64,000 nt of DNA from a virus. The stretch lies in the IMG/VR virus record IMGVR_UViG_3300020213_000034, positions 1 through 64,000 of that record. The stretch is one strand, 5' to 3'. Below the pieces are notes generated by a model that did not search any database, was not told the DNA's origin, and worked only from the letters and a program-made list of their open reading frames with translations. This document shows positions 1 to 64,000 of the stretch, piece by piece; the first letter of the stretch is position 1, and each line of letters starts with the position of its first letter. The translations under genes were made by a program, and so were the position numbers.

Positions 1-122
1 GCGTTGCGGGCTTCGATGGCGGCCTCGAGGACGTTGTCGAGGGCGGCGTTGCGGGCTCCGTAGGCTTCGTGGGCGGCGGCGATGGCGCGGTCAGGTGCGG
101 GCGGGGTGGTGTTGGGGATCAT
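1..122 (-). CDS. alanine-rich paralog, 3' end outside window
   Basis: Starts MIPNTTPPAPDRAIAA and continues in alanine-rich heptad-like sequence (EARNAALDNVLEAAIEARNA) to the window edge, so the C-terminus is missing. It is the same family as the proteins at 119-451, 4933-5478 and the right-edge ORF. The ATG overlaps the TGA of the preceding gene (ATGA), implying translational coupling. Probably an alpha-helical or coiled-coil protein; function unknown. Confidence 0.7.
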   Translation of the reverse strand, partial: MIPNTTPPAPDRAIAAAHEAYGARNAALDNVLEAAIEARN

Positions 123-451
123 GCGTTGGGTTTGTCGGGCAGGGCCTTCATGGCGGCGTAGTATTTGTCGGCGGCGGCGAAGCGGTCGGCGCGGCGGTCG
201 GCGAGGTGGGGAGCGCAGGCAGCGCGGCATTCGGCTTCGGCTGCAGCCTTGGCGGCGTCGAATTTGGCGAGGTGGGGGGCGATTGCGGCAAGAAACTTAT
301 CGCCCGCTGCGTCGTACTCGGCGTTGGCTTCGGCTTCGGCTGCGGCGGCGGCCGCGTATCTGGCGTCGGATGCGTCGAGGGCGGCGACAAATTCGTTGCG
401 GTAGGCCGCGATGGCGCGGTCAGGTGCGGAGGGGGTGGTGTTGGTGTTCAT
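119..451 (-). CDS. alanine-rich helical protein
   Basis: 110 residues rich in Ala, Glu, Lys and Asp. It contains APHLAKFDAAKAAAEAE and the C-terminal signature ADKYYAAMKALPDKPNA, which reappears in the right-edge paralog as ADKYNAAMNALTDKYNA. No membrane segment or catalytic motif is visible; an extended helix or coiled coil is likely. The start was chosen at MNTNTTPSAPDR because it aligns with the paralog start MIPNTTPPAPDR; an in-frame ATG also exists at 487. The stop overlaps the next ATG. Function unknown. Confidence 0.7.
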   Translation of the reverse strand: MNTNTTPSAPDRAIAAYRNEFVAALDASDARYAAAAAAEAEANAEYDAAGDKFLAAIAPHLAKFDAAKAAAEAECRAACAPHLADRRADRFAAADKYYAAMKALPDKPNA

Positions 452-552
452 GGGGAGCATTACTTCATCGGTGGACTGATTTGTCATCTTCACAAGTCGT
501 CCAGTAAGGCGCTTATCGCCTTTATTGCAATTAAAAACGACAAATATGGCGA

Positions 553-846
553 CTAAGGGGGCGGGGCAACAGCGGCGTCTAGTGCTTCACGGGAGCGATT
601 GGAGAGGCGTTCCATTTCCGCGTCGGGCTTCCATTCGAGATGCCGCCAGAGGGGTTTGGCGGCGCGTTTATTCTGTCGGTTTTCGGCCGCAAGACACCAC
701 CGGCAGTGATACCCGCGGAACACGAACCGAGGCACTTCGCCGTGCATACCACAGGGCCCGTGCGCGTATTGGTGAGTGAGTTTCCCAGCGCGCTTGTGAC
801 ATCCATCACACACGGCCTCGGTCGGTTGTTTTTCAGGAGTGCTCAT
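553..846 (-). CDS. small zinc-finger-like protein
   Basis: 97 residues beginning MSTPEKQPTEAV, a leader shared with four other left-arm proteins. Two Cys pairs (CDGC near residue 13 and CRWC near residue 50) could bind one zinc ion. The rest is basic and aromatic (RHLEWKPDAEMERL). The start lies 14 bp inside the end of the upstream methyltransferase-like gene. A nucleic-acid- or protein-binding role is possible; no family is recognised. Confidence 0.7.
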   Translation of the reverse strand: MSTPEKQPTEAVCDGCHKRAGKLTHQYAHGPCGMHGEVPRFVFRGYHCRWCLAAENRQNKRAAKPLWRHLEWKPDAEMERLSNRSREALDAAVAPPP

Positions 847-1675
847 CTTGGGTGTTCGCCAAAAGCCGAGCAAAGAGCGTCCCTTGCCCGTTCTCGAAGT
901 ATTCGTATTCGTCCATCGTTGGCCCAGGGCAACCGCATTCCGAATAATCCTCCCCGCAAATTGAGCACTCGCCATATTCGTTACAGTCACCCGAAAAGGC
1001 CACCTGCTTCCATCCCCCAATCGCCGGTGCCCATTGGTCTGCCATCGCCGCCGCAATGCCAGGATACGTCTTGCTGCGCAGCTTCCAACGGTCTGCGGAG
1101 GGTGTGAGCTTGTTCTGTCCGCTGTCGGTCTGGTTCGCCCAACGCTCCACGTTGCCCACCATCCGCCCCGGCACTCGCTTCGTCGGCGTGAGCTTCGGAA
1201 GCCGGTGCAGCCACAGGCATGTCCGCTTGCTCGCATCCTCTCCGAATTGGTAGGGCTGCACGGTCTGCGTCGGCTTGCGGATTTGAGTCGAGATTATAGA
1301 CACCGGATTTTCGAGATACCATGGTTTATCCCCGGCCAGCTCGATCAACTCGCGGACGAATGCGAGAGCGGCATTTGTCTTTTCCCATCCACGTCCCCGG
1401 TTGTTCCAATGGATGCCGGCGACGGTCAGGAATGTGCAGTCTGGGTGCATCCCATACCCGCCCCACTCACGCGAGCGCATCGCGTCGCGGCAGTCGCCTT
1501 GGATGTGGTATGGACTGGTATCGTCGGAAGGGAGTAGGTCGCAGCTCCATGCGTCGATTCCCTTCGCGCGGAGTGCTTCGCGCACCATTCCTGAGTGCTC
1601 GCAGCAAACCAAAAAAGACGCCGGCGGCGAACCCGTCGCCACGCCCTCGGTCGTTTCTTTTTCAGGAGTGTTCAT
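833..1675 (-). CDS. DNA cytosine methyltransferase-like protein
   Basis: 280 residues. The N-terminus FLVCCEHSGMVREALRAKG resembles the SAM-binding motif I of the phage/bacterial cytosine-C5 methyltransferase-like family. It is followed by GDCRD, a HPDCTFLTVAG segment in the place of the catalytic Pro-Cys motif, and WYLENPVS, the ENV/ENP-type motif. The C-terminal 60 residues carry a Cys cluster (CSICGEDYSECGC). The catalytic motif has an Asp before Cys (PDC rather than PPC/PCQ), so activity is uncertain. It probably modifies phage DNA against host restriction. The stop region overlaps the next gene; the start has an ATGA overlap with the preceding one. Confidence 0.75.
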   Translation of the reverse strand: MNTPEKETTEGVATGSPPASFLVCCEHSGMVREALRAKGIDAWSCDLLPSDDTSPYHIQGDCRDAMRSREWGGYGMHPDCTFLTVAGIHWNNRGRGWEKTNAALAFVRELIELAGDKPWYLENPVSIISTQIRKPTQTVQPYQFGEDASKRTCLWLHRLPKLTPTKRVPGRMVGNVERWANQTDSGQNKLTPSADRWKLRSKTYPGIAAAMADQWAPAIGGWKQVAFSGDCNEYGECSICGEDYSECGCPGPTMDEYEYFENGQGTLFARLLANTQDEHS

Positions 1676-1893
1676 GGTTGTTTTGGGATTCTGGAGTTAG
1701 CCTTATGGTCGGAGATGATTTTCTCGCCTTCGTCGATTAGCTGATCGGCCAGAAAAAGCGAATAACCCACGAGGTCTTTGACCTTGCAATTTACGAGCGC
1801 CCAGCCGCACCCCGGGTTGTGCGCAAAGACGGCATTGTTCGCCGCAAATCCCGCCAGTATTCGCGAGGCGATTTCGATTCGTTGTGCGCTCAT
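1672..1893 (-). CDS. hypothetical protein
   Basis: 73 residues (MSAQRIEIASRILAGFAANNAV...). It reads as a soluble helical protein with one Cys pair in GCGWALVNC; no family is recognised. Both ends use ATGA overlaps, so it is translationally coupled to its neighbours. Confidence 0.6.
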   Translation of the reverse strand: MSAQRIEIASRILAGFAANNAVFAHNPGCGWALVNCKVKDLVGYSLFLADQLIDEGEKIISDHKANSRIPKQP

Positions 1894-2075
1894 GGTTGAT
1901 TTGGGTTCTGTGGATCAGAATCTTGGGTGTTCGCCAGAAGTTTATCCTGGATCGCGTTTGCGTAAGCTTGGATTTCTGTGACTGGCAACAAAAGCGCGTA
2001 TGGCCCTATTTGTGCCAATAGCACATCTCTCCAGTTTTCGATTTGCGCGGGCGTAAGCACTATGTTGGGTTTCAT
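1890..2075 (-). CDS. hypothetical protein with shared PQNPNQP tail
   Basis: 61 residues. The body is short and helical (LTPAQIENWRDVLLAQIG). Its C-terminus LLANTQDSDPQNPNQP combines two tails seen in neighbours: LLANTQDE of the methyltransferase-like protein and SDPQNPNQP of the 113-residue paralogs. It looks like a mosaic product of recombination at gene junctions. Function unknown. Confidence 0.6.
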   Translation of the reverse strand: MKPNIVLTPAQIENWRDVLLAQIGPYALLLPVTEIQAYANAIQDKLLANTQDSDPQNPNQP

Positions 2076-2087
2076 GGTGTGGCTTGT

Positions 2088-2345
2088 CTACTGGTTCTCC
2101 AGATTCCATCTGGCTTTCCATTTGGCTTGTTTCCGGACGTGAAAAAGACACGCCGCCACATCCCGCCGGCCAGCGCACGCTTCCGCGGCCCGTTTATGCC
2201 AAATGGCGCGACCGAAGCAGAATGAAGCCCAATGCGGCCTAACAAAACGCCAGAGCCAACGCGGCCATTTGCCGCGTGATTGTGTATCAGGAATATTCGA
2301 GTGCATAGAGTGATTGCGGAGATTATAGCCCGCCGCGTGGCTCAT
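2088..2345 (-). CDS. small basic hypothetical protein
   Basis: 85 residues, Arg/Trp/Lys-rich (KWPRWLWRFVRPHWASFCFG, then FHVRKQAKWKARW). The start was placed at the ATG following an AAG, in the same context as the gene starting at 846, and overlapping the upstream stop by 23 bp. Its composition suggests nucleic-acid binding, but no family is recognised. The overlap arrangement is the main support for its being coding. Confidence 0.5.
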   Translation of the reverse strand: MSHAAGYNLRNHSMHSNIPDTQSRGKWPRWLWRFVRPHWASFCFGRAIWHKRAAEACAGRRDVAACLFHVRKQAKWKARWNLENQ

Positions 2346-2646
2346 CTTGGGTGTTGGGCAGAGCGGACTCACAGGCTTGGATTGCAGTTTCGCGACTCGG
2401 CGAGATTCCGCTTTCGCAGCCAGCCATCCAGTTCCAGTTTCCGTCCGTTCGACGCTCAACTGACGCAGCGATGTTACGGAGCCGCCCCTCGTATTTGGTG
2501 CCAAGCGCCCAGATAGTTGGGCCGTGCCCTACGCACGCCCATTCAGTGTTCGTTTTATTGTTTTCGGAAGCCCAACCAGCCGCCAGACCGAACGCGCTTG
2601 GGCGTCCGTCCGGCGAGCGGGAGTCAGTGAGATGCGCGTCGGTCAT
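2323..2646 (-). CDS. hypothetical protein
   Basis: 107 residues from MTDAHLTDSRSPDGR. The mid-region WASENNKTNTEWACVGHGPTIWALG is Trp/Gly-rich. The C-terminus ends ALPNTQDEPRGGL, carrying the NTQDE junction tail common in this arm. The start lies 1 nt after the upstream stop. A longer in-frame extension to 2724 would overlap the upstream gene and is not preferred. Confidence 0.6.
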   Translation of the reverse strand: MTDAHLTDSRSPDGRPSAFGLAAGWASENNKTNTEWACVGHGPTIWALGTKYEGRLRNIAASVERRTDGNWNWMAGCESGISPSRETAIQACESALPNTQDEPRGGL

Positions 2647-2647
2647 C

Positions 2648-2890
2648 TTATTTGTTAGCCTGAAGATCGGCCCGCGTAAATGGCCCGCAGTTGGGGCGGA
2701 AGTTCGGACAATTCCAGTCGGCAACGCATTGAGCCCACGTCAGGTGCATCGCGGAGCGGGAGCAGTAGTTTACACATTCGACCGCGCCGTGTTTTCCGCG
2801 CCGTGCGGCGCCGCCGCACACCGGACAGGCCAACAAATCGCCACAGCCAACGGCCACGGCCCCGGTCGTTTGTTTTTCTTGAGTGCTCAT
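2648..2890 (-). CDS. Lar-like zinc-ribbon protein
   Basis: 80 residues with a single zinc-ribbon pattern: CPVCGG near residue 22, then CVNYC, then a conserved Trp (WAQCVADWNC). This order matches the small Lar (restriction-alleviation) type Cys4 proteins of phages, but assignment by eye is tentative. It begins with the shared leader MSTQEKQTTGAV. ATGA overlap with the next gene. Confidence 0.65.
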   Translation of the reverse strand: MSTQEKQTTGAVAVGCGDLLACPVCGGAARRGKHGAVECVNYCSRSAMHLTWAQCVADWNCPNFRPNCGPFTRADLQANK

Positions 2891-3228
2891 GGTTGATTTG
2901 GGTTCTGTGGATCAGAATAAACCGGCACCCGCATCCACGCGATGACCTTGCCCGAGTATTCCCAACTGGTCTCGCATATGTCGCACGACTCTTGATGCCA
3001 GCCGGTCCAGTAGTATTCGCCTTCTTCGCCCGGCACTGGCTCCGCATCGGAGGGCGGATCGCAGTCGTCGCTCGCCGGCGAGGCGTGGCGGTTGAGGTAT
3101 TCGAGAGTGACAAAGCTCGTTTTTCTGGAAGCGGTCTGCACGGCACACCAGAAGCGTTCGCGTTTGCCCTTGGCCACGTCCGGCGTGCCGACCTGCCATT
3201 TAAGCGGTTGTTTTTCTTGAGTGTTCAT
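2887..3228 (-). CDS. 113-residue paralog A, C-x2-C protein
   Basis: Close paralog of the protein at 3545-3886, with the same length and identical blocks such as DPPSDAEPVPGEE, YYWTGW and PVYSDPQNPNQP. It carries a CDIC pair and an acidic middle. It begins MNTQEKQPLKWQVG. The tandem duplication with one Cys-rich gene between the copies points to recent duplication. Function unknown; possibly a metal-binding adaptor. Confidence 0.7.
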   Translation of the reverse strand: MNTQEKQPLKWQVGTPDVAKGKRERFWCAVQTASRKTSFVTLEYLNRHASPASDDCDPPSDAEPVPGEEGEYYWTGWHQESCDICETSWEYSGKVIAWMRVPVYSDPQNPNQP

Positions 3229-3272
3229 AGTTGTATTTGGGTTTGGAATGTTGGGCGGGGTCGTGGCTCGTC

Positions 3273-3548
3273 TCAGTGGTTCGGCTGAAACTTTTCGATG
3301 CCCGCCTTGATGCGACGCGCCTCGTATTCGAATCCTATCCACGAAAACACGGCTTCGTAGCATTCTTCGGAGCATACGCATGGCTCCCTCGGCTCTCCTC
3401 CGCAGCCGCACTCCTGTCCTGAGCAACAGTATTCAGGCACATAGCCCGGGACTGGCTTGCTGCAAATAAGGCAAATCGGGATAGCCGATCGAGTGATCAG
3501 CGCGGGTCTATGTTGGCTATCGGGTTTTATGCTTGGTTCATTGCTCAT
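3273..3548 (-). CDS. cysteine-rich zinc-binding protein
   Basis: 91 residues with CLIC, CCSGQECGCGG and CVCSEEC: ten Cys in about 40 residues, enough for two zinc sites. The C-terminal helix FSWIGFEYEARRIKAGIEKF is basic. It sits between the two 113-residue paralogs and is coupled to paralog B's stop by ATGA overlap. No family is recognised. Confidence 0.65.
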   Translation of the reverse strand: MSNEPSIKPDSQHRPALITRSAIPICLICSKPVPGYVPEYCCSGQECGCGGEPREPCVCSEECYEAVFSWIGFEYEARRIKAGIEKFQPNH

Positions 3549-3886
3549 GGTTGATTTGGGTTCTGTGGATCAGAATAAACCGGCAGACGCATCCATGCGA
3601 CGACCTTGCCATCGTAGTCCCAAATGGTGTTGCACGTGTCGCACGACTCTTGTTGCCAGCCGGTCCAGTAGTATTCGTCTTCTTCGCCCGGCACTGGCTC
3701 CGCATCGGAGGGCGGATCGTAGTAGTCGCTCGCTGGCATGGCGTAGCGGTTGAGGTATTCGAGCACGATGCATCTCGTTTTTCCGGGATCGGTCTGCACG
3801 GCACACCAGAAGCTTTCGCGTTTGCCCTCGGCGACGTCCGGGTTGCCGACCTGCCATTGAAGCGGTTGTTTTTCTTGAGTGTTCAT
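3545..3886 (-). CDS. 113-residue paralog B
   Basis: Paralog of 2887-3228. It begins MNTQEKQPLQWQVGNPDVAE and ends PVYSDPQNPNQP, with CDTC in place of CDIC. The DNA identity extends through the 30-bp junction repeat at its 3' end. Function unknown. Confidence 0.7.
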   Translation of the reverse strand: MNTQEKQPLQWQVGNPDVAEGKRESFWCAVQTDPGKTRCIVLEYLNRYAMPASDYYDPPSDAEPVPGEEDEYYWTGWQQESCDTCNTIWDYDGKVVAWMRLPVYSDPQNPNQP

Positions 3887-3893
3887 GGGTGAT

Positions 3894-4286
3894 TTAGGGT
3901 TTGTGTGTCTGGCCGGGCTTGGGGTTTGGCAGAAGAGAATCAAACGCCTCTAGGGTGAACATGTGCCACTGGGCTTCTACCACCTCGTCCGTTGTTTTAT
4001 CCCATTGCATGGCCCCGCTGTTATTTTCTATCCCCTGCCGAAAGCCTGTGACGTATGCGCGTGAGATTGCGCGGGCCGCGCGCTCGATTTGCGCGTCAGA
4101 ATAATCGGAGCCTAGCAAATCGTCAGGGTGCGCCGCTGGTGCGGGGACGTACTTGTAGGTGAGCCATGCATTGGTCGAGCATGGGCACAAGCTCAGGAGC
4201 TGTACCGCTGGTGCGGGGTTCGTCGGCGCGCTGGCGACGATCATGTCGTCGGTTTCGACGATATGTTTTTCAGGTTCGTTTTTCAT
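3894..4286 (-). CDS. hypothetical protein
   Basis: 130 residues. The N-terminal third is low in structure and Pro/Ala-rich. The middle (YSDAQIERAARAISRAYVTGF) and end (EVVEAQWHMFTLEAFDSLL) are helical, resembling small phage proteins built on the pattern ARAI-x-W. No catalytic motif. ATGA overlap with the 43-residue membrane protein upstream. Confidence 0.65.
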   Translation of the reverse strand: MKNEPEKHIVETDDMIVASAPTNPAPAVQLLSLCPCSTNAWLTYKYVPAPAAHPDDLLGSDYSDAQIERAARAISRAYVTGFRQGIENNSGAMQWDKTTDEVVEAQWHMFTLEAFDSLLPNPKPGQTHKP

Positions 4287-4414
4287 GTTTCGAAGATGAC
4301 GTTAGCGACAGCGGCCATGACGGCGAGCAAAACGACAAAAGCGAGCTTGAGTATCACCGCGCCAATGAAGACATCGACATCTAGTTTATTTTTTCCGGTT
4401 GGTTTGTCTTTCAT
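4283..4414 (-). CDS. 43-residue membrane protein
   Basis: A short protein with a basic N-terminus (MKDKPTGKNKLDV) followed by one hydrophobic helix (AVILKLAFVVLLAVMAAVA), so one transmembrane span with the N-terminus probably cytoplasmic. Its TGA overlaps the next ATG. Size and topology resemble small phage inner-membrane proteins; function unknown. Confidence 0.6.
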   Translation of the reverse strand: MKDKPTGKNKLDVDVFIGAVILKLAFVVLLAVMAAVANVIFET

Positions 4415-4496
4415 AGGGCCTGAAACTTGGCGGAACGGGTATGAGGTGCTCAATGGCAACCGCTTGAAAACAATGAAGTTAGCTATTCAGGGGTTG

Positions 4497-4526
4497 GGTG
4501 ATCCCGAAATCTGTTTCGGGATCACC
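4497..4526. terminator. perfect 13-bp hairpin, 4-nt loop
   Basis: Arms GGTGATCCCGAAA and TTTCGGGATCACC flank the loop TCTG. It lies between the 69-residue gene (3' side on the - strand) and the 43-residue gene. Neither side has a clear U-run, so it may be an attenuator or processing/stability hairpin rather than a classical terminator. Confidence 0.6.
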
Positions 4527-4550
4527 GCGTGGGCGGCTGCGGAGGGGGCA

Positions 4551-4760
4551 TTAGGGGTGGCACGGTTTCCACGAGACGCTGGTGAAGAAGAGGAAAAGCG
4601 CGATGATGCCAAAGACGATGGCGCCAATATAGACTTGGCGGTCGCTGCGCTTTTCCTCGACCAATCTTTCGGCCGCTAGCTTTTCGCCGGCCAGATCGTG
4701 GAGACGTATAAATTCGGCGCGTCGGGCGGCCAAACTGTTTTTTTGTTTTTTCTTTTTCAT
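4551..4760 (-). CDS. 69-residue membrane protein with coiled N-terminus
   Basis: MKKKKQKNSLAARRAEF opens a charged helical stretch (LAGEKLAAERLVEEKRSDR) followed by one transmembrane helix (VYIGAIVFGIIALFLFFTSV) near the C-terminus. The topology resembles small tail-anchored or spanin/holin-accessory proteins; function unknown. The frame stays open upstream to an ATG at 4919, so a 122-residue form is formally possible. That upstream part looks like a frameshifted alanine-rich gene. Confidence 0.6.
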   Translation of the reverse strand: MKKKKQKNSLAARRAEFIRLHDLAGEKLAAERLVEEKRSDRQVYIGAIVFGIIALFLFFTSVSWKPCHP

Positions 4761-4919
4761 GGAGTGGTGGTGGTGTATTTGCCGCGTCGCGGTACTTGGC
4801 ACGGGCGGCGCATATGTCGGCCGCAGGTCCAGCGCCGCGTCGTAACCGGCGGCGAGGGCGGCGTCGGCTTCGGCGGCACGTTTGCGGCGGGCGGCGATGG
4901 GGGCGGTAATTTCGATCAT
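4761..4919 (-). pseudogene. frameshifted alanine-rich paralog remnant
   Basis: From the ATG at 4919 the sequence reads MIEITAPIAARRKRAAEADA then ALAAGYDAALD, matching the alanine-rich family. After that the family-like reading (ADICAARAKYRDAAN) continues only in another frame, consistent with a one-base indel. The original frame drifts into PPVPSTATRQ and then into the downstream gene. Confidence 0.5.
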
Positions 4920-4932
4920 GGGGGTCATTGGG

Positions 4933-5478
4933 TTACAAGTCGATGTCGGCATCGTATTTGAGGCGAGCGGCGGCGTGTTTGGCGAGGCGGACAGCATGGT
5001 GGGGAGAGCAGGCGGCTTCGCAGGCGGCTTCGCAGGCGGCTTTGAGGCGAGTGGCGCAGGCGGCGGTGGAGCAGGCGGCCCGCACTGCGCGGCAGTGGGT
5101 GAGGTGTGGAGCGCACGCGGCGGTGCATTCGGCATTCGCGGCGGCCAGCGCCGCGTCGTAACCGGCGGCGAGGGCTGCGTTATATTCGGCGTTGTGCCAA
5201 GGCAGGTCCGATGCGATTACGCGGTCCTTCTGGGCCCGCCGGTTGGCATGGCGACGTAGGTCGCGCGCTGCTTCGGCGCAAAGGGCGCGCACCTTTGCGG
5301 CGTGGATCGTGAAATCTTTCGGGAGCGTGTCGCGGTAACCCACGACAGCGACGCAGACAGCTTCCGCTAGGTCGAGCGCCTGTATCGCATCGCGGAATCC
5401 GCGCTCCGCGAAGCGGGCGGCGTTGAATTTGGCGCGGACGGCGTCGAGGTTGGCTTCGGTGTTGATTTCGTTTTTCAT
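4933..5478 (-). CDS. alanine/cysteine-rich helical protein
   Basis: 181 residues. The N-terminal half (NLDAVRAKFNAARFAERGF...) and second half (ALAAGYDAALAAANAECTAA) share the alanine-rich family pattern. Near residue 150 a 12-bp unit repeats three times, giving LKAACEAACEAAC. It ends ARLKYDADIDL. Probably a long helix or coiled coil with regularly spaced Cys. ATGA overlap with the upstream gene. Function unknown. Confidence 0.7.
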   Translation of the reverse strand: MKNEINTEANLDAVRAKFNAARFAERGFRDAIQALDLAEAVCVAVVGYRDTLPKDFTIHAAKVRALCAEAARDLRRHANRRAQKDRVIASDLPWHNAEYNAALAAGYDAALAAANAECTAACAPHLTHCRAVRAACSTAACATRLKAACEAACEAACSPHHAVRLAKHAAARLKYDADIDL

Positions 5479-5672
5479 TTCGTTTCTGGTTTTTTGTCCT
5501 TGGGGGCGTTGGCCCTTTTCCACGCGAAGAAGTCCTGCGCATCCTTCAGGTATAGTTGCCTGCATTTTTGCTCTTGGTGCTGTGCGTCACGCCGCTCGGC
5601 CTCTTGGTATTGTTGGTCATCGGCCTCAAACCCCATGGCTTCAAGTTCGCCCCAGATGTTTCGTTTACTCAT
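5475..5672 (-). CDS. small charged hypothetical protein
   Basis: 65 residues: MSKRNIWGELEAMGFEADDQ followed by a highly charged helix (YQEAERRDAQHQEQKCRQLY) and KDAQDFFAWKRAN. No membrane segment and no family recognised. Overlaps both neighbours by 4-8 bp. Confidence 0.6.
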   Translation of the reverse strand: MSKRNIWGELEAMGFEADDQQYQEAERRDAQHQEQKCRQLYLKDAQDFFAWKRANAPKDKKPETK

Positions 5673-5868
5673 GTCGTTCTACTTTTGACGTAAGGTGCCA
5701 CGCCCGGCAGGCGGGGCAAGGATAAATGCGCAAAGCCTCTGGGCGCTTGCGATGCGCGCTCATTCTTGCGTTCATCGCCGTCTGGGCTTCACGCTTACTG
5801 TAAGGGGTTTTCTGGCAGGAAAATCCGCCACGCCCGCCCCAATCAATCAATGGAAGCGGGCCAGTCAT
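5665..5868 (-). CDS. small phage zinc-finger protein (CPxC...WHLTS type)
   Basis: 67 residues. The core RIYPCPACRAWHLTSK after a basic helix (YSKREAQTAMNARM) matches a common small phage protein type with one Cys pair and a WHLTS signature; an upstream Cys (FSCQKTPY) may complete the metal site. Function unknown; likely nucleic-acid or protein binding. Confidence 0.65.
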   Translation of the reverse strand: MTGPLPLIDWGGRGGFSCQKTPYSKREAQTAMNARMSAHRKRPEALRIYPCPACRAWHLTSKVERHE

Positions 5869-6113
5869 GCCAGTCTGACGGTTTCGACATTCCGCTCCGT
5901 TTCCGAGTCCCGCTGAATGCCGGCTACCGACAGCTTGCCAGCAACAATCAGCTCATTGACCCGGCCGCACACGCTGCTCAGGCGCATTCCGGTGGCCTTG
6001 GCGATCCCAGAGCGAGAAAGCCCGGCGCACATAAACAGGCAGCCGAGCACGCGCTGATGGCCGTCGGCCTTTGTCGGCTTGGTGGCCTTGAGTGATTCAG
6101 CCTTGGTGCTCAT
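5865..6113 (-). CDS. winged helix-turn-helix protein
   Basis: 82 residues. LFMCAGLSRSGIAKATGMRL then SSVCGRVNELIVAGKL forms a typical HTH followed by a wing (LSVAGIQRDSETERNVETV), as in small MarR/DprA-C-terminal-like winged domains. It is a candidate transcriptional regulator of this arm. ATGA-coupled on both sides. Confidence 0.7.
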   Translation of the reverse strand: MSTKAESLKATKPTKADGHQRVLGCLFMCAGLSRSGIAKATGMRLSSVCGRVNELIVAGKLSVAGIQRDSETERNVETVRLA

Positions 6114-6364
6114 TGCAGGACGCGATTGTGGATAACCCCGACCTTGTAAAGCGGTGCAAGCCTTCCCGAGTCAAACAGGACTGACTTCTCAAAAACGCCG
6201 CGGATTTCCATGGTTTTTGCGATGATCTTGTTCAGCTGACGGAGGCCCCTGAATCCCGGGAATGTCGTGGGGTGATCGGCCGGGAGGAGCACGCCAAGAT
6301 TTTTATCGAACGCGAGCGGCCTCCCGTTGGACTCCGCGTAGTGGACTTTCTTCTTCTTTGCCAT
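6110..6364 (-). CDS. hypothetical protein
   Basis: 84 residues starting MAKKKKVHYAESNGRPLAF after the context ACCACA-ATG. The body (GLRQLNKIIAKTMEIRGVFE, then VLFDSGRLAPLYKVGVI) looks soluble and globular. No family recognised. Confidence 0.65.
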   Translation of the reverse strand: MAKKKKVHYAESNGRPLAFDKNLGVLLPADHPTTFPGFRGLRQLNKIIAKTMEIRGVFEKSVLFDSGRLAPLYKVGVIHNRVLQ

Positions 6365-6377
6365 TGTGGTTGGTGGG

Positions 6378-6956
6378 TTAAGGTTTGCAGCTGACTCCGG
6401 GGGCAGACCCGCGGCGTTCGCACTCTTCCTGAAGCAGAGCCAGACTGCGCCACGCAAGGGACCGCAGGTGCTCGAGTCTGTCTGGGGTGGAGGTGTTGCC
6501 AGCATCGATCAGGTGCCGCACGATGCAGTCGGCGTGATCGGGGCTTTTCCAGCGGGCCCAGTGCGGGCCTTTCACGTTACCCGGGGTGTGCTTCTGGTCC
6601 GATGTGAGCGAGTGGCGGGCGACCTCAAAAAGGGCAGCCGGGAAGTATCCAAGAAGACCCCGAAACATGGGGGCGGTCTTGCGCTCGTCGCTGTCCTGAG
6701 GAATAAAGTATTTCTGTTCCGAAGACTGCAAGCATTCAGTTGTGTTCGGCTGGCTAATTCCGCCTTGCTGGGGGCAGGGGATTTTGCGATAAACCCTCCA
6801 TCGCCCCTCCCCCTCCTCCATTCTCCCCACTGTGCGGCCAACACCCCAGCTAACAAACGCCTCGGGTATTCCGTCGCAGACATAAATGTCCCCTAGTGCA
6901 CAAAGCACGTCAGGTTCAAGATGCTGGTATCCGCCGATGTGGGATGGTAGGTTCAT
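6378..6956 (-). CDS. hypothetical protein
   Basis: 192 residues from MNLPSHIGGYQHLEPDVLCA. The N-terminal half contains DIYVCDGIPEAFVSWGVG; the C-terminal half is helical with DHADCIVRHLIDAG and SLALLQEECERRG. The ATG overlaps the stop of the upstream 79-residue gene (ATGA at 6953-6956), which supports two separate genes here rather than one long ORF starting at a TTG at 7199. Confidence 0.6.
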   Translation of the reverse strand: MNLPSHIGGYQHLEPDVLCALGDIYVCDGIPEAFVSWGVGRTVGRMEEGEGRWRVYRKIPCPQQGGISQPNTTECLQSSEQKYFIPQDSDERKTAPMFRGLLGYFPAALFEVARHSLTSDQKHTPGNVKGPHWARWKSPDHADCIVRHLIDAGNTSTPDRLEHLRSLAWRSLALLQEECERRGSAPGVSCKP

Positions 6957-7192
6957 AGTGAAAGAATGTTCTCCATGTAGATTCCACGAGCCCCAGTGAT
7001 TTTGTGCTCCATCAGGGTATATTCGGTGGAAACCGGCATGCCGCCAAATAGGATCGCTTGCTTGAACTCGCGCCAAACTGTTTCGTGATTGAATCCGGCT
7101 ATCCGGCGAATCGGTTTGCAAATTGTTTCTACGCAAACTGGCTTGGATTGAACTGGCGTCATCTGCCGAGACCGTGCGGGTATATTTTTCAT
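6953..7192 (-). CDS. hypothetical protein
   Basis: 79 residues, MKNIPARSRQMTPVQ... through VWREFKQAILFGGMPV to GARGIYMENILSL. It is read in a different frame from the open frame that extends 6378-7199; the ATGA overlap with the 192-residue gene favours this interpretation. No family recognised. Confidence 0.5.
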   Translation of the reverse strand: MKNIPARSRQMTPVQSKPVCVETICKPIRRIAGFNHETVWREFKQAILFGGMPVSTEYTLMEHKITGARGIYMENILSL

Positions 7193-7238
7193 AGGTCAAA
7201 ACTTTAGTGTTGCCACGGTCTTCTCAGTAGGCCAGCTT

Positions 7239-7412
7239 ATGGCACCGATGAAAAAGACTAATCAGGCCACGGCAGAAATCGACCTCAACGTGCTGCTTGG
7301 CGTTCGCCACAATCCGAAGCCCCCGCGTGCCCGCGGTCGCCTCCCGCAGCTGAACAAGTTCTATCTCCGCATGGCGGCGGCTAAGCGAAATGCTGAGCTG
7401 AGTGCCCATTGA
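7239..7412 (+). CDS. small + strand protein inside the left arm
   Basis: 57 residues: MAPMKKTNQATAEIDLNVLL, then GVRHNPKPPRARGRLPQLNK and FYLRMAAAKRNAELSAH. Codon choice (GTG CTG CTT GGC GTT CGC) resembles the structural genes, whereas the - strand reading of the same DNA does not. It is the only + gene embedded in the - strand arm and overlaps the 3' end of the next - gene by 32 bp. Function unknown. Confidence 0.5.
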   Translation: MAPMKKTNQATAEIDLNVLLGVRHNPKPPRARGRLPQLNKFYLRMAAAKRNAELSAH

Positions 7413-7581
7413 TAATAAGGGTCGTCAGCTTGTCCAGCTTGACGGCCCGGTATGGCTGAAACGGTATTGTAGCCTCAACGGATTTTGCAACCGGAGAGAC
7501 CTTCACGGGCTCCGGTTTTTTCTTGGCCTTCTGCTCAACGATCTTCTCGCCAAGCAAGTCGAATACGTCAGTGGCGGACAT
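7381..7581 (-). CDS. hypothetical protein
   Basis: 66 residues from MSATDVFDLLGEKIVEQKAK, followed by a Lys/Pro-rich linker and SVEATIPFQPYRAVKLDKLT. The start lies 14 bp inside the end of the upstream FkbM-like gene. No family recognised. Confidence 0.55.
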   Translation of the reverse strand: MSATDVFDLLGEKIVEQKAKKKPEPVKVSPVAKSVEATIPFQPYRAVKLDKLTTLIINGHSAQHFA

Positions 7582-8161
7582 ACAGTGCGTCCCCAAAATC
7601 GCCGCCGTGCCATTCGGTTTCCACGCGCTTGAAGCCGCAGCTGCACAGGAACGAGTCGATCTCGTCAATCTGGGCGCAGTCCTTGAATACCTCGGCGCGA
7701 TTGACCTCTGTGATGATGACATCCACCTCCTCTAGCGTGCGCCTCGCTCCGATTAGGACTGCCATCTCGTAGCCCTGCGCATCGATATAGAGAAAGTTGT
7801 AGCCCTTGAATTCAAACTCGTCCAGCCGGCACACGATGACCTTCTGCCTCGTGTTGAACTTGATCCATGGAAGAATCTCAAGATGCTTGGCCGGTTCCAG
7901 CAGCGAGCAAGACTGCCCGCCGTTGACTGTTTCGCAAAACATTTCCGTCACGCAATTTTCACACCCGAGCGCCACGGGATACACCACGGCCTCAGGGTGA
8001 TCGGCCATCAGCTTCTTGTAGTTGCTAATGATTGGCTCAAAGTGAACCTGCTTCAGGCCTAGACTATTCCACATTGGAATCTCCTCCCCGTGATGGGAGC
8101 CTACCTGAATCACGCCACTCGGGGCGAGGTGGTGGGACTTCAGGACTTCGGGGACATTCAT
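7568..8161 (-). CDS. FkbM-family SAM methyltransferase
   Basis: 197 residues. GVIQVGSHHGEEIPMWNSLG is motif I of FkbM-type methyltransferases, followed by HFEPI (acidic end of beta-2), CRLDEFEFKGYNFLYIDAQG (the LD-x(n)-IDxQG signature) and EMAVLIGARRTLEEVDVIITEV. FkbM enzymes O-methylate sugars or polyketide hydroxyls; here the substrate is likely a surface or nucleotide sugar. The ATG overlaps the phosphoesterase stop. Confidence 0.85.
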   Translation of the reverse strand: MNVPEVLKSHHLAPSGVIQVGSHHGEEIPMWNSLGLKQVHFEPIISNYKKLMADHPEAVVYPVALGCENCVTEMFCETVNGGQSCSLLEPAKHLEILPWIKFNTRQKVIVCRLDEFEFKGYNFLYIDAQGYEMAVLIGARRTLEEVDVIITEVNRAEVFKDCAQIDEIDSFLCSCGFKRVETEWHGGDFGDALYVRH

Positions 8162-9576
8162 TTGAGCTGGAAGTGCGTGTATTGGCTGATGTTGTGGCCA
8201 AAGCGGGCAAACGGTCCCGTATTGTAGTCGTAGACGAAGGCCATGGCTCCGCGCTTCTGGTGGTTGAACGCCTTCAGGCGGTGCCACTCATTCGGCGCCG
8301 TAAGGCCGGGGATATATTCGATGGAGACGCCCTGCTCTTCGAAGGCGGCGGGATTGCTCGATCCCTTGCGATGCTGGTCGCCCAAGTGCCACTCGCGGAA
8401 CTCGGTCTCGGACCAGTCCTTTCGGCGCTCGTTTGCCATCAAGGCAGCGAGACGAATGGGCGAAACAGAGTGGCCATGCTCGAAACCGATCAACGTCCTG
8501 CCATAGCGATGAAACTTGTAGGGCGAAGAGCTGGCGTCCACGACCACATTCGGGTCTGTGTGAAAGTAGGCCCGAAGCAGGCGGGCCAGCGTGAAGTCAG
8601 CCATGCGGCTGTGATTGCCGGGAATCTGATAGATGTAGACCTTCTTGGCAATCTTGCGGGCGCGATTGACCATCTCGATTGCGATGCCCTCAGCGCGCTC
8701 GTAGACGTGATGCCACGCAATGGCTTCGGGCTGGGCCGTGCCGGCTGTGGTCGTGTGAAAGACGTTGTCAACGTGCGTGAAGTCGTTGCCGAACGGCATG
8801 AAAACCTCATCGAAAGGCCCGAACGCCATGGCTTTTTGGTAAAGGTCGTCGATGGCGGACATAATATGCGCGGCAGATAGGTCGATGTCCCACGGGCCGT
8901 CAGCCTCGGGTTGTTGGCATAGCAGGCCAATGTGCGGGTCCATGATGTCGATTTCAATGGCGCGTCGGTGGGGCAGCGTCAGCTTTCGCACCGCCGGGAT
9001 GTCGAGCACTGGCGCATTTTCTTGAATCTTCCTCAGCAAGGATTCGCCGGCCAGAATCAACGGAGCCTTGCGCTTCAGCTTGACCTTCACCTGCCAGAGC
9101 TGTTCCCGAACAGGAGTCTTGCTTCCGCGGGTCCACAGCGTGGACTGGGTGCCGTTGGGCCCGGCGGCAATGACCGTCTTGCCGTCCGCCGCTGCTCCGC
9201 CAACCGTCGTCGCCGGCTCGCGCATGATGACAGACCACTTGTTCACCTCCGAGCTTTCCACCGTCCAGATGTCGAGGTTGACCTTGGACGCCGCCAGCAA
9301 TTGCTCGACGGTGGTGATGTCGGGCGACACGGAATAGGCCGTTGCCTCGTCCCCCGACTCCTTGAACCCTGATCGTGGTCCAGCCGCCTCGGAAGAGGCG
9401 CCCGTGTCGGCGGACTTATCCTTGCCGGATTCGATCGCCATTATGGCCCGACCGGCCGCGGCCCTAGAAATGCCAAGGGCGCTTGCCACGCGATGGCGCC
9501 CGTGACCCGGATTGCGCTCGAGGTAACTTCTAATGCTTTGAATCTTTTCGCTGAACTTGACGTCTTGTTTGGTCAT
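8158..9576 (-). CDS. HTH plus metallophosphoesterase
   Basis: 472 residues. Residues 10-50 form an HTH (HRVASALGISRAAAGRAIMA). A low-complexity linker follows, then a calcineurin-like phosphoesterase core from about residue 205: DPHIGLL (metal ligands D,H), FGNDFTHVDN, IPGNHSRM, GFEHGHS and HLGDQH. This architecture occurs in phage-encoded nucleases/phosphoesterases. Likely a metal-dependent nuclease acting on DNA; the substrate is unknown. Coupled by ATGA to the FkbM gene. Confidence 0.8.
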   Translation of the reverse strand: MTKQDVKFSEKIQSIRSYLERNPGHGRHRVASALGISRAAAGRAIMAIESGKDKSADTGASSEAAGPRSGFKESGDEATAYSVSPDITTVEQLLAASKVNLDIWTVESSEVNKWSVIMREPATTVGGAAADGKTVIAAGPNGTQSTLWTRGSKTPVREQLWQVKVKLKRKAPLILAGESLLRKIQENAPVLDIPAVRKLTLPHRRAIEIDIMDPHIGLLCQQPEADGPWDIDLSAAHIMSAIDDLYQKAMAFGPFDEVFMPFGNDFTHVDNVFHTTTAGTAQPEAIAWHHVYERAEGIAIEMVNRARKIAKKVYIYQIPGNHSRMADFTLARLLRAYFHTDPNVVVDASSSPYKFHRYGRTLIGFEHGHSVSPIRLAALMANERRKDWSETEFREWHLGDQHRKGSSNPAAFEEQGVSIEYIPGLTAPNEWHRLKAFNHQKRGAMAFVYDYNTGPFARFGHNISQYTHFQLK

Positions 9577-9578
9577 AA

Positions 9579-9794
9579 TTATTTGCCTGTCGGTGCCCCT
9601 TGTAGCGCGACGACCAAAGCAACGGCTTTTGGTCTGGCTGTGGTCGTCCCATCAAAAGTTATCCCTGATGCAGCATGGAGCCATGTCCAGCTCCACCCAT
9701 CGCTCATTTCGTGCATCCTGAGCTGCATCCCAAATGCGCTGGCGGCTTTGGCGAGGTTTTCGGCCTGCTCGTATGTCGGCCAAGCGAGATTCAT
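9579..9794 (-). CDS. hypothetical protein, first gene of left arm
   Basis: 71 residues: MNLAWPTYEQAENLAKAASA, then GMQLRMHEMSDGWSWTWLHA, SGITFDGTTTARPKAVALVV. It is the most promoter-proximal gene of the leftward unit, two nt before the HTH-phosphoesterase gene. No family recognised. Confidence 0.6.
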   Translation of the reverse strand: MNLAWPTYEQAENLAKAASAFGMQLRMHEMSDGWSWTWLHAASGITFDGTTTARPKAVALVVALQGAPTGK

Positions 9795-9849
9795 CGCACG
9801 TCTATGCTTTTCATTGCGTTACCAGAACCAGACAGGCGCAAAGAGCGCA

Positions 9850-9870
9850 AGTAAAATCTTACTGTTGACC
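9850..9870 (+). promoter_or_regulatory. palindrome plus TTGACC promoter-like element
   Basis: AGTAA-AATC-TTACT (9850-9863) is a 5-bp inverted repeat, followed directly by TTGACC at 9865-9870, the recurring TTGAC element of this genome. It lies in the divergent region between the leftward arm (first ATG at 9794) and the small + gene at 10000. A plausible operator/promoter; the -10 is not obvious. Confidence 0.4.
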
Positions 9871-9960
9871 GTCCGGAATGTAACCGCATGGTAGTAGGTG
9901 TTGGGGAAAGGTGGGACCGCGCCGGGGGAAACAACGACACCTCGTCAGTTTCATCCACTG

Positions 9961-9986
9961 CCGGGGAGAGCCGGACGACTCCCCGG
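9961..9986 (+). terminator. 8-bp GC hairpin in the 5' leader of the small + gene
   Basis: CCGGGGAG and CTCCCCGG flank a 10-nt loop, ending 14 nt before the ATG at 10000. There is no U-run, so a leader hairpin or attenuator is more likely than a terminator. Confidence 0.4.
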
Positions 9987-9999
9987 CCCCCTCCTATTT

Positions 10000-10206
10000 A
10001 TGCAAGAGAAACAGAGACACCCAAACCCGACCGATTCGTGGGTCGCACCCGAGCACGCCCGCATGGCCTACGGCATGCGCCGTTTCCGCCACGGGATCAA
10101 GGACCGTGATGGGCTGTGGATCGCCCGACCCGGAGAGAGAATCCTGCCGGAACCCGAGTGCCTGCGTCATCAAAGATGGTCCGATGCGAGAAAAGATATT
10201 TGTTGA
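10000..10206 (+). CDS. small + strand hypothetical protein
   Basis: 68 residues: MQEKQRHPNPTDSWVAPEHA, then RMAYGMRRFRHGIKDRDGLW and ARPGERILPEPECLRHQRW. It is basic and plausible as coding, with a hairpin leader upstream and a hairpin/U-rich terminator immediately downstream. It converges on the RNase H-like gene. Function unknown. Confidence 0.5.
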   Translation: MQEKQRHPNPTDSWVAPEHARMAYGMRRFRHGIKDRDGLWIARPGERILPEPECLRHQRWSDARKDIC

Positions 10207-10209
10207 CAG

Positions 10210-10257
10210 GCCAAAAATAATCCCCATTTCTGGCCCTTTCTTTTCCCCTTTTCTTTG
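10210..10257 (+). terminator. terminator between convergent genes
   Basis: GGCCA ... TGGCC (about 10211-10237) is followed by CTTTCTTTTCCCCTTTTC, a U-rich tail on the + strand. It sits just after the stop at 10206 and before the 3' end of the - strand gene at 10298. Confidence 0.5.
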
Positions 10258-10297
10258 TCAAAATATTTTCGAGGAACCGCACATACGAAAACTACTG

Positions 10298-10684
10298 TCA
10301 GTGACCGAGAATAACGACAGAGTGAGAGCGAGGATGCCAGACAAACGAAACCGATGCCATCTTGTCGCAAAGAGCCCAGACGCGATCCGCAATCGGCCGC
10401 AAATTCGGGTGACGCACTTTCCAGAGCCGAGCGGCGCCATTGATGACCAAGCTCGAATCGCCCTTCACGAGAAGTTCGTAGCCGGAAAATCCGCGCTCTC
10501 CGGTGATGTCCAGCAAGCCTTGCTCGAGCGTCATCCACTCAGCCTGATTGTTGGTTATCGGGCTTCCGTATTCCTTTTGCACTATTTTAGCAACACCTTG
10601 CTCATCAGAGACTTGGAAGGAACCATATCCGTTTCCCGGATTGGTTGGTCGAGCGCCTCCATCGAAAATCAGCGTCAGTTTCAT
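10298..10684 (-). CDS. RNase H-like protein
   Basis: 128 residues with the RNase HI fold order: IFDGGARPTNPGNGYG (first catalytic Asp), NNQAEWMTLEQGLLDI (catalytic Glu), LLVKGDSSLVING (second Asp). The protein stops at VWHPRSHSVVILGH, where RNase HI normally carries the fourth Asp within an AD-x-L motif, so that residue is absent or moved. It may cleave RNA-DNA hybrids during replication, or be a weakened enzyme. Other proteins of this subtype also end early; not certain here. Confidence 0.8.
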   Translation of the reverse strand: MKLTLIFDGGARPTNPGNGYGSFQVSDEQGVAKIVQKEYGSPITNNQAEWMTLEQGLLDITGERGFSGYELLVKGDSSLVINGAARLWKVRHPNLRPIADRVWALCDKMASVSFVWHPRSHSVVILGH

Positions 10685-10759
10685 CTGCGGCCTTAATTGC
10701 TGTCAGCGGACGATTTATGTAGCAAGGACAAAGAACATGAAGAATAATCAAAATAGTTG

Positions 10760-10787
10760 TTGACGACCCCGGCTGTTTTAGTATTTG
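10760..10787 (+). promoter_or_regulatory. promoter of the stable-RNA array
   Basis: TTGACG at 10760-10765, 16 nt, then TATTTG at 10782-10787 (an alternative TAGTAT sits 3 nt earlier). It is the only TTGAC element directly upstream of the tRNA array and matches the elements before other transcription units. Confidence 0.55.
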
Positions 10788-10812
10788 GTCAGCGTATAAC
10801 TCTTGTGCTTCA

Positions 10813-10833
10813 GGTTTGAGCTGCAATCAGACC
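10813..10833 (+). other. leader hairpin
   Basis: GGTTTGA and TCAGACC pair (7 bp with one G-U) around the loop GCTGCAA, shortly after the array promoter. A second leader hairpin, GACCAG...CTGGTC with inner CGGC/GCCG, lies at 10911-10938 just before the first tRNA. Possibly processing or antitermination structures. Confidence 0.4.
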
Positions 10834-10941
10834 TACGTTTCCGGAAAAACTGCCGGCCGTCCAAACCACCACCGGGTGAGAGGGGCGCAAGTGATGTTCT
10901 TTTTTGTTTCGACCAGTTCGGCGGATTGCCGGCTGGTCTCT

Positions 10942-11016
10942 GCCTCAGTGATGTAGAAGTCAACATACGACCTTGCCAAGGTTGATACCAGAGTGCGAAT
11001 CTCTGCTGGGGCACCA
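10942..11016 (+). tRNA. tRNA-Gly(GCC)
   Basis: Acceptor GCCTCAG/CTGGGGC, D-stem ATGT/ACAT, anticodon stem CGACC/GGTTG with loop TTGCCAA, T-arm CAGAG-TGCGAAT-CTCTG, encoded CCA. Confidence 0.9.
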
Positions 11017-11021
11017 ATTTT

Positions 11022-11088
11022 CTGAAGACGACGGACGAGGCTTTGGCCCGGCGAAAATCCGGGATGGGTAGCGAGCGGTCGTTTTCAG
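11022..11088 (+). ncRNA. stem-closed structured RNA element, unassigned
   Basis: An 11-bp stem (CTGAAGACGAC with GTCGTTTTCAG, one G-U) encloses 45 nt containing the hairpin CCCGG-CGAAAAT-CCGGG, which has the size of a T-arm. It has no CCA and no full cloverleaf. It sits between tRNA-Gly and the next tRNA. Could be a degenerate or permuted tRNA or another small RNA. Confidence 0.4.
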
Positions 11089-11149
11089 GTGTCCGATGGT
11101 AGCGCGGGTCACTTGGCTTGCCACTGTGTCAGCGCGAGAGTAGGACCTC

Positions 11150-11238
11150 GGGTCGATTCCGATAGCAGCGAATCGTTTGGCCTTTTAAGCCAACTGGAGA
11201 AATCCACGTCGGGGGTGCAAGTCCCTCTCGGCCCACCA
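11150..11238 (+). tRNA. tRNA-Lys(TTT) with long variable arm
   Basis: Acceptor GGGTCGA/TCGGCCC, D-stem CGAT/ATCG, anticodon stem TTGGC/GCCAA with loop CTTTTAA, variable arm TGGA-GAAA-TCCA, T-arm GGGGG-TGCAAGT-CCCTC, CCA. A class II variable arm on a Lys anticodon is unusual, so identity is less certain than structure. Confidence 0.75.
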
Positions 11239-11244
11239 ATTTAT

Positions 11245-11319
11245 GGCGGTTTAGCCAAGCAGTAAGGCAGTGGCTTGCAAACCCACTATACGTCAGTGCA
11301 ATTCTGACAACCGCCTCCA
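11245..11319 (+). tRNA. tRNA-Cys(GCA)
   Basis: Acceptor GGCGGTT/AACCGCC, anticodon loop TTGCAAA with a C-C mismatch at the loop-closing position, T-arm GTCAG-TGCAATT-CTGAC, CCA. Confidence 0.88.
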
Positions 11320-11323
11320 AACT

Positions 11324-11400
11324 AGGAAGAAATGCCGGCTCGAATCCGGCGCGGTCCTACGGACCGACTCGTCTAAGCGACAAGGCGCTTCCTCTCTTTA
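11324..11400 (+). tRNA. circularly permuted tRNA-Lys(CTT)
   Basis: The 3' half comes first: anticodon stem AGGAA (11324-11328), variable GAAAT, T-arm GCCGG-CTCGAAT-CCGGC (11334-11350), acceptor GCGGTCC (11351-11357). After TAC follows the 5' half: acceptor GGACCGA (11361-11367), CT, D-stem CGTC/GGCG, C, anticodon stem TTCCT (11389-11393) and the full loop CTCTTTA (11394-11400). Every helix and joint has standard tRNA length once the halves are rejoined; the only acceptor mismatch is position 7-66 (A-G). No CCA is encoded. Its last base coincides with the first base of tRNA-Ala. How it would be circularised, cut and ligated is unknown; permuted tRNA genes are known from red and green algae and some archaea. 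Confidence 0.72.
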
Positions 11401-11475
11401 GGCCGAAAGCATTGTTAGTAATGCACCTCCCTTGCACGGAGATTTCTGCGGGTGCAACTCCCGCTCGGTCCACCA
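11400..11475 (+). tRNA. tRNA-Ala(TGC)
   Basis: Acceptor AGGCCGA/TCGGTCC (first pair A-C mismatch, one G-U), D-stem GCAT/ATGC, anticodon loop CTTGCAC, T-arm GCGGG-TGCAACT-CCCGC, CCA. It directly abuts the permuted tRNA half. Confidence 0.85.
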
Positions 11476-11481
11476 ATTTAT

Positions 11482-11539
11482 GTTCCGGCCCACCTGACTT
11501 GTGGGCTTAAATGATGTAGTCGTAAAACTAGGAACTCCA
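11482..11539 (+). other. 58-nt aberrant tRNA-like element ending in CCA
   Basis: GTTCCGG pairs with TAGGAAC (one mismatch) and is followed by T-CCA. An anticodon-arm-like hairpin CCCAC-CTGACTT-GTGGG (it would read GAC, Val) comes directly after the acceptor strand. A D-loop-like GATGTAGTCGT follows, but there is no T-arm. Either a truncated or rearranged tRNA or a processing decoy. Confidence 0.4.
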
Positions 11540-11540
11540 T

Positions 11541-11616
11541 GCATCGGTAATTCAGTGGCCAGAATGTCTGCCTTCCAAGCAGAACGTCGTGGGTTCGACT
11601 CCCACCCGGTGCTCCA
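11541..11616 (+). tRNA. tRNA-Gly(TCC)
   Basis: Acceptor GCATCGG/CCGGTGC, D-stem ATTC/GAAT, anticodon stem TCTGC/GCAGA with loop CTTCCAA, T-arm GTGGG-TTCGACT-CCCAC, CCA. Confidence 0.92.
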
Positions 11617-11622
11617 TTTCAT

Positions 11623-11707
11623 CCAGCAGTGCCAGAGCAGCAATTGGAGGTGGCTGTAAACCATCTGCCTTCGGGCTACGGAGGTGCAAGTCCTTCCTGC
11701 TGGACCA
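11623..11707 (+). tRNA. tRNA-Tyr(GTA)
   Basis: Acceptor CCAGCAG/CTGCTGG, anticodon stem GGTGG/CCATC with loop CTGTAAA, class II variable arm as expected for bacterial Tyr, T-arm GGAGG-TGCAAGT-CCTTC, CCA. Confidence 0.9.
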
Positions 11708-11714
11708 ATTTCAT

Positions 11715-11789
11715 GGGGGATTAGCTTAAATAGTAGAGCGCGTGCCTGATTAGCGCGTGGCGGTGGAGCGTTACCACCATCCCCTACCA
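11715..11789 (+). tRNA. tRNA-Ile(GAT)
   Basis: Acceptor GGGGGAT/ATCCCCT (G-U first pair), anticodon stem CGTGC/GCGCG with loop CTGATTA, T-arm GGTGG-AGCGTTA-CCACC with an atypical T-loop, CCA. Confidence 0.88.
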
Positions 11790-11795
11790 TTTCAT

Positions 11796-11869
11796 AGGGC
11801 CGACAGGTATAGTATCGGCAGGCACTCCAAACGCCTAGCGAGTTGGTGCGATTCCAACCGGCCTTGCCA
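11796..11869 (+). tRNA. tRNA-Trp(CCA)
   Basis: Acceptor AGGGCCG/CGGCCTT, anticodon loop CTCCAAA with an A-C loop-closing mismatch, T-arm GTTGG-TGCGATT-CCAAC, discriminator G, CCA. Confidence 0.87.
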
Positions 11870-11876
11870 TTTCAGT

Positions 11877-11951
11877 ATGATAGCAACGATAGCGACAGCG
11901 TATGTCGCATTGTGGATGATCCTTCTTCCGCAGTGGCGACGTAAGAACTAA
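11877..11951 (+). CDS. putative 24-residue membrane peptide in the tRNA array
   Basis: The ORF reads MIATIATAYVALWMILLP then QWRRKN: one hydrophobic helix with a basic C-terminus. It fills an otherwise empty 120-nt spacer between tRNA-Trp and tRNA-Phe. The stop is TAA. A GC-rich inverted repeat (AGGGC...GCCCT, about 11961-11984) follows. Too short to be sure it is translated. Confidence 0.3.
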   Translation: MIATIATAYVALWMILLPQWRRKN

Positions 11952-11993
11952 GACAACAACAGGGCCGCCGGACGCCGACGCCCTCTAAATTTC

Positions 11994-12069
11994 GGGACGG
12001 TAGCTGATGTAGTCATAGCGGCGGCCTGAAGAGCCGTTGAAGTTGGTGCAATTCCAACCCGTCCCACCA
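11994..12069 (+). tRNA. tRNA-Phe(GAA)
   Basis: Acceptor GGGACGG/CCGTCCC, anticodon stem GCGGC/GCCGT with loop CTGAAGA, T-arm GTTGG-TGCAATT-CCAAC, CCA. Confidence 0.9.
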
Positions 12070-12075
12070 TTTTAT

Positions 12076-12147
12076 TGCCGGGAGATTTGGAATCCTCCAG
12101 CCTCATAAGCTCGGATGAAGTGAGTTCGATTCTCACCCCAGCATCCA
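12076..12147 (+). tRNA. tRNA-Met(CAT), copy 1
   Basis: Acceptor TGCCGGG/CCCAGCA (one mismatch), anticodon loop CTCATAA, T-arm GTGAG-TTCGATT-CTCAC, CCA; 72 nt with a short D-arm. A CAT anticodon could also be initiator or Ile2; sequence alone does not decide. Confidence 0.83.
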
Positions 12148-12153
12148 TTTCAT

Positions 12154-12229
12154 CGGTCCAAAGTGTTACTTGGTCGCACACTCCGTTTGGGGCGGAATAG
12201 TCGGGGTTCAAATCCCCGTGGGCCGACCA
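12154..12229 (+). tRNA. tRNA-Pro(TGG)
   Basis: Acceptor CGGTCCA/TGGGCCG, anticodon loop TTTGGGG on stem CTCCG/CGGAA, T-arm CGGGG-TTCAAAT-CCCCG, CCA. Confidence 0.9.
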
Positions 12230-12252
12230 CCTTCGTCAGCAATATCAACCCA

Positions 12253-12609
12253 ATGCTAGTCATTTTCATTCTCATGAATATCTCCTGCCCCCCGAATTAC
12301 AAGACGTCCGTCTCCGCCAGCCCGCGCAATCAGTTCGGGATGCTTGGCGGATATACGCCTCCGCTTCAGTGGAGCGTTGATCCGACGTTTGGCTCGTTTA
12401 TTGAAGACCCGGAGCATCCCGGCGACACAACCCTCGGCTTCTTCGTTGCGACAACCGATAATGCAAGGTATGGCCAAACGACCAATTATACGGTCACGGC
12501 CCAAACGGTCAACGGGCCAGTCGTGCAAAGTGGAGGCGTGCAGCTAAGTTTTCCGGAGGCCCCGGCTGACCATATTACGGTGACCGTGGGTCTACCAGTC
12601 CCTGCCTAA
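12253..12609 (+). CDS. Ig-like/beta-sandwich protein inside the tRNA array
   Basis: 118 residues (or 111 from the second ATG at 12274, MNISCPPNYKTSVSASP). The body alternates short beta-strands (LQWSVDPTFGSF, TNYTVTAQTV, GVQLSFPEAPADHITVTVG), as in bacterial Ig-like or cadherin-like domains found on phage structural proteins. It is the only substantial protein gene within the RNA array, between tRNA-Pro(TGG) and tRNA-Pro(CGG). A virion decoration role is possible; not proven. Confidence 0.7.
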   Translation: MLVIFILMNISCPPNYKTSVSASPRNQFGMLGGYTPPLQWSVDPTFGSFIEDPEHPGDTTLGFFVATTDNARYGQTTNYTVTAQTVNGPVVQSGGVQLSFPEAPADHITVTVGLPVPA

Positions 12610-12619
12610 TGGCAGTTTT

Positions 12620-12695
12620 CCAGATGTGGTGCCAAAGGCTGGCGACTCCGCTCGGAACGGAGATTATGCAGGTTCGAGTCCTGTCATCTGGACCA
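12620..12695 (+). tRNA. tRNA-Pro(CGG)
   Basis: Acceptor CCAGATG/CATCTGG, anticodon stem CTCCG/CGGAG with loop CTCGGAA, T-arm GCAGG-TTCGAGT-CCTGT, CCA. Confidence 0.9.
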
Positions 12696-12699
12696 TTTC

Positions 12700-12777
12700 A
12701 AATCAGCGGTGAGCCGGCGCGAATCCGGCCTGCACCTCGGCCAAGGTTTTTCGCGGGCTCCGCGAATCCGCTGATTT
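12700..12777 (+). ncRNA. stem-closed tRNA-like element, possible degenerate permuted tRNA
   Basis: AAATCAGCGG (12700-12709) pairs with CCGCTGATTT (12768-12777). Inside are a perfect T-arm-like hairpin GCCGG-CGCGAAT-CCGGC (12713-12729) and a hairpin TTCGCGG-GCT-CCGCGAA. The order outer stem, 4-nt joint, T-arm is that of a permuted tRNA starting at the anticodon stem. Only about 4 bp of acceptor can form, so it may be decayed. Confidence 0.4.
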
Positions 12778-12787
12778 TCACTTTCAC

Positions 12788-12861
12788 GGGTTATTGTTGA
12801 ATGAGTATCTTGTCCCTCTGTCTAAGGGACGTAGCGAGTGCGAGTCTCGCATAGCCCGCCA
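12788..12861 (+). tRNA. tRNA-Asp(GTC)
   Basis: Acceptor GGGTTAT/ATAGCCC, anticodon stem TCCCT/AGGGA with loop CTGTCTA, T-arm GCGAG-TGCGAGT-CTCGC, discriminator G, CCA. The D-arm is weak. Confidence 0.85.
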
Positions 12862-12865
12862 TTTC

Positions 12866-12941
12866 CCACGATTAGTTCAACGGCTAGAACGGCAGTCCTA
12901 CACACTGCGCGCAGAGGGTTCGACTCCTTCATCGTGGACCA
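12866..12941 (+). tRNA. tRNA-Val(TAC)
   Basis: Acceptor CCACGAT/ATCGTGG, D-stem GTTC/GAAC, anticodon stem GCAGT/ACTGC with loop CCTACAC, T-arm GAGGG-TTCGACT-CCTTC, CCA. Confidence 0.92.
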
Positions 12942-12946
12942 TTTAT

Positions 12947-13025
12947 TGCAAGGAAGGCAAATCGGTGAACGCCGGCAGTCTGTTAAACTGTGTCGTAGAT
13001 GGTTCGACCCCATCCCTTGCAGCCA
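12947..13025 (+). tRNA. tRNA-Asn(GTT), copy 1
   Basis: Acceptor TGCAAGG/CCTTGCA, D-stem GGC/GCC, anticodon stem GCAGT/ACTGT with loop CTGTTAA, T-arm GATGG-TTCGACC-CCATC, discriminator G, CCA. Confidence 0.88.
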
Positions 13026-13029
13026 TTTC

Positions 13030-13105
13030 GGGAGTGTAGCTCAGCAGTCAGAGCATTCGGTTGTTAACCGACAGCGCGCAGGTGCGAATCCTGCCACTCC
13101 CTCCA
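13030..13105 (+). tRNA. tRNA-Asn(GTT), copy 2
   Basis: Acceptor GGGAGTG/CACTCCC, D-stem GCTC/GAGC, anticodon loop TTGTTAA, T-arm GCAGG-TGCGAAT-CCTGC, discriminator T, CCA. Confidence 0.88.
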
Positions 13106-13106
13106 T

Positions 13107-13182
13107 TCTCGCGTAGCTCAGTAGTTAGAGCGCCTCCTTGACATGGAGTAGGTCGCTGGTGCGATTCCAGCTGCGAGAACCA
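13107..13182 (+). tRNA. tRNA-Val(GAC)
   Basis: Acceptor TCTCGCG/TGCGAGA, D-stem GCTC/GAGC, anticodon loop TTGACAT, T-arm GCTGG-TGCGATT-CCAGC, CCA; only 1 nt after the previous tRNA. Confidence 0.88.
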
Positions 13183-13192
13183 TTTGAGCCCT

Positions 13193-13245
13193 TGGACAAT
13201 ACCGTGTGCCGCATCCCGGCAGCTGTGCGACCCAGCAATCCAACG
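13193..13245 (+). other. intercalated element, unassigned
   Basis: Between tRNA-Val and tRNA-Gln lie about 70 nt without a cloverleaf. TTGGA and TCCAA can close a loop containing the hairpin TGCCG-CATCC-CGGCA. No CCA. Boundaries are approximate. Confidence 0.25.
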
Positions 13246-13253
13246 GCGGTTAC

Positions 13254-13328
13254 GGGCCTATAGTGTAACAGTCAGCACACGGAGCTTTGACCTCTTGAGA
13301 CTAGGTGCAAATCCTAGTGGGCCTGCCA
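13254..13328 (+). tRNA. tRNA-Gln(TTG)
   Basis: Acceptor GGGCCTA/TGGGCCT (G-U pairs), D-stem GTG/CAC, anticodon loop CTTTGAC, T-arm CTAGG-TGCAAAT-CCTAG, discriminator G, CCA. Confidence 0.83.
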
Positions 13329-13335
13329 ATTTCAT

Positions 13336-13410
13336 GCCTCGTTCGTATATCGGCAATTACGCCGCTCTCTGAAAGCGGACAGGGTGGTTCGATTCCATCA
13401 CGGGGCGCCA
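13336..13410 (+). tRNA. tRNA-Gln(CTG)
   Basis: Acceptor GCCTCGT/ACGGGGC, anticodon stem CCGCT/AGCGG with loop CTCTGAA, T-arm GGTGG-TTCGATT-CCATC, discriminator G, CCA. Confidence 0.9.
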
Positions 13411-13413
13411 TTT

Positions 13414-13629
13414 CAATCGCGGGCATTCGCTGTCTTGTCTATCTGGCGGGATAGAGGAAGTTCGCGTCTGCACAACACGTCGAGGCAGGCTCACGCCGTT
13501 ACGACCTCACGACCGCAGCAAGCCAAACAGAACGAGGGGTGAGTGTTGCTCCTATGACTTCGGGTTGGCGCTCAGACAAATGAATGCCTCCTGCTTCGGC
13601 AGAAGACAGAAACGCGGCTACAGCGATTG
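13414..13629 (+). ncRNA. rnpB: RNase P RNA, compact bacterial type
   Basis: The 216-nt RNA has P1 CAATCGC/GCGATTG joining its ends and P2 GGGCAT (13421-13426) with ATGCCT. P3 is the hairpin CTATC...GATAG. The GAGGAAG element leads into P4: AG-(bulged U)-TCGCGT pairs with ACGCGG-CT, preserving the universally bulged U. The 3' core AGACAAATGAATGCC ... GACAGAAACGCGGCTACAG matches the bacterial consensus (E. coli AGATGAATGACTGTC ... GACAGAACCCGGCTTATCGG region). It is much shorter than the usual 350-400 nt. It lies in the array between tRNA-Gln and tRNA-Lys with the same TTT spacer after CCA. It would supply the catalytic RNA for tRNA 5' maturation; whether it uses host RnpA protein is unknown. 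Confidence 0.88.
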
Positions 13630-13639
13630 AAAACTTTAC

Positions 13640-13714
13640 GGACCACAAGCATTAACAGTGATGCACTAGGCTCTTACCCTTGGGAACACGGCGCAATACC
13701 GTGGCGGTCCACCA
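13640..13714 (+). tRNA. tRNA-Lys(CTT)
   Basis: Acceptor GGACCAC/GCGGTCC (one A-C mismatch), D-stem GCAT/ATGC, anticodon stem CTAGG/CCTTG (one T-T mismatch) with loop CTCTTAC, T-arm CACGG-CGCAATA-CCGTG, CCA. The anticodon equals that of the permuted gene at 11324. Confidence 0.82.
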
Positions 13715-13718
13715 ATTT

Positions 13719-13768
13719 CTGCCAGTTGCCGGATACCCAACGCGGTTCCCGGAACCTTCTTCTGGCAG
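13719..13768 (+). other. 50-nt stem-closed element, unassigned
   Basis: CTGCCAG and CTGGCAG form a perfect 7-bp acceptor-like stem enclosing 36 nt with the hairpin GGTTC-CCG-GAACC. There is no anticodon or T-arm and no CCA. It sits between two tRNAs at normal tRNA spacing. Confidence 0.35.
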
Positions 13769-13774
13769 GATCAT

Positions 13775-13846
13775 GGCCGGCGATTCAGCAATCCACAGAC
13801 TCTCATAAGGTCAGTGAATCCGGGGCAGCACCGGAGCCAGCTTCCA
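13775..13846 (+). tRNA. tRNA with CAT anticodon, copy 2 (Met, fMet or Ile2)
   Basis: Acceptor GGCCGGC/GCCAGCT (one mismatch), compact D-arm around TTCAGCAAT, anticodon loop CTCATAA, T-arm TCCGG-GGCAGCA-CCGGA, CCA. It belongs to the group with the unusual T-loop GGCAGCA. Confidence 0.78.
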
Positions 13847-13851
13847 ATTTC

Positions 13852-13929
13852 GGTCTAAATGCGGAGATAGTCACCGCGCATCATTGGTAATGATGAATAG
13901 GCTGGGTGCGAATCCCAGTTAGACCTCCA
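13852..13929 (+). tRNA. tRNA-Thr(GGT)
   Basis: Acceptor GGTCTAA/TTAGACC, D-stem GCGG/CCGC, anticodon stem CATCA/TGATG with loop TTGGTAA, T-arm CTGGG-TGCGAAT-CCCAG, CCA. Confidence 0.92.
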
Positions 13930-13935
13930 GTTTAC

Positions 13936-14019
13936 GGGGATATGGTGGAACGGCAGACACAGTTGCCTTAGAAGCATCCGACGAAAGTCATGGGGGTTCA
14001 AATCCCTCTATCCCTACCA
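13936..14019 (+). tRNA. tRNA-Leu(TAG)
   Basis: Acceptor GGGGATA/TATCCCT, D-stem GTG/CAC, anticodon loop CTTAGAA, variable arm GAC-GAAA-GTC, T-arm GGGGG-TTCAAAT-CCCTC, CCA. Confidence 0.92.
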
Positions 14020-14025
14020 ATTTAT

Positions 14026-14100
14026 GGCCGATTCGACAACCAGCTAAGTCCTCGCCCTTTCAAGGCGAAGTAGTGGGGGCAGCACCCACATCGGCTACCA
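14026..14100 (+). tRNA. tRNA-Glu(TTC)
   Basis: Acceptor GGCCGAT/ATCGGCT, D-stem GAC/GTC, anticodon stem TCGCC/GGCGA with loop CTTTCAA, T-arm GTGGG-GGCAGCA-CCCAC, CCA. Confidence 0.9.
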
Positions 14101-14105
14101 TTTAT

Positions 14106-14180
14106 GGCCTGTTCGTCTATAAGTCAGGACGGTTGCTTCTCAAGCATCAAAGGCGGGAGCGTTACCCGCACAGGCTACCA
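14106..14180 (+). tRNA. tRNA-Glu(CTC)
   Basis: Acceptor GGCCTGT/ACAGGCT, D-stem GTCT/GGAC, anticodon loop TTCTCAA, T-arm GCGGG-AGCGTTA-CCCGC (atypical T-loop), CCA. Confidence 0.88.
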
Positions 14181-14418
14181 TTTGATTGGAACTACCCAGA
14201 TGCGCTGGGACGTGGCAGCAGGAAGCTGAAGGGGATGCGCAAGCGAGTCGGGTCATGGCTGACAAGGGCGAAACTCCGTTACACTAAGGCACTCCCAGAG
14301 ATCGTAAGCTCTGGCTCCGCGCTGCAGGGAAGCATTTTCAAATGAGCGGTCAACCGAATGCCATCCCTCCGCTACACGGGCCTCTCGGCGGGATGCAAAA
14401 CCCGCTTTCAATCAATCT
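14181..14418 (+). other. 238-nt structured gap in the array, unassigned
   Basis: No tRNA, RNase P or tmRNA core could be folded and no convincing ORF is present. Visible hairpins: CCCAG-ATGCG-CTGGG, CAGC-AGGAA-GCTG, CCAGAG-ATCGTAAG-CTCTGG, and GCGGG-ATGCAAAA-CCCGC near 14390-14405. The conserved leader TTTCAAATnAGCGG at about 14337 also opens the element at 12697. Possibly one or two further ncRNAs. Confidence 0.35.
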
Positions 14419-14502
14419 CGGCTTGTGGTGGAACAGCAGACACAGGGCGCTCAAAACGCCCCGCCTAACCGCGTGAGGGTGCGATTCCCTCCTTGCCGAC
14501 CA
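14419..14502 (+). tRNA. tRNA-Leu(CAA)
   Basis: Acceptor CGGCTTG/CTTGCCG (two T-T mismatches), Leu-type D-arm GTGG-AACAGCAGA-CAC, anticodon stem GGGCG/CGCCC with loop CTCAAAA, long variable arm, T-arm GAGGG-TGCGATT-CCCTC, CCA. Confidence 0.85.
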
Positions 14503-14509
14503 ATTTCAT

Positions 14510-14600
14510 AGTCTCGTGTCCCAGCGGACCCGGAGGATTTATACCCCTCAGTGCGCCAGATTAGCGCCGTGACTGGGGGCAGCACCCAGCGGGACTACCA
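14510..14600 (+). tRNA. class II tRNA, anticodon TAT (Ile) most likely
   Basis: Acceptor AGTCTCG/CGGGACT. The anticodon stem GAGGA/CCCTC has a loop-closing mismatch and loop TTTATAC, giving TAT; a register one base earlier would give TTA with poorer pairing. Variable arm GCGC...GCGC, T-arm CTGGG-GGCAGCA-CCCAG, CCA. A long variable arm on an Ile tRNA is unusual, so identity is uncertain. Confidence 0.7.
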
Positions 14601-14604
14601 TTTC

Positions 14605-14676
14605 GCAGATGCCTTCAGCAAGGCAGCGGCTTTCGTAAAGCTGATGAAGTCGGGGCAGCACCGACCTTCTGCTCCA
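14605..14676 (+). tRNA. tRNA-Thr(CGT)
   Basis: Acceptor GCAGATG/CTTCTGC (one mismatch), compact D-arm CCTT-CAGC-AAGG, anticodon stem CGGCT/AGCTG with loop TTCGTAA, T-arm GTCGG-GGCAGCA-CCGAC, CCA. Confidence 0.86.
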
Positions 14677-14682
14677 TTTCAT

Positions 14683-14756
14683 GTTGGCTTGTATTCAGCA
14701 ATCCTACCGCCCTTGTAGCGCGGAAGAAGCCGGGGCAGCACCGGCAGCCAACTCCA
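14683..14756 (+). tRNA. tRNA-Thr(TGT)
   Basis: Acceptor GTTGGCT/AGCCAAC, compact D-arm around TTCAGCAAT, anticodon loop CTTGTAG with a C-C loop-closing mismatch, T-arm GCCGG-GGCAGCA-CCGGC, CCA. Confidence 0.87.
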
Positions 14757-14762
14757 TTTCAT

Positions 14763-14841
14763 CAGGGGAAGTAGTGTAACGCAGCAAACACTGGAGATTG
14801 TGAACCTCCGATTGTGGGTGCAAATCCCGCCCCCCTGACCA
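14763..14841 (+). tRNA. tRNA-His(GTG)
   Basis: Acceptor CAGGGGA/CCCCCTG (one mismatch), D-stem GTGT/ACAC, anticodon loop TTGTGAA with an A-C loop-closing mismatch, T-arm GTGGG-TGCAAAT-CCCGC, CCA. The base before the acceptor is T, not the G-1 usual for tRNA-His. Confidence 0.83.
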
Positions 14842-14845
14842 TTTC

Positions 14846-14920
14846 CCCGTCATAGCTCAAGAGACAGAGCAAGCCCCTGCGAAGGGCGAGATTGCAGTGC
14901 GAGTCTGCATGATGGGACCA
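14846..14920 (+). tRNA. tRNA-Arg(GCG)
   Basis: Acceptor CCCGTCA/TGATGGG, D-stem GCTC/GAGC, anticodon stem GCCC/GGGC with loop CTGCGAA, T-arm TGCAG-TGCGAGT-CTGCA, CCA. Anticodon GCG is atypical for bacteria, which normally use ACG. Confidence 0.87.
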
Positions 14921-14924
14921 TTTC

Positions 14925-15001
14925 GTCTCGTTACATCAATCATATAGACCCGGGCCTTCTAAGCCTTGTGGATGCTGGTGAGAGCCCAGCACGAGACACC
15001 A
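14925..15001 (+). tRNA. tRNA-Arg(TCT)
   Basis: Acceptor GTCTCGT/ACGAGAC, anticodon loop CTTCTAA, T-arm GCTGG-TGAGAGC-CCAGC with an atypical T-loop, CCA. Confidence 0.85.
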
Positions 15002-15005
15002 ATTT

Positions 15006-15073
15006 GCGGATACTTATTGGGGTAGTGCCCAAGCCCAAAGGACGGCACCAAGTCCGAGTAAGGTAATATCCGT
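15006..15073 (+). other. 68-nt stem-closed tRNA-sized element, unassigned
   Basis: GCGGATA and TATCCGT form a 7-bp acceptor-like stem at the position and spacing of a tRNA gene. Inside, GGAC-GGCACCAA-GTCC resembles a small arm, but no anticodon arm can be placed and no CCA follows. Possibly a degenerate tRNA. Confidence 0.35.
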
Positions 15074-15084
15074 GATATATTTTT

Positions 15085-15159
15085 GCTCCATTCGTCCAAT
15101 GTACAGGGCCTGCGTCTTCGGAACGCATGATGAGGGTTAGATTCCTTCATGGAGCGCCA
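15085..15159 (+). tRNA. tRNA-Arg(TCG)
   Basis: Acceptor GCTCCAT/ATGGAGC, D-stem GTCC/GGGC, anticodon stem TGCGT/ACGCA with loop CTTCGGA, T-arm GAGGG-TTAGATT-CCTTC, discriminator G, CCA. Confidence 0.9.
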
Positions 15160-15177
15160 CTTTATAAAAACCATCAC

Positions 15178-15252
15178 TCTCTTGTAGCACAAAGGACAGT
15201 GCGGCGGTTTCCTAAACCGTTGATGCGGGTTCAAGTCCCGCCGAGAGAACCA
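15178..15252 (+). tRNA. tRNA-Arg(CCT)
   Basis: Acceptor TCTCTTG/CGAGAGA, D-stem GCAC/GTGC, anticodon stem GCGGT/ACCGT with loop TTCCTAA, T-arm GCGGG-TTCAAGT-CCCGC, CCA. Confidence 0.91.
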
Positions 15253-15255
15253 TTT

Positions 15256-15341
15256 GGAGACGCAATCCAGCGGGGCTGGAACGGGCCTTGAAAACCCAGT
15301 GACGCGAAAGCGTTGGGATTCGATTTCTCGCGTCTCCGCCA
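15256..15341 (+). tRNA. tRNA-Ser(TGA)
   Basis: Acceptor GGAGACG/CGTCTCC, anticodon loop CTTGAAA, variable arm ACGC-GAAA-GCGT, T-arm TGGGA-TTCGATT-TCTCG, discriminator G, CCA. Confidence 0.89.
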
Positions 15342-15345
15342 ATTT

Positions 15346-15433
15346 GGACAGTCAATCATGCAAGGCATGGCTCGCCCTCGAAAAGCGAAGGACGCAGCAA
15401 TGCGTTGGGGTGCAACTCCTCGGCTCTCCGCCA
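15346..15433 (+). tRNA. tRNA-Ser(CGA)
   Basis: Acceptor GGACAGT/GCTCTCC (one mismatch), anticodon loop CTCGAAA, variable arm ACGC...GCGT, T-arm TGGGG-TGCAACT-CCTCG, CCA. Confidence 0.87.
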
Positions 15434-15434
15434 C

Positions 15435-15522
15435 GGAAGGTTAACTGCTCAGGGAGCAGAACGCTCTGGAAAGGCGCTTGTTCGGGAAACCGGATGGGAT
15501 TCGACTTCTCAGCCTTCCGCCA
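15435..15522 (+). tRNA. tRNA-Ser(GGA)
   Basis: Acceptor GGAAGGT/GCCTTCC, anticodon loop CTGGAAA, long variable arm, T-arm TGGGA-TTCGACT-TCTCA, CCA. Confidence 0.89.
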
Positions 15523-15526
15523 TTCT

Positions 15527-15617
15527 GGAGAGTGAACCAAGGCAGCCTTGGGATTCTTTGCTAAAGAAATCGTTCGGGCTTGACCCGGATTGGGGGCAGC
15601 ACCTACTCTCTCCGCCA
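15527..15617 (+). tRNA. tRNA-Ser(GCT)
   Basis: Acceptor GGAGAGT/TCTCTCC (last pair T-T), anticodon stem around TTCT/AGAA with loop TTGCTAA, long variable arm, T-loop GGCAGCA, discriminator G, CCA. Last RNA gene of the array. Confidence 0.85.
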
Positions 15618-15630
15618 CTTCGAAACAAAA

Positions 15631-16248
15631 ATGAACATCAAGAACGTGCTCGGGCTACCCGTGCTTTCGCTCAACAAGAATTGGCAGGCTTACGACGACA
15701 GGAAGAACGTCAGAAGGGCATTCGAGGACATGACGTCCGGCATCGACCTACCAGCATTCTACGGGATGGACATCGAGCTTCACCCTGACGGCACGCTGAT
15801 CTACGCCAATCCGTGCGACATGGATGATTGGGAGCAGCTGGCCGTGCGTCCCGGGGACGACTTCATCTTCACTGGCCGCAGGAACATCCGCGCACCCCGG
15901 GTCATCATCAGCCGCAACTACGACAAGACCTCGGTCAAGCCAATCAAGCTTACCTACTCGGCCATCAAGAAGAGGGACAAGCAGCAGTGCCAATACTGCC
16001 GCCAGTTCTTTCCGCTCGAGGAGCTGAATGTTGACCACGTAACCCCCCGTCACCACGGCGGCGTGGACTCGTGGGATAACCTTGTATGCTCGTGCATCCC
16101 GTGCAACAGCAAGAAGGGGCACAAGCTGAACGAGGAAATCGGCTACGTTCCGCTGAATTCGCCCAAGCAGCCGTTGCCGCTTCCGGAAACATTCATTTCG
16201 AACGCCAAGCACCCCAGCTGGATTCCGTTCATGGTGGCCGCGAAATAG
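15631..16248 (+). CDS. HNH endonuclease
   Basis: 205 residues. The C-terminal HNH/beta-beta-alpha-metal domain has CQYCRQFF (zinc pair), LNVDHVTPRHHGG (metal/catalytic His) and NLVCSCIPCNSKKG (second Cys pair and final motif). The N-terminal 130 residues are unassigned. The position directly after the tRNA array fits a packaging-associated or homing-type HNH nuclease. Ends in TAG. The start follows 13 nt after the last CCA. Confidence 0.85.
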   Translation: MNIKNVLGLPVLSLNKNWQAYDDRKNVRRAFEDMTSGIDLPAFYGMDIELHPDGTLIYANPCDMDDWEQLAVRPGDDFIFTGRRNIRAPRVIISRNYDKTSVKPIKLTYSAIKKRDKQQCQYCRQFFPLEELNVDHVTPRHHGGVDSWDNLVCSCIPCNSKKGHKLNEEIGYVPLNSPKQPLPLPETFISNAKHPSWIPFMVAAK

Positions 16249-16251
16249 GTC

Positions 16252-16257
16252 TTGACC
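16252..16257 (+). promoter_or_regulatory. TTGACC promoter-like element
   Basis: TTGACC 30 nt before the ATG at 16287, in a 38-nt gap. It matches the recurring element but no good -10 is seen. Confidence 0.3.
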
Positions 16258-16286
16258 ATTCCTGTTCCCGCGGTCACCACTGGTGT

Positions 16287-16670
16287 ATGAAAACCTCAGA
16301 ACACCCGGGAAAGATCGCAATGGACAAGGTGCTGTTCGACGCAGCCACTGGCAATGCTACGGACCTAACCGCCTACTCGGCTATAGTCTACCTGCACCAG
16401 CGCTTGGAGGAAGTCGAAAGCAGGCTGGCAGATCGCAATCGAGCATTCAAGCCGCCGGCCCCAGAGGAGGTCGCGGCCTATGCCGCCACCATCACCTTCT
16501 CCCTAGATGGCGCCACGTTCTGCGATTACTACGCAACCCGAAACTGGTGTGTCGGGAAAATAAAAATGAAGGACTGGAAAGCGTGCGTGCGGACATGGAA
16601 ATCGCGCCGCGCCCAAGACGTCCCGAAACGCGGCAACGCTGCCCAGAGTCAATTTGGAGACAAGTTTTAA
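16287..16670 (+). CDS. replication-associated protein (helicase-loader partner)
   Basis: 127 residues. N-terminal helix with LHQRLEEVESRLADRN; C-terminal FCDYYATRNWCVGKIKMKDW then ACVRTWKSRR, the W-x-G-x(n)-MKDWKA-x-RTW signature common at the end of phage replication-initiation/primosomal proteins. Immediately followed (1-nt TAATG overlap) by a DnaC-like loader, supporting a role in helicase recruitment. Confidence 0.65.
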   Translation: MKTSEHPGKIAMDKVLFDAATGNATDLTAYSAIVYLHQRLEEVESRLADRNRAFKPPAPEEVAAYAATITFSLDGATFCDYYATRNWCVGKIKMKDWKACVRTWKSRRAQDVPKRGNAAQSQFGDKF

Positions 16671-17389
16671 TGAAGCTCGAAGAGGTTGAAGTTCGAGACA
16701 CCGCCAAGCCGCTAGACGTCGTCGTCCCCGGCTATATTCCTCCCGCCGTTCCGCCAACCCCCGAGCAGCGGGCCTCAGAGCTTGAGCGCCTTGCCCGTGA
16801 CTACATCGCCCGCGCTCGCAAGCAGGACGCAATCGCACGCTACGAGGCCTACTGCCCACCGGAATACAAGAGCTATGATCGCAATCACCCGGTGGCTGCG
16901 GCGAACATGGAGAACATCAATCGTATCTTGTCGTGGAAATACGGAAAGAGGGGCCTGCTTGTGACGGGACCGACCGGTGTCAACAAGACGCGCTCGCTCT
17001 GGGGGCTGACGCGCCGGCTGGCCCATGATGACGGTGTGGATTTCCGCTACTACAACGCATCAGACTGGCTCTCTGGCCTTCACGAGTGCGTGAAGTATGG
17101 GCGCGATGAGGCAAAGGGGTGGGTGGACAAGCTCGGCTGGTGCCCGCTGGTCATCATCGATGACTGGGGGCAGGAGGCTACGCTGAAGTCCCGGGAGGAT
17201 TGGGCGCAGGCGTGGTTCTTCCGCTTCCTTGACTTGCGCATCGAGCGCGGCCTTCCTGTCGTCATGACCACCAACCTCAAGGCCCGCGACATCGCTGAGC
17301 GTTCGGACGCCATCCGCGGCGACCCCCTTATCCGTCGCATGCTCGAGATCATGGATGTCGTCAACTTCTGGCCTCAGGACAGAAAATGA
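16670..17389 (+). CDS. DnaC-like AAA+ helicase loader
   Basis: 239 residues. Walker A GPTGVNKTRS near residue 103, Walker B VIIDDWG near residue 163, sensor-like VVMTTNL near residue 201, and an arginine-containing segment IRGDPLIRRM near the C-terminus. Length and order fit DnaC/DnaI-type loaders that place the host or phage replicative helicase. ATGA overlap with the next gene. Confidence 0.85.
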   Translation: MKLEEVEVRDTAKPLDVVVPGYIPPAVPPTPEQRASELERLARDYIARARKQDAIARYEAYCPPEYKSYDRNHPVAAANMENINRILSWKYGKRGLLVTGPTGVNKTRSLWGLTRRLAHDDGVDFRYYNASDWLSGLHECVKYGRDEAKGWVDKLGWCPLVIIDDWGQEATLKSREDWAQAWFFRFLDLRIERGLPVVMTTNLKARDIAERSDAIRGDPLIRRMLEIMDVVNFWPQDRK

Positions 17390-17952
17390 GACTGCGCATC
17401 AATCGCAAGCACATGAGTCAACCGCATGGCGGTTGGGGCTACCCGGTTCCCGATGGCCCCGTGCTGAACGCGGACACGGTTGATGCGCTGGTCGAGAAGC
17501 TCTCCGACTACCGCGAGGCGAATGGGCAGCCTGTTGGCGAACCCGAGCATGACATCGCCAAGCATCACGCGGCGAAGTGGCCTTGGCTGATTGAGGAGAT
17601 CGAGGACGCGGACGTCGAGCTTAACGAGGCTGAGGCTTGGATTCACCGCGTCTGGCGATCCCCGCCGCTGCGTCAGGCGGAGACACGCGCCAGAGAGGAG
17701 CGATTTTCTCAATGCCTCAAGTGCGTCCATTTCGAGCCGCTCGACACCGAATCGCTGACGAATGAGGCGGCGCGCCGACTCCTCTGCCTGAATCCGGCCA
17801 AGCACAGGCCGGAGCACGGCTGGTGCTTGCTTCGCGGGTGGATTCCTTCTGTTGCGGTCCAGATACAGGACCCATGGGAATTTGCCGATTGGACCGGCAA
17901 GGACAAGGCATGCTGGCTTGACAAGGAAACAAAAACTGACATCACCAAATAA
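17386..17952 (+). CDS. Cys-containing hypothetical protein
   Basis: 188 residues with an acidic helical middle (WLIEEIEDADVELNEAEAWI) and a C-terminal Cys cluster (CLKCVHFEPL, RRLLCLNPAKH, GWCLLRGW), likely one zinc site. It is in the helicase-loader operon, so a replication accessory role is plausible. No family recognised. Confidence 0.7.
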   Translation: MRLRINRKHMSQPHGGWGYPVPDGPVLNADTVDALVEKLSDYREANGQPVGEPEHDIAKHHAAKWPWLIEEIEDADVELNEAEAWIHRVWRSPPLRQAETRAREERFSQCLKCVHFEPLDTESLTNEAARRLLCLNPAKHRPEHGWCLLRGWIPSVAVQIQDPWEFADWTGKDKACWLDKETKTDITK

Positions 17953-18149
17953 TGAAGCACACTACGGCAGCGTTCGGAGGAACCTACAATCACAAGGTCA
18001 TCAAAGAGTTGCGCGCAAAGCTGGCGCAGAGCAACCTGATTTTGACGGCGCTTGTTCAGCACAGCGAGATCAGCGAGGAAGAGCTGAAGGCCATCGTCAG
18101 TGATTTCATGGCGAAGCAGTACGCCCAGCTGACCAAGCGCGGGGTATAA
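17952..18149 (+). CDS. small helical protein, paralog of 47515-47832
   Basis: 65 residues: KELRAKLAQSNLILTALVQH then EELKAIVSDFMAKQYAQLTK. The same helical pattern (LRAQLKQTQRLLKSAIANAN ... EEIKAIVDEYMAVMHAKV) occurs in the protein at 47515-47832, so the two are related. Starts through a TAATG overlap. Function unknown. Confidence 0.65.
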   Translation: MKHTTAAFGGTYNHKVIKELRAKLAQSNLILTALVQHSEISEEELKAIVSDFMAKQYAQLTKRGV

Positions 18150-18167
18150 GAAAAGCTTATATTGGCC

Positions 18168-18173
18168 TTGACC
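18168..18173 (+). promoter_or_regulatory. TTGACC promoter-like element before portal
   Basis: TTGACC preceded by the AT-rich AAGCTTATATT. Recurring TTGAC element at the start of a transcription unit, 32 nt before the ATG. Confidence 0.35.
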
Positions 18174-18204
18174 GGCCCGGGTTTTGCGCCATTTTCACCA
18201 CGAA

Positions 18205-20355
18205 ATGGTTAAAAATCCGAAAAAACTGGCCAAATCGAATCCTTTTGGGGTAGCCGATCCTTATGCATCAAGTATCGGGAATTCGCCGGAAGTCTCCGAG
18301 AAGACACTAGACTCCGACAATCGGGTCATCACCAGTGTCGATCAGGCCATTTCGGTCATCGACACGCTGCAGTGGGACGCGCAGAAGCTCGTCAAGAATG
18401 CGGCAAAGATCACGTCGTTGAAACAAGGCCGCAAGCCTTACGACAGCAAGACCCTGCAGAAGCAGGGCAAGGGCTACAAGACGAACATGTCGTCTGGCAC
18501 CTACGCAACGACGCTGCGCCGCGTTGCCCCGAAACTCTACATGCCGTTGCTCAGTGCGAGCACTCTGACCGCGGCGGAACTGCCCGCCGGAACCCCGAAC
18601 GGGGAACAGAAGACGGAACACTACCGCGAGACGATCACCAACGCCATCCGCTCGTGGCCTCGCTGGAGCACCTTCGTCCGACTCCTGACTCAGGAAGTCG
18701 TTGACTACGGTTTCGTGTTTTCTGCCTTCACCGACCGCTATGAGTGGCGCCCGCACCTGTGCCGCATGGACCGCGGATTCGTCCCGGCCGGCACGGAGGT
18801 CATGGATTTGGAGCCGGCATTCTTCGCCCTGCAGTGGGACTACCAGCCGAGCCAGCTGCTGAAGATCGCCAAAGACGCAGCCGATGCCGGCGTTGATGGA
18901 TGGGACAAGGAAGCTGTGGCCAAGGCCGTGCAGCAGTCCAAGCCTTCCACCGCCCCGACCCGCGAGCCAACGGGCTGGCGCAAGTGGGAGGAGCTGGTGC
19001 GCGAGCAAGTGTGGAGCTACGCGACGTCCAAGAATTTCCGCGTCGTGGAGTCGATCCACCTTTTCGCCCTCGAGAATGATGGCAAGGTGTCTCACTACAT
19101 CGTCCTCAAGGAAGCTGAGGAGGATTTCCAGCTGCTATACGAAAAGGTTGATGCCTTCGATAGCATGGCTAATGTCGTCACGCCGCTGACGTTCAACTCG
19201 ACCGACGGCACCATCCACGGCTCGTGGGGCGCCGGCCATCTTCTTTACGACTTGGGCGGTCTGCAGGAAAAGATTTTCTGCGACATGGTGGATAATCTGC
19301 GCAACGCCAACAAGCAGCGCCTTCAGGTCAAGAATCCGGCTGACATCAACGACGTCAAGCAGGTGGTAAACGACACCGAGGTCATCGTTTCCGGCGCTGA
19401 GTTCGCCAACAATTTGGGTGGCGTGCAGCAGAATGTCGATGCCTACCAAGTGCTCCGCAACCTGCTCTTGCAGGCCATGGACTCAAAGGTCGGTGCGTAT
19501 GTTCCGCCAATCCCGATGCAGAGTTCGGACATCAAAGCGGCACAGGTCAACGCCGCCATGATTCAGGAGAAGGAGATTTCGGATGACGCCACCGAACACT
19601 ATCTCGCTCAGCTTGCTTGGGTAATCTGGGCAATAGAGCGCAGGCTCACCGACCCGGATTCTCCGCAGCCGAAAGCCAAGGAAGTCCGCGAGGCCCTGCT
19701 CAAGGTCCTGACGAAGGATGAGATCGAAATTCTGCGCAGCCAGCCGGCCATTCGCTCCGTCACCAACTTTACGCCGCTTGCGGCCCAGTCCCGCGCCCAA
19801 TTTGCCACGCAATTTCTCGGCAATCAGCTCTTCAAGCAGACCGAGCTGGCGAAGCTCATTGCCAACGGCGTTCCTTCCGGAGGCACGCGCCTTGCCGAGG
19901 CAACAGTTGTGCAGGATGGAGACCAGACGCAGACGACTGCGGCCCAGCGCCAGCAGTTGCTCGAGAACGCCGTCATGACCCTCGGTCAGGACGTCCCGGT
20001 GCTTATCACCGACAACCACTGGGTCCACATGCAGACCATGAAGGGACCGCTGACTCAGGCCGTTCAGGCCAAGATGCTTGTTCAGGGCAAGGCCGGGCTC
20101 CGTCACTACACGGCACACTGGACTGCGGGCGTCGCCCAGAAGACGCTGCCCGACGAAGCAATCAACAAGGAGAAGTCATTCATTGCTGACGTCGAGAAGG
20201 CGCTTGCCGCAATCGAGCAACAGCAGCAGATGCAGCAAGCCCAGCAGGCCCAACAGCAGCAGATGCAGCAGATGCAGGGGGGCGGTGGCGGTGGCGAGGT
20301 TGCTCAGATGCCTCCTGATATGCAGCAGATGCAGCAGATGCAGCCCGGCGCTTAA
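18205..20355 (+). CDS. portal (head-tail connector) protein
   Basis: 716 residues. Position at the head of the morphogenesis block, large size and segments such as [20 protein letters not shown] and [20 protein letters not shown] (typical clip/wing regions) fit the podovirus portal family. The last 60 residues are Gln/Met-rich (repeated QQM) with a Gly run, an unusual low-complexity tail probably facing the capsid interior. The start is ATG at 18205 after CACGAA. A TTGACC element lies 32 nt upstream. Confidence 0.8.
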
Positions 20356-20360
20356 TCACC

Positions 20361-22001
20361 ATGGCTGATTCATCGCTCAGGCCCCAAGTTGGCGACACGT
20401 CCAACCTCCTTCTCAAGAAGCTCGTAGAAGCTACGCAGGCGCTTGCGGCTGGTGGCGGAGGCGGTGGCATTCCAGACGCTCCAGTCGATGGAATAACTTA
20501 CGGCAGAAAGGATGCTGCGTGGGTTGCTGTTCAGGCGGGATACATCGATGGCGATGTCCAGTTCTACGCCGACCTTCCGATCACGATTGGAACCCCAGCG
20601 CTGGACTCGGCGTATCTGGTGCGCGAGCCATCCGGCGTTTGGTTGGTCAACTACCACCCGGCCGGCATCTATATCCGCACGGGAAATTCTGGCGCGTTGT
20701 CCGACTGGACATACGCAGGAGAATTCCCTGATGTTTTTAGTGACGCGAACTTTCAGGTCTATAACGCAGCGGATGCCACCAAGCAGCTGAAGTTTGGGGT
20801 CGGCCTTATTACTCCAGCCACGGTTCGAACCGCGCAGTGGCCGGACAAAGATGGCACTGTTGCTATGCTGGATGACGTCCAGCCGGGCCCAACCGGTCCT
20901 ACGGGTCCTACTGGAGCCGCTTCTACAGTCGCAGGCCCAACCGGCCCAACAGGCCCAACGGGTGCTAACTCTACTGTGGCCGGCCCGACTGGCCCGACCG
21001 GTGCTAACTCTACTGTGGCTGGCCCGACTGGCCCGACCGGTGCTAACTCTACTGTGGCTGGTCCAACCGGTCCTACGGGGCCGGTATCAACTGTGGCCGG
21101 TCCAACCGGTCCCACTGGCGCGAACTCCACGGTGGCCGGACCCACGGGCCCAACAGGGCCAACAGGACCGACCGGTGCAAATTCTACGGTGGCCGGCCCG
21201 ACAGGCCCAACCGGTCCGACAGGCCCAACAGGTGCAGATTCTACTGTGGCTGGCCCGACAGGCCCGACTGGCCCGACCGGTGCAAACTCTACGGTGGCCG
21301 GCCCAACCGGACCAACCGGTCCGACCGGTGCTAACTCTACGGTGGCTGGCCCAACCGGGCCAACAGGGCCAACCGGTCCAACTGGGCCAACTGGTGCAAA
21401 TTCTACGGTAGCCGGTCCAACAGGACCAACAGGACCAACAGGTCCAACTGGTGCTGACTCTACGGTGGCTGGCCCAACCGGGCCAACAGGGCCGGCCACG
21501 GCTCTCTACAACGCGAACGCCACTGATGTCGTGGCCAACGCCACCGACACTTATCTAACCGGCTCCGCGCTCACGGTCTCTGGATTCATCAAGGTCGGAT
21601 CAACCCTGCGCTGGTCCCTCATGGCCAGCAAGACGGTAGCGGGCACAGCGGTCCCGACCTATAATATCCGATTCGGCGCGGGAGGCACCCTGACCGACAC
21701 GGCCCGCATCACCACAACCGGCGTCGCCCAGACTGCTGCGACCGACTTTGCCCGCATCGACATTGTCGCGGTAGTCCGTGCCCTCGGCGCCACCACCGTC
21801 GTTGCTGGTGGCCACTGCTTGCAGCACAGCAACGGCGTTATCGGCTTCAAGAACGACGAGGGAAACAACATTGCCAGCGCCACATCCGCCGCATTTGATT
21901 CCACGCCGGGCAGCACGCAGGCCGGCATCTCCATCAATCCCGGCGCTGCTGGGGTCTGGACATTTCAAGTGGTTTCTGCGTGTCTTGAGAACACCGCATG
22001 A
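20361..22001 (+). CDS. collagen-like tail fibre protein
   Basis: 546 residues. The N-terminus [19 protein letters not shown] is shared with the protein at 27590 and probably docks the fibre to the virion. Residues about 170-380 are collagen-like Gly-Pro-Thr triplets interrupted by ANSTVA/DSTVA spacers. The C-terminus ([20 protein letters not shown] ... [20 protein letters not shown]) is a beta-rich receptor-binding or trimerisation head. Likely a trimeric fibre. The repeats make it prone to length variation. Confidence 0.85.
20884..21497 (+). repeat. collagen-type Gly-Pro-Thr coding repeats
   Basis: Imperfect 9-nt GGN-CCN-ACN units and roughly 36- to 63-nt higher-order units ending GCTAACTCTACTGTGGC-like. 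Codons for the same residues vary strongly (CCA, CCG, CCT, CCC), which limits recombination between units. Confidence 0.9.
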
Positions 22002-23062
22002 GATTCCATGTTGCAGCCCTACCCAATGTTCAGACTACCCGCGCTTATTCACTGTGCGGTTTTTGCATGGCGACGATTCGCTTTTGCGCCTTGCTCAAAG
22101 AGCTTGGGCACACCGTTTATCTCTACGCATCAGAGGAAAACGAAGCCCCTTGCGACGAGCTGATCGCTGTCATCACGAAAGAGGAGCAGCAGACAATCAT
22201 CGGGAAAGGGGAGTATCAACACGCGACGACCGACGCGCAATATCCGCTCTGGGCCCTATCGAATTCTCGCACTATAAAAGAAATTGAGAAGCGCAAGCAG
22301 CCGCGTGATTTCATCTGCATTATTGGCGGCGTGTCTCAGGAGGCTTTGGCCAAGGCCCACCCCGACCTGATGACAGTGGAATACTCCATCGGCTACGTCA
22401 GTTCGTTCTCCAAATACAAGGTCTTTGAAAGCCACGCTTGGAGGCACATGACCTACGGCGCGTGCCACGACGTTATGGGGCATTTCTTCGATGTCGTCAT
22501 CCCGCTATCCTATGACGAGACGGAGTTTCGATTCAACCCCACGCCCGAGCCATTCGCCCTTTATGTTGGGCGCCTGATCCCGAACAAGGGCCTTTCCATC
22601 GCGTGCGAGGCCGCGAAGGAGGCCGGCGTCCCCCTAAAGGTCATCGGCCACGGAGACAAATCCCTGATTACCCATGGCGCGGAATACCTCGGGGCGTTGT
22701 CGATGGAGGAACGGAACGAATGGATGGCTCGCGCCTCCATGTTGCTATGCCCAACTTTCTACGTTGAACCATTCGGCGGCGTGGCAGTCGAGGCGCAGCT
22801 TTGCGGAACGCCTGTAGTTGCCACCGACTTCGGCGGATTCCTCGACACTATTGAGGAAGGCAAGACCGGCTACCACTGCAACTACATGGGGGGATTTGTG
22901 GACGCCATCAAGAGGGCGCCCGCCCTAGACCGGGCCTACATCCGGGAGAGAGCGGTTTCCACCTACTCCATTCATGCCGTAAAGCATGCCTACGAACATT
23001 ACTTCAAGCGGCTGATGCTCCTATGGGGCGACGGATTCAATAGTCTGGAGGTAATCAAATAA
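21998..23062 (+). CDS. GT-B glycosyltransferase (family 4-like)
   Basis: 354 residues. The N-terminal Rossmann half has [20 protein letters not shown]. The C-terminal half begins [20 protein letters not shown] and has the GT4 donor-site pattern [20 protein letters not shown] read as [11 protein letters not shown]-x-E-A and [14 protein letters not shown]. Probably transfers a sugar to the virion fibre or a host surface polymer. ATGA-overlaps the fibre gene, suggesting the fibre could be its acceptor. Confidence 0.87.
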
Positions 23063-23112
23063 GCACTGGATCGCGTGCAAACTTTGGCGGTCAAGGATCA
23101 TGCGATTTCTGG

Positions 23113-23142
23113 TTGACATAGTATTAGTTTTTCTGCTGTATG
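23113..23142 (+). promoter_or_regulatory. promoter with very short leader
   Basis: TTGACA at 23113-23118, 18 nt, then TGTATG at 23137-23142. The -10-like hexamer overlaps the first ATG (23140), so transcription would begin near the second in-frame ATG (23149), implying a leaderless message. Confidence 0.45.
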
Positions 23143-23433
23143 CAGAAAATGGAACCAGAGCCTCCGATCCTGACTGTTGAGTGCCGCGACGGCATTACCG
23201 CTCGCGTGCAGCGCGTTCCGTATGAGGGAACGGGTGGCGGCGTGATTACTTTTGGCCACCGCATGCATCCCGTGCTTCCGAGATACGACGAGTCCGGCGA
23301 CCGCAACGAAGGGCCGGACATCTGGTATCAGGACGGTCACTGGCTCGAGAATATGCAGAGCCATCCGTTTGACATCATCCGTATCATCAAGGTCACCGCC
23401 GCCGCGCTAACCCCTGTGCAATCCCATGCCTGA
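23140..23433 (+). CDS. hypothetical structural-region protein
   Basis: 97 residues, or 94 from MEPEPPILTVECRDG if the second ATG is used. Contains GHRMHPVLPRYDESGD and FDIIRIIKVTAAALTPVQ. No family recognised. Overlaps the next gene by 8 bp. Confidence 0.65.
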   Translation: MQKMEPEPPILTVECRDGITARVQRVPYEGTGGGVITFGHRMHPVLPRYDESGDRNEGPDIWYQDGHWLENMQSHPFDIIRIIKVTAAALTPVQSHA

Positions 23434-23680
23434 AATCTCCAAATTCCTCCGCCGCGCCGACCGTCAAGTATGGTCGCGCTTCCTGAACAGTGAAGAGGGC
23501 CAGCGCGGCTTGGCCTATCTGAAGCTTTCGTGCCCTCGCTCCAAGGAGGACACAGAGGCGTCCCTGATTCGCAATGCCGTGGGATTCGATTTCTGGCACA
23601 AGAGCATTGACGCCATGGAATCCCTCGGGGAAGTCCCCGAAAAGCCAGTCATTCAAGAAGAAGACGCCCTAGAGCGATAA
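23426..23680 (+). CDS. small hypothetical structural-region protein
   Basis: 84 residues: MPEISKFLRRADRQVWSRFL then SEEGQRGLAYLKLSCPRSKE and NAVGFDFWHKSIDAMESLGE. It lies directly before the scaffold gene. Small proteins at this position are often head-completion or unknown phage proteins; no evidence to choose. Confidence 0.65.
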   Translation: MPEISKFLRRADRQVWSRFLNSEEGQRGLAYLKLSCPRSKEDTEASLIRNAVGFDFWHKSIDAMESLGEVPEKPVIQEEDALER

Positions 23681-23686
23681 TCATTT

Positions 23687-25216
23687 ATGTCAAACACCCC
23701 CCCCGTAGAGCCATCCGCACAGCCCACCGCCGAAGCCGACATTCCGCCGGGCGTCGCCGCAACGGTCGATCCAACCCCTCCGTCCGAGTCGTCCCTTTCT
23801 TCGCTCCGTGAAGGCCTGAGCAAGATGACGCCGGCCAAGCCGGAACCTTCCGCCGCGCAGCTGGCTGGCCAATCCATGGCCGAGACCCCTCCCGCCGCTG
23901 AGAAGAAAGATGATTCGGGCGGCGTGCGCGAGACCATGGGAAGTGCGCTGGATTCTTTCCAAGGCGACCTGAAGACGGCCCGCAAAGCCAAGGCCAAGGC
24001 CCAGAGCGGCGAGCCGAAGCCGGAAGAGCAGTCCGCCACTGAGGCCCTCGCTTCCGCCGCGGCGCCCGAGCAGTCGGAGTCCTCTGTTCCTGTGCAGAAG
24101 ACTGAGGAAGAAAAGCCGGTCACCGATGAGGAAATCCAGCAGACGATCAACGATCCCGGCATCTCGAAGCGCCACCAGAAGCGCATGGTCCACCTCGCCA
24201 ACAGGGCCAAGGAACTCGAGCGCAAGCTTTCGGAGGTGGAGGCCAAGCCTCAGTCAGACGCCAACGACGCTAAAATCAAGGAACTGGAGCAGAGGGCAGC
24301 CACTGCCGACAGCGAGTTGACCCGCTATCGCCATCGCTATGCCCTTGAGCAGGAGCCCGAGCTGAAGCAGTTCGAGGAGCGGGCCGTTCAGGCCGAGGCA
24401 TCCATCCACGGAAAACTGAAGGAGGCCGGTCTTTCCGACGGCACCATCAAGCTGATTCAGGATGCCGGCGGGTTCGACGCATTCTCGCGCTCCACGAGGC
24501 AGTTCGTGGTCAAGGAGCGAGACGAGGACGGCAACGATGTCGATGTTCCGATCACCGCGGCGTCGCTCGCGAAGAAGTGGCTCAACGATATGAACGTGGG
24601 TGACTCCGAATACATCCGCTCCAAAATGAAGGAGAAGTTCGAAGCCTTCGACAGCAAGAAGCGCAAGGCCGAGGAGCTTTCCTCGCAGTCCGAGCAATGG
24701 TTCAAGGACCAACAGGCTTCTCAGCAGAGGTTGATTGAGGATCAACAGAAGCTGGCCGAGGGCTATCGATCTGGTTACGAGAGGGAGATCACCGACTGGG
24801 AAAAGCAGCAGGAGCCGCTCAAGGACAAGCAGATTTCCCCGACGGCCACCGAGTCCGAGCGCAATGGGATCGAGGCCTACAACAACCACAATGCGGGCGT
24901 GCGCGCCATGCTGAAGATGGCAGTCGCCCCGACGTCACTCTCGGATCACGTTGCGGTCGTCAAGGAGGCCGCTTCGGCCCTATTGCTGCGCCGCGACAAC
25001 ACCGCGCTGAAGAAGCAGCTGGTTGAGGCCACGGAGAAGCTCGAGCGCCTGCAGAAGGCCACAACCACCACAGGCAAGGCGGGCGGAAGCTCCCTTGCCC
25101 GGGGCCCGGCCAAGGGTCCGGATAAGTCTGCCTCGGGCCAGCTGGCGGTGAGCGCGACGGCATCCCTGCAGGAAGCCATGGAGAGGCTCCGCACGGGCGG
25201 CGGGGGTGAAGACTAA
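23687..25216 (+). CDS. scaffolding protein
   Basis: 509 residues, highly charged and Ala/Glu/Lys-rich. Disordered N-terminus (PPVEPSAQPTAEADIPPG), then long coiled coils (RAKELERKLSEVEAK; KLQEAMERL-type ends). No enzyme motif. Position between portal and major capsid and composition fit the internal scaffold of podovirus procapsids. Ends with TAATG to the next gene. Confidence 0.7.
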   Translation: MSNTPPVEPSAQPTAEADIPPGVAATVDPTPPSESSLSSLREGLSKMTPAKPEPSAAQLAGQSMAETPPAAEKKDDSGGVRETMGSALDSFQGDLKTARKAKAKAQSGEPKPEEQSATEALASAAAPEQSESSVPVQKTEEEKPVTDEEIQQTINDPGISKRHQKRMVHLANRAKELERKLSEVEAKPQSDANDAKIKELEQRAATADSELTRYRHRYALEQEPELKQFEERAVQAEASIHGKLKEAGLSDGTIKLIQDAGGFDAFSRSTRQFVVKERDEDGNDVDVPITAASLAKKWLNDMNVGDSEYIRSKMKEKFEAFDSKKRKAEELSSQSEQWFKDQQASQQRLIEDQQKLAEGYRSGYEREITDWEKQQEPLKDKQISPTATESERNGIEAYNNHNAGVRAMLKMAVAPTSLSDHVAVVKEAASALLLRRDNTALKKQLVEATEKLERLQKATTTTGKAGGSSLARGPAKGPDKSASGQLAVSATASLQEAMERLRTGGGGED

Positions 25217-25779
25217 TGGCCGACAAGAACTACAGGTCCTACTACGGAATTGACGGTCAAGTCGTTGCTGACGAGACGCTTCCTCCACTAGACGAGTACC
25301 CAAAGGACTACGACGACATCCTGAAGTTCTCAATCTGCAGCGGTGCGACAGTCAGGGACTGCGCAATATCTTGCGGTAGAGAGAATTGCACTGATGCGGT
25401 TCGGGGAACGAACTACCTGTGGAAGGGCTGCTTGTTCGACGTGGAACCGCCGGCCTATGGCGCGATGACGATCAAGGGGGCGATCAAGGGCTGGACGGTA
25501 GACAACTGCCGATTCCAAGGCCATGGCGACAAGTTCGACATTGAGGTGGGTCAGTTTGATGACTACTGGTATCCCGGCCGCGTTGGCACCAAGAACGGCC
25601 TGATTCGGGACAGCTACTCGCTGGACGGAAAGCCGATCTTGGTGACCGTGTGGGACGCCGATGTCCCGGTCGCTTCCAACTCGAACGTGAAGATCAAGAA
25701 GGTCTCACCGTTCATCTGGTTCCCCTACTTCATGTTCCGCTATATTCAGATCAAGCTGAAGAAAATGTTCGGAAAGTAA
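25216..25779 (+). CDS. short beta-helix protein
   Basis: 187 residues. Repeated short strands (ILKFSICSGATVRDCAISCG, YLWKGCLFDVEPP, GWTVDNCRFQGHGDKFDIEV) resemble rungs of a right-handed parallel beta-helix, with Cys ladders. The C-terminal 30 residues (FIWFPYFMFRYIQIKLKKMF) are aromatic and basic, possibly membrane-interacting. Located between scaffold and major capsid. Function unknown; a virion spike or lysis role is possible. Confidence 0.6.
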   Translation: MADKNYRSYYGIDGQVVADETLPPLDEYPKDYDDILKFSICSGATVRDCAISCGRENCTDAVRGTNYLWKGCLFDVEPPAYGAMTIKGAIKGWTVDNCRFQGHGDKFDIEVGQFDDYWYPGRVGTKNGLIRDSYSLDGKPILVTVWDADVPVASNSNVKIKKVSPFIWFPYFMFRYIQIKLKKMFGK

Positions 25780-25789
25780 AAGAAGGGGC

Positions 25790-25819
25790 TTGACAAGCCC
25801 AAGCATAGGGGTTTTACCC
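25790..25819 (+). promoter_or_regulatory. promoter of the major capsid gene
   Basis: TTGACA at 25790-25795, 18 nt, then TTACCC at 25814-25819. It would give a message with a leader of about 190 nt, the longest in the window. Confidence 0.5.
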
Positions 25820-26012
25820 TACGACGCTGGTGTAACACTAAATTTCAGGTCGCAAGTGCGACGCCTCTCGCCACCACTAGCAGCGAGGGGAGGGCGCTAA
25901 CAGCTTTCGCCGCGGCAAAACGCATATCGGTGCTGATACTATCGGCACGCTTAGCACCACATGCGTCTACCCGTAACGATCAAGCGAGCCGGAAAATACC
26001 ACACATTTTCCT
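25820..26012 (+). promoter_or_regulatory. structured 5' leader of the capsid mRNA
   Basis: Contains CCTCTCGC...GCGAGGGG (8 bp, near 25862-25889) and a nested structure ACGCAT...ATGCGT enclosing GGTGCT...AGCACC (25920-25970). No ORF. Likely stabilises or tunes translation of the most abundant protein. No known riboswitch class recognised. Confidence 0.45.
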
Positions 26013-27263
26013 ATGTCCCTCCCAACCTGTTCCCTAGACGCCTCTGAAGTTTCTCAGCTCGTCACCGCCCAGAACCCGAAGATTTATCTGGAAATCCTCC
26101 AGAAGGTCAACACGGAGTCTCCGTGGGCCAACATCATCCCGTCGTCTCCGACCGAGGCGAACATGGGCGACACCATCGAATCCGTCGTAACGCCTCGCTC
26201 CGTTACGAATCAGGATCAGGTGGAGCCCGCCTTCACCAACTTCACCTCGACGGGCTGCACCCTCGAAGGCCCCGTCTCCCAGATGGGCAACATCCGCTTC
26301 TCGACCCAGCTCGAGATTCTCCGCGGCGAGACCGAATACATCTGTCTTTTCGCCAACTGGGACACCGTCTACGGTGCGCTCGCCCAGAGCATTCAGGCGC
26401 TGAAGTCTGAAATCACCTACCTCTACGACACGGACGTCAAGTCCAAGCTCGTGCGCTACTCCGGTCTCAAGGCCGCTGTGGTCGAGGGCGTCTCCCCGAT
26501 GGCATCCATGAGCGGTGGCGAGTGGGAAGTCACGGTTGCCTTCCCGTCATCCCTGCCGACGGCCAATATCACGTTCGCGTGGACGAAGGCCCTTCTCAAC
26601 CACATCACGGAAGTGTTCGAGGTTGAGTGGTTCGGCGCAGGTGCCGACCAGCACGCGAAGTTCATCGCTTCCGCGACGGTCCTCGATGCCTTCCGCAACG
26701 AGATCGGCGCCGCCGGCCCGAACACCTCGCTCATTGCGGGCACCACGGGTGGTTTCTCCGACGCCAAGAAGGCGCTCTGGGAGTTCCTGTGGATGGAGTC
26801 CAACTTCCGCGGCCTGAAGTTCGCCAAGGACCGCTACCCGCTCCGCTACAACGTAGTGGACGTGGATGGCTACCCGGTGTGGATCGCTCCCCGCGTGAAG
26901 CAGCTGGTCACCGCCACGAACAGCGGTTCCGGCTACCGCCTCGCTCCGAACGCCCAGTGGGCTACGGCGAAGTATGAGGTCGCGGTCATGGTGTTCCAGA
27001 ACGCCTTCCGCCGCCGCGTGCCGCAGCAGTTCGTTGCACAGGGCGAGATCAAGTATCCGTCCCAGAACTTCGGTGGCGACCTTCAGTGGTCCTTCCTGAA
27101 GGATCAGTGTAACAAGTGGGGTGACAAGGGTCAGTTCCTGTATCAGATCGCTCGCGCCTACCAAGTTGGTTCGGCCGGTGCCCACAGCATCGTCCCGATT
27201 GCCTTCAAGCGCTGCCTGCCTGACTACGGTCTCTCGACTTGCTCGAGCCTGACCTCCAGCTAA
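26013..27263 (+). CDS. major capsid protein
   Basis: 416 residues of even composition with no low complexity: MSLPTCSLDASEVSQLVTAQ, VTPRSVTNQDQVEPAFTNFT, RGLKFAKDRYPLRYNVVDVD, ending SAGAHSIVPIAFKRCLPDYG. It has its own promoter, long leader and strong terminator, and follows scaffold. Size fits an HK97-fold capsid of a podovirus. Codon use is strongly biased towards C-ending codons, as expected for the most expressed gene. Confidence 0.82.
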   Translation: MSLPTCSLDASEVSQLVTAQNPKIYLEILQKVNTESPWANIIPSSPTEANMGDTIESVVTPRSVTNQDQVEPAFTNFTSTGCTLEGPVSQMGNIRFSTQLEILRGETEYICLFANWDTVYGALAQSIQALKSEITYLYDTDVKSKLVRYSGLKAAVVEGVSPMASMSGGEWEVTVAFPSSLPTANITFAWTKALLNHITEVFEVEWFGAGADQHAKFIASATVLDAFRNEIGAAGPNTSLIAGTTGGFSDAKKALWEFLWMESNFRGLKFAKDRYPLRYNVVDVDGYPVWIAPRVKQLVTATNSGSGYRLAPNAQWATAKYEVAVMVFQNAFRRRVPQQFVAQGEIKYPSQNFGGDLQWSFLKDQCNKWGDKGQFLYQIARAYQVGSAGAHSIVPIAFKRCLPDYGLSTCSSLTSS

Positions 27264-27277
27264 GCTGAAGAGTTCTC

Positions 27278-27307
27278 GAGCCCCCCGGACATCCGCGGGG
27301 GCTCTTT
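27278..27307 (+). terminator. rho-independent terminator after capsid gene
   Basis: GAGCCCCC (27278-27285) pairs with GGGGGCTC (27297-27304), followed by TTT. It isolates the capsid gene from downstream tail genes. Confidence 0.8.
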
Positions 27308-27397
27308 GCACTCCTCAACCTAACCTAACTTCGGCGGATTAAGTTCACGCCCAGCGGACACAAAGTGGTCCACCTCACAATCGCTCCAACCTGAACC

Positions 27398-27580
27398 ATG
27401 CCAGAGACTGCCAAAAGCCCGGCCTACAATGATTCGGACAACGTCCTTCTCTGGAAGGCGATGTTGAATTTTTGGGTCATCTCCGGCCAGTATGGGTTCA
27501 ACACCTCCAAGCCGACACTTGGAAGTTCAGACACGGTCCTCCTTACCCGGGGATTGGAAGCGGTTCTAGCTATAAACTAA
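27398..27580 (+). CDS. small hypothetical protein
   Basis: 60 residues: MPETAKSPAYNDSDNVLLWK then MLNFWVISGQYGFNT and VLLTRGLEAVLAIN. It lies just before a fibre gene. No family recognised. Confidence 0.6.
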   Translation: MPETAKSPAYNDSDNVLLWKAMLNFWVISGQYGFNTSKPTLGSSDTVLLTRGLEAVLAIN

Positions 27581-27589
27581 CCGTTTCCT

Positions 27590-28672
27590 ATGCCTCCAGC
27601 CAATCCTCTCGCTCCTCAAGTTGGTGACACGACAAACCTGCTTCTCAAGAAGCTAGTCACCGCAACGCAAGGCATCTCTGGCGCCATCGGCGCAGTCACA
27701 TCGGTCAACGGTCAGATTGGCGCGGTCGCCCTTGACGCAGCCGACGTCGGTGCGGCCCCGGAGTTTTACCCGTCTGCCTCCACCCGCCGAGTATATGTAG
27801 ACAAGTCGGGAATCGATGCGACGGCAGACGGCACTCCGTCGCTGCCGTTCCTGACTGTCACAGGCGCACTTACCGCAATTGCTTTGTTTGCTCAGCAGCC
27901 AGCCGTCACGATCCCGGTTGAGATTGTTCTCGGCCCCGGAGTTTACACCGAGGCATCTTCATATCTGCCATTCTATGTCGATATAACGGGGTCGGGGCGC
28001 ACCGCGACACGCTTGGACAAGAACCTGACCGTTGGCAACAGCAACTATGGGTCGAACCTCATTCGTGATCTTACGCTTGGCAACGACACCACGATCAGCA
28101 ACATCGGAAACGCTGGGGCAACACACTACGCTTTGTTTGTAGTGAACTGCAACGCAAATTGCACGATCAATGGTAACGCCGCGGCAGGTAACTGCTTCAC
28201 GGCGATCATTGGATGCCAAGGGCAAGCTGCTGGCGACCCGCCTAACCGCGGCACCACTACAGTATACAACGGGGTGTTCATCATTACCGGGTGTCAGGAG
28301 TTCAATATGAGATGCGGAACGCAGTATGGTTCCACGGCGCTTACAACGGTCAGGCTGCTTGGTTGTCAGGTGAATGTCCTGAGCATCGAAGGCAACGCGA
28401 ACAGCGGGCCGGTGACAACCCACATAAAGGCCTGCAACGTGGCGAGCGGAAGCATCAACAAGTATGGCGGAGCTAGCGTCCTGACCCTGATTCACGACGC
28501 GCTTTTTGATCCTTCGATCCTGACCGGCGTCGCCGCCGATGTCGTCACGCTCACGACGCTAGCAGGCTTGGTGTCGTATCCAGCCGCTGTCCCCGGAAAC
28601 TGGGCTGGGGCGGCTCCGACAACTATTCAGGCTGCCATCGACCGCCTCGCCGCGGCCAACCCCGGCGCGTAA
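27590..28672 (+). CDS. beta-helix tail fibre/spike protein
   Basis: 360 residues. N-terminus [20 protein letters not shown] matches the collagen-like fibre docking segment. After VYVDKSGIDATADGTPSLPF, a typical entry into pectate-lyase-like spikes, repeated strands (IRDLTLGNDTTISNIGNAG, CNANCTINGNAAAGNCFTAI, GVFIITGCQEFNMRCG) form a parallel beta-helix. Probably binds or depolymerises host surface sugar; no catalytic residues could be assigned. Confidence 0.78.
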   Translation: MPPANPLAPQVGDTTNLLLKKLVTATQGISGAIGAVTSVNGQIGAVALDAADVGAAPEFYPSASTRRVYVDKSGIDATADGTPSLPFLTVTGALTAIALFAQQPAVTIPVEIVLGPGVYTEASSYLPFYVDITGSGRTATRLDKNLTVGNSNYGSNLIRDLTLGNDTTISNIGNAGATHYALFVVNCNANCTINGNAAAGNCFTAIIGCQGQAAGDPPNRGTTTVYNGVFIITGCQEFNMRCGTQYGSTALTTVRLLGCQVNVLSIEGNANSGPVTTHIKACNVASGSINKYGGASVLTLIHDALFDPSILTGVAADVVTLTTLAGLVSYPAAVPGNWAGAAPTTIQAAIDRLAAANPGA

Positions 28673-28675
28673 ACC

Positions 28676-29383
28676 ATGAGGCCGCATTCACATCGTGCAG
28701 AAGCAGCCACGTTGATCCTGCTTGTGATCGTCCTTCTGGGCGCCGGTGGCTACGGGCTGAGCAAGACCAAGTGGTTCAACGGAGATGCTAAGCGGGCCAC
28801 GCAAAGCACCGAGACAACGGCGAACCTTCTCAGCATCAATGCGGAGCGGGACGGAAAGATCGCGTCTGTCTTTACGGCTATCGGCGTGACCAATTCGGAG
28901 GCTCCGGAATCCCAGCAGAGGCGCGTCATCGGCCGCTTCGTTCCTGTCGGCCTTTCTCTGGTGAGCGCACCGCCCGACCCGGCGTTCCTTCTCGAGCTTG
29001 AGAAGCTCAAGGTGGCCGAGCTGAGCGGGAAGCTGTCTCAGGCAGACCGCATCAACGATGCTTTGCTCAGGGATGCCGGTGCGACCCAGCGCGAGCTGGC
29101 AAAGGCCATTGCCGCCAAGCGGGCTTCCGACCAAGCCCTAGAGTGGGCCGCGGCCGAGAAGCTGGGGGCTGAAAAGCAGGCATTCTGGTTCATGCTGGCA
29201 GCAGCGGGAGCCGCGATCCTTTACGTCTACACCAAGGTCACGCACCTCAGCCCCGGCGCCCTCGCTGAGGCGGTATCAGACATCCGCAAGGACCCAACCC
29301 AAGCCATTGCCGCAATCGACGGGGTTACGACAAGACTGCAACAGAAGCTCGTGAGATTTTCGCGCCGAGTCTTCCACCCATAA
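28676..29383 (+). CDS. membrane protein with coiled coil, lysis candidate
   Basis: 235 residues. An N-terminal transmembrane helix (AATLILLVIVLLGAGGYGL), then a long soluble coiled coil (LELEKLKVAELSGKLSQADR, then QRELAKAIAAKRASDQALEW), then a second hydrophobic segment (FWFMLAAAGAAILYVY) and a basic tail. The arrangement suggests a spanin/holin-accessory or injection-related membrane protein. Sits beside a small holin-like gene. Confidence 0.6.
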   Translation: MRPHSHRAEAATLILLVIVLLGAGGYGLSKTKWFNGDAKRATQSTETTANLLSINAERDGKIASVFTAIGVTNSEAPESQQRRVIGRFVPVGLSLVSAPPDPAFLLELEKLKVAELSGKLSQADRINDALLRDAGATQRELAKAIAAKRASDQALEWAAAEKLGAEKQAFWFMLAAAGAAILYVYTKVTHLSPGALAEAVSDIRKDPTQAIAAIDGVTTRLQQKLVRFSRRVFHP

Positions 29384-29384
29384 A

Positions 29385-29636
29385 ATGTCACAATCTATGA
29401 TCGAACGCTTTGAATCTACCATCGGGGCCGTGAAGCCCGTATTTGCAACCGCCTTCAGTGGTCTTCCTATTGTCGCTTCTGCCAGCGTGTGGATGGACGC
29501 CATTCGGGGATGGGCAGCGTTTGCCACGGTTCTGCTTGGCGTTCCGACCGCGATGCTGATTATCATCTACTGGGGCCTGAAGGTCCGCTCCTCTTGGATT
29601 AATCGCAATCACAGAGGGGGCGTCTATGAGCTGTAG
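29385..29636 (+). CDS. holin-like membrane protein
   Basis: 83 residues with two hydrophobic segments (VFATAFSGLPIVASASVWM and GWAAFATVLLGVPTAMLIII) and a charged C-terminus (KVRSSWINRNHRGG). Size and two-span topology fit a class II holin. An endolysin candidate is at 52003, far downstream, so this is inference. Confidence 0.6.
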   Translation: MSQSMIERFESTIGAVKPVFATAFSGLPIVASASVWMDAIRGWAAFATVLLGVPTAMLIIIYWGLKVRSSWINRNHRGGVYEL

Positions 29637-30240
29637 CAACTGCGGCGCTTCTGGGGGGGCCTGCTGTGGTGGGGGAACAACCTGCGGCCACTGCGACTCC
29701 GATGCGTTCGACTCGCCATGCACCGATCTCGGTCAGGGCTTCCCGCTTTCCATCAAGGCCGATTGCGCGCTTCCGATCTACACGCCAATCCCGGGCATTG
29801 TTGGAATCTGGAACGGTGTTGAATGGCTGCTGTCCGGCGATGACAGCTCGTCCACGGACTCTTCTGCGGCGTCTTCTGCGCCGGTTGCTGGTTATTCGCT
29901 GCTCGTGTACCGTCGGGACGGTGGGAATGAGCTTTTCAACGGAGGAATGTATGTCAGGACAGCGTTGACTGACGATCTGCTTCAGCTGACGCTCGAAAAT
30001 CCGGCCGGAAATCCAGATACCATTATCTTTGGGCCGGCGACCATTGATGATCCGGGTGGTATTCTCGTCTCGCCAAGCATGATCGGGTCTCTCACCCCGG
30101 GGCAGACCGAGGTAGGTGGATTTGAGGCATCCATCGGAAGCGGACCGAATGGCCTATACGTCGGCTCCATCACGCTCAACTTCATCGGGGCGAACAACTC
30201 TCCGTTCGTCATCAACTTCGAGATTACCCTAGCAAACTAA
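29626..30240 (+). CDS. Cys-rich beta-sandwich virion-region protein
   Basis: 204 residues. The N-terminal 30 residues hold ten Cys/Gly-rich positions (CSNCGASGGACCGGG, CGHCDSD), a likely metal or disulfide cap. A Ser/Asp linker follows, then a beta-rich domain (LLQLTLENPAGNPDTIIFG ... GLYVGSITLNFIGANN) resembling Ig-like/choice-of-anchor domains. Overlaps the holin-like gene by 11 bp. Function unknown. Confidence 0.65.
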   Translation: MSCSNCGASGGACCGGGTTCGHCDSDAFDSPCTDLGQGFPLSIKADCALPIYTPIPGIVGIWNGVEWLLSGDDSSSTDSSAASSAPVAGYSLLVYRRDGGNELFNGGMYVRTALTDDLLQLTLENPAGNPDTIIFGPATIDDPGGILVSPSMIGSLTPGQTEVGGFEASIGSGPNGLYVGSITLNFIGANNSPFVINFEITLAN

Positions 30241-30243
30241 GCC

Positions 30244-30273
30244 TTGACACTTAGTATTAGAAAAACTTATACC
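30244..30273 (+). promoter_or_regulatory. promoter before tail/connector operon
   Basis: TTGACA at 30244-30249, 18-nt spacer, TATACC at 30268-30273, then ATG at 30284: a clear sigma70-like pair with a leader of only a few nucleotides. The spacer shares TAGTATTAG with the promoter at 23113. Confidence 0.65.
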
Positions 30274-30283
30274 ACACACCACC

Positions 30284-30625
30284 ATGATTGACCTTAGCCG
30301 AAAAGACTCCTGCTACCCGGGCGAGAAAGACTTGCCTGCGCGTGTCTGCTATCCAAGCCTGCATATCACCTCGGAGGACGCCATCAAGTTCCCGGACGGC
30401 AAATTCGAAGCCACCATTTCTTGCAAGTGCAAGGCCGGCGAGTGGCGCGAGAATGAGCGCGGCGAGAGGGTCTGTGCCTACACCCTTGAGGTCTTCGGTA
30501 TCCAGCCCGGCAAGTCGGTGAAGGGCGAAGATGGCGAGGGGGAAGAGGGCGAGGAGCAGGACGCTGCCTCGGCCATCATGGAGAGCATGCAGAAGACCGC
30601 ATCCAAGAAGCTGAAGGACGAATAA
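30284..30625 (+). CDS. hypothetical protein, acidic C-terminus
   Basis: 113 residues. The N-terminal part has paired Cys (CYPGE, CYPSL, CKCKAGEW); the C-terminus is very acidic (KGEDGEGEEGEEQDAASAIM). It precedes the tail tubular A gene by 5 nt. Possibly a capsid-associated or regulatory protein. No family recognised. Confidence 0.65.
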   Translation: MIDLSRKDSCYPGEKDLPARVCYPSLHITSEDAIKFPDGKFEATISCKCKAGEWRENERGERVCAYTLEVFGIQPGKSVKGEDGEGEEGEEQDAASAIMESMQKTASKKLKDE

Positions 30626-30629
30626 CCCA

Positions 30630-31592
30630 ATGCTTGTCTCCTCCATCTATTCCGACGTGATTGATGCACTGGGTAAGTGCAATCAGGAGTTTGCGTTCCG
30701 CAGGCTCACTGAGGCCCTTGCCATGCTGCAGAACAAGGCGCGATGGAATCCGAATGTGGCGGACATCGACATCTGCGTCACGCAGAACTACGTCACCCTC
30801 CCGGGCTTTGTCGGCACCGTTCTCGGCGTCATGACCAACGGCAAGCCGAACTACCTGACGGATGCGTCATGGTTCGACTACCACCTGAATGGCCCCGGCA
30901 ACCAAGACTGCGTTGGCGTCAACTACGCCCAGCTGGCAGGCTGGTTCCCGGTCATCCGTGATCCCAGCTCGGCGGTCTACGTCGTGGCTGAACTCGAGAC
31001 CGCTGCGGACAACAACACCCAGCTTCGTGTCTTCGGCCTAGATGCCAACGGCAACCAGATTTACACGCCCAACCCAGAGACCGGCGTCATGGAGCCCGGC
31101 TTTCTCGTTCCGACCGTGTTCGGTTTCCCTGTTCGTGCGGCTGACGTGGGCCCTATCACGCGAATCACCCGCATCCAAAAGGCCGTGACGTCCGGTCGCG
31201 TTCGCCTTCTTGCGATCTACCCAGACGATCTGGCGGCACAGACCCTTCTCGGCTACTACGAGCCCGAGGAGACCGACCCGCGCTACCAGCGCATCAAGGT
31301 CCCGCCACACAGTTGGGTGCGCGTCAAGTACCAGAAGAAAAACCCGGTTATCACCGGCCTGAACGACTGGATTTCGCTGAATTCCTCGCAGGCCGTGATC
31401 ATGGCGGTGAAGGCCGTGAAGTTCCGCTACGAAGACAAGCTCGAACTTGCCAGCGGATACGAAAACGAAGCAGCCCGACTCCTCTCTGAGGACCAGAAAG
31501 CAACGCAGCCGGCCGTCGTCTCTGCGCCGCAAATCGTCAACTCCGATCAGTTTAATAACTGTGGTCAGGACGCCCTAATCTACAACTGCTAA
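30630..31592 (+). CDS. tail tubular protein A-like (head-tail adaptor)
   Basis: 320 residues. Begins with a helical segment IYSDVIDALGKCNQEFAFRR then LTEALAMLQNKARWNP, as in T7 gp11-type adaptors. A beta-rich middle follows, then an adaptor-like helical C-terminal half (VIMAVKAVKFRYEDKLELAS GYENEA). It is followed directly (TAATG) by a tail tubular B-like gene, the canonical order after the capsid. Confidence 0.7.
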   Translation: MLVSSIYSDVIDALGKCNQEFAFRRLTEALAMLQNKARWNPNVADIDICVTQNYVTLPGFVGTVLGVMTNGKPNYLTDASWFDYHLNGPGNQDCVGVNYAQLAGWFPVIRDPSSAVYVVAELETAADNNTQLRVFGLDANGNQIYTPNPETGVMEPGFLVPTVFGFPVRAADVGPITRITRIQKAVTSGRVRLLAIYPDDLAAQTLLGYYEPEETDPRYQRIKVPPHSWVRVKYQKKNPVITGLNDWISLNSSQAVIMAVKAVKFRYEDKLELASGYENEAARLLSEDQKATQPAVVSAPQIVNSDQFNNCGQDALIYNC

Positions 31593-33601
31593 TGCCCCCC
31601 CGTGAGACTCAAGGTGATCTACAGCCAGCCGGTTCCGCCTATCTAATCGGCGGCGCGGATTCCTTCACGCAGCCGATGGCGCTGGAGGACACGGAGGTGG
31701 TCATGGGCATGAACGTCGTGAACCGCGGAGGCTACTACCGAACTCGTCCCGGCACCCGAATCATGTCGAACCTGATTGGGGGCAACGCGCAGGGAGGCGC
31801 CTTCTTTGTCCCAAGCAACGGCGGAACGCCGGCCTATGTTGCGGCGGTGGACGGCAAAATCTACGTGTCCGTGTCCCCGTTCAGAGCCTACATCCAGCTG
31901 GATGGCCTGCAGTTTAACCCGGTTTCCCGGTTTGTCTCCTTCACCCTTTGCGAGCAGTCTACCGACTACACGCCCGAGGGGCAGCTTTACTTCCTCGAGC
32001 AGCCGAAGACGGTGCTTATCATGCAGGATGGCGTGACTCGCGCCGCTTACTGGGACGGCGTCACGCACGGCCACATCAATCCGACGCCGTCGGGGGGAGC
32101 GGAGACGGAGGTCGGATTGGACGGAACCAAGATCGGGCTTTGGTCGGTCTGGTCAAACAACCGCTTGTGGGTCAGCCGCGGCAACCAGATTTTCGCCTCG
32201 GACATTGGCAATCCCCTCAAGTTTACCGAGAGCCAATACCTCAACGAAGGGCGCGCTTTCTACCTTACGGGCGACTGCACCGGAATCATCGAGACGCCGG
32301 ACAAGGACGGAATTCTGGCGTTTACGGAGAAAGACGGAACGCTGCTTCTTTCCAACATTCAGGACCGTGAGCTATGGCTCGACACCTCTGGGTTCCAGAA
32401 GACGATCCTTCCGGCAACCGGCTGTGTGGCCCCTCGCTCTCTGGTGAACCAATACGGTCTGACGTGGTGGTTCTCTGCGACGGGCCTGCAGAACCTGAAC
32501 TCCGCCCTCAACCAGAACATCACGTCCAAGATCGACTATCAGGACATGGCGATGATGTCCTCCAAGCTGAACATTGGCCCGGACATGACCGTGGTGGCAG
32601 CCGGATACTACGAAAACTATCTCGTGATGAGCGTCCCTTCGGGCGACCCATACAACCGCCACACTTGGGTGCTGGACCAGTCTCCGTTTGAGCAGAACAC
32701 CAACGCATGGCCGGGGTATTGGACTGGGTGGCGTCCGCTCCAGTGGTCCAAGGCGGTTATCGGTGGGCGCGAGCGCGTGTTCTTCATTTCTCACGACTAT
32801 GACGGGGTCAACCGCGTTTGGGAAGGCTTCCTGCCAGAGCGAGCTGACAATGGCTGCGCAATCACCTGCAGCCTGCAGACCAAGCAGCACAATTTCGGAA
32901 CACTCGACCGCAAGATTTTCCGCTTTGCCCGACTCTACGCATCGCAGATTGCCGGAAAGGTTTCGCTGCGATGGTGGTGCATTCCGGAGAACGGTTCCCC
33001 TTTTCAGATTGGAACCAAGGAGATCGTGGCCACGACGGGTCAGGTGTATCCAGACTCGGCCTACGGAGGCGTCGCGCCAAACGACAATCTGTTCAGGCCG
33101 AATCGCTCCCAGACCAGAATCATCCTTTCCGAAGAAGACGCCGGAGGAAATGACTCCTGCACGACATGCGGAGTTGAGCGAGAATTGCTCAATCAGATCG
33201 ATTACGCCTTCGGCCTGTTTATGGCATGGTCCGGAAATATGGGCATCACGGCCTATCAGATTTACGTCACAGGCGATAAGCAGAAGGACAGCGGCAAGTG
33301 CGAAGAAAACGAAGAAGGGCCTCGATCCGTCAACGGAGATGGTTGCGGCGGGCTTGAGCTGTTCCCGGACGGAAACCCATTTGGCCCGACTTACACGGCA
33401 GAGGCGACGATTTGTATCACGGCCAACAACGCCTCCTCGGCTGCATCTTCCAGCGACTCATCTGACGCCAGCTCCCCGGGCACGACGACCTACTGCTCAA
33501 CACAGGAGCGCACCAGCGTGATCTCGCAGGCGGACGCAGACAGGCGTGCGGCTTGCGCGGCAAACTTCGACGCCCACTTCCGGGCTGGAATCTTCGTCTA
33601 A
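31592..33601 (+). CDS. tail tubular protein B-like (nozzle) protein
   Basis: 669 residues. Starts SFTQPMALEDTEVVMGMNVV then YYRTRPGTRIM, the typical opening of podovirus nozzle proteins. It continues as a beta-propeller with repeats such as GTPAYVAAVDGKIYVS, WSNNRLWVSRGNQIF, NYLVMSVPSGDPYNR. The C-terminal end is Ser/Asp-rich and likely flexible. Forms the tail tube with the A protein. Confidence 0.78.
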   Translation: MPPRETQGDLQPAGSAYLIGGADSFTQPMALEDTEVVMGMNVVNRGGYYRTRPGTRIMSNLIGGNAQGGAFFVPSNGGTPAYVAAVDGKIYVSVSPFRAYIQLDGLQFNPVSRFVSFTLCEQSTDYTPEGQLYFLEQPKTVLIMQDGVTRAAYWDGVTHGHINPTPSGGAETEVGLDGTKIGLWSVWSNNRLWVSRGNQIFASDIGNPLKFTESQYLNEGRAFYLTGDCTGIIETPDKDGILAFTEKDGTLLLSNIQDRELWLDTSGFQKTILPATGCVAPRSLVNQYGLTWWFSATGLQNLNSALNQNITSKIDYQDMAMMSSKLNIGPDMTVVAAGYYENYLVMSVPSGDPYNRHTWVLDQSPFEQNTNAWPGYWTGWRPLQWSKAVIGGRERVFFISHDYDGVNRVWEGFLPERADNGCAITCSLQTKQHNFGTLDRKIFRFARLYASQIAGKVSLRWWCIPENGSPFQIGTKEIVATTGQVYPDSAYGGVAPNDNLFRPNRSQTRIILSEEDAGGNDSCTTCGVERELLNQIDYAFGLFMAWSGNMGITAYQIYVTGDKQKDSGKCEENEEGPRSVNGDGCGGLELFPDGNPFGPTYTAEATICITANNASSAASSSDSSDASSPGTTTYCSTQERTSVISQADADRRAACAANFDAHFRAGIFV

Positions 33602-33807
33602 TGAAATACACGGATAGACTCAACGCTTCGAACCCGATGAACTCCACATCGGCCGCGCCGCGCACGCTTGGACTTGGAGATGCGCTTACCAAGGTCTTCG
33701 CCCCTATTGCTAAAGTCGTTGGCAAGAGCGGGTGTGCCGGTTGCCGCCGTCGTGCCCAGCGCCTGAACCACATGGTTCCGAACATCAACCCATTCGCTAA
33801 GACCTAA
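33601..33807 (+). CDS. small CxxC protein of the tail region
   Basis: 68 residues ending ITKVVGKSG-type sequence: CAGCRRRAQRLNHMVPNINP. The C-x2-C-x3-R-x3-LN-x3-P pattern recurs in small phage proteins next to tail tube genes; function unknown. Overlaps both neighbours by 1 nt (TAATG). Confidence 0.65.
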   Translation: MKYTDRLNASNPMNSTSAAPRTLGLGDALTKVFAPIAKVVGKSGCAGCRRRAQRLNHMVPNINPFAKT

Positions 33808-34991
33808 TGTCAGAGCCATTCAAAGGCCTTGCCCCGGCCAACATCCGAGTTGTCGAGCTGGACTACATCCCGCCCTATGTTTTGGTGTGCCCGTATTTCA
33901 CGCTTCAGCCGGCTTCGGTCTCTGTGGATGCTGGCGAGAACGCGGTATTCTCGGCAACTTCAGACATCAGCACTGAGGACACGATCACTTACCAGTGGCA
34001 GGTTTCGACGGATGGCGGAATCTCTTGGGATGACATCATTGACGGGGCCCAGTATTCAGGGGCAACCACTGACGAGCTGACCGCCATTGCGATCACTGCC
34101 GACCAGCAGGGCTATCTGTATCGCGTTGAAGCCGCTGCGGGAGGATGCACGGTTGATTCAGGCGAAGCCATGCTGACAGTCATCATCGTCACGGGCGTTG
34201 AGCGCGCCATGGTTGGCGGCGGAGGCGGAGGCGGCAAGCTCTATGGAGGCGGCGGAGGCGGCGGTCAGTTCCTCGGGGACAGCATCGAGCTGAATCCAAC
34301 ACTGCCCTACTCCGTCGTCATTGGCGATGGAGGCCTCGGTTCAACGAGCGCACTCAACTATCGCGGACAAATCGGTGGTGATACGATCTTCAATGGCGAC
34401 ACAGTCAAGGGCGGTGGCGGTGGCGGTGGTGGTGGATTCCCTAGCTCAGATGGAGTCGGAGGAAGTGGAGGCCCCGGCGGCGGTGGCGGTCAATCGAGTG
34501 GCGCTGGAGTCTTCACGCTGGGCGGAACGGGCGCCCCGGGCGGAACGGGCGGCTCTGGTTTCTGGACTGGAGGAGACGAAGTTGCTGGCGGCGGCGGAGC
34601 AAGCTCTGGGGCTAACGGGCAGAGCGCCTACAATAGCGGCCAGAACGGCGGCAACGGCGCCGATGGCGCCCTTTCGTCTGTCCCTGCCGTGCCGACACGC
34701 TTCGGTCCCGGCGGTGGCGGCGGCGTGCAGCCTATTCAGACTCCCGGTGCCGGTGGTGCCGATGGCGGCGGAGCTGGCGGAAAGATCACGAACGGATTCA
34801 ATGGATCAGGCCCGGGCGCTGGCGGTGGCGGTGGCTCTGGCAGTGCTGGGAACAATGGCGGAAATGGATTCCGCGGAGAACTCGTTCTTCGTTACTATGG
34901 CGCTCCTCGCTGGACCGGCGGAACGGTCACTTCGGATGGCGGCGACACAATCCACACCTTCACGGCAAGCGGCTCACTCGACCCGCTGTAA
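33807..34991 (+). CDS. Ig-like plus glycine-rich adhesin
   Basis: 394 residues. Residues 25-125 form an Ig-like domain (VSVDAGENAVFSATSDISTE, ITYQWQVSTDGGISW). From 130 onward there are long glycine runs (GGGGGGGKLYGGG), resembling the Gly-rich adhesin tips of T-even-type phages, then a terminal beta segment (RGELVLRYYGAPRW). Likely a receptor-binding tip; Gly-rich loops are usually hypervariable. Confidence 0.75.
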   Translation: MSEPFKGLAPANIRVVELDYIPPYVLVCPYFTLQPASVSVDAGENAVFSATSDISTEDTITYQWQVSTDGGISWDDIIDGAQYSGATTDELTAIAITADQQGYLYRVEAAAGGCTVDSGEAMLTVIIVTGVERAMVGGGGGGGKLYGGGGGGGQFLGDSIELNPTLPYSVVIGDGGLGSTSALNYRGQIGGDTIFNGDTVKGGGGGGGGGFPSSDGVGGSGGPGGGGGQSSGAGVFTLGGTGAPGGTGGSGFWTGGDEVAGGGGASSGANGQSAYNSGQNGGNGADGALSSVPAVPTRFGPGGGGGVQPIQTPGAGGADGGGAGGKITNGFNGSGPGAGGGGGSGSAGNNGGNGFRGELVLRYYGAPRWTGGTVTSDGGDTIHTFTASGSLDPL

Positions 34992-34998
34992 ACTTGCC

Positions 34999-35004
34999 TT
35001 GACT
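34999..35004 (+). promoter_or_regulatory. TTGACT promoter-like element
   Basis: TTGACT in the 54-nt gap after the adhesin gene; candidate -10 hexamers TAGAAC (16 nt away) or TAATAC (25 nt away). Start of the unit with the C1q-like fibre. Confidence 0.4.
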
Positions 35005-35045
35005 CTCCAAATTACACTAGTAGAACTACTAATACCCACAAGCCG

Positions 35046-35987
35046 ATGAGCCAACTACCCGTCACAGTCGATTTCGGAACCCTTCCAAACAACGGGCAAG
35101 GATATACCCCGCAAGAGTTTGCGAATAGGCTTGGCCTGAATGGCCGCATCTTTACCGAGCAGGACTTCGCGCTCTTCACCATCGGCGCCACCGCGCCAAC
35201 CAGTAATTCTGGTCCTTGGGCGAAGAACGGAAACTCATGGTATTACTGGGACTCGGTGAGCGGCTCGTATGTTCCGTTTGTGATTCCGTCCGCCAGCTTG
35301 GGATATTCGGTCAGCGCCATCGCGCCGGACCCGGCGCTGTTCCAGTTCTGGATTCAGCTAAACGGCGCAGGCTCTCCGCTCGCCCTCAAGACCTACTTCA
35401 GCGGCGCATGGGTTGACGTCTACGCGGCCACCATGGCCGGATTCTCGACAACGGTTGCCATGAACGCTGCAATTGCGACGCAGGCTGCCATCACCCTAGC
35501 CGCCGCTAATGCTTACACCACCGCCGCGATTGCAGCCATCCCCGGCGTCACGATTGTTGCCGGTCAGGGAGTGTTCAGCGGGGTTTCTGCCGCGGCTCAG
35601 AGCGTCGTATTTGGTGGGGCTGGAAGCCAGACGGGATCGGTGGACCTCGGCGCCGAAAGCTTCGATCCAGACAACTGCTTTGGGAGCAATGTCTTCACCG
35701 CGCCAGCGGCAGGATATTATACGTTCCAAGGAGAGGTCAGAACAGATGTTGTCAGCGGCGCACCAACAGCCGTAGAAATCGGAATCTTCTTCCTTGTCAA
35801 CGGAACGCCATCGGACAGGTTCAACAACGAAGAGACCGATGGCACCGGAGGCCAGACCGTGGTTGGCTCGACCACCTATCAGCTGGGTGCCGGAAACACG
35901 GTTGGACTTGGATTCGATTTCACCGTTAATGCGGCCTGCACCATCGAGATGAACCCGACCCGCCTATCCGGGTTCCGCATCCGCTAA
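35046..35987 (+). CDS. tail fibre with C1q-like head
   Basis: 313 residues. The N-terminal half has DFGTLPNNGQGYTPQEFANR and an alanine-rich helix (AAIATQAAITLAAANAYTTA). The C-terminal 130 residues (FSGVSAAAQSVVFGGAGSQT, NVFTAPAAGYYTFQGEVRTD, GNTVGLGFDFTVNAACTIEM NPTRLSGFRI) follow the C1q/TNF-like jelly-roll pattern, with the typical F-x-APxxGYYxF motif. Probably a trimeric receptor-binding fibre. Confidence 0.8.
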   Translation: MSQLPVTVDFGTLPNNGQGYTPQEFANRLGLNGRIFTEQDFALFTIGATAPTSNSGPWAKNGNSWYYWDSVSGSYVPFVIPSASLGYSVSAIAPDPALFQFWIQLNGAGSPLALKTYFSGAWVDVYAATMAGFSTTVAMNAAIATQAAITLAAANAYTTAAIAAIPGVTIVAGQGVFSGVSAAAQSVVFGGAGSQTGSVDLGAESFDPDNCFGSNVFTAPAAGYYTFQGEVRTDVVSGAPTAVEIGIFFLVNGTPSDRFNNEETDGTGGQTVVGSTTYQLGAGNTVGLGFDFTVNAACTIEMNPTRLSGFRIR

Positions 35988-35991
35988 TTCT

Positions 35992-36591
35992 ATGAAAACA
36001 CTGACAGTCATCGATGATTTCTATTTCGCCCCGAAGGCCCTCTTGAGGGCCGCGCAGGGCTTGGACTATTCCACCAAGGAATATGAGGGGTACCCATACC
36101 ACGGCGTAAGCGTTGACTTCGAGCCCGACAACATCGCCGGACTGATTAGCCTGAGCATGGATAAGCCGGTCAAGGTTGGCATCAACTACTTCCGTCTCGG
36201 CATCACCACGGAAAGTTGCACGACGCACATCCATTCAGACAACGCCATCGACCCGTTTGCGGCGGTGTTGTATCTCAACGACGCTCCGGAAGGAGTGCGC
36301 GCAGGCACCGCGTTCTGGCGCCACAAGGAACATGGAATTGACGCCATGCCGACGCTCGAGTGGATCGCGGCCAACACCACGCTTTCCGTCGAGGAATTCA
36401 TCAAGAAGCTGAACGAGGACGGGGCCGATGAATCCAAGTGGGATATGGTCTCTCTCGTGGGCCAGAAGGCCAACCGATTCGTTACTTATCCATCGCATCT
36501 CTTCCACTCCCGCTACCCGCAGGCCGCGTGGGGCTCGAGCCCGAAGGACGGTCGCCTCATTTGGACCGGATTCTACCACTACATTGGTTAA
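35992..36591 (+). CDS. 2-oxoglutarate/Fe(II) oxygenase-like protein
   Basis: 199 residues. THIHSDNAIDPFAAVLYLND carries an HxD iron pair; the distal SHLFHSRYPQAAWG offers the third His and the Arg that binds 2-oxoglutarate; RLIWTGFYHY closes the double-stranded beta-helix. This order matches phage DUF6445-type or prolyl-hydroxylase-like oxygenases. The substrate is unknown; fibre residues are one possibility given the flanking fibre genes. Confidence 0.78.
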   Translation: MKTLTVIDDFYFAPKALLRAAQGLDYSTKEYEGYPYHGVSVDFEPDNIAGLISLSMDKPVKVGINYFRLGITTESCTTHIHSDNAIDPFAAVLYLNDAPEGVRAGTAFWRHKEHGIDAMPTLEWIAANTTLSVEEFIKKLNEDGADESKWDMVSLVGQKANRFVTYPSHLFHSRYPQAAWGSSPKDGRLIWTGFYHYIG

Positions 36592-37024
36592 ACAGATCAC
36601 AGTCGAACAACTCGCTGAAGTAGCGGAAATGGGCCCGGCCTTCTGGGCTGAGGGCATGCTTCCGGGTGCGTTCATCCCGGGCGTATTCTGTGCCAAGTGG
36701 CAGTCCCTCATCGAGCAGAACATCGGGTTCATCCTCGGCCTTTTCTCCGAAGGCAAGATCGTCGGCACATTCGGCGCAATCGTCGCTGAAGACCTCAACG
36801 ATGCAAAGCTGGTAGCCAATGAATGCTTTTGGTTCGTGAAACCGGAAGCCCGTGGCCGAGGATTTGAGCTTCTGATCGCCTACGAAGAAGAGGCCCGACG
36901 CCGTGGCGCGGTTCGCTGCTCCATGATCCACCTTCTCAATCTCCAGCCGGAAAGGCTGGCGCACATCTACGAACGCCGCGGCTACCTTGCCGTGGAAACC
37001 TCATACTTCAAGGAACTAACCTAA
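36584..37024 (+). CDS. GNAT acetyltransferase, TTG start
   Basis: 146 residues from a TTG overlapping the oxygenase stop by 8 bp (MVKQITVEQLAEVAEMGPAF). The core IVGTFGAIVAEDL, ECFWFVKPEARGRGFELLIA (motif A with R-G-R-G-F acetyl-CoA loop) and HIYERRGYLAVETSYFK (motif B) define a GNAT fold. Many phages carry such a gene beside internal virion genes. The substrate is unknown. Confidence 0.8.
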   Translation: MVKQITVEQLAEVAEMGPAFWAEGMLPGAFIPGVFCAKWQSLIEQNIGFILGLFSEGKIVGTFGAIVAEDLNDAKLVANECFWFVKPEARGRGFELLIAYEEEARRRGAVRCSMIHLLNLQPERLAHIYERRGYLAVETSYFKELT

Positions 37025-37025
37025 C

Positions 37026-38048
37026 ATGGTCACAACAGCAGCAGTCGTCGGCGCAGCTTCAGCGGTAGGCGGTCTCGGCCTAGCCGCCAAGTCCATGTCG
37101 AACCAGAATAAGGCCGCCAAACAGGCTGCCGAAGCCGCCAAGAATTCCGGCGTGAACGTCGGCGAGGTCAACAAGATGGCGGAGGCTCAGGCCATCCGCA
37201 ACGCCCGCAATTCGGCCGCGCTTGAGCAGGAGCTTAACCCGCTCGCTCCGCAGCTACGCACGCGCTCCCTTCAGGCGGTTATCGACTCCTTGGGTGACGG
37301 TAAGTATGACGAGGCGATCCAGCAGCGCCTATTCCAAGACTTCAATGGACAGGACGTCACGCCGCAGTATCAGGACTATGACCAGTCTGATCTGAGCAAG
37401 GCGTCGCAGGCTCGCGCTCTTGAGCAGTTGCAGCTTGGCGGCAAGCTGGATACCGAAACCGCCAACCAAGTCATCCGCTCTTCCGCAGCCCGTGCCGGTG
37501 GCTTCGGTGACACGCTGGGTCTGGGCCGTGATATTTCCGCCCGCGACCTTGGGCTAACTAGCCTGCAGCTCTCGCAGCAGCGCCTTGCAACCGCCGGCCA
37601 GTTTGGTCAGGCTCAGGACCAGTTCACGGCCCAGCGCATGGGGGCGCTCAACAACTTCGGGCTTTCTGCCGCCCAGCTGGCTCTAGGCCAGCAGCAGCAG
37701 CGCGCCAACACCGGCTTCGGCTTGAATGCGATGGGCCAGCAAGGCTATGGTCGCGCCCTACAGGCGGCTCAACTCGGCCAAAGCATCCAGCAGCCGCTGA
37801 CCGGACTGGACCCGGCCTCCATTGCCAACCTTGCTGTCGGAAACTCCAATCTGCAGGCCAACGCAGCCCAGCAGGCTGCCGGACTTCGCTCCTCTGCGGC
37901 GGCTGGCCTCGGTCAGTTTGGTGGAGCGCTTACTGGCGCTGGCCTTGGTCTCCTTGGAAACGCTGCGAAGCTCTACGAAAATAGGAAGCCGCCAACAGTG
38001 CTGCCGCCAACAGTGCCGCCGCCCTCCCCGGGGTCGGGGGGTAGGTAA
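37026..38048 (+). CDS. internal virion (ejection) protein A
   Basis: 340 residues, Ala/Gln/Leu-rich. A hydrophobic N-terminus (AVVGAASAVGGLGLAAKSM) is followed by a helical body with Gln-rich repeats (ALGQQQQRANTGFGLNAMGQ QGYG) and a Pro-rich end. Position after the nozzle and before two more large proteins matches the ejection-protein cluster of podoviruses. Confidence 0.7.
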   Translation: MVTTAAVVGAASAVGGLGLAAKSMSNQNKAAKQAAEAAKNSGVNVGEVNKMAEAQAIRNARNSAALEQELNPLAPQLRTRSLQAVIDSLGDGKYDEAIQQRLFQDFNGQDVTPQYQDYDQSDLSKASQARALEQLQLGGKLDTETANQVIRSSAARAGGFGDTLGLGRDISARDLGLTSLQLSQQRLATAGQFGQAQDQFTAQRMGALNNFGLSAAQLALGQQQQRANTGFGLNAMGQQGYGRALQAAQLGQSIQQPLTGLDPASIANLAVGNSNLQANAAQQAAGLRSSAAAGLGQFGGALTGAGLGLLGNAAKLYENRKPPTVLPPTVPPPSPGSGGR

Positions 38049-38075
38049 ATTCCAGAATCTTCGGCTCATAATACC

Positions 38076-39185
38076 ATGCCATCACCAATCCAGACCCGCG
38101 GTTTCGAAGTCAGCGTCATGCCGGACGTGCAGCTGGCTGACCCACGCATGTTCAACCCATACGGCGGAATCGTAGACGGCCTCGGGGCCGGCATGAAACT
38201 GGCCGGTGGCCTGCAGGACATTGTTCTGCGCCGCCACCAGCAGAAACTGCAGGATGCACAAGAGGCCCGCAGCGCCGAGCAGAGCGCCTATAACATCGGC
38301 CGTCGCCCAACGGCAGAGCGGATGGACGCGGCCAATCTGGCTCTCGTTGAGAATCGCAAGACGCTGGCAGACGCGAAGCTTCCGGGGCAGGTTGGGGAGG
38401 CCGAGGGGATCGTCGAGAAGCAGACGGGCACGTTTACCGATCCCGATGAAGACGGAAACGAGGTGGAATATGGAAACTTCGAGTTCTTTAATCCGGTCAC
38501 TGGGGAGAGGGGCACATACACCGGCCGCCCGCTAAGGACGCTGCGCACCAAGGCCCAGATTGATTCCGACAACCTGAAGGGTGAGGCTGCAGTGCGCGCA
38601 AGTGATGCGCTCGCCAAAAGCCGCGACTCATACGGACTCGCCGTTTCCCGGTTTCAGCAGGCTGAGGCCGGTGGAGACCCGGAGGAGATTCAGTTCTGGA
38701 GGAATAGGCTCGAGCGCCTCAACGCAATGCCGGGAACCCTTGCTCCGGGCACCACATCCGGTCGGCGTCTCGAGCGCCTTGCGGTAGACGCAGGCTTCAC
38801 TCAGGAACAAGGCGAAGCCCTCGCCGGGACACAGGAAGGTGTCAGCGCTATGAATAAACTCGGCGCCCAGATGAAAATGCTGGGAACGCAAGGCTTCGTG
38901 CCTGACGAGCTGAAACTTACCCCTGCAGAACAGGCGGCGGTTAATGCCGCTAAGCGTCCATCCGCTTCGGCGCCGGCACGCGCTGCCGCACCTGCCCCAG
39001 TTCCTGCGCGGCCTCCTGCGGCCGGGGGAGCACCCGTTCCAGAGATGTTTCCCATGTCGTTTTCGGCCCGGCCTCCTGTTCCTCAGTTCAACACATCGGA
39101 AGAGGCCCAAGCGGCTTATGATGCTGGTCAAATCAAAGAGGGCCAAGAGATTCGGGTTGCCGGGCAACTTGGGCGCTGGCAGTAA
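38076..39185 (+). CDS. internal virion protein B
   Basis: 369 residues. Begins FEVSVMPDVQLADPRMFNPY then LGAGMKLAGGLQDIVLRRHQ with long helices; the C-terminal third is Ala/Pro-rich (ARAAAPAPVPARPPAAGG) and ends AGQIKEGQEIRVAGQLGRWQ. No enzyme motif. Between ejection protein A and the giant protein; probably part of the DNA-ejection conduit. Confidence 0.65.
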   Translation: MPSPIQTRGFEVSVMPDVQLADPRMFNPYGGIVDGLGAGMKLAGGLQDIVLRRHQQKLQDAQEARSAEQSAYNIGRRPTAERMDAANLALVENRKTLADAKLPGQVGEAEGIVEKQTGTFTDPDEDGNEVEYGNFEFFNPVTGERGTYTGRPLRTLRTKAQIDSDNLKGEAAVRASDALAKSRDSYGLAVSRFQQAEAGGDPEEIQFWRNRLERLNAMPGTLAPGTTSGRRLERLAVDAGFTQEQGEALAGTQEGVSAMNKLGAQMKMLGTQGFVPDELKLTPAEQAAVNAAKRPSASAPARAAAPAPVPARPPAAGGAPVPEMFPMSFSARPPVPQFNTSEEAQAAYDAGQIKEGQEIRVAGQLGRWQ

Positions 39186-39191
39186 ATCCAC

Positions 39192-42100
39192 ATGCCATTC
39201 GTTGCGCATCCATCGGGTAGCACCCCTTCGGGCAAAGGCTTCGTTCCATACGAAGCCCAACCGGCTTCGCCGTATTCTCCAGAAGCCATGCGCGCCAATG
39301 CCATGGCAGGGTTTGAGAGCCGTCTCCGCTTTCTCCAGAGCCGTGATGCAGCCGAGGCCGAGCTGAACCCGGAGCGCAATCCATTCGCTGAGGCTGGTGA
39401 CGCGCTAGTCACAACCGGCCTGCGCGCTGGCCTGCCTCTGGCCGCGGCGGTCCTTTCTGCTGAGACTGGCCCCGGCATGGTTCCGATCACGGCTGGCGCT
39501 GGCGCTATCGGCAACCGACTGGCCAACATCTACGAGGACGCCCGGGGCTACGAGAAGCCGCAGAAAAGCTTTCTTGGCAACCTGAAGGAGGACTTGGACT
39601 GGGGGGCAATGGCCGGCATTGGCGCGGCTATTCCGGCCCTGCCGAGGCTCCCGGCCCGCTTCATCGCACGCAGCCCGCTCAAGGCCGCTGTCACACAAGG
39701 CTTGGCGGACACCGCCGCGGGCGCAATCACTAATACTGGCATGGATGCTGCCCTGCAACTTTCTCAGACCGGAGAGCTGGACTCGCAGCGCTTGGCCGAG
39801 ATGGGCCTGATGGGAGGCGGAATGTCGGCCTTGATTGGCTTGCACCCAGCCATGGACACGCTGCGCCGCGGGCGCGCTGCAGGCCGCGCTCGCCCGGTCA
39901 ACCAGATGCCGGACGTCCCGCCGGTCGAGCCGACCTTGGCGCTGGGCCGCGGGCCCCAGCTGCCGCTTCAGGACGGCGCTGGAAACATCGTTCCGGATGG
40001 CCCGCCTCCGGTGCCGCAACTTCCTCCGCCCAAGAGCACCAGCAAGACTAGCAAGATCAGCAAGACCAGCAAGACCATCAAGGACGTCACCGAGCGCATG
40101 GCCACAGCCTCAGACCCGGAGCAGAAGCTGGCCATCCTGAAGCAGGAAGTGAAGCTCCGCGGGGACACCCTGACCATGATCGAGCAGCGTGTCGCGCTTG
40201 ATGCCAAGATTTCCCTCGAGAGCCAGATCGCCAAGAAGAATGCCGCCCAAGAGAAGGTGGACACGGCGGTCGAAGCGCAGGAAGCGCAGGTTGCAGCTGT
40301 TGAAAAGCAGCAGAAGCAGCAGGAAGACCTGTTGAAGGCGCAGCAGAAGGTCGAGATGGAGCAGGTTAAGGCTGCCGAGGCTGCCAACAAGCAGCAGCAG
40401 GACGCCGTTGCTGAGCAACAGCGCGTTGCGGATGAAGCCGAGAAGGCCACCAAGCTGCTGGAGCCGAAGCCCATTGTCCTTGCGAACGCTGCAGCCACCG
40501 CGGCCAAGGCTATTGAGAACCAGCCGGGCACGGGACAGGGGGTGCTCAACGAGATTTCCAGCGCACCAGCCCAGCAGGCCCCCGATCCGCAACAGATGAT
40601 GCCGCCGAGCAACGCGGCTCCGCTGCCGCAACAGTTGCAGCAGCCGTCTTCCGGTATTGCGTTGCCAACAATTTCACGCCCAACGAAGGCCCAGCTCAAG
40701 GCGATCCCGGAGGACACCCAGTTCCTCTACAAGGAGGGCAAGAATAGCTACTATCAGGTGGACCGCACCCCGGAGGACCCGCGTGGCCGCACGGTGGACA
40801 AGCAGACGCTGAAGGCCGAGGGTTATGACGTGTCGAAGCTGCCGAAGCCACCCAAGAATGGCGTGGATGATAACTTTGATGAGCGATCGCTGATAAGCGG
40901 CATGGCTGATAAGGAGATCGAAGGGCAAGTAGCGCCTGCGCCAGCCGCGACGCAGCAGGCTCAGCCCGAAGCAACTCCGGACTATGGACCGCCACCTCCA
41001 GACAACACGGAGAACCGCCGCAAGGGCGCTTTCCGTCGTCAGCAGCGTGGTTCGGTCTCTGAAGATGCCCTCAGCTCGCTTGCTGGCACCGGCCTCGGCG
41101 GTGCTTACGGCTTCATCTCCACGGAAAAGAGGGAGGACGAAAGCGAAGAGCAGTTCCAAGCCCGCCGGCTGAAGAACATGCTGGCTTGGGCCGCTGGCGG
41201 TGCTGCCGCTGGCTTCGGCACATCCCGCGCATTGACCCCGGGCAAGCGGGCCATTCGGCGCGACGGAGGCCCGCAGCCCAGCTCTCGCGTGGCCCGTTCG
41301 CTGGGCATGGTGGTCGATCACAAGCCGATCATGCAGCGCATTTCCGACACAGCGCTGCTGGCCGAGAAGTGGAAGAACATCGCTCTCCGCGGTAGCCCGA
41401 TGCGCAAGCCGTTCTACGATGCCACCCAGCGCGCACAGTATCGCATCATGGCTGGTCTGGCCGAGACGGTCTCCATCTTGAACAACATGCGTCGCATTGT
41501 GGTCACGCAGCATAGCGGGCCGCAGAAGCAGGCCGTCTTCGACAAGATCAATGAGGTCTTCTTGGACATCAGCAAGCTGGAGCAGCTTCCGGCCAACCTC
41601 CAGAAGGATGCCGCCCGCATGTTTGGGATTCGCGCCCACAACGCGACGCTCCTGAACAACATGGAGGGCCTGACGCAGGCCACCCGCGACACCATCGCGG
41701 AGAATGGTGGAAACTATCTTGCCCGTCAATACGCCATCTTCGACCTGAAGAACGAGCGCGAGCTGCGCGCCTACAAGGAGAGCCTTGCGCCTGAGGATGT
41801 CAGCGCAGCACTCGACGCGATTCAGGAGAGCTGGAAGCCGAAGCCGAAGAGCCCGGAAGAACAGAAGTTCGCCGCGGACACCATCGAGTTTGTTGCCAAG
41901 CAGGCCGTTGGCGGTTCGGATGACGCCGTGGCATCCATCAAGTCGCTCCGCCCATGGATGACGGACGCTGACGCGGCGAGGGTCGCGGCTTGGGTGGCTG
42001 GCGGCAAGCAGCCGGGACTGCCGAAGGTTAGGGCGCTCTACCAAGAGCTTATCAATCCTTCCGACGTCACCCGAGACGAAGCCAAGGTGCTACTGGACCA

Positions 42101-44300
42101 GTTCCTTGACCGCAACCAGTTCGGTCCATTCAGCATCGGTCGCAAGGAAATCGGCGGCAAGGACGTGACGTCGCTTTACCAGAAGCAGGAGATTGACACG
42201 CGCCTGCGCAAGGTGCTGGGAGAGGTCAAAGACCCACTGAAGAACGCCTATCGCACGGTAGACAACCAAGTGCAGTTGATTGAGCGTGACCGCCAACAGC
42301 GTGAGCTGATCGGGATCGGTTCGGGCATGAATATCATGACCAAGGACGCCGACGTGGCCGCGTCCAAGGGATTCCAGCCCTTCGTCAAGGCCGGCACGCA
42401 GCTCAACGGCTCATACGACAACTGGGATGGCGTCTACATCGACCCGGTGTTCCGCGAGGAGTTCCAAGGATTGTTCAACCAGTCCGGCATGGACGACAAC
42501 CTCGCCAAGAAGCTGATTCTTGACCCGATTCGCACGGCGACGGGCGTGTTCAAGTGGATGAAGATCATCCCGAGCACCGACTCCCGCTCCATTAACGCTC
42601 TCGGCGCCTACCTGAACAACGTCCAGAATGGACGCGCCCTCAACCCGCTTGGCAAAGGTTACCGCGAAGGAACCAAGGCGCTGCTGACGCAGGCCGGCCT
42701 GATTAACCCTACCGGTGGCCCGAATGGCAAAGCCATCAACGATCTCATCAAGGTCATGACGGAGCAGGGCATCATGGACGAGTCCGCCATCGGCCGCGAC
42801 TTCCAAGAAAACATCAAGAACGGCACGCTCGACGGGGCGCTGGGCAAGATCGACGCCTTCATTCAGAACGGAATCAGTAATCCGACAGCCCGCAAGGCAG
42901 CCATGCTGGCCCGCTTTGAGGTGTCTGGTGGCGAGTTTGCCGCAGCCGACACCGTGGCTCGTATCGCCGGGTTCCTGAGCGAGCGGGCGGACTATCGCAA
43001 GGCCTACCCGGACCTTTCAGACGGCGCTATTGACGACTTGGCTGGCCGCGCCATGCGCATGACCGGAATGATCTACTCCGAGGTGCCGCATATCCTCCGC
43101 AAGCTTTCCGGATACAGTGTTCTGCCGGCCTTCATCAACTTCCCCTACGCGACCGCCCGTGCAGCCATCAACGGGGCCCGCCTTGGCGCTGCTGAGGTCA
43201 AGGAAGGGCGAGAGACAGGAAACAACGCCCTTCTGCGCAAGGGCGCCCGTCGCCTTGCCTCTCTGGCGCTGGTTACGGCGGCTGCCTCTGGCGGTGGCGT
43301 TTCCCACTGGGTCAACAAGAGCAACGGCATCACGGATAAGCAGGAAGATGCAGCGCGCCGCATCGGCCCAAGCTACATCCAGAATTCTGCCATCATGTTC
43401 GGCGGACCGATCGAGAATGGCCGCGTATCCATCGTTGAGCAGAGCTACCTGCTGCCGAACGCCATGCTGACGACTCCGTTCAGCGAAGGCATCAAGGCCG
43501 CCAAGGACGGTGGATTCTGGAAGGGGCTCGAGCGCACGGCGGAAGTCGCGCTTGAGCCATTCCTCGGCGGTTCCAACGAAAACGTCATGAGTCTAGGCCC
43601 GGTGGCCGGAACCATTGAACAGATTCGGGGCAACAAGAACGAATTTGGCGAGCGTATCTTCAACCCGGAGGACCCGGAAAAGAATAAGGTCATCAGCAAA
43701 TACATCCTGAACAAGTTTGCCCCGGGTGGCTGGAGCAAGGCGCAGCGTATGTCCAAGGCGCTTAGCGACAACCCGGTGGGGACATCTGGTCAGGTCTACT
43801 CGATGAAGGAGGAGGCGCTACGCACACTTGGTCGCCGCTCGACCACCATCGATGCCCGCGTGATTCTTCCGCGCCGTTCGGCCGACATCTACTCCCGCTA
43901 CACCAACGCCGGCAAGCTCTACACCGAGACTGTCCGCAAGAACCCATCGTTCACCCCCGAGGAGAAGGCCGCTGCCTACAAGAAAATGACCGATGCGCAG
44001 GCCGAGGTCTTCTCGGACTTGGTGCAGCTCTATGACGACGGAAAGACATTCGGTCTGGGAGACTCGGAAATCCGCCGCGGCATGGACATGGCCGGCGTTC
44101 CGAACGCGCTAATCAATCAGGTGCGTGCAACCAAGTATCGCCCGAACCGCCAGATTCAGCTGGACCACAAGCTGGAGCAGCGTCTCAGGCTGCAGGATCG
44201 CTTCCGTGCGGGCGGCGCTGGAAACATCGTTACGGATGGACCACCTCCGGGGCCGCAACTTCCTCCGCCCAAGAAGAGCGAGTTCGTCCCATACAAATAA
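39192..44300 (+). CDS. giant internal virion protein
   Basis: 1702 residues, the largest protein here. Residues 1-60 include GKGFVPYEAQ; about 70-150 is hydrophobic and Ala/Gly-rich, and 290-480 is a long coiled coil (KVDTAVEAQEAQVAAVEKQQ and similar). The C-terminal 900 residues are helical (FNQSGMDDNLAKKLILDPIR). A Pro-rich segment GAGNIVPDGPPPVPQLPPPK near residue 265 recurs almost exactly at the C-terminus, ending KSEFVPYK. Fits the T7 gp16-type ejection protein position; no transglycosylase motif was recognised. Confidence 0.7.
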   Translation: MPFVAHPSGSTPSGKGFVPYEAQPASPYSPEAMRANAMAGFESRLRFLQSRDAAEAELNPERNPFAEAGDALVTTGLRAGLPLAAAVLSAETGPGMVPITAGAGAIGNRLANIYEDARGYEKPQKSFLGNLKEDLDWGAMAGIGAAIPALPRLPARFIARSPLKAAVTQGLADTAAGAITNTGMDAALQLSQTGELDSQRLAEMGLMGGGMSALIGLHPAMDTLRRGRAAGRARPVNQMPDVPPVEPTLALGRGPQLPLQDGAGNIVPDGPPPVPQLPPPKSTSKTSKISKTSKTIKDVTERMATASDPEQKLAILKQEVKLRGDTLTMIEQRVALDAKISLESQIAKKNAAQEKVDTAVEAQEAQVAAVEKQQKQQEDLLKAQQKVEMEQVKAAEAANKQQQDAVAEQQRVADEAEKATKLLEPKPIVLANAAATAAKAIENQPGTGQGVLNEISSAPAQQAPDPQQMMPPSNAAPLPQQLQQPSSGIALPTISRPTKAQLKAIPEDTQFLYKEGKNSYYQVDRTPEDPRGRTVDKQTLKAEGYDVSKLPKPPKNGVDDNFDERSLISGMADKEIEGQVAPAPAATQQAQPEATPDYGPPPPDNTENRRKGAFRRQQRGSVSEDALSSLAGTGLGGAYGFISTEKREDESEEQFQARRLKNMLAWAAGGAAAGFGTSRALTPGKRAIRRDGGPQPSSRVARSLGMVVDHKPIMQRISDTALLAEKWKNIALRGSPMRKPFYDATQRAQYRIMAGLAETVSILNNMRRIVVTQHSGPQKQAVFDKINEVFLDISKLEQLPANLQKDAARMFGIRAHNATLLNNMEGLTQATRDTIAENGGNYLARQYAIFDLKNERELRAYKESLAPEDVSAALDAIQESWKPKPKSPEEQKFAADTIEFVAKQAVGGSDDAVASIKSLRPWMTDADAARVAAWVAGGKQPGLPKVRALYQELINPSDVTRDEAKVLLDQFLDRNQFGPFSIGRKEIGGKDVTSLYQKQEIDTRLRKVLGEVKDPLKNAYRTVDNQVQLIERDRQQRELIGIGSGMNIMTKDADVAASKGFQPFVKAGTQLNGSYDNWDGVYIDPVFREEFQGLFNQSGMDDNLAKKLILDPIRTATGVFKWMKIIPSTDSRSINALGAYLNNVQNGRALNPLGKGYREGTKALLTQAGLINPTGGPNGKAINDLIKVMTEQGIMDESAIGRDFQENIKNGTLDGALGKIDAFIQNGISNPTARKAAMLARFEVSGGEFAAADTVARIAGFLSERADYRKAYPDLSDGAIDDLAGRAMRMTGMIYSEVPHILRKLSGYSVLPAFINFPYATARAAINGARLGAAEVKEGRETGNNALLRKGARRLASLALVTAAASGGGVSHWVNKSNGITDKQEDAARRIGPSYIQNSAIMFGGPIENGRVSIVEQSYLLPNAMLTTPFSEGIKAAKDGGFWKGLERTAEVALEPFLGGSNENVMSLGPVAGTIEQIRGNKNEFGERIFNPEDPEKNKVISKYILNKFAPGGWSKAQRMSKALSDNPVGTSGQVYSMKEEALRTLGRRSTTIDARVILPRRSADIYSRYTNAGKLYTETVRKNPSFTPEEKAAAYKKMTDAQAEVFSDLVQLYDDGKTFGLGDSEIRRGMDMAGVPNALINQVRATKYRPNRQIQLDHKLEQRLRLQDRFRAGGAGNIVTDGPPPGPQLPPPKKSEFVPYK

Positions 44301-44304
44301 GTGC

Positions 44305-44332
44305 TTGACGGCCGTATGCGGGGCCGTATGTT
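44305..44332 (+). promoter_or_regulatory. promoter of the DNA-metabolism unit
   Basis: TTGACG at 44305-44310, 16 nt, TATGTT at 44327-44332, ATG at 44339. The spacer holds a direct repeat GGCCGTATG. Confidence 0.5.
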
Positions 44333-44338
44333 GGGGGC

Positions 44339-44527
44339 ATGGAAAATAAAGATGAACCGGCGGTTCCGCTCACAACGAGCAAGCGGTATTATCCCGGGAT
44401 GAGCAAGTTCGAGCACGTCAAACTGGAGGTCCTGAAGGCGATGCTCAGCAACCCCAACACCAACAACGGGCACATTGCGATCGATGTTAGCTCGGCCGAC
44501 ATGGCGGCCAAAGAATTCTTCAAGTGA
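44339..44527 (+). CDS. small hypothetical protein
   Basis: 62 residues: SKRYYPGMSKFEHVKLEVLK then AMLSNPNTNNGHIAIDVSSA. First gene of the DNA-metabolism unit. Its stop overlaps the GTG start of the next gene (GTGA). Function unknown. Confidence 0.65.
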   Translation: MENKDEPAVPLTTSKRYYPGMSKFEHVKLEVLKAMLSNPNTNNGHIAIDVSSADMAAKEFFK

Positions 44528-44952
44528 TCCCTGTCATCGACGCCCTAAAGCTGCCGGACGGCACCATTGTCGAGGCTGTTGGTGGTCGCCTCACGGTGAC
44601 CAGTCCCCGAGTGGAAAAGCACCGCGACGACGGCACGCCATACACCCAGCAGACCTTCTCAGTCAGCGATGGAACAGGCGAGATGCTGGGCACGATCTAC
44701 GACCACTACCAGCTTGAGCCCCACGACGGAAAGAAGGTGGTGTTTGCGTCCATGAAAGCGCGCAACAATCGCTTTGGCGGGGTGACCATCAAGGTTGACC
44801 CGACCAGTGGTGGCCTGTTTGCCCGCCGCCCAGCCAAGGCCGTGATCCGCGTTTCCAAAGCCGGCGCCATCCACACCCCCGAGACGTATGCTCAGCTGTG
44901 TGGAACCACCAAGCGGCCCGAGCAAAAACTTTCCCCTAAACTTGGGGATTAA
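44524..44952 (+). CDS. OB-fold-like hypothetical protein, GTG start
   Basis: 142 residues. Strands VEAVGGRLTVTSPRV, YTQQTFSVSDGTGEMLGTIY and KKVVFASMKARNNRFGGVTI resemble a small OB-fold, with a basic C-terminal tail. The next gene is an SSB-like protein, so a nucleic-acid-binding role is reasonable. Confidence 0.6.
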   Translation: MIPVIDALKLPDGTIVEAVGGRLTVTSPRVEKHRDDGTPYTQQTFSVSDGTGEMLGTIYDHYQLEPHDGKKVVFASMKARNNRFGGVTIKVDPTSGGLFARRPAKAVIRVSKAGAIHTPETYAQLCGTTKRPEQKLSPKLGD

Positions 44953-44958
44953 CAAACC

Positions 44959-45684
44959 ATGAGCACGTTCAAACTGACAGACAAAGGCGGAGCCGATTTC
45001 GCCCCCATACCGGCCGAGACCCATCAGGCCGTTTGCTACGGTGTCGTTGACACCGGCACGCAGAAGTCCAACAACCCACAGCACGGTTCCAAGCGCAAGC
45101 TTGTGCTTGTCTTCGAGCTGCCCTACGTCAGGGCGGACTTCGGAGACAAGAAGGACCAGCCGCGGGCCATCAGCATCACGTTGACCGCCTCCCTCAACCA
45201 GAAGGCCGTTCTCCGCGGCATGCTGGAGAGCTGGCGTGGTCGCAAGTTCACGGCACAGGAGCTGGAGGGTTTCGACCCGAAGGTCCTGATCGGCGTGAAC
45301 TGCATGCTGGGCGTCATCCACGAGGAGAAGGGCGACAAGGTCTATGCCAATATCAAGAGCATCTCGAAGCTCATGGCCCAGATTCCTGTCGTCAAGCAGG
45401 AGAACCCGTCGCTCTACTTCACGCTGGAGGGTGCTGACCTGACGAACCTACGATTCCCTGTGAACATGCCTCAGTGGATTCAGAAGAAGGTCACATTCTG
45501 CGAAGAGGTCATGCAGGCCACTGGCGCGGAAGGCCGCGAGCCTCTGGACATGGGTGACGAGGCATCCCACCGCGCTGCACACGAAGCCGACGTTGCGGCC
45601 CATGCGGCCGGGGCCAATGTCAACAAGCCGTCCGTTCCGGCTCCTGCCAAGCAGGAGATTCTGGACGAAGAGGTCCCGTTCTGA
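44959..45684 (+). CDS. single-stranded DNA-binding protein-like
   Basis: 241 residues. Central beta-rich region (KRKLVLVFELPYVRADFGDK, AISITLTASLNQKAVLRGML ESW) and an acidic tail ending EILDEEVPF, the classic SSB C-terminal tip (acidic then PF) that recruits replication partners. Matches the phage SSB-like families that keep this tip. Likely coats ssDNA during replication and recombination. Confidence 0.75.
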   Translation: MSTFKLTDKGGADFAPIPAETHQAVCYGVVDTGTQKSNNPQHGSKRKLVLVFELPYVRADFGDKKDQPRAISITLTASLNQKAVLRGMLESWRGRKFTAQELEGFDPKVLIGVNCMLGVIHEEKGDKVYANIKSISKLMAQIPVVKQENPSLYFTLEGADLTNLRFPVNMPQWIQKKVTFCEEVMQATGAEGREPLDMGDEASHRAAHEADVAAHAAGANVNKPSVPAPAKQEILDEEVPF

Positions 45685-45686
45685 GC

Positions 45687-46115
45687 ATGCTACCGGGACT
45701 AAATAAGCCCCTGCGACACTGCACTCTGAGTGACCTTAGCCGGCACTCGGAGTGCAGCTCTGCGCGCCAATCGCAGGCCCAACGTGTCTACAGCGTGGGG
45801 CTTCTGGAGGAAGCCTACAAGCTGAGTAAGGAGGTTGGGCTAGGCGAGGCTGCGCGTGTCACTGAGGTCAATGCGAATAGCCTGAGTCACTACACCCAGA
45901 TTCGCCGCAGGGAAGAGGGCCATAAGCCCAAGAAGATTGGCGGCAGGCGCATCACCGATGCCCAGAAGAAGGATTGCCTGAAGATCATGCAGATGCTGCA
46001 CCAGCGCGGCTTCAGCAAGGGCAGGCGCAAGTGCTGGATCGAGGCTGGAAAAAGAATAGGAGTCAACGGGCGATCCGTTGAGTTCCAATACGTCCGCGGA
46101 CTGTGGACCCCCTGA
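45687..46115 (+). CDS. helix-turn-helix DNA-binding protein
   Basis: 142 residues from the ATG, or 106 from a GTG at 45795. LEEAYKLSKEVGLGEAARVT then EVNANSLSHYTQIRR is a homeodomain-like HTH, and a second helical unit GRRITDAQKKDCLKIM follows. The first 36 codons contain a long inverted repeat, which suggests the GTG start and a regulatory upstream region. A candidate regulator or replication-origin binder. Confidence 0.65.
   Translation: MLPGLNKPLRHCTLSDLSRHSECSSARQSQAQRVYSVGLLEEAYKLSKEVGLGEAARVTEVNANSLSHYTQIRRREEGHKPKKIGGRRITDAQKKDCLKIMQMLHQRGFSKGRRKCWIEAGKRIGVNGRSVEFQYVRGLWTP
45719..45757 (+). promoter_or_regulatory. paired 11-bp palindromes (operator-like) in a long hairpin
   Basis: CACTCTGAGTG (45722-45732) and CACTCGGAGTG (45744-45754) are palindromes whose centres are 22 bp apart, two helical turns. 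Together they form CTGCACTC...GAGTGCAG. They lie just upstream of the alternative GTG start of the HTH gene, so autoregulation is plausible. Confidence 0.5.
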
Positions 46116-46118
46116 TTT

Positions 46119-46928
46119 ATGCTATTGAAACAAGGACAACAAAACTTCGTCAAGGAAGAGACCAGTGCCCACTGGTATAAGGTCATGCCGGACGGCTCTG
46201 TCGTCTCGCAGCACGACGCCGACCTTCGGCGCGCCCGCAAGGAGAAGCTCTTCCCGAGCCCGACCAGCATCGAGAAAGAAGTCCGGGCCAATCCAATCCT
46301 GAGCCGATGGATCAAGAACCAAGTGGCCAAGGCCTTCGTGAATAACCCGCGCTTTGAGGGCGAGGACGACCAGCCATACGCCGAGCGCATCCTGAAGCTG
46401 GCTGACGGCGTGCGGGATAACGCAGCCGATCTAGGCACCCGCATCCACGCCGCCATCGAGAATGATGGCACCTCCGACCCGGCGATCCTGCCGTTCTATG
46501 AGGCCTACCTTCCGTGGCATGCCGACAACATTGAGACCACTATCGGGAGCGAGGTGAAGATGGCGGACGAGACCATTGGCGTGGCCGGAACGGTGGACCG
46601 AATTGTGCAGCACAAGCAGCACGGTCTGGTCATCCTCGACTACAAGACGAAGAAGGTCAGGGACGGCAAGGCCGAGTTTTATGACAGTTTCTCGCGCCAG
46701 CTGTCGTTCTATGCCGGTGCCTACAGGCGCATGCATGGCGTGCTGCCACGCATCATGTCCGTGGTGATCGACTCCAAGAATCCCAGCCGCCCCTACGACA
46801 AACTCTACTCAATGGAAGAGCAGCAAGAGGCCTACATTGAATTCCTGTCCCATGTTTGGCTGTGGTGTTCGTCCAAGGACTACTGGCCAGCCGGCAAGTG
46901 GAATCCGTCGTTCCCGTTTGACCATTGA
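46119..46928 (+). CDS. PD-(D/E)XK nuclease (Cas4/RecB-like)
   Basis: 269 residues. ADLGTRIHAAIEND (the conserved GTxxH helix), VAGTVDRIVQHKQHGLVILD then YKTKK (the D-x(n)-LDxK catalytic core) and RQLSFYAGAYRRM (motif Q-x3-Y) are in the order of RecB/Cas4-type exonucleases. Probably processes DNA ends in replication or recombination, next to SSB. Confidence 0.85.
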   Translation: MLLKQGQQNFVKEETSAHWYKVMPDGSVVSQHDADLRRARKEKLFPSPTSIEKEVRANPILSRWIKNQVAKAFVNNPRFEGEDDQPYAERILKLADGVRDNAADLGTRIHAAIENDGTSDPAILPFYEAYLPWHADNIETTIGSEVKMADETIGVAGTVDRIVQHKQHGLVILDYKTKKVRDGKAEFYDSFSRQLSFYAGAYRRMHGVLPRIMSVVIDSKNPSRPYDKLYSMEEQQEAYIEFLSHVWLWCSSKDYWPAGKWNPSFPFDH

Positions 46929-46952
46929 GCCCATTGAGCCCATTGAGCCCAT
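46925..46952 (+). repeat. three 9-bp tandem repeats at a gene junction
   Basis: CATTGAGCC repeats three times and then CAT, spanning the nuclease stop codon and the ATG at 46951. Each unit contains TGA, so the stop would be preserved by slippage. Confidence 0.75.
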
Positions 46953-47226
46953 GATCGTAGGCAACCCCAAGATCAAGGTCACCAAGACGGATGTCTGCCG
47001 ATTGCTGAACGAGCATGCGGCAGGCGTGTTTCCTGAGCTTGTGCCCATGCTCGACAAATACATGGAGTCATGCACGAGAGCCCGCCGCACCGCTGTCAGC
47101 CAGTTTGGATTCTGGCTAAGACAGCACAAGCCCGTCCACTTCCAGCGCTGCTACAGGTGGGCGCAGAAGAACCAGATAAAGGTCTTGGACACCCTTTACG
47201 CCACCGACTCCGATGCCAATCCCTGA
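46951..47226 (+). CDS. hypothetical protein
   Basis: 91 residues: KIKVTKTDVCRLLNEHAAGV then MLDKYMESCTRARRTAVSQF and LRQHKPVHFQRCYRWAQKNQ. Helical and basic; no family recognised. Overlaps the next gene by 14 bp. Confidence 0.65.
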   Translation: MIVGNPKIKVTKTDVCRLLNEHAAGVFPELVPMLDKYMESCTRARRTAVSQFGFWLRQHKPVHFQRCYRWAQKNQIKVLDTLYATDSDANP

Positions 47227-47518
47227 CGAAACAGCCTATCTGGACGTGCCAAAGCACGAGCCATACGACTCTCCACTCAGATGGATGATCCAAAGTCGCA
47301 CCAAGGGCCACGAAGCCTACGTTGTGGACCTCGGCCTGCCTGAGTGCCAGTGTCGTTTCTGGCAGTGCGAGGTCGGTCCCAAGCTTAGAAAAGGCTTGCC
47401 AGTTAATAAGCTATGCACACACTGGCACATGGCTCGTGACCGCTTTGCGTCGTGGGCCATTGACCAATTCAAGAAACACGATCCGAACAAGTCACACGAC
47501 GACGAACAACTTCGATGA
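47213..47518 (+). CDS. SWIM-like zinc-finger protein
   Basis: 101 residues. YVVDLGLPECQCRFWQCEVG then CTHWHMARDRF: C-x-C-x(n)-C-x-H is the SWIM zinc-binding pattern. Small proteins with this domain are common in phages; a DNA- or protein-binding role is likely. ATGA overlap with the next gene. Confidence 0.75.
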   Translation: MPIPDETAYLDVPKHEPYDSPLRWMIQSRTKGHEAYVVDLGLPECQCRFWQCEVGPKLRKGLPVNKLCTHWHMARDRFASWAIDQFKKHDPNKSHDDEQLR

Positions 47519-47832
47519 ACCAACCTACTCCCGCCAAGCTCGGTCTCCGGGCGCAACTCAAGCAAACGCAGCGACTGCTGAAGTCAGCCATTGCCAACGC
47601 CAACCACGGCACATTCGTGGCCAACGCCATGTTTTGGAAGCTGGGCCTCAAGGACCGCGAGGAGATCAAGGCCATCGTGGATGAATACATGGCAGTGATG
47701 CACGCCAAGGTCGTGGAAGAGAAGGCATCACGTGAACAGGGCAGCTCGCAAGTCATCGAGGGCTTCATCCCGGTTGACGCAGTGGTCTTGAGCAAGGTTC
47801 AAGAGCACCTCGACGGCACCGACAGCGCATGA
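47515..47832 (+). CDS. helical protein, paralog of 17952-18149
   Basis: 105 residues. GLRAQLKQTQRLLKSAIANA ... REEIKAIVDEYMAVMHAKVV matches the pattern of the 65-residue protein at 17952, with an added C-terminal acidic region. ATGA-coupled to both neighbours. Function unknown. Confidence 0.65.
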   Translation: MNQPTPAKLGLRAQLKQTQRLLKSAIANANHGTFVANAMFWKLGLKDREEIKAIVDEYMAVMHAKVVEEKASREQGSSQVIEGFIPVDAVVLSKVQEHLDGTDSA

Positions 47833-49385
47833 GCGGGCCATACTCCCCCATTCGCCCCAAGGACCGGGCGAGAGTGAGCCGGGTATACATCAACCTCGGC
47901 CGAACCGGAGACGCCATCGCAAGCCTGCCGCTCTGCTATCTCTACTGGAAGGAGACCGGCAAGAAAGCAGCGCTCATGGTGCATCGCCAGTTCTCCTCCT
48001 TCTTGGAGGGCGTGAGCTATGTTGAGCCGGAAATATGGGAGGGCGACTGGAAGGATGTTGGGTCGGCCCGCCAGCACTGCAAGCGCCTTGGCTATACCGA
48101 GATCAAGGTCGCTCAGATTTACGGCAACGGCATCACGGTGGGTCGCAACACTTCGTCCTTCATCCTCGAGTCATGGCATCAGGTGGGGCGATTGGCCGAC
48201 TGGGCCAATGCGCCTCTGGTGTTTGACCGACGCAATGCGGCCCGTGAGGCCAAGCTTGCCGAGGCCCTTCCGGAAGGCCTGCCAATCATTCTGGTTGCAG
48301 CCGATGGCGTGTCTTCCCCGTTCGAGCACCGCGAGGCGATGATGCAGGCGCTGCGAGAGACCTTCTCTGGCGCAGCCAAGGTTGCGCATATTGTGGACCT
48401 TGCCGACTATCGCTCGCCCCATTTCCACGACTTCCTCGGCCTGATGGACCGCGCCGCCTGCTTGGTGACAATCGACACCGGGTTTGGCCAGCTCGCCTGC
48501 GCCAGTTCCGTGCCCGTCGTGGCACTCATAGCTTACAAGCCGACGACGTGGCACAGCTCACCTCGCCGCACCCAGCACGTGGCCTACATCCGCTACAATG
48601 AGTTCCCGTCCCGCAAGGGGGAGTTCCTGCAGGCGGTTGACCGCTGCATCTCGGCCCGCCCCCGCGTTCAGACCAACAGCTCCCGCATTCACCATGTCTG
48701 GTCCGGCGTTGCGCTCAGCCATGAGGCCATCCGCCGGCAGGGGGTTGCGCAAGAGACGTGGAGGAGCGAGGCCTACGACTACGGCAACTGGCACGAATAT
48801 CAAGTCAGCTCGGCGGATTTCAAGCGATCCGCCCGAGACATCGGGGACCCGGTGGCGTTGCCATATATCAACGACATGCTGGATCACGCAGCGGCCAAGG
48901 CTGAGCCAGATGACATTTTGCTTATCACCAATACTGACATCTGTCTTGTGCCCGGCCTTGCCAAGGAGCTTGTGCAGAAGTGCAAATCCGTCGGGTCAAC
49001 CTATTGCCATCGGTGGGATTTCCCGCGAGTGAACACGCACATCGAGCGCAAGGACATCCATATCGGCAGCAGCTGGTATATTGGCTGCGATCTGTTCGCG
49101 TGCAGCAAGCGCTGGTGGGACCAGCACAAGCACAAGCTTCCACCGATGGTGCTTGGGCGTGAGTGTTGGGACTGGGCGTTTCGCGTTCTGATCGAAGAGA
49201 CCGGAGGGTCACAGATCGAGCGGGGCATATACCACGAGAAGCACGCTTCGCCTTGGGAGGTTACGCGCAACCTGAAGGGTAACCTATACAACCGCAGCTA
49301 CTGCCGGGCGTTCCTTCAGGAACGAGGACTGCCGTTGCAAGAGATTGCCAACGAGCCGTTCATCGACATCAAACGGCCCCTATGA
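47829..49385 (+). CDS. two-domain glycosyltransferase (GT9-like plus second domain)
   Basis: 518 residues. The N-terminal half resembles heptosyltransferase-type GT-B folds: RVYINLGRTGDAIASLPLCY, then DFLGLMDRAACLVTIDTGFG (donor-site signature) and VPVVALIAYKPTTW. The C-terminal half (ILLITNTDICLVPGLAKELV ... MVLGRECWDWAFRVLIEETG) is homologous to the N-terminal part of the protein at 49684. Probably builds or decorates glycans; the acceptor is unknown. Confidence 0.75.
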   Translation: MSGPYSPIRPKDRARVSRVYINLGRTGDAIASLPLCYLYWKETGKKAALMVHRQFSSFLEGVSYVEPEIWEGDWKDVGSARQHCKRLGYTEIKVAQIYGNGITVGRNTSSFILESWHQVGRLADWANAPLVFDRRNAAREAKLAEALPEGLPIILVAADGVSSPFEHREAMMQALRETFSGAAKVAHIVDLADYRSPHFHDFLGLMDRAACLVTIDTGFGQLACASSVPVVALIAYKPTTWHSSPRRTQHVAYIRYNEFPSRKGEFLQAVDRCISARPRVQTNSSRIHHVWSGVALSHEAIRRQGVAQETWRSEAYDYGNWHEYQVSSADFKRSARDIGDPVALPYINDMLDHAAAKAEPDDILLITNTDICLVPGLAKELVQKCKSVGSTYCHRWDFPRVNTHIERKDIHIGSSWYIGCDLFACSKRWWDQHKHKLPPMVLGRECWDWAFRVLIEETGGSQIERGIYHEKHASPWEVTRNLKGNLYNRSYCRAFLQERGLPLQEIANEPFIDIKRPL

Positions 49386-49684
49386 AGCGAACGCCCATCC
49401 GCCGCGTCAGCAAGAAACGCATGCGAGACATGCGGGAATACTCGAAGCTTCGCAAGGAGTTCCTCGAAAAGCACGTCAACTGTCAGGCGTGGCCAGTAAT
49501 CCGTTGCCACCTGAAGATGCACGGGCTTCCGCCCCCGCCGTCAACCGAGGTCCACCACAAGGCCAAGCGCGGCAAGAATTACCTCAACACTGATACGTGG
49601 CTGGCCGTGTGCCGCGCTAGTCATGAGTGGATCGAGAACCACAAAAACGTAGCCCGTCAGCTGGGCCTTTTGGAGAACATCTGA
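49382..49684 (+). CDS. HNH-type nuclease, small
   Basis: 100 residues, very basic N-terminus (MKRTPIRRVSKKRMRDMREY). STEVHHKAKRGKNYLNTDTW then LAVCRASHEWIENHK gives the H-H...N...H order of compact HNH or NinG-like endonucleases. Located between two glycosyltransferase genes. Confidence 0.75.
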   Translation: MKRTPIRRVSKKRMRDMREYSKLRKEFLEKHVNCQAWPVIRCHLKMHGLPPPPSTEVHHKAKRGKNYLNTDTWLAVCRASHEWIENHKNVARQLGLLENI

Positions 49685-51174
49685 TGCAGCCATCAATCTA
49701 TCACGCATGGTCAGGCAGCAAGGGCGACGTCGAGACCGACCGCCGCGTCTCCATGGCCCAGCAGACCAGAGAGACCGAGTCCGCCCAATACGGCGGCACG
49801 TATTTGCTCATGGACCTGAGTCAGCGCGACTTCAAGCGCACCGGCAAGGACGTCGGTGACCCGGCGCCGCTGCCGTTCATCCATGACATGGCTGATGCCG
49901 CCTTTGACACGGTCATCGAGAACGACTCCGACATCTGCGTCATTACCAACGCCGACATCTGTCTGTATCGTGGATTCTCCGACGAGGTTGCCGACGTCTG
50001 CGGGAAGCATGGCTCTTGCTATGCCTATCGCTGGGACTTTTCCAGTGTGTCTGGACCCATATCCACCAAGGCCGAGATCAAGAAGGGGCGCTGGTATATT
50101 GGCAGCGATGCGTTCGCCTTCACCCGCAAGTGGTGGAATGACCACCGCGATGAGCTTCCCCCCTTCATTCTTGGCCGGGAGACATGGGACTGGATTCTGC
50201 GTGAGCTTATCAAGGAGACAGGCGGACAGGAGCTGCATGCCGCCATCTATCATGAAAGCCACCGTTCGCCATGGAAGAAGGGCCGTCTCTATCAGCCGGG
50301 CAACGTCTACAACCGCAGCTATGCCCGCGCTTGGCTGCGCCACCGCAAGATGCACCTGCGCGAGATTGCCAATGCCCCCTACGACGAAGTGTCTTGGCCG
50401 CTGGTCAAATGGGCCAAGAAGGAAGGGGCGCCTGTCATCTCTGGCGTAACCACCGACGTCCTGATTGTCCTTGGCCGTGGCAGCAAGTGGTCCAACACCG
50501 AGCTGCGATACTGCCTGCGGTCGATTGAGAAGCATGCGAATGGCCTCGGCCGAGTGTTCGTGGTTGGAAACAACCCGGGCTTCCTGAGTAAGGAGTGCAT
50601 CACCCTGTGGCGCGACGACGCCGGCAAGAACAAGGAACACAACATCGCGGAACAGGTCATGCATGCCTGCAAGAGTCTGCCGCTGTCAGAGGACTTCCTG
50701 TGGACCACAGACGACGTGTTCTTCCTTCAGGATACAGACATCACCAAATACCCCTACTACCACGACGGCGATCTGGAGCAGAAGTGGAACAGGTGCAAGC
50801 CGGGCGGCTACCGCGTGGCGCTCATGCAGACGGACGCCCAGCTGCGCGGCAAGAGCCTGCCGACTTCGAACCACGAGATTCACGTTCCGCTGATGTATAA
50901 CCGCACGAAGTTCCGCTCGCTGGAGAAATGGCTCGACCTTTCGTCCCGGGTTCCCATGGGGCTGACGTTCCGCTCGGTCTACTGCAACGTCCTTGGCGTC
51001 ACCCCGGGCCCGCGCTACACCGACATGAAGATCGGCAACGCGACTACCGCGGCGGAGCTGAAGGCCAAGACATCCGGGCGGCACTGCTTCTCCATCGGTG
51101 ACGGTCTGCTGGATGACGCCAAGGGGTTTCTGCATGAGCTGTTCCCGAATCCGTCGAAATACGAGGCCTCCTGA
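49684..51174 (+). CDS. two-domain glycosyl/sugar-phosphate transferase (Stealth-like C-terminus)
   Basis: 496 residues. Residues 1-250 share the domain of the 47829 protein (CVITNADICLYRGFSDEVAD, WYIGSDAFAFTRKWW, FILGRETWDWILRELIKETG). Residues 255-496 resemble Stealth-family hexose-1-phosphate transferases: TDVLIVLGRGSKWSNTELRY opening, DFLWTTDDVFFLQDTDI metal-binding motif and NHEIHVPLMYNRT. Probably acts on capsular or surface polysaccharide. Confidence 0.75.
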   Translation: MQPSIYHAWSGSKGDVETDRRVSMAQQTRETESAQYGGTYLLMDLSQRDFKRTGKDVGDPAPLPFIHDMADAAFDTVIENDSDICVITNADICLYRGFSDEVADVCGKHGSCYAYRWDFSSVSGPISTKAEIKKGRWYIGSDAFAFTRKWWNDHRDELPPFILGRETWDWILRELIKETGGQELHAAIYHESHRSPWKKGRLYQPGNVYNRSYARAWLRHRKMHLREIANAPYDEVSWPLVKWAKKEGAPVISGVTTDVLIVLGRGSKWSNTELRYCLRSIEKHANGLGRVFVVGNNPGFLSKECITLWRDDAGKNKEHNIAEQVMHACKSLPLSEDFLWTTDDVFFLQDTDITKYPYYHDGDLEQKWNRCKPGGYRVALMQTDAQLRGKSLPTSNHEIHVPLMYNRTKFRSLEKWLDLSSRVPMGLTFRSVYCNVLGVTPGPRYTDMKIGNATTAAELKAKTSGRHCFSIGDGLLDDAKGFLHELFPNPSKYEAS

Positions 51175-51539
51175 TGCCAAGGTATACCGAGTTCAAATCG
51201 TGCTGTGCCCTCATGGAGTGGTGGTCCTTCTACGCACGGATCAACAAGTTCTACGAGGGCCTGCTGTTTCACTGCCCCAACCAGTCGGCGGGAGGCGTCA
51301 AGAATGGGCGCAATCTGCAGCGCATGGGTGTGCGCAAGGGCCAGCCCGACTACATGCTGGCGATTCCGCGTGGCGTATATCATGGGATGTTCATCGAGAT
51401 GAAGTCAGCTGATGGCAGGCTTTCTCCGGAGCAAAAGGTTGCCCTTGATAAGCTTGCCCAGCAAGGCTACTGCATCGCAGCTTTCTACTCGACAGATGAA
51501 GCTCGCAACGGCATTGAGGCCTATCTGAAACAGCCATGA
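51174..51539 (+). CDS. VRR-NUC nuclease
   Basis: 121 residues. NQSAGGVKNGRNLQRMGVRK then GQPDYMLAI and HGMFIEMKSADGRLSPEQK form the VRR-NUC core (P-D...E-x-K catalytic residues) of PD-(D/E)XK nucleases. Size matches stand-alone phage members. Likely a structure-specific nuclease. ATGA overlap with the next gene. Confidence 0.87.
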   Translation: MPRYTEFKSCCALMEWWSFYARINKFYEGLLFHCPNQSAGGVKNGRNLQRMGVRKGQPDYMLAIPRGVYHGMFIEMKSADGRLSPEQKVALDKLAQQGYCIAAFYSTDEARNGIEAYLKQP

Positions 51540-52000
51540 CACCGACTTACATATTCGACCTAGACGGAACGCTCGCGCTCTGTCATCACCGTCAGCATAT
51601 TCTAGACAATCGGGCGAACCCGCATCGCTGGCGCGACTTCTTCAAGGCCTGCGTGGATGACGAGCCTAATCGCTCCGTGATCCACACCTTCCATGCCTTG
51701 CTTCGCTCCGAGGGGGCTGTTGCGATCTGGTCCGGCCGCAGCGACGAGGTTCGTGAAGAGACGGAGCAGTGGCTCGAGTCGCGCCTTCACGTCAGCCGTC
51801 AGTGGCTGCGCGAGAACCTGCGCATGCGCCCGGCCGGAGACAGCCAGCCCGATGATACACTGAAGGGCGGATGGATGGACTCAATTATCACCCATGAATA
51901 CGCCGGCCCGGTCGCTATCTTTGACGACCGACAAAAGGTTGTTGATATGTGGCGTTCCCGCGGTCTTACCTGCTATCAGGTTCAGCCCAGCTTCGATTAA
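51536..52000 (+). CDS. Pnkp-like 3'-phosphatase (HAD family)
   Basis: 154 residues. YIFDLDGTLALCHHR is the DxDGT HAD nucleophile motif; AVAIWSGRSDEVREETEQWL, LRMRPAGDSQPDDTLKGGWM and IFDDRQKVVDMWRSRGLTCY follow the C-terminal phosphatase domain of T4 polynucleotide kinase. No kinase domain is present. It could remove 3' or 2',3'-cyclic phosphates from nicked DNA or RNA. Interesting beside the permuted tRNA-Lys. Confidence 0.83.
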   Translation: MTPTYIFDLDGTLALCHHRQHILDNRANPHRWRDFFKACVDDEPNRSVIHTFHALLRSEGAVAIWSGRSDEVREETEQWLESRLHVSRQWLRENLRMRPAGDSQPDDTLKGGWMDSIITHEYAGPVAIFDDRQKVVDMWRSRGLTCYQVQPSFD

Positions 52001-52002
52001 CC

Positions 52003-52374
52003 ATGAAAAAGATACTGTTCGCCTTCCTGCTGCTTGTCGGCCAAGCGTTCGCCATCGACCGATTGGCCTTCCTGCAGTGCATCGCTATTCAGGAGAATAG
52101 CTGGGGCAAGGCAGGCAAGGCCGGCGAGCTTGGCCCATACCAGATGATGCCCAAGACGGTGCGGGATGCCGGCGGACACGATCTAGTGGCTGCCTTGAGT
52201 CATCTGGAATGGCTCGAGCGCAGCCTGAAGGCCAAGGGCGTAAAGGTGAATGCATTCAACCTTGCGCTGTGCTGGAACGCTGGCCTTACCCGTGCCACAA
52301 CCGGGAAGGCCAAGCTGTTCAGTTACGACTACGCCCTGCATGTTGAGGGCCGCTACTACCGGCTCACCCGGTGA
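52003..52374 (+). CDS. secreted lysozyme/transglycosylase-like endolysin
   Basis: 123 residues. An N-terminal signal sequence KKILFAFLLLVGQAFA is followed by QCIAIQENSWGKAGKAGELG then PYQMMPKTVRDAG (catalytic Glu and the GxYQ/P motif of lytic transglycosylases) and FNLALCWNAGLTRA. Probably exported to cleave peptidoglycan. Overlaps the - strand gene end by 11 bp. Confidence 0.75.
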   Translation: MKKILFAFLLLVGQAFAIDRLAFLQCIAIQENSWGKAGKAGELGPYQMMPKTVRDAGGHDLVAALSHLEWLERSLKAKGVKVNAFNLALCWNAGLTRATTGKAKLFSYDYALHVEGRYYRLTR

Positions 52375-53227
52375 CCATCATCTCGGCCAGCTGCGGCAGC
52401 GTGGTCTTGAAGCAGTGAGAAAAGCTGCTGTACGAGGTGCAGCACTTCGTGTGGTATTCCCTGCTGTATTCAGCGTATACCTTCGCCCAAGACTCCTCCT
52501 CGGGAATGAGTGCATCAATGATTAGTACATCCATGCAGGCCTTGGCGTAGTCTCCAACGCTTCGGGTTACCCCGGAGCCTAGTACAGCCTCGTAGATCGG
52601 GCTGTTGACCTGTTCCCAGACCGCCTGCATCATGTCGCCGGCAAAGTTCCACTCCTTCTCGTCATCCGGGTTCATTACCCTCATGTGGGGGGATAGTCCC
52701 TTGGCCACAAGCCTAGCCTGTTCAGCCAGTTTCTTGGCTAGATGGTGCGGCTTGCGAAGCGGGCTGTCGTGGTGGCTGAAGTAGCCGACGTAGACCTGAA
52801 TTCCGGTGCTGCGATAGTAGCGGGCGTAGCCCACCATGGCGTTGCGCTGGGCGGCGTAGATCGTGTTGTTGCTCGGCGTGCTCGTCAGGGACACGTCGTG
52901 CTGCTCTTGAAACTGCAGGATACTTCCGGCCAAATATACTTTGCAGTTCGGCGCGTGGTCCTTGACGGCTTCGAGAATGTGAAGGGCGCCATCAACGATA
53001 GCCACTTGGTTTCGATACCAATCCTCATGCTTGGTGCTGGACTCGGCCGCGAAGTGGAAGACGTAGTCGGGCTCAGCCATGCGCACGATTGAGCGGACAT
53101 GGGTCTGGCTGACGACGTTGCATTGAATCCTGCTGTATGCATACACGGCCACACCTTCCCTAGCCAGCAGCTGCTTTAGGTAGTGTCCGTCCTGACCTCC
53201 TGCGCCAAAGATAATTGCCCGTTTCAA
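52364..53227 (-). CDS. NAD-dependent epimerase/dehydratase (GDP-mannose dehydratase-like)
   Basis: 287 residues. GAGGQDGHYLKQLLA is the Rossmann GxxGxxG motif with the GQDG variant typical of GDP-mannose 4,6-dehydratases; FHFAAESSTKHED and a Y-x3-K-like region (TIYAAQRNAMVGYARYYR, with Q in place of the Lys) follow. Part of a two-gene - strand island with a C-methyltransferase, consistent with synthesis of a modified deoxysugar. The Lys substitution may reduce activity. Confidence 0.75.
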   Translation of the reverse strand: MKRAIIFGAGGQDGHYLKQLLAREGVAVYAYSRIQCNVVSQTHVRSIVRMAEPDYVFHFAAESSTKHEDWYRNQVAIVDGALHILEAVKDHAPNCKVYLAGSILQFQEQHDVSLTSTPSNNTIYAAQRNAMVGYARYYRSTGIQVYVGYFSHHDSPLRKPHHLAKKLAEQARLVAKGLSPHMRVMNPDDEKEWNFAGDMMQAVWEQVNSPIYEAVLGSGVTRSVGDYAKACMDVLIIDALIPEEESWAKVYAEYSREYHTKCCTSYSSFSHCFKTTLPQLAEMMVTG

Positions 53228-54441
53228 CGGACCACCTCGAGATTAGGCAGCGGGAACAGGAGCTTGCCGCCGCCCTGCAGATAGGCTTGCTCTCGCTTTA
53301 CGATGCCTTCCCTAAAGTGCCAAGGCAGCACCAGCATATAGTCAGGCTTGTAAGCCCTTGCGAACTCCTCGCTGACGATCGGGATATGGGTGCCGGGGGT
53401 AAAGCAGCCGTGCTTGAGCGGGTTGACGTCGGACACAAAGCCGATGTCGCGGTTGGTGAATCCACAGTATTGCAAGAGCACGTTGCCCTTGGTCGATGCG
53501 CCCAGAGCCGCCACCGTGTGGCCTTGGTTGTTCAGATCGCTCACCAGATGACGCAGTTTGGCTCGATGCACCGATACCCGGGCCTCGAAGTTGCGCAGCT
53601 CAGATAGCATGTCGGTGCGCGTCTCTTTGAGCAGCAAGCCGGTGATGGCGATGGCGTTTTCCTTGTGGCCGCTTCCTATGTGCGCCGCAGTCACAGCAAA
53701 ACTTCCGCCGTTGATGTCGTTAAGCTCAACGTCGATCACGCGCAGGCCGTGCTTGGCAAGGAGTGCCATGACCACGCTTAGCGTGTAGTATTCCAAGTGC
53801 TCGTGGCACACCGTGTCGTAGGCGTTGGCCCGCAGCATGGAAGGGAGATAGCTCTGCTCAAAGTGCCAGATTCCCTGCGGCTTCAGGCTTAGAGCAATAT
53901 CCCGCACGAAGACGCTCGGGTCCTCGAGATCGTAAAACATGGCGATGCTCGTGATGATGTCTGCCGTGTTCATCGGACGGAACGCGAAGAAGTTCGCTTC
54001 CACTTCGATGTCCGTGCCCACGTAGTGCTCGCGCCACTTGTCCACGGTCGGGTCTATGCAGATGCGCCTGAGCCCTGCTGTGCCATAGCACTTCAGCAGC
54101 GTGCCGTCATTGCCTCCGATGTCGAGAACCGTGGACTCGGCATCCAGTGGCTTGATGGTCTGCAGGTAGGCGACCTTGTCTGTCAGGTGCTTGACCATGC
54201 TGGCGTTCAGGCCCGAGCGATAGCCGTAGTTGTCGCCATACATCTCGTTGAGATCGTAGCTCTGCTCCATCTGGAGCAGGCCGGAGTCTGGGCAATAGAC
54301 AAGGCTGACTGGGCCAGACGTCACCTTGTCGGTGCGCTTTTTGGGGAAAACCCCGGTGAGTGCCATGTTCCCAAGAGAAAGAACCCTTATCAGATTCGCA
54401 GAACCGCTGATGCGGCAACGGTCGATTGTGTCGAAGCTCAT
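53224..54441 (-). CDS. sugar C-methyltransferase (TylC3/NovU-like)
   Basis: 405 residues from MSFDTIDRCRISGSANLIRV. N-terminal zinc-type domain with CRISG and CPDSGLLQM, then the SAM domain TVLDIGGNDGTLLKCYGTAG, then HEHLEYYTLSVVMALLAKHG, and the C-terminal third SFAVTAAH, VAALGASTKGNVLLQYCGFT, a signature of dTDP-sugar C-methyltransferases. ATGA overlap with the dehydratase. A longer start at 54477 is possible. Confidence 0.85.
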   Translation of the reverse strand: MSFDTIDRCRISGSANLIRVLSLGNMALTGVFPKKRTDKVTSGPVSLVYCPDSGLLQMEQSYDLNEMYGDNYGYRSGLNASMVKHLTDKVAYLQTIKPLDAESTVLDIGGNDGTLLKCYGTAGLRRICIDPTVDKWREHYVGTDIEVEANFFAFRPMNTADIITSIAMFYDLEDPSVFVRDIALSLKPQGIWHFEQSYLPSMLRANAYDTVCHEHLEYYTLSVVMALLAKHGLRVIDVELNDINGGSFAVTAAHIGSGHKENAIAITGLLLKETRTDMLSELRNFEARVSVHRAKLRHLVSDLNNQGHTVAALGASTKGNVLLQYCGFTNRDIGFVSDVNPLKHGCFTPGTHIPIVSEEFARAYKPDYMLVLPWHFREGIVKREQAYLQGGGKLLFPLPNLEVVR

Positions 54442-54487
54442 GCCCGCCGAGCATTCACATGCCAAAAACGCTGTCAAAACAAAATTA

Positions 54488-54493
54488 TTGACG
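54488..54493 (+). promoter_or_regulatory. TTGACG promoter-like element before terminase
   Basis: TTGACG 29 nt before the ATG at 54522, with TAATAC 13 nt further on. Divergent from the sugar-modification island. Confidence 0.4.
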
Positions 54494-54521
54494 AATTAAG
54501 GCCATCTAATACCATGATCGG

Positions 54522-55004
54522 ATGTCCGATGAATACCAGCTGGCGGTAGTTCCAAAGAGGCGTAAGCGCATCATCTCCGAGAAGTTCGCTCCGTGCATGA
54601 AGGTAATGATGCCGGATCGCAGCTTTGTTATGGTTCCGGTGGACAAGATGGCGTCTGATGCTAAGCGCTCAATCTTGGTGGCCAAGGCGCGTGACTTTGT
54701 GACTGACCAGCTCGAGCGCCTGAAGAACGCAGCCCTGACGCCGGCCGAGGTGAAGGACTTGGTGAGGGCGGTTACCGACATTGACTCCCTGCAGCGGGAG
54801 CAGTATGTTACTCACGCAAACAACTCACCCGGAACCGCTTCTTCCAGTGAACTTGGCCGCCAGATGCAGGGTATTGTCCATGCCGCTGCTGCCGGAGCCG
54901 CTGCCGGAACGGCCGATAGCTTCGCCCAGAAGGCCAAGCTCATGGATGCCGCGGCAAGGAAGATTGAGACTGTCATTGACGTGAAGCTGGAGCACAAGAA
55001 ATGA
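54522..55004 (+). CDS. terminase small subunit-like protein
   Basis: 160 residues. Basic N-terminus (VPKRRKRIISEKFAPCMKVM), helical middle (AKARDFVTDQLERLKNAALT) and an Ala-rich helix (GIVHAAAAGAAAGTADSFAQ). No recognisable DNA-binding motif, but position and ATGA overlap with the large terminase support a small-subunit role. Confidence 0.6.
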   Translation: MSDEYQLAVVPKRRKRIISEKFAPCMKVMMPDRSFVMVPVDKMASDAKRSILVAKARDFVTDQLERLKNAALTPAEVKDLVRAVTDIDSLQREQYVTHANNSPGTASSSELGRQMQGIVHAAAAGAAAGTADSFAQKAKLMDAAARKIETVIDVKLEHKK

Positions 55005-56974
55005 CCGATGCCAAGCCTCTCGGTCTGGCGCTCGACATTGCACAGATCAAACTGATCCATGGAGAGCTGGCCGCTGGCAACAAAGCGACCGCCGCAAATC
55101 TGCTGAAATACGCCATCGGTGACACGCCTGACGTGTCGCTGGATACCGAAGGCGAGAAAATCATCCGGATGTTCTTCAATGCCATGGTGGACGCCAACAA
55201 TTACGTCGGCGCTGCCGCCCTCTGCTGGGGCCCGCCCCTGTTTCACCCCGAGCTTCAGAGCGTGCGAGAAATCTTTGAGGCGGCTGCTGTCCAGCCACTG
55301 ATGCTATCGATGGGCGCCTCCTCCATGGGCAAGACTTACAATCTGGTCATCTTCTGTTACATGGACTGGCTGCGCGATCCGGAGTGGACCAGCGTGAAGC
55401 TGATGTCCCAGTCGGACAAGCATTTGACCGACAACGTCTGGCCTCACTTGATGCAGATTCATGAGTCGTGCGCGCTGCGTCCGGACGGCAAGGTGAAGGA
55501 CCTACCGTCTGATCTGTGGATGGGCATGGCGGATTGCGAAAAGTCCTACGGCTTCGCTGGCATGGCGTTCAAGCAGAGCCAGTTGTCGTCTGGCGCGTGG
55601 AAGGGATTCAAGCCCCAGCCCAAGCGCCCAATTACCGACCAGAACTTTCACCAGTTCGGACCGATGACCCGGCTGCGCGTGCTTATGGACGAGGCGCAGC
55701 AGATTCCTGAGGGCGTGTGGCAGGACCTGAACTCGGTCAAGGCATCCGTCGGTGCCGGCCGTGTGAAAATCTTTGCCGCCTTCAACCCCGAGGACGTGTC
55801 TCAGGCGGTCGTTCGGCGCGCTGAACCGACTGGCGGCTGGCATTCCGACCAGCAGGAGACGCTCTACAGCTACGAGTCCGCACAAGGCTGGTGGGTGGTT
55901 CGATTGGATGCCGCCAAGTGCGAGAACGTGGTGCAGCGTCGGGAAATCTACCCGGGCGTCATGCGTTACGAGGCCTTCCTAGATACGCTGAAGGGTGGCG
56001 GCGATGCCTCGCCCCGCTACTGGACGTTTGCCCGCGGCTTCCCGCCACTGCAGAACTCGGCCAACACAATCATCCCGCCGGATTGGGCGAGCACGCAGCG
56101 CGGTGAGGCGCTATACGTGGGTGACGTCATCAACGTGGCAGCGGTAGACTTGGCCTACCAAGGCGCCGACAAGGCGGTCATTGCCATCGGTCGCTGGGGT
56201 CTGGCGCATGGCTGGCGCGACCAGAAGGGCGCCAACCACTACTTCGAGAACCGGCTGAACCCGGGCCAGAAGCAGAGCCGGCACGTCCTGACCATCGACC
56301 AATTCTTCACGCTTCCGAAGAGCCTCGACGTCATGGGCGTGACGCAGCAGGTGATGGGGCAGTGCAAGCAGCTCCGCATCTCGGCCGAGTGGGTCGCAAT
56401 GGACTCCACTGGCAACGCCATGGCCACCTATTCCTATGCCTCCAAATACTGGGGCAAGGTGCTTGGCATCAACTGGGCGGAGTCCGCCAGTGAGACCAAG
56501 ATTCTGACCGATGACGTCATGATGGCAAAGGACAGGTTCGACGGAGTTCCGTCCGAGATGTGGTTTGCCACCAAGCACTGGCTGGACCCAAACGTGTGCG
56601 CGCTGCTGTTCAACGGCACGATTCAGGCGCCTGACATGTATAGCCAGATGACCACGCGCCGCTACAAGGGCATGCGCAATGGCCGCCTGCATGTCGAATC
56701 CAAGGATGAATACAAGGCCCGCAACGCCGGCAAATCGCCAGACGAAATGGACGCTGTCGTCATGCTGGTGCATCTGGTCAGGATGCGCGGCGGGATCACG
56801 CCCGGCATCATTGAGCAGAAGTCACGAAACGAGGGAAAGGGTGCGCCGCAAGCGACTACGCCCACTGACGAAAAGATCGACAGGGAGGAGCCGCTCGACC
56901 TCGAAGGTTCTCCGCTGGAAGCCGGTGACGACGTTCGCGGAGAGCTTGACCTTGGCGCCGAGGATGGGGGTTGA
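55001..56974 (+). CDS. terL: terminase large subunit
   Basis: 657 residues. Walker A LSMGASSMGKTYNLV near residue 100, Walker B LRVLMDEAQQIPEG near residue 228 and coupling motif IFAAFNPED. Then the nuclease domain: AAVDLAYQGADKAVIAIGRW (first Asp), WVAMDSTGNAMATYSYASKY (second acidic), SPDEMDAVVMLVHLV (third). Order and length match podovirus packaging ATPase/nucleases. The last + gene before the convergent region. Confidence 0.88.
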   Translation: MTDAKPLGLALDIAQIKLIHGELAAGNKATAANLLKYAIGDTPDVSLDTEGEKIIRMFFNAMVDANNYVGAAALCWGPPLFHPELQSVREIFEAAAVQPLMLSMGASSMGKTYNLVIFCYMDWLRDPEWTSVKLMSQSDKHLTDNVWPHLMQIHESCALRPDGKVKDLPSDLWMGMADCEKSYGFAGMAFKQSQLSSGAWKGFKPQPKRPITDQNFHQFGPMTRLRVLMDEAQQIPEGVWQDLNSVKASVGAGRVKIFAAFNPEDVSQAVVRRAEPTGGWHSDQQETLYSYESAQGWWVVRLDAAKCENVVQRREIYPGVMRYEAFLDTLKGGGDASPRYWTFARGFPPLQNSANTIIPPDWASTQRGEALYVGDVINVAAVDLAYQGADKAVIAIGRWGLAHGWRDQKGANHYFENRLNPGQKQSRHVLTIDQFFTLPKSLDVMGVTQQVMGQCKQLRISAEWVAMDSTGNAMATYSYASKYWGKVLGINWAESASETKILTDDVMMAKDRFDGVPSEMWFATKHWLDPNVCALLFNGTIQAPDMYSQMTTRRYKGMRNGRLHVESKDEYKARNAGKSPDEMDAVVMLVHLVRMRGGITPGIIEQKSRNEGKGAPQATTPTDEKIDREEPLDLEGSPLEAGDDVRGELDLGAEDGG

Positions 56975-56978
56975 TTGC

Positions 56979-57030
56979 TTCTCCTCGATTATATATCAGA
57001 GGATTTCTCCTCGATTATATGCCAGAGGAT
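56979..57030. terminator. tandem 26-bp repeat hairpins at convergence
   Basis: Two direct copies (56979-57004, 57005-57030) differing at two positions, each able to form TCCTC...GAGGA. They lie between the terminase stop and the leftward arm and may serve as bidirectional terminators. TTGACG with a GCCC-TTTAC-GGGC hairpin follows at 57069-57090. Confidence 0.55.
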
Positions 57031-57185
57031 GTTTCCGTTGGGCTTCCTGTAGGAATACCAAACTATGTTGACGGGCCCTTTACGGGCTAGCACGATCCGG
57101 GTCTCCAGTACTAGTGGGCCGTCGGGGAGACGCCACGCAAGCCAGCGTTGGTATAGATATTTAAGCATTTAGTTTTTATTGGATG

Positions 57186-57632
57186 TTACCCAAAGTTTGC
57201 GGCCATGGGACGGGCCTTGGTGAGGCAGTTGAGCCAGACTTCGTAGTTGGCCTCCAGCCGGCCACCGAAGGTGCGGATGAAGTCCTCCAGCTGTTCCTCC
57301 TGCTTGGAGGGGAGCATCATGATCTCCATATCCGACAGCTCGAGTATACCGGACGGCATTATCGCCTCCGCCTCAGCCCACCCGGGATAGAGGTCGATGT
57401 CCAGCTTCTTGTCTGCTGTGATGGGGTGGTCATGGCCCGCGCCATCTCGACACAGACAGAACATGCCTTGCTCTGTCTGCACGTAACCGTAGTCACTGGT
57501 GCTTACCTTGATGGCGGTCTCCTGCCCCTTGGATAGACGGGCTTGGTTGAATTCCTCAAGCGCCTGCGCAAGAGGGCCGGTCAGGTCGATGACGCTGACC
57601 GTGATGTTGGATTGCCTTCGTTGGCTTTTCAT
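57186..57632 (-). CDS. hypothetical protein
   Basis: 148 residues. Alternating strands and helices (ITVSVIDLTGPLAQALEEFN, DYGYVQTEQGMFCLCRDG, KKLDIDLYPGWAEAEAIM PS). No family recognised. ATGA overlap with the preceding gene. Confidence 0.7.
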   Translation of the reverse strand: MKSQRRQSNITVSVIDLTGPLAQALEEFNQARLSKGQETAIKVSTSDYGYVQTEQGMFCLCRDGAGHDHPITADKKLDIDLYPGWAEAEAIMPSGILELSDMEIMMLPSKQEEQLEDFIRTFGGRLEANYEVWLNCLTKARPMAANFG

Positions 57633-57940
57633 TCGTTGCTCCTTAGTCGGCGTTTCCGGGCGCGCTCTGCCCTGCTTGCTTCCTTCTTGGCTTTGCGATC
57701 CCGCAGCTTGGCCATCTTGGTCTGGTTCGCTTCGCACTTTATGAGGTAGACCCAGAGGTCTTCCATCGAGATGGCGCGGGCCATTTTCAGGCGCTGCGGT
57801 TTCAGCTGGATGAGGTCAGGGACGCTGCCGCCGTTACCCGGGAATAGGGTGACGACGATGCGACGGTTCTTGTCTCTGCCATGCGAGGCGGATAGCTTGC
57901 TATTGCTGACGCGCCTCACTGGTTTGTGTAGTATGGTCAT
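57629..57940 (-). CDS. basic hypothetical protein
   Basis: 103 residues from MTILHKPVRRVSNSK. KNRRIVVTLFPGNGGSVPDL resembles a phage protein type that binds via a short beta motif; the C-terminus is Lys/Arg-rich (MAKLRDRKAKKEASRAERAR). Likely nucleic-acid binding. Function unknown. Confidence 0.65.
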   Translation of the reverse strand: MTILHKPVRRVSNSKLSASHGRDKNRRIVVTLFPGNGGSVPDLIQLKPQRLKMARAISMEDLWVYLIKCEANQTKMAKLRDRKAKKEASRAERARKRRLRSNE

Positions 57941-57969
57941 GACGACTCGAACATTTCTTGCAGGTTCAT
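57937..57969 (-). CDS. possible 10-residue leader peptide
   Basis: ATG-AAC-CTG... encodes MNLQEMFESS, and its TGA overlaps the ATG of the next gene (ATGA), as for the real genes here. It directly follows the two-hairpin module. Too short to be certain. Confidence 0.3.
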   Translation of the reverse strand: MNLQEMFESS

Positions 57970-57990
57970 TTTTATGGTTGTTTTGAGGTA

Positions 57991-58034
57991 GCGGCATTGC
58001 CGCCTCATGACTGCCCCCCCGTGACAGGGGGCAG
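57991..58034 (-). other. two-hairpin intergenic module 1
   Basis: GCGGC-ATT-GCCGC (57991-58003) and CTGCCCCC-8 nt-GGGGGCAG (58011-58034). On the - strand it follows a stop and precedes an A/C-rich leader and start codon. One of five such modules. Confidence 0.7.
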
Positions 58035-58041
58035 GTTGAGG

Positions 58042-59001
58042 TTACAGTGCCATCGCCATCTTCAGGGCGCGCTTCTTGAGGCCAGCCCCGACGCCACCAA
58101 AGGTGGTGTCCAGAAACCGGCGCTCGTCCTTACCTTCCGACTCCTTGTAGACCTTGTGGTGGTCCACAAAGTCGGTTACCGCATTGACCAGATCGAAGGC
58201 CGTCTTGCCCTCGTTGCCCCGGCCGATCTTGAACAGCGCCATCATCTCGGCGGCGCGGTCCAGCTCGGTGTCCGTGACGTCATTTGCTTCCTTGTCCTTC
58301 TGGAACAGCCGCACGAACAGCTTGTAGGCCGCGTCGTGCGTCACGTTCTTGTTGGCCAGCGCCTCATAGATGGCGAATGTCGCCTCGGTGGCCGACGTGG
58401 CCCAGCCGATGGTCTCAATCGCCGCATTGATGCGGTCGGTCACGTTGCCCTGATGCGTCGTGAACAGCGCCGACTTGCTGTTCTCCGCCGCAGTCAGGGT
58501 GTTGTTGCAGACGACGCGAACGTCAGTCAGCGTGCCACGCACCCCCCGGCCAGCGTAGTGGCCGTTGGACAGCAGGATATACTGCTTGTGGTCGCTGCCT
58601 GCGAAGTTGCGCAGTCCGGTCTGGACGAGTGCCCAGACGATCCTGCCCCCGCGTAGGGAGCCGGCCGTTTCGATCACAGGCTGGAAGTCGCCAGTGCCCG
58701 GGGCTTGCGCCAAGGCTTCAGCGATTTCCAGCAGCTGGCGGTTCTGCAGCGGGGTCCAGTCCTTCGTTACGATGGACAGCACCTGCCGGGTGTCAGAGCG
58801 GCGAAGCAGGCGGAACCCGTCAAGGTCCACCATCTCACCGTCAAACACATGCTCGGGCATCACCTCCCAGTCGAGCCTTGCGGCTTTCAGGGCGGCTTCA
58901 GCCGTCAGCGCTTTGTCGGTCAAGACAGCGCCGAGGCCGTGCCACGGAACTCTGTTCCCAGCGGAGACCATGTGGTCATCCTTAGTCATTTCATGTGCCA
59001 T
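58042..59001 (-). CDS. DUF932-family phage/plasmid protein
   Basis: 319 residues. PWHGLGAVLTDKALTAEAAL, GRIVWALVQTGLRNFAGSDH, QYILLSNGHYAGRGVRGTLT and VCNNTLTAA match the DUF932 (TIGR03299, YfjQ-type) family found on plasmids and phages. The biochemical role is not established for the family. Flanked by hairpin modules on both sides, so probably a separate transcription unit. Confidence 0.82.
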   Translation of the reverse strand: MAHEMTKDDHMVSAGNRVPWHGLGAVLTDKALTAEAALKAARLDWEVMPEHVFDGEMVDLDGFRLLRRSDTRQVLSIVTKDWTPLQNRQLLEIAEALAQAPGTGDFQPVIETAGSLRGGRIVWALVQTGLRNFAGSDHKQYILLSNGHYAGRGVRGTLTDVRVVCNNTLTAAENSKSALFTTHQGNVTDRINAAIETIGWATSATEATFAIYEALANKNVTHDAAYKLFVRLFQKDKEANDVTDTELDRAAEMMALFKIGRGNEGKTAFDLVNAVTDFVDHHKVYKESEGKDERRFLDTTFGGVGAGLKKRALKMAMAL

Positions 59002-59018
59002 ATACTTGTTGGTTGTTT

Positions 59019-59058
59019 GCTGCGGGATTGCAGCATGTAGCCCCCTGTCACGGGGCTA
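59019..59058 (-). other. two-hairpin intergenic module 2
   Basis: GCTGC-GGGATT-GCAGC (59019-59034) and TAGCCCC-CTGTCAC-GGGGCTA (59038-59058). The loop CTGTCAC appears reverse-complemented (GTGACA) in module 1. Confidence 0.7.
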
Positions 59059-59067
59059 GGGATGCAA

Positions 59068-59793
59068 TCAAGCGCCATATTGGCTTATGACGAATCCGCT
59101 TGTGTCCTTCTTGCCGCGGCCCTTGGCGGTGAGACCGACGACAACGCCCTTGCCATCGAGGAAGCGCAGATCGCTCTCGTCTCCGCAGACTACGGGGAAC
59201 TCCTTCCACTCGGAAGGGAGTCCACCAGAGAATACAGCGGCGACGTTGCCGCCCCAGCGAAGAATGTCAAGGCACTGGTCCTCGTTTGATTCGCTGCGAC
59301 TGAACGTCAGGTGGTAGTTTTTCGGCATTGGCACGCCGGCAGACTTGCCCGCGAGAAACGCCATCATTCTCTTGGGGTTTTTGGTGTAGTCATAGAACTG
59401 AAGCGACGGATAGGCCTCCATCACTCCGAATTTTTCCCACGGGATGTCGCTGGTTGCGTTCAGCCGGGCACACGGGATCATGCGCCGATACTCGGCATCA
59501 TTGCTGAGCGTGCTTAGGTCAAACCGCAACTGCCTCAGGTATTCCAGCCGGTCCTGAAAGAACAGGCGGGTCTTCCTGATTCGCGCATCCTGCGACTTCT
59601 GCATGGCACCACGTCCTGCCGTGTTAAGGCAGGCCTTGATGCAGCCACTGCTGGCATGGGGGCAGACGTTGCCCAGACCGCTCAACTTGTGCGGAGCGAG
59701 GTAGGTCAGCCCCGTAAGGTAGCCGAACTTCTCTCCCTTCACAGTCTTGGGGTCGTGACCGACGCACAGCAGTCGGTATTTCTGATAGCTCAT
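59068..59793 (-). CDS. Gp88-like phage protein
   Basis: 241 residues. DPKTVKGEKFGYLTGLTYLA, CPHASSGCIKACLNTAGRGA and DARIRKTRLFFQDRLEYLR match the widespread phage family represented by mycobacteriophage gene product 88. The Cys arrangement C-x(6-7)-C-x3-C suggests an iron-sulfur or zinc site. Function unproven. Confidence 0.8.
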   Translation of the reverse strand: MSYQKYRLLCVGHDPKTVKGEKFGYLTGLTYLAPHKLSGLGNVCPHASSGCIKACLNTAGRGAMQKSQDARIRKTRLFFQDRLEYLRQLRFDLSTLSNDAEYRRMIPCARLNATSDIPWEKFGVMEAYPSLQFYDYTKNPKRMMAFLAGKSAGVPMPKNYHLTFSRSESNEDQCLDILRWGGNVAAVFSGGLPSEWKEFPVVCGDESDLRFLDGKGVVVGLTAKGRGKKDTSGFVISQYGA

Positions 59794-59809
59794 TTAGTCC
59801 TTGGGTTGT

Positions 59810-60208
59810 TCAGTCGATGCTGAGGTTGTTCATAAAGGCAAACTCTTCCAGTTTCGCACTCCATTTATGCGTGACGCAGTCGTCGTGAATGCTCTGGAGT
59901 TCTTTCAGGAACGACGCATCTTCGCTGGTTATCTCGGGAATCCCGAGGGAGTCGGCGATGGCCCGTAGCAAGCGCTTTGTGCGAGAGATAGGGCTATCGC
60001 CTTCAGCGCCCTCGCCTTCAGCGCCCTCGAGTGTAGGGGTCAGGCCCTCGAAGTCTGGGTGGTAATGCTCTGACGCGATAAGACACCCAACCGCGCACTT
60101 GAGGCCCTCGGCGGTTCGGTATCTGCACGAACCCCCCCACGTTTCTGCTTTTGCATTTTGCTTCAGGAGGTGCTTGCGCACCGTGTTGAATACTTCTTGT
60201 CTGTTCAT
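59810..60208 (-). CDS. hypothetical protein
   Basis: 132 residues. MNRQEVFNTVRKHLLKQNAK, then RYRTAEGLKCAVGCLIASEH (a common small-phage-protein pattern with C-A-V-G-C-L-I), and an acidic repeat TLEGAEGEGAEGD from a short DNA duplication. Function unknown. Confidence 0.7.
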   Translation of the reverse strand: MNRQEVFNTVRKHLLKQNAKAETWGGSCRYRTAEGLKCAVGCLIASEHYHPDFEGLTPTLEGAEGEGAEGDSPISRTKRLLRAIADSLGIPEITSEDASFLKELQSIHDDCVTHKWSAKLEEFAFMNNLSID

Positions 60209-60209
60209 G

Positions 60210-60401
60210 TTATTTTTTGGGTTGTTGAACCAGAGACACCGTGTCCTTGGTCCGGTTATACCAACGCAGGTGGCCGATCTGGTCGATGGCCTCCCACTTG
60301 GCGAAGCGCTTGTTGATGGTGACGACAACTATCGATGTGATAGAACCGTCAGGGTGCCACACCTTGACGCGCCAGTTCCGGCAGCAGGGGATCATTTTCA
60401 T
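60210..60401 (-). CDS. small hypothetical protein
   Basis: 63 residues: MKMIPCCRNWRVKVWHPDGS then VVVTINKRFAKWEAID. Beta-rich with two Cys near the start. ATGA overlap with the preceding gene. Confidence 0.6.
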   Translation of the reverse strand: MKMIPCCRNWRVKVWHPDGSITSIVVVTINKRFAKWEAIDQIGHLRWYNRTKDTVSLVQQPKK

Positions 60402-60697
60402 TTCTTTCCCTCCCGTTTGCTGGCGATCTTCAGCGGTTCTCCTTCGAGGCTGACGAGAGACTCGGGCCACCAGCCCGCGTTCTCGTCTTTGAACTGCTTC
60501 TGGCCAGATAGCCGTCCGGACTTGATGATCATGCTGGTCTGGCTGTCCCAGTCCACGTCAGTCCCGCCCTCCCATTCCGGTTCGAGCGTGCGATCCTTTT
60601 TGCGAGTGGCTTCGCTGCACTGGGCGATGCCGATGATGATGTCCACCTGCCCCACGATCCTGAGACCGTTGGGGGCAAACATTTGCTTGGCGCTCAT
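60398..60697 (-). CDS. hypothetical protein
   Basis: 99 residues. MSAKQMFAPNGLRIVGQVDI then IAQCSEATRKKDRTLEPEWE and GWWPESLVSLEGEPLKIASK. No family recognised; ATGA overlaps on both sides. Confidence 0.65.
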   Translation of the reverse strand: MSAKQMFAPNGLRIVGQVDIIIGIAQCSEATRKKDRTLEPEWEGGTDVDWDSQTSMIIKSGRLSGQKQFKDENAGWWPESLVSLEGEPLKIASKREGKK

Positions 60698-60987
60698 GAC
60701 GACACCCGCTTCTTGAGTTCGGCCTTAACCGACCGGGCGACGTCACCGCGCCACGTCTGGGCGTTGGCGAGGAAGTAGTTGACCACTTCCCGGCCGGGAT
60801 CGAAGCCGTAGTCGTCGTTGATGCTCTGCATGCTTCTCATGGCATCCAGATAGGGAACGGCGCCGAAGTAAACCTTCGGCTTCCAGTTGCCCCGGATGAT
60901 TTCGGCCAGCCCCGCAATGCTTTGCGTGCTGAGTTCTTCCGGGACCGGGACGACGCCTTGGCTAACTCTAACAGTTTCATTTTTCAT
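60694..60987 (-). CDS. hypothetical protein
   Basis: 97 residues from MKNETVRVSQGVVPVPEELS, or 102 from an ATG at 61002. Contains PYLDAMRSMQSINDDYGFDP and NAQTWRGDVARSVKAELKKR, a pattern seen in small phage proteins of unknown role. Preceded by hairpin module 3. Confidence 0.65.
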   Translation of the reverse strand: MKNETVRVSQGVVPVPEELSTQSIAGLAEIIRGNWKPKVYFGAVPYLDAMRSMQSINDDYGFDPGREVVNYFLANAQTWRGDVARSVKAELKKRVSS

Positions 60988-61017
60988 GTTGGTTGTTTGC
61001 ATGGCCGGGGAATCCAG

Positions 61018-61060
61018 CCTGCCTGTAGCCCACCGCTCAGAACGATGGGCTAGGAGCAGG
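61018..61060 (-). other. two-part hairpin intergenic module 3
   Basis: CCTGC and GCAGG bracket TAGCCCA-13 nt-TGGGCTA (61026-61052). In this copy the small hairpin is replaced by an extension of the main stem. Confidence 0.6.
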
Positions 61061-61468
61061 TTAGCTGTCGTACTGCAGTTTCGGGATGGCCGAAAGCAGC
61101 GCCTTGGGCGTGCCCTTCAGGGTCAGTTTCTTGTTGTCGGCGTCCCTGATTTCGATGGTCAGGCCGATGCCCTCCTCGTGCCTGATGTGGTAGACATACT
61201 CCTCGCCACAGTCTTTCGACTTGACGGGGTAGATGTATACGTTGCCGACTCCATCCTTGAGGTGGCAGACGAGCTGCGCCGCCAAGCAGCCCATGCCGTT
61301 GGCGCACTTTTCTGGGTTCTTTATGCCGAAACCGTTGACGACTACGAAGCCGTCGAGGAATTTGGCGAGGTCAAGGCCGAGGCCTTCCGGATAGCCGTCG
61401 AATTGACGGTAGAGCGTCAGGATGACTTTATCGTCATGATAGACGTGCGTTAGTGAGCGAGTTCCCAT
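61061..61468 (-). CDS. conserved phage protein (TRSLT family)
   Basis: 135 residues. MGTRSLTHVYHDDKVILTLY then RQFDGYPEGLGLDLAKFL is the hallmark of a widespread phage/bacterial family (TRSLT ... YRQ-x-DGYP-x-G). A beta-rich second half follows. Function unknown. Confidence 0.75.
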   Translation of the reverse strand: MGTRSLTHVYHDDKVILTLYRQFDGYPEGLGLDLAKFLDGFVVVNGFGIKNPEKCANGMGCLAAQLVCHLKDGVGNVYIYPVKSKDCGEEYVYHIRHEEGIGLTIEIRDADNKKLTLKGTPKALLSAIPKLQYDS

Positions 61469-61524
61469 GTTGTTTGTTTCCTTTTTGTGTCAGTGACCGA
61501 CTGACGGCGGGCCTTGCGGCAAGA

Positions 61525-61815
61525 TTACTTGAACACCGACCTGATAACGCTGTCGGGTGGGGGCGGCAGGCGGCGAGGTATCTCGCAGCTGAGCCGTTCC
61601 CAGTGAAGCGTGACGCGCTTGTGGTCGTCCTCAGAGGCGGGGACCTTTATGTCGTCGCCCTTGTTCCACTGTGGATTATTCCATGGGCCGCGGGATCGGC
61701 CGACTTCCCATGCCTCGCCAGCGCGATTTATCATGACGTGACCATGCAGGCCGAATGAGTTGGGCTTGTCGGTCACTGCCACGATCCGGAACTCGAGCGT
61801 TAGAGTGCGAATCAT
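61525..61815 (-). CDS. hypothetical protein
   Basis: 96 residues, beta-rich (MIRTLTLEFRIVAVTDKPNS, GLHGHVMINRAGEAWEVGRS). No family recognised. ATGA overlap with the preceding gene. Confidence 0.65.
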   Translation of the reverse strand: MIRTLTLEFRIVAVTDKPNSFGLHGHVMINRAGEAWEVGRSRGPWNNPQWNKGDDIKVPASEDDHKRVTLHWERLSCEIPRRLPPPPDSVIRSVFK

Positions 61816-62117
61816 TGTCTGCCCCCCGGTGAGTTGCGACCTTCGCTGGCCAGAAGGGACACCAGCAGCAGCGCAAGGATGCGGTGCTGGCGACGTTCGG
61901 CTTCAGATAGAGGCGCGGGATAGGAGAAATAGGCGTAGTGTGGGCGCTCCCAAGGTGGCATCATCCAGTGGTGGAAATATGCTTCCACATTGCTGTGCCA
62001 CACGTTTCGGTTGGCTACGCCAATGGCACCACAGCAGTAGATTTCCCTGTGATCGTCGATCAGCTCAGCCGCCTTGAGTAAGACGGCAGCGTATTTGTTT
62101 TTGTGTTTTGGTTTCAT
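61812..62117 (-). CDS. hypothetical protein
   Basis: 101 residues. KYAAVLLKAAELIDDHREIY CCGAIG then WERPHYAYFSYPAPLSEAER and a C-terminal LALLLVSLLASE segment that may pack on a membrane or partner. Preceded by hairpin module 4. Confidence 0.65.
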   Translation of the reverse strand: MKPKHKNKYAAVLLKAAELIDDHREIYCCGAIGVANRNVWHSNVEAYFHHWMMPPWERPHYAYFSYPAPLSEAERRQHRILALLLVSLLASEGRNSPGGRQ

Positions 62118-62121
62118 GGTT

Positions 62122-62165
62122 GCTGCATTGGCAGCTTACAGCCCATCGCTCTGACCAATGGGCTG
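62122..62165 (-). other. two-hairpin intergenic module 4
   Basis: GCTGC-ATTG-GCAGC (62122-62135) and CAGCCCAT-11 nt-ATGGGCTG (62139-62165). Confidence 0.7.
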
Positions 62166-62172
62166 GAGGTGC

Positions 62173-62667
62173 CTACCAGCTTGAGCGGTATTCGAAACTC
62201 CAGTCTTCGAACTTGGGGTTATTCAGGATTGATTCGATCATCTGAATTGTCTCCTGCGTTTCCGCATAATACCGCTCGTCCTTTTCGGTGGAGCCAAAGA
62301 AGAAACCGCTCTGCGGCTGAAGCGCCGTAGAGTCCGCTTTGCCCTTGTCTGCGATGGCCTTCTTGCACTCGTCAACCAGCTGCTGCAGCTGTACACGACT
62401 GACGTCATGCGGCATACACTTGTCTTCCCCGCCTTGAACCACATCCACAAACCACTTGTGGATGGCGTTTGCCTTTCGCCAGTAGCCGACGACGAACCTG
62501 ACGCGCCCCACGAACCTGACGCGCCCCGGTGGCGATACATCGGAAATGTCTTTTCGTGTCAGCCCCGACGCCTTGAGCAAGGCCGCGAATTGGGATTTTT
62601 CCTCTTCGCTGGCGTGATTGGAGCCGCTCGAGAATCGCTCGGCGGACAGATACATGTCTAGTCCCAT
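62173..62667 (-). CDS. conserved phage protein (GLDMYL family)
   Basis: 164 residues. MGLDMYLSAERF and VGYWRKANAIHKWFVDVVQG form the signature of a common phage protein family of unknown function. An 18-bp tandem duplication adds GRVRFV twice (VRFVGRVRFVVGY). The C-terminus is helical. Confidence 0.8.
   Translation of the reverse strand: MGLDMYLSAERFSSGSNHASEEEKSQFAALLKASGLTRKDISDVSPPGRVRFVGRVRFVVGYWRKANAIHKWFVDVVQGGEDKCMPHDVSRVQLQQLVDECKKAIADKGKADSTALQPQSGFFFGSTEKDERYYAETQETIQMIESILNNPKFEDWSFEYRSSW
62492..62527 (-). repeat. 18-bp perfect tandem duplication inside a gene
   Basis: ACGAACCTGACGCGCCCC occurs twice in a row, in frame, duplicating six residues upstream of the conserved YWRK motif. 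Confidence 0.9.
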
Positions 62668-62679
62668 GGTAGTGGTGGG

Positions 62680-63069
62680 TTAGTTGGTTTTTGCCTCTTT
62701 CACGGCTTCGGCCAGCTCCAGAATCTTCTCGTGAGAGAAGACCTGACATCCGACCGTGACGTTATCGCGTGTCACCGTGGCGACGTATTCTTCGTTGAGG
62801 TAGATGACGGCGGGCTTCGGGTGGATGAGCATGAGCGCGAAGAACGGGAAGCCGTAAATATCTCTATCTGGCATTTGGAGAACGATGTCCCCACTCACCG
62901 AATGCACCTTGAATTCATGCCCGACGCATTCGTCCATTGAGCGCTCCCACGAATTTACCCATCCCATCTCGTGATCATTCGCAGCGCGAATAACGCGAAC
63001 AGTGTCACCCGCTCGGATGCCACTGGCTTCTTGCATAGCAGCGTAAGCTGCTTTTATATTTATTTCCAT
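62680..63069 (-). CDS. hypothetical protein
   Basis: 129 residues. ASGIRAGDTVRVIRAANDHE then GWVNSWERSMDECVGHEFKV and GFPFFALMLIHPK resemble a small beta-barrel (KOW/SH3-like) domain found in phage accessory proteins. Function unknown. Preceded by hairpin module 5. Confidence 0.65.
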   Translation of the reverse strand: MEINIKAAYAAMQEASGIRAGDTVRVIRAANDHEMGWVNSWERSMDECVGHEFKVHSVSGDIVLQMPDRDIYGFPFFALMLIHPKPAVIYLNEEYVATVTRDNVTVGCQVFSHEKILELAEAVKEAKTN

Positions 63070-63081
63070 GTTGTTGTTTTG

Positions 63082-63125
63082 TGCCGCGGAATTGCAGCAT
63101 GGTGCATCCAGTTCGCCAGATGCAC
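63082..63125 (-). other. two-hairpin intergenic module 5
   Basis: TGCCGC-GGAATT-GCAGCA (one mismatch) and GTGCATC-10 nt-GATGCAC (63102-63125). Confidence 0.6.
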
Positions 63126-63135
63126 GGTGCTGGAA

Positions 63136-63309
63136 TCATGCGCCCCGTTGCGCTAGTTTTCTGGCGCGCTTGGCTTCGGCCTTGGCCAGAGCCTCTTTGT
63201 CCGCTTCCGTTGGGTCCACGGGCTCCGACGCGGGGATGGGGAACTGCGGTTTGTTTGTCAGCGGCCCACCATTGGCGGTGCGCCGCGGTCTGTAGGTTAT
63301 TGGTATCAT
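63136..63309 (-). CDS. small hypothetical protein
   Basis: 57 residues: MIPITYRPRRTANGGPLTNK then PQFPIPASEPVDPTEADKEA and a basic helix LAKAEAKRARKLAQRGA. Pro-rich linker followed by a charged helix. ATGA overlap with the preceding gene. Confidence 0.6.
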   Translation of the reverse strand: MIPITYRPRRTANGGPLTNKPQFPIPASEPVDPTEADKEALAKAEAKRARKLAQRGA

Positions 63310-63581
63310 GGTCGTGACTGTTTGGCGATCTTCACGGCTTCGTGCAGTTGCAGCGACTCGCCCACCGTGCGCCAGTATTTGGTGGTCTTGCCCTTTCTTC
63401 CCCATCTGAAAGATGCGGAGAACTTGGCCGCATTCAGCAGAAGAAACTTGCGGTGGTTGCATGGCTTGAACCAGTAGTTGCCGCGGTAGCCATGGCGACA
63501 GAGGGCGCGTGCCAGATTGGCGCCGCGCTTGTCTGCGGTGGTAATCCGCGCACCAGACGGTGCCGGCACGTAGGCGCTCAC
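63306..63581 (-). CDS. basic hypothetical protein, GTG start
   Basis: 91 residues from a GTG overlapping the upstream TGA (GTGA). LARALCRHGYRGNYWFKPCN then HRKFLLLNAAKFSASFRWGR is basic and aromatic; likely nucleic-acid binding. No family recognised. Confidence 0.6.
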   Translation of the reverse strand: MSAYVPAPSGARITTADKRGANLARALCRHGYRGNYWFKPCNHRKFLLLNAAKFSASFRWGRKGKTTKYWRTVGESLQLHEAVKIAKQSRP

Positions 63582-63712
63582 TCCAGCCCCTCCTCTTCGG
63601 CGCGGTCGCGCTCGTGGCGCCACACGACGAACAGGGCGTAGGCGAGGCAGCCAAGCGGGAACACCAGCACGAGGCCGATGGATGCGATGATGAAGTATAT
63701 TGTTGGGTCCAT
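63578..63712 (-). CDS. 44-residue membrane protein
   Basis: MDPTIYFIIASIGLVLVFPL then GCLAYALFVVWRHERDRAEE: one or two tightly spaced hydrophobic segments and an acidic/basic tail. Comparable to the 43-residue membrane protein at 4283. Function unknown. Confidence 0.6.
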   Translation of the reverse strand: MDPTIYFIIASIGLVLVFPLGCLAYALFVVWRHERDRAEEEGLE

Positions 63713-63723
63713 GGTTGTGGGTA

Positions 63724-64000
63724 TCATGCGTTGTATTTGTCGGTCAGTGCGTTCATGGCGGCGTTGTATTTGTCGGCGGCGACGGTGAGTTTGGCGCGGC
63801 ATTCGGCGAGGTGGGGGGCGATGGCGGCGTGGCATTCGGCGCTGGCTGCGGCCTTGGCGGCGTCGAATTTGGCGCTGGCTGCGGCCTTGGCGGCGTCGAA
63901 TTTGGCGAGGTGGGGGGCAATGGCGGCCCGATACTTATCGCCCGCTGCGGCGTATTCGGCGGAATGTTCTGCGAAGGCGGCGTTTTCGGAGACGCGCCGG
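63724..64000 (-). CDS. alanine-rich paralog, 5' end outside window
   Basis: The C-terminal 91 codons are present: EYAAAGDKYRAAIAPHLAKF, then an exact duplicate AKFDAAKAAAS twice, then ADKYNAAMNALTDKYNA. Close to the protein at 119-451. Its TGA lies within ATGATAC just downstream of the next gene start. If the two window ends were joined, the frame would continue from the partial gene at 1-122. Confidence 0.7.
   Translation of the reverse strand, partial: RRVSENAAFAEHSAEYAAAGDKYRAAIAPHLAKFDAAKAAASAKFDAAKAAASAECHAAIAPHLAECRAKLTVAADKYNAAMNALTDKYNA

What the first reader, a model, noticed from the sequence alone, without database searches (positions are those of the whole stretch)
11324..11400. 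Circularly permuted tRNA-Lys(CTT) gene
Seen: a complete tRNA with the 3' half encoded before the 5' half. After rejoining, every stem, joint and loop has standard length (7-2-4/10/4-1-5/7/5-5-5/7/5-7), with perfect anticodon and T stems and only one acceptor mismatch. The acceptor strands are separated by just TAC. Established: permuted tRNAs occur in red/green algae and some archaea, where splicing machinery joins them. In a phage, another route (RNase P cuts plus end repair and ligation) would be needed.
Basis: partly seen in the sequence, partly recalled or inferred. Interest (0 to 1): 0.92.

Follow-up and report, generated by a model that had tools for sequence, protein, structure and literature searches.

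The report
Permuted tRNA-like RNA in phage
Inside a virus's cluster of about 25 transfer-RNA genes sits a tRNA-sized element whose pieces are in swapped order. It is real and kept in a related virus, but it looks at least as much like an unjoined tRNA mimic (as in known bacterial Y RNAs) as like a working tRNA that must be cut and rejoined.

Summary
At 11324-11399 a tRNA 3' half, the triloop TAC and the matching 5' half lie in permuted order between tRNA-Cys and tRNA-Ala, and ARAGORN calls the rejoined sequence tRNA-Lys(CTT). About 0.006 such elements are expected per shuffled array. At the same syntenic place a related phage (terminase ~75% identical) has a second one, with acceptor and anticodon stems paired 13/13 although four acceptor pairs changed on both sides. 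It is therefore not an assembly artefact and probably not a relic.

The same strand order (T arm, closed acceptor hairpin, D arm, ends pairing) is known from YrlA, the tRNA-mimic Y RNA. I found YrlA in several unrelated phages, often beside Ro-like protein genes, and in a more distant phage that shares the exonuclease gene. YrlA is never ligated. Here, both elements close the acceptor with a three-base loop, encode no CCA although the other tRNAs of the array do, show no BHB motif, and no RNA ligase was found. But Rfam YrlA does not match, no Ro gene was found, and the window leaves no room for a Ro-binding stem. I favour a non-decoding, unligated tRNA mimic (0.45) over a permuted decoding tRNA (0.3).

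The parts
11324..11329 (+). AGGAAG: 3' strand of the anticodon/closing stem, which begins the element
   Evidence: pairs 6/6 with 11388-11393; GGGGAG/CUCCCU in the relative
11330..11333 (+). AAAT: variable region
   Evidence: sequence; model alignment
11334..11350 (+). T arm GCCGG-CTCGAAT-CCGGC
   Evidence: 5/5 pairs; 15 of 17 bases the same in relative L026:2527-2543
11351..11357 (+). GCGGTCC: 3' strand of the acceptor stem
   Evidence: 6/7 pairs with 11361-11367
11358..11360 (+). TAC: triloop closing the acceptor hairpin; no CCA encoded
   Evidence: sequence; fold
11361..11367 (+). GGACCGA: 5' strand of the acceptor stem
11368..11387 (+). D-arm region CTCGTCTAAGCGACAAGGCG (5-bp stem, loop AAGCGACA)
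   Evidence: fold; the loop resembles other D loops of this array (e.g. AAGAGACA in tRNA-Arg(gcg))
11388..11393 (+). CTTCCT: 5' strand of the anticodon/closing stem
11394..11399 (+). CTCTTT: would supply anticodon-loop bases 32-37 (CUU anticodon) if the ends were joined
   Evidence: ARAGORN on the rejoined sequence; base 38 would be A11400
11245..11319 (+). upstream neighbour tRNA-Cys(gca), ends in TCCA 4 nt before the element
   Evidence: ARAGORN, Rfam RF00005
11400..11475 (+). downstream neighbour tRNA-Ala(tgc), starts directly after the element
   Evidence: ARAGORN, Rfam RF00005

Best explanation
The element is a conserved, tRNA-sized, circularly permuted tRNA-like RNA that most likely works as an unligated tRNA mimic. 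Transcribed with the tRNA array and freed by processing of tRNA-Cys and tRNA-Ala on either side (inferred), it folds into T arm, acceptor stem closed by a triloop, D arm and a six-pair closing stem formed by its own ends. It would show tRNA-recognising enzymes a tRNA upper half but no CCA end and no anticodon loop. [quoted passage not shown] Shown: sequence, order, pairing, conservation in a second phage, absence of CCA. Inferred: transcription, no ligation, mimic function.
For: Same strand order and closed acceptor hairpin as YrlA, found here in unrelated phages (L160, L117, L124, Mycobacterium phage Snenia, Microbacterium phages Magritte, FuzzBuster, SM23, Zooman, Arthrobacter phage Atuin, Klebsiella phage KP13-26), several within tRNA arrays and several beside genes annotated 'Ro-like RNA binding protein'. 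Y RNA 6CU1 is a circularly permuted match to tRNA (PMC11472068) and YrlA has D, T and acceptor arms (PMC8394870); its tRNA-like domain has been suggested as a competitor of an anticodon nuclease (PMC7790460). Both elements end the acceptor in a three-base loop (window TAC; L026 AAA inside an 8-bp hairpin), a poor place for RNase P and CCA addition (inference). Relative at the syntenic place: 21.1 bits permuted against only a T-arm match canonically, pairing kept through double changes. No BHB; no RNA ligase family.
Against: RF02553 (YrlA) does not match either element at E<=10. My phage YrlA model gives only 16.0 and 14.7 bits, against 27.6 and 21.1 for the rotated-tRNA model and 37-93 for clear YrlAs. 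No TROVE/Ro gene found in the window phage or G004 (not decisive, since the same search also missed the annotated RNA-binding protein of Snenia). The window leaves 4 nt and 0 nt beside the element, so no Ro-binding stem. A 7-nt loop with C32-U33 can be drawn in both (Lys CUU; Trp CCA), as for a decoding tRNA.
Confidence: 0.45

Rival explanations
1. A true circularly permuted tRNA gene: the ends meet in the anticodon loop, are ligated to a circle, RNase P and 3' trimming open the acceptor loop, CCA is added, and a decoding tRNA-Lys(CUU) results.
For: ARAGORN accepts the rejoined sequence as tRNA-Lys(ctt). Processing of the flanking tRNA-Cys and tRNA-Ala would free an RNA with both ends in the loop. 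AAG is heavily used (266 AAG against 41 AAA in nine genes). In algae, permuted tRNAs joined at 37/38 mature through a circle, without encoded CCA in C. merolae (PMC3978253); T. pendens has a 1-nt spacer. The rotated-tRNA model fits better than the YrlA model.
Against: No BHB; no ligase family found; triloop acceptor; no CCA in an array whose other genes encode it; discriminator U instead of the A usual for Lys; U37; base 38 shared with tRNA-Ala; anticodon not conserved in the relative.
Confidence: 0.3
2. A decaying leftover of a tandem tRNA duplication that lost its outer halves, without function.
For: A 3' half followed by a 5' half is what the junction of any two tandem tRNA genes looks like; the array holds other odd tRNA-like stretches (11482-11539) and its composition differs between relatives.
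Against: Two phages with ~70-76% identical structural proteins keep the pairing of both cross-half stems (window 12/13, L026 13/13), five pairs changed on both sides; a relic would not.
Confidence: 0.17
3. A Y RNA of the YrlA family proper, bound by a Ro60/Rsr protein of the phage or host.
For: Same tRNA-like order; phage G005, which shares the exonuclease gene and a similar tRNA array, encodes a TROVE protein and a YrlA about 1 kb downstream of it (L173:14925-15039).
Against: No RF02553 match, no TROVE gene found, no room for the Ro-binding stem in the window.
Confidence: 0.08

Closest known systems
YrlA (Y RNA-like A; Rfam RF02553; structure 6CU1)
   Same: Order T arm, closed acceptor hairpin, D arm, with the ends pairing where the anticodon arm would be; found in phages and within tRNA arrays
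   Different: YrlA carries a long Ro-binding stem beyond the tRNA-like module and usually lies near a Ro gene; neither was found here; T and D loops differ; no RF02553 match
Circularly permuted tRNA genes, type II (junction 37/38) of red and green algae, and type IV of Thermofilum pendens
   Same: 3' half before 5' half, short spacer between acceptor strands, one transcript; CCA not encoded (as in C. merolae)
   Different: Those have a BHB motif at the junction and a splicing endonuclease and ligase in the cell; here no BHB and probably a bacterial host; triloop spacer
Permuted (two-piece) tmRNA
   Same: Circular permutation of a tRNA-like RNA in bacteria, explained by tandem duplication and loss of outer parts (PMC3978253)
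   Different: tmRNA stays in two pieces with a mature acceptor end and a coding part; here no CCA and no reading frame

Membership tests
Circularly permuted tRNA gene | 3' half precedes 5' half, acceptor strands complementary across a short spacer | tested here: met
[quoted passage not shown]
   strict form tested on both sides in window and L026: at most 1 of 4 central pairs
Circularly permuted tRNA gene | ligating machinery available | tested here: inconclusive
   no RNA ligase or RtcB family in scanned phage proteins; host unknown; a PNKP-phosphatase-like domain (PF25109) is present
Circularly permuted tRNA gene | circular intermediate and mature, charged tRNA | not testable with these tools
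   no RNA data
YrlA / bacterial Y RNA | tRNA-like module: T arm, closed acceptor hairpin, D arm in this order | tested here: met
YrlA / bacterial Y RNA | match to RF02553 or to a phage YrlA model | tested here: not met
   no RF02553 match at E<=10; own model 16.0 and 14.7 bits, in the range of ordinary tRNA junctions
YrlA / bacterial Y RNA | long Ro-binding stem formed by 5' and 3' ends | tested here: not met
   window: only 4 nt and 0 nt to the neighbouring tRNAs; L026: a 7-bp helix 17-18 nt out is possible but weak
YrlA / bacterial Y RNA | Ro60/Rsr (TROVE) gene in the genome | tested here: inconclusive
   none in G000 or G004, but the search also missed the annotated RNA-binding protein of Snenia
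Ordinary tRNA gene (possibly intron-split) | 5' half before 3' half with complementary acceptor strands | tested here: not met
   no canonical model match at window 11324-11399 or for the L026 element

The most novel reading that the evidence does not exclude
The first circularly permuted tRNA genes in bacterial viruses: a decoding tRNA matured by punctuation cuts at flanking tRNAs, ligation inside the anticodon loop without a BHB, and opening of a triloop acceptor.
Probability: 0.3. Interest if true: 0.9.

Novelty: new variant of a known kind. Interest (0 to 1): 0.55.

Why it matters
If joined, it would extend permuted tRNA genes, described so far (in the papers I could search) only from algae and one archaeon, to phages, and would require a new ligation route. 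If a mimic, it is a minimal YrlA-like module without the Ro-binding stem in a phage tRNA array, which suggests tRNA mimicry in phages is wider than Ro-bound Y RNAs. Either way, a 'permuted tRNA' in a phage must first be tested against YrlA, which standard annotation often leaves unlabelled.

Tried and rejected
Chance and misassembly: rejected by shuffles and by the second phage. Model R1 as sole proof: rejected, it also matches tRNA-tRNA junctions and YrlA. Strict BHB: absent. Canonical tRNA interrupted by a neighbour gene: no partner halves found. MAFFT alignment of the two elements for pair counting: misaligned the acceptor, replaced by an explicit pair table. More relatives: terminase, portal, capsid and exonuclease scans gave only G004 as a close relative; G005 shares the exonuclease (71%) and an HNH gene, not the structural genes, and has no such element between tRNA-Cys and tRNA-Ala. 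Phage protein searches with terminase, portal and capsid: no match.

Full report
WHAT IS THERE. The window is part of a 64.6-kb virus record with a dense tRNA array at 10.9-15.3 kb: 21 genes by ARAGORN, and Rfam adds 13254-13325, 11715-11786 and 14765-14836. Between tRNA-Cys (ends 11319) and tRNA-Ala (starts 11400) lies an 80-nt interval. It holds AACT, then a tRNA 3' half (11324-11357), TAC, and a tRNA 5' half (11361-11399). Rejoined at the anticodon loop it is read by ARAGORN as tRNA-Lys(ctt). Acceptor 6/7, anticodon stem 6/6, T stem 5/5.

IS IT MORE THAN CHANCE. A 3' half followed by a 5' half is what every junction of two tandem tRNA genes looks like, and rotated ARAGORN scans and the rotated covariance model R1 fire at such junctions. 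The distinguishing features are acceptor pairing across the junction, anticodon-stem pairing from the outer ends, and no canonical tRNA covering either half. A descriptor demanding these finds only 11334 in the window, with 11 hits in 2000 array shuffles. In 1.63 Mb of other fetched sequence it gave 18 hits on both strands, including the syntenic relative, YrlA-like units and chance hits.

THE RELATIVE. IMGVR_UViG_3300037310_000131 (G004; terminase 76/71% in two segments around an intein-like insertion, capsid 86%, portal 69%) has the same array order Gly(gcc), Lys(ttt), Cys, X, Ala(tgc), Gly(tcc) (Lys and Cys read by eye; Cys also by model R2). X (L026:2517-2590) is GGGGAG-AGGC-GCAGGCTCGAATCCTGC-ACTGGGG-TAAAA-TCTCAGT-TCGTATAGCGGATAGTATA-CTCCCT. 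R1 gives 21.1 bits; the canonical model R2 finds only its T arm. Acceptor 7/7 and anticodon stem 6/6 pair; four acceptor pairs, one anticodon-stem pair and one T-stem pair changed on both sides while staying paired. The T loop CTCGAAT is the same in both. This argues against misassembly and against a relic.

A KNOWN THING WITH THE SAME ORDER. A T-arm pattern scan led to unrelated viral contigs with the same order. Their best Rfam family is YrlA (RF02553; 31-43 bits, below its gathering score of 69). In annotated phages homologous loci lie near genes annotated 'Ro-like RNA binding protein' or 'RNA-binding protein' (Magritte, FuzzBuster, Zooman, Atuin, SM23, Snenia). Magritte carries three in a row. 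YrlA is a tRNA mimic with D, T and acceptor arms and a basal stem where the anticodon arm would be (PMC8394870), and its structure superposes on tRNA with a circular permutation (PMC11472068). It is not rejoined. From memory (Chen et al. 2014, not held in the library): Y RNAs near Ro60 were reported in more than 250 bacterial and phage species. RF02553 itself also fires on tandem tRNA junctions (L026:4323-4441 spans two tRNA-Asn genes), so weak hits need care. Phage G005 (L043), which shares the exonuclease gene and a similar array, has a TROVE gene and a YrlA about 1 kb downstream of it.

IS THE WINDOW ELEMENT A YrlA. Not by membership. RF02553 gives nothing at E<=10; a model from 12 phage YrlAs gives 16.0 and 14.7 bits, no more than ordinary tRNA junctions, while clear YrlAs, including some not used in training, give 37-93. 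There is no room for a Ro-binding stem, and no TROVE gene was found (limited, since the same search missed the annotated RNA-binding protein of Snenia). [quoted passage not shown]

IS IT A PERMUTED tRNA. The order and size fit. [quoted passage not shown] merolae (PMC3978253). Here the strict BHB fails in both phages, and no RNA ligase family turned up among the scanned proteins, though a PNKP phosphatase-like domain is present. Both elements end the acceptor with a triloop. The other tRNA genes of the array encode CCA and these do not. The base after the acceptor is U in both. The relative's loop fits Trp(CCA) only in a shifted register. Lys(CUU) is not absurd: AAG outnumbers AAA 266 to 41 in nine genes.

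LITERATURE. In the open-access library searched, no report of permuted tRNA genes in phages or bacteria turned up; subscription papers are mostly missing from it, so this is weak evidence of novelty.

VERDICT. Order, pairing and conservation are shown. Whether the ends are ever joined is not. Weighing triloops, missing CCA, missing BHB and the YrlA precedent against the exact tRNA size, the anticodon stem and the better fit to rotated tRNAs, I put the unligated mimic at 0.45, the permuted decoding tRNA at 0.3, a relic at 0.17 and a true YrlA at 0.08.

Noticed in passing
window 10942-15252, L026, L043 arrays: Non-canonical T loops: 16 of 22 tRNAs in alignment A6 have G at position 55 (TGC/CGC/AGC instead of TTC), and many D loops lack G19; an unusual elbow across three phages.
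   Followed up: partly
window 11482-11539: 58-nt array unit ending in CCA with acceptor-like ends GTTCC/GGAAC, a 5-bp/7-nt hairpin CCCAC-CTGACTT-GTGGG and a D-arm-like stretch, but no T arm; it shares AACTAGGAA with 11320.
   Followed up: partly
L165 (Magritte) 3064, 3203, 3351; L167, L168, L170, L172, L169, L160, L117, L124: Phage YrlA-type Y RNAs, several in tandem; no RNA feature is listed over most of these matches in the records seen, one is annotated tRNA-Asn (SM23).
   Followed up: partly
L173:14925-15039 and 16014-17594 (minus strand): Phage G005 carries a Ro60-like (TROVE) gene and a YrlA about 1 kb downstream, near a large tRNA array.
   Followed up: partly
L043:5478-5897: tmRNA match (RF00023, 70.6 bits, above gathering) inside the phage tRNA array.
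   Followed up: no
L026:4839-5054; L043:11993-12194: Weak archaeal RNase P RNA matches (35.1 and 23.9 bits, gathering 84); the L026 region is part of a ~735-nt stretch conserved at 69% in window 13451-14183, where Rfam found no RNase P match.
   Followed up: partly
L043:4280-5060: A tRNA-Cys-like gene seems interrupted by an ORF-bearing insert (homing-endonuclease-like, by eye).
   Followed up: no
L032:6677-9607: The terminase of relative G004 contains an intein-like insertion absent from the window phage.
   Followed up: no
window 51536-52000: PNKP phosphatase-like HAD protein (PF25109; assignment to this ORF from its sequence), a possible RNA end-healing enzyme; no homologue found in G004.
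   Followed up: partly
window 11797-11869: Probable tRNA-Trp(CCA) missed by ARAGORN and Rfam (read by eye).
   Followed up: no

What the first reader, a model, noticed from the sequence alone, without database searches (positions are those of the whole stretch)
13775..15617. Two co-varying tRNA elbow types: T-loop GGCAGCA with a compact CAGC D-arm
At least six tRNAs (13775, 14026, 14510, 14605, 14683, 15527) have T-loop GGCAGCA instead of TTCRAnT. All six carry CAGC in a shortened D-loop, whereas tRNAs with ordinary T-loops do not show this compact D-arm. T54, T55 and A58 are missing, so the normal G18G19-Psi55C56 elbow contact cannot form. This suggests an alternative tertiary elbow, or tRNAs designed to escape host modification or cleavage enzymes.
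Basis: partly seen in the sequence, partly recalled or inferred. Interest (0 to 1): 0.72.

Follow-up and report, generated by a model that had tools for sequence, protein, structure and literature searches.

The report
Phage tRNAs with a rewired elbow
A phage carries 38 tRNA genes, 26 of which replace the near-universal bases that hold the tRNA 'elbow' together with different bases that change in matched pairs, so the tRNA shape is probably kept by an alternative set of contacts that current gene finders often miss.

Summary
The six GGCAGCA-loop tRNAs are real and at the stated coordinates, each with CAGC in its D-arm. The proposed link to a compact D-arm fails: it is absent in relatives, and an ordinary tRNA (12076) has the shortest D-arm region in the array. 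The real link is wider. Of 38 tRNAs in the array (10942-15617), 26 have G at T-loop position 55. All 25 of these that keep C56 carry A18-G19 in the D-loop; those with T55-C56 carry G18-G19.

In about 1,500 non-redundant viral tRNAs, three tertiary pairs change together: 18-55 (G-U or A-G), 19-56 (Watson-Crick, all four kinds), and 54-58 (U-A, G-G, A-U, A-A). The elbow is therefore rebuilt from other pairs, not lost. These tRNAs keep synthetase identity elements (Ala G3-U70 in 19/19), so decay is unlikely. Verrucomicrobiota chromosomes carry supernumerary arrays that are about 94% G55, beside ordinary housekeeping tRNAs.

Most likely these are working tRNAs with a rewired elbow, made without U54, U55, G18 or A58. 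Why it is selected (independence from host modification, evasion of host enzymes, or drift) is unresolved. ARAGORN missed all 95 GGCAGCA tRNAs tested. I found no earlier description in the open library searched.

The parts
13775..13846 (+). tRNA-Met/Ile2 (CAT), T-loop GGCAGCA, D-arm GATT-CAGC-AATC
14026..14100 (+). tRNA-Glu (TTC), T-loop GGCAGCA, D-loop AACCAGCTAA (normal length)
14510..14600 (+). tRNA with TAT anticodon and long variable arm, T-loop GGCAGCA, D-arm GTCC-CAGC-GGAC
   Evidence: same type in other viral contigs
14605..14676 (+). tRNA-Thr (CGT), T-loop GGCAGCA, D-arm CCTT-CAGC-AAGG
14683..14756 (+). tRNA-Thr (TGT), T-loop GGCAGCA, D-loop TTCAGCAA
15527..15617 (+). tRNA-Ser (GCT), T-loop GGCAGCA, D-arm CCAAGG-CAG-CCTTGG
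11715..11789 (+). tRNA-Ile (GAT), T-loop AGCGTTA (A54-T58, G55), D-loop AAATAGTA (A18)
14106..14180 (+). tRNA-Glu (CTC), T-loop AGCGTTA, D-loop with AAGT (A18)
13640..13714 (+). tRNA-Lys (CTT), T-loop CGCAATA, D-loop TAACAGTG (A18); 83% identical to a viral T55/GG sister
14925..15001 (+). tRNA-Arg (TCT), T-loop TGAGAGC (G55, A56), D-loop AATCATATA (AT at 18-19: U19-A56)
15085..15159 (+). tRNA-Arg (TCG), T-loop TTAGATT (T55, A56), D-loop AATGTACA (GT at 18-19: U19-A56)
10942..11016 (+). tRNA-Gly (GCC), TGCGAAT / AG
11150..11238 (+). tRNA-Lys (TTT), TGCAAGT / AG
11245..11319 (+). tRNA-Cys (GCA), TGCAATT / AG
11400..11475 (+). tRNA-Ala (TGC), TGCAACT / AG, keeps G3-U70
11623..11707 (+). tRNA-Tyr (GTA), TGCAAGT / AG
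11796..11869 (+). tRNA-Trp (CCA), TGCGATT / AG
11994..12069 (+). tRNA-Phe (GAA), TGCAATT / AG
12788..12861 (+). tRNA-Asp (GTC), TGCGAGT / AG
13030..13105 (+). tRNA-Asn (GTT), TGCGAAT / AG (second Asn tRNA, at 12947, has the ordinary elbow)
13107..13182 (+). tRNA-Val (GAC), TGCGATT / AG
13254..13328 (+). tRNA-Gln (TTG), TGCAAAT / AG
13852..13929 (+). tRNA-Thr (GGT), TGCGAAT / AG
14419..14502 (+). tRNA-Leu (CAA), TGCGATT with D-loop GAACAGCAGA; compare 13936
14763..14841 (+). tRNA-His (GTG), TGCAAAT / AG
14846..14920 (+). tRNA-Arg (GCG), TGCGAGT / AG
15346..15433 (+). tRNA-Ser (CGA), TGCAACT; D-loop GCAAGGC holds both AG and GG
11541..11616 (+). ordinary elbow: tRNA-Gly (TCC), TTCGACT / GG
12076..12147 (+). 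ordinary elbow: tRNA-Met (CAT), TTCGATT / GG, with the shortest D region
12154..12229 (+). ordinary elbow: tRNA-Pro (TGG), TTCAAAT / GG
12620..12695 (+). ordinary elbow: tRNA-Pro (CGG), TTCGAGT / GG
12866..12941 (+). ordinary elbow: tRNA-Val (TAC), TTCGACT / GG (loops read by eye)
12947..13025 (+). ordinary elbow: tRNA-Asn (GTT), TTCGACC / GG
13336..13410 (+). ordinary elbow: tRNA-Gln (CTG), TTCGATT / GG
13936..14019 (+). ordinary elbow: tRNA-Leu (TAG), TTCAAAT with D-loop GAACGGCAGA
15178..15252 (+). ordinary elbow: tRNA-Arg (CCT), TTCAAGT / GG
15435..15522 (+). ordinary elbow: tRNA-Ser (GGA), TTCGACT / GG
15256..15341 (+). probable tRNA-Ser (TGA), ordinary loop TTCGATT with GGGG in the D-loop; read by eye only, not found by any tool
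   Evidence: sequence

Best explanation
The six tRNAs are part of a larger set of working tRNAs whose D-loop/T-loop elbow has the usual architecture but is built from different tertiary pairs that change together. Shown by sequence covariation: 18-55 is G-U or A-G; 19-56 is any Watson-Crick pair; 54-58 is U-A, G-G, A-U or A-A, with a purine (mostly A) at 60 when 54 is A or G. GGCAGCA with CAGC is one combination (G54-G58, G55-A18, C56-G19). Inferred: the pairs form physically, the tRNAs are charged and used, and the phage array supplies a tRNA set during infection. Also inferred: because U54, U55, A58 and G18 are absent, such tRNAs cannot be modified there by TrmA, TruB, TrmI or TrmH, and so fold without those host marks and escape factors that read them.
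For: Window: 25 of 25 tRNAs with G55-C56 carry AG in the D-loop or D-arm; 9 of 9 scored tRNAs with T55-C56 carry GG, as do 12866 and 15256 by eye. The two A56 tRNAs have U at 19. Viral set, with D-loop-selected hits removed: T55-C56 gives GG-only 448 and AG-only 5; G55-C56 gives 1 and 336, Fisher p about 5e-220. 19-56 variants: TT-GA 28/30, TA-GT 11/14, GA-AT 5/5, GG-AC 7/8, TG-GC 4/6, GT-AA 4/4; the TA, TG and GT rows are not significant alone. 54-58: T-A 1223, G-G 107 of 109 G54, A-T 106, A-A 29; 54-58 has the highest mutual information within the loop. Bacterial arrays repeat the pattern: AG 245/247, GG 27/27. Near sisters change on both sides, e.g. Thr TAAAGGTA/ATC to TAAAAGTA/GGC at 81% identity. 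Identity elements are kept in G55 tRNAs: Ala G3-U70 19/19 and 9/9; Pro C1-G72 26/27 and 10/10; acceptor, anticodon and T stems about as intact as in T55 tRNAs. Reversed-sequence control: 3 calls at score 42 or more against 1883. T5 tRNA-Ile1 (TTTAAAT with GA) is annotated as convertible to an amber suppressor.
Against: No expression, charging, structure or modification data. Position 18 cannot be aligned with certainty, so the test counts dinucleotides in the D-loop; about 12% of G55 loops also hold a GG elsewhere. The finder requires an encoded CCA in the main set, T33 and paired stems, so decayed copies are under-sampled, and part of the stem intactness is by construction. In the window itself G55 tRNAs have fewer perfect stems than T55 ones (acceptor 0.69 vs 0.90; n = 26 and 10). 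The viral loci were recruited by G55 patterns, so prevalence cannot be read from them. Covariation counts are not corrected for phylogeny beyond removing similar sequences. No promoter was recognised for the array.
Confidence: 0.8

Rival explanations
1. Decaying tRNA copies: supernumerary array tRNAs are pseudogenes drifting away from consensus. Similar clusters in Planctomycetes have been called degenerate (PMC4807772).
For: Arrays are redundant with the housekeeping set; several window tRNAs have stem mismatches; standard tools miss them.
Against: Decay would not produce matched changes at three tertiary pairs, retained Ala G3-U70 and Pro C1-G72, or full anticodon diversity.
Confidence: 0.07
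2. Neutral compensatory drift: the tRNAs work, but the elbow pairs wander along a neutral network because phage and array tRNAs are under weaker constraint. No benefit is gained from the change.
For: Many different combinations exist and mix within one genome; all isotypes are affected; two Asn tRNAs in the window (12947, 13030) have opposite types.
Against: Unmatched intermediates are rare (5 of 453 and 1 of 337). The G55 fraction per array is overdispersed 5.7-fold, and Verrucomicrobiota arrays are 419 of 447 G55. Common descent of arrays could explain part of this.
Confidence: 0.4
3. Selected evasion or independence: the elbow is changed so that host factors that read U54, U55, G18 or A58 (modification enzymes, or defence or competition tRNA nucleases) no longer act, or so that tRNAs made in a burst fold without modification.
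For: The target bases are absent (direct sequence). Whole arrays share the change while housekeeping tRNAs of the same cell do not. Published work treats tRNA arrays as putative anti-defence systems (PMC12803027) or as stress reserves (Anabaena trn operon, PMC10272220).
Against: No nuclease that needs the T-loop bases was identified here. Mycobacterium and Acidiphilium plasmid arrays keep ordinary elbows, so the change is not needed for an array.
Confidence: 0.4
4. One reading: a compact CAGC D-arm paired specifically with GGCAGCA as a special elbow.
For: Four of the six window tRNAs have a 4-nt CAGC loop; all six contain CAGC.
Against: D-region length does not depend on T-loop type in relatives; C at 20 is no more specific than the usual pyrimidine there; 12076 is compact with an ordinary loop.
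Confidence: 0.03

Closest known systems
Canonical tRNA elbow (G18-Psi55, G19-C56, T54-A58; reviews PMC4810234, PMC7912444)
   Same: Same positions pair; 19-56 stays Watson-Crick; G53-C61 mostly kept; loop of 7.
   Different: 18-55 becomes A-G, 54-58 becomes G-G, A-U or A-A, and 19-56 can be A-U, U-A or C-G; U54, U55, G18 and A58 are lost.
A54-A58 pairs of eukaryotic tRNA-Ala(AGC) and initiator tRNA (PMC7566577)
   Same: Substituted 54-58 pair that goes with a purine at 60.
   Different: There 18-55 and 19-56 are not reported as changed; reported as not observed in bacteria; here G-G and A-U dominate.
tRNA-Pyl and type II mitochondrial tRNAs (PMC7609411)
   Same: Lack G18G19 and TPsiC, and are functional.
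   Different: There D-loop/T-loop contacts are lost or special to one lineage; here they are replaced pair by pair across all isotypes.
tRNA array units of mycobacteria, and the Anabaena trn operon (PMC5966550, PMC12803027, PMC10272220)
   Same: Dense accessory tRNA set for about 20 amino acids on phages, plasmids or chromosomes, often with an HNH gene.
   Different: M. intracellulare and Acidiphilium arrays have ordinary elbows; a Nostoc plasmid array has 2 of 29 tRNAs of the new type.
Phage T5 tRNA-Ile1 (AY543070)
   Same: 19-56 changed from G-C to A-U with matched bases; annotated as able to become an amber suppressor.
   Different: 18-55 and 54-58 are ordinary.

Membership tests
tRNA (cloverleaf) | Acceptor, D, anticodon and T stems with 7-nt anticodon and T loops, CCA end | tested here: met
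   36 cloverleaves by the finder, plus 12866 by ARAGORN and 15256 by eye
tRNA (cloverleaf) | Rfam tRNA model at gathering score, or an ARAGORN call | tested here: not met
   None of the six; ARAGORN finds 0 of 95 GGCAGCA tRNAs but 97% of ordinary ones. Read as a limit of the models.
Canonical tRNA elbow | G18-U55 and U54-A58 | tested here: not met
Canonical tRNA elbow | Watson-Crick 19-56 pair | tested here: met
   By covariation; physical pairing not testable here
Functional aminoacylated tRNA | Isotype identity elements (Ala G3-U70, Pro C1-G72) | tested here: met
   19/19 and 26/27 in viral G55 tRNAs; window Ala 11400 has G3-U70
Functional aminoacylated tRNA | Expression and charging | not testable with these tools
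   -
tRNA array unit | High density of clustered tRNAs for most amino acids | tested here: met
   38 tRNAs for all 20 amino acids in 4.7 kb
Anti-defence tRNA set | Protects against a tRNA-cleaving defence | not testable with these tools
   -

The most novel reading that the evidence does not exclude
A second, array-wide tRNA elbow code exists in phages and bacterial tRNA arrays, kept distinct from the host set by selection, so that a complete parallel tRNA set is invisible to host enzymes or defence nucleases that read the canonical D-loop and T-loop bases.
Probability: 0.3. Interest if true: 0.9.

Novelty: new variant of a known kind. Interest (0 to 1): 0.72.

Why it matters
G18-Psi55, G19-C56 and T54-A58 are taught as near-invariant. 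Viral and array tRNAs provide a natural experiment of over a thousand sequences in which all three pairs are exchanged in matched fashion. This defines which tertiary pairs an elbow can use, gives starting points for orthogonal tRNAs that do not depend on TruB, TrmA or TrmH, and makes the question of why phages carry tRNAs testable by swapping elbow types. It also exposes an annotation gap: ARAGORN missed every one of 95 GGCAGCA tRNAs, so phage tRNA sets are under-counted and phages may look as if they lack isotypes that they have.

Tried and rejected
Compact D-arm as the linked feature: rejected. Antiparallel D-loop/T-loop kissing helix (GC with GC): considered; position 20 is the usual pyrimidine in both classes, so no support. 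Relatives of the phage by the 723-aa protein at 18184-20355: none found. Host inference from a window protein: only Ig-like repeat matches in Verrucomicrobiota, uninformative. BLAST with single GGCAGCA tRNAs against cultured phages: no useful tRNA hit. Cultured phages examined (T5, DLP_6, EspYZU15, teqdroes, YS40_Isch, DSS3_MAL1) have nearly all ordinary T55 elbows, with a few 19-56 and 54-58 variants and one CGCGATA/AG tRNA-His in EspYZU15. Anabaena PCC 7120 delta plasmid and mycobacteriophage Bxz1 records are not held. The key suppressor-tRNA selection paper on the 54-58 pair (Zagryadskaya 2003) is not held, so overlap with its results could not be checked.
Full report
What is there. The window is most of a 64.6 kb virus record. 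From 10942 to 15617, on the + strand, lies a dense tRNA array. ARAGORN tRNAs, and Rfam at gathering score matches 18. I wrote a finder that ignores T-loop and D-loop sequence and asks only for stems, loop sizes, T33 and CCA. It finds 36 cloverleaves. With 12866 (ARAGORN) and one Ser tRNA read by eye (15256-15341) the total is 38, with anticodons for all 20 amino acids. Each has T-loop GGCAGCA and CAGC in the D-arm.

The real correlation. Twenty-six of the 38 have G at T-loop position 55 (loops TGCRANY, GGCAGCA, AGCGTTA, CGCAATA, TGAGAGC). All 25 with G55-C56 carry AG in the D-loop or D-arm, where GG is normal. The tRNAs with T55-C56 carry GG. Two Leu tRNAs show it cleanly: 13936 has GAACGGCAGA with TTCAAAT, and 14419 has GAACAGCAGA with TGCGATT. 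Two Arg tRNAs with A56 have U at 19: 15085 (GT with TTA) and 14925 (AT with TGA). So 18-55 changes from G-U to A-G, and 19-56 from G-C to U-A.

Test in other viruses. Three pattern scans of viral contigs, two of them blind to the D-loop, fetched 316 loci. At score 44 or more the finder calls 1830 tRNAs there, against 1 in reversed sequence; 1548 remain after removing similar ones. After removing the tRNAs that the first scan selected by their CAGC, T55-C56 gives GG-only 448 and AG-only 5, and G55-C56 gives 1 and 336 (Fisher p about 5e-220). 19-56 follows Watson-Crick rules in rare variants: TT with GA 28/30, TA with GT 11/14, GA with AT 5/5, GG with AC 7/8, TG with GC 4/6, GT with AA 4/4. The counts for TA, TG and GT are too small or too close to background to be significant alone. 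54-58 is T-A 1223, G-G 107 of 109 with G54, A-T 106, A-A 29, C-A 27. It has the highest mutual information of any loop pair, 0.79 bits, followed by 54-60 and 58-60. Position 60 is mostly A with G-G and A-T and is T or C with T-A. The modules are separable: G-G and A-T at 54-58 occur with T55/GG as well as G55/AG. Near sisters with the same anticodon change on both sides, for example the window Lys 13640 (TAACAGTG, CGCAATA) against L014 (TTAAGGTGA, GTCAGTA) at 83% identity.

The compact D-arm claim fails. D-region length does not depend on T-loop type: 16 nt or less in 3.6% of TTC tRNAs, 3.1% of TGC and 4.0% of GGC. In the window, 14026 has a 10-nt D-loop, and the ordinary Met tRNA 12076 has the shortest D region.

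Functional or decayed? In viral G55 tRNAs, Ala tRNAs keep G3-U70 in 19/19 (non-Ala 4/445), Pro tRNAs keep C1-G72 in 26/27, and discriminator bases match those of T55 tRNAs. Bacterial-array G55 tRNAs show 9/9 and 10/10. Such constraints are hard to explain in pseudogenes. In T5, tRNA-Ile1 has TTTAAAT with GA, and the GenBank record says that it can be turned into an amber suppressor. That supports a functional 19-56 A-U pair, though not A18-G55 or G54-G58.

Bacterial arrays. A genome scan for GGCAGCA tRNAs returned 49 loci, most in Verrucomicrobiota. Many hold dense arrays of 8 to 27 tRNAs in which 419 of 447 tRNAs are G55, with the same covariation (AG 245/247; GG 27/27). In one 5.96 Mb chromosome, all 18 matches to the G55 T-loop pattern lie in the array at 1,305,094-1,307,869 and none elsewhere, while high-scoring tRNAs and T55 T-loop matches are dispersed. 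About 6 of 240 sampled genomes of the phylum hold such an array. These arrays are therefore accessory second sets. A Nostoc plasmid array, similar in layout to the Anabaena trn operon that is induced by translational stress (PMC10272220), has 2 of 29 tRNAs of the new type; M. intracellulare and Acidiphilium plasmid arrays have ordinary elbows.

Mechanism. [quoted passage not shown] In the variant, an A18-G55 pair could reverse donor and acceptor roles, and G54-G58 could form a purine-purine pair like the longer A54-A58 pair of eukaryotic tRNA-Ala, which also goes with a purine at 60 (PMC7566577). These geometries are inferred. With U54, U55, A58 and G18 absent, modification there by TrmA, TruB, TrmI and TrmH is impossible by definition. 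Whether this is the benefit, or a by-product of compensatory drift, is open. Overdispersion of the G55 fraction among arrays (5.7-fold) and the rarity of unmatched intermediates lean toward selection, but common descent of arrays is not excluded.

Novelty. Searches of the open-access library found no description of A18-G55 or G54-G58 elbows in phage or array tRNAs. Older suppressor-tRNA selection work on 54-58 is not held and may contain related combinations. ARAGORN finds 97% of ordinary tRNAs in the fetched loci, 5% of G54-G58/G55 tRNAs and 0 of 95 with GGCAGCA, which may explain why the class has been overlooked.

Noticed in passing
window 14510-14600; L010, L013, L027, L032, L064, L081; DLP_6 L319:1698: tRNAs with anticodon UAU (Ile AUA) and a long variable arm recur in viral contigs, with both elbow types (12 T55 and 7 G55 non-redundant). 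Long variable arms are normally Leu, Ser, Tyr or Sec, so the amino acid they carry is unclear.
   Followed up: partly
L031 (CTA), L022 and L095 (TCA), L335:2672 (CTA): Suppressor-type anticodons on tRNAs with GGCAGCA loops; those in L031, L022 and L095 also have long variable arms.
   Followed up: no
window 12947-13105: Two tandem tRNA-Asn (GTT) genes have opposite elbow types; Leu, Gln, Gly, Met and Ser isotypes also occur in both types in the window.
   Followed up: partly
L394:13193-15223: A TROVE (Ro60-like) domain gene follows directly after the tRNA array of Brevifollis gellanilyticus; Ro proteins bind structured and misfolded RNAs.
   Followed up: no
window 15580-16245; L401:4948; L402:6125; L403:12791: HNH endonuclease genes sit next to or within tRNA arrays in the window and in Nostoc, M. 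intracellulare and Acidiphilium plasmids.
   Followed up: no
L323-L371: Verrucomicrobiota (including Akkermansia, Prosthecobacter, Brevifollis) carry accessory tRNA arrays with recurring gene order and almost only G55 tRNAs.
   Followed up: partly
L320:8852: Cultured Cronobacter phage EspYZU15 has a tRNA-His with loop CGCGATA and AG in the D-loop, a possible laboratory model for the A18-G55 elbow.
   Followed up: no
window 12240-12620, 13411-13640, 14181-14418: Stretches of 200-400 bases between tRNAs without recognised content; they may hold decayed tRNAs or small genes.
   Followed up: no
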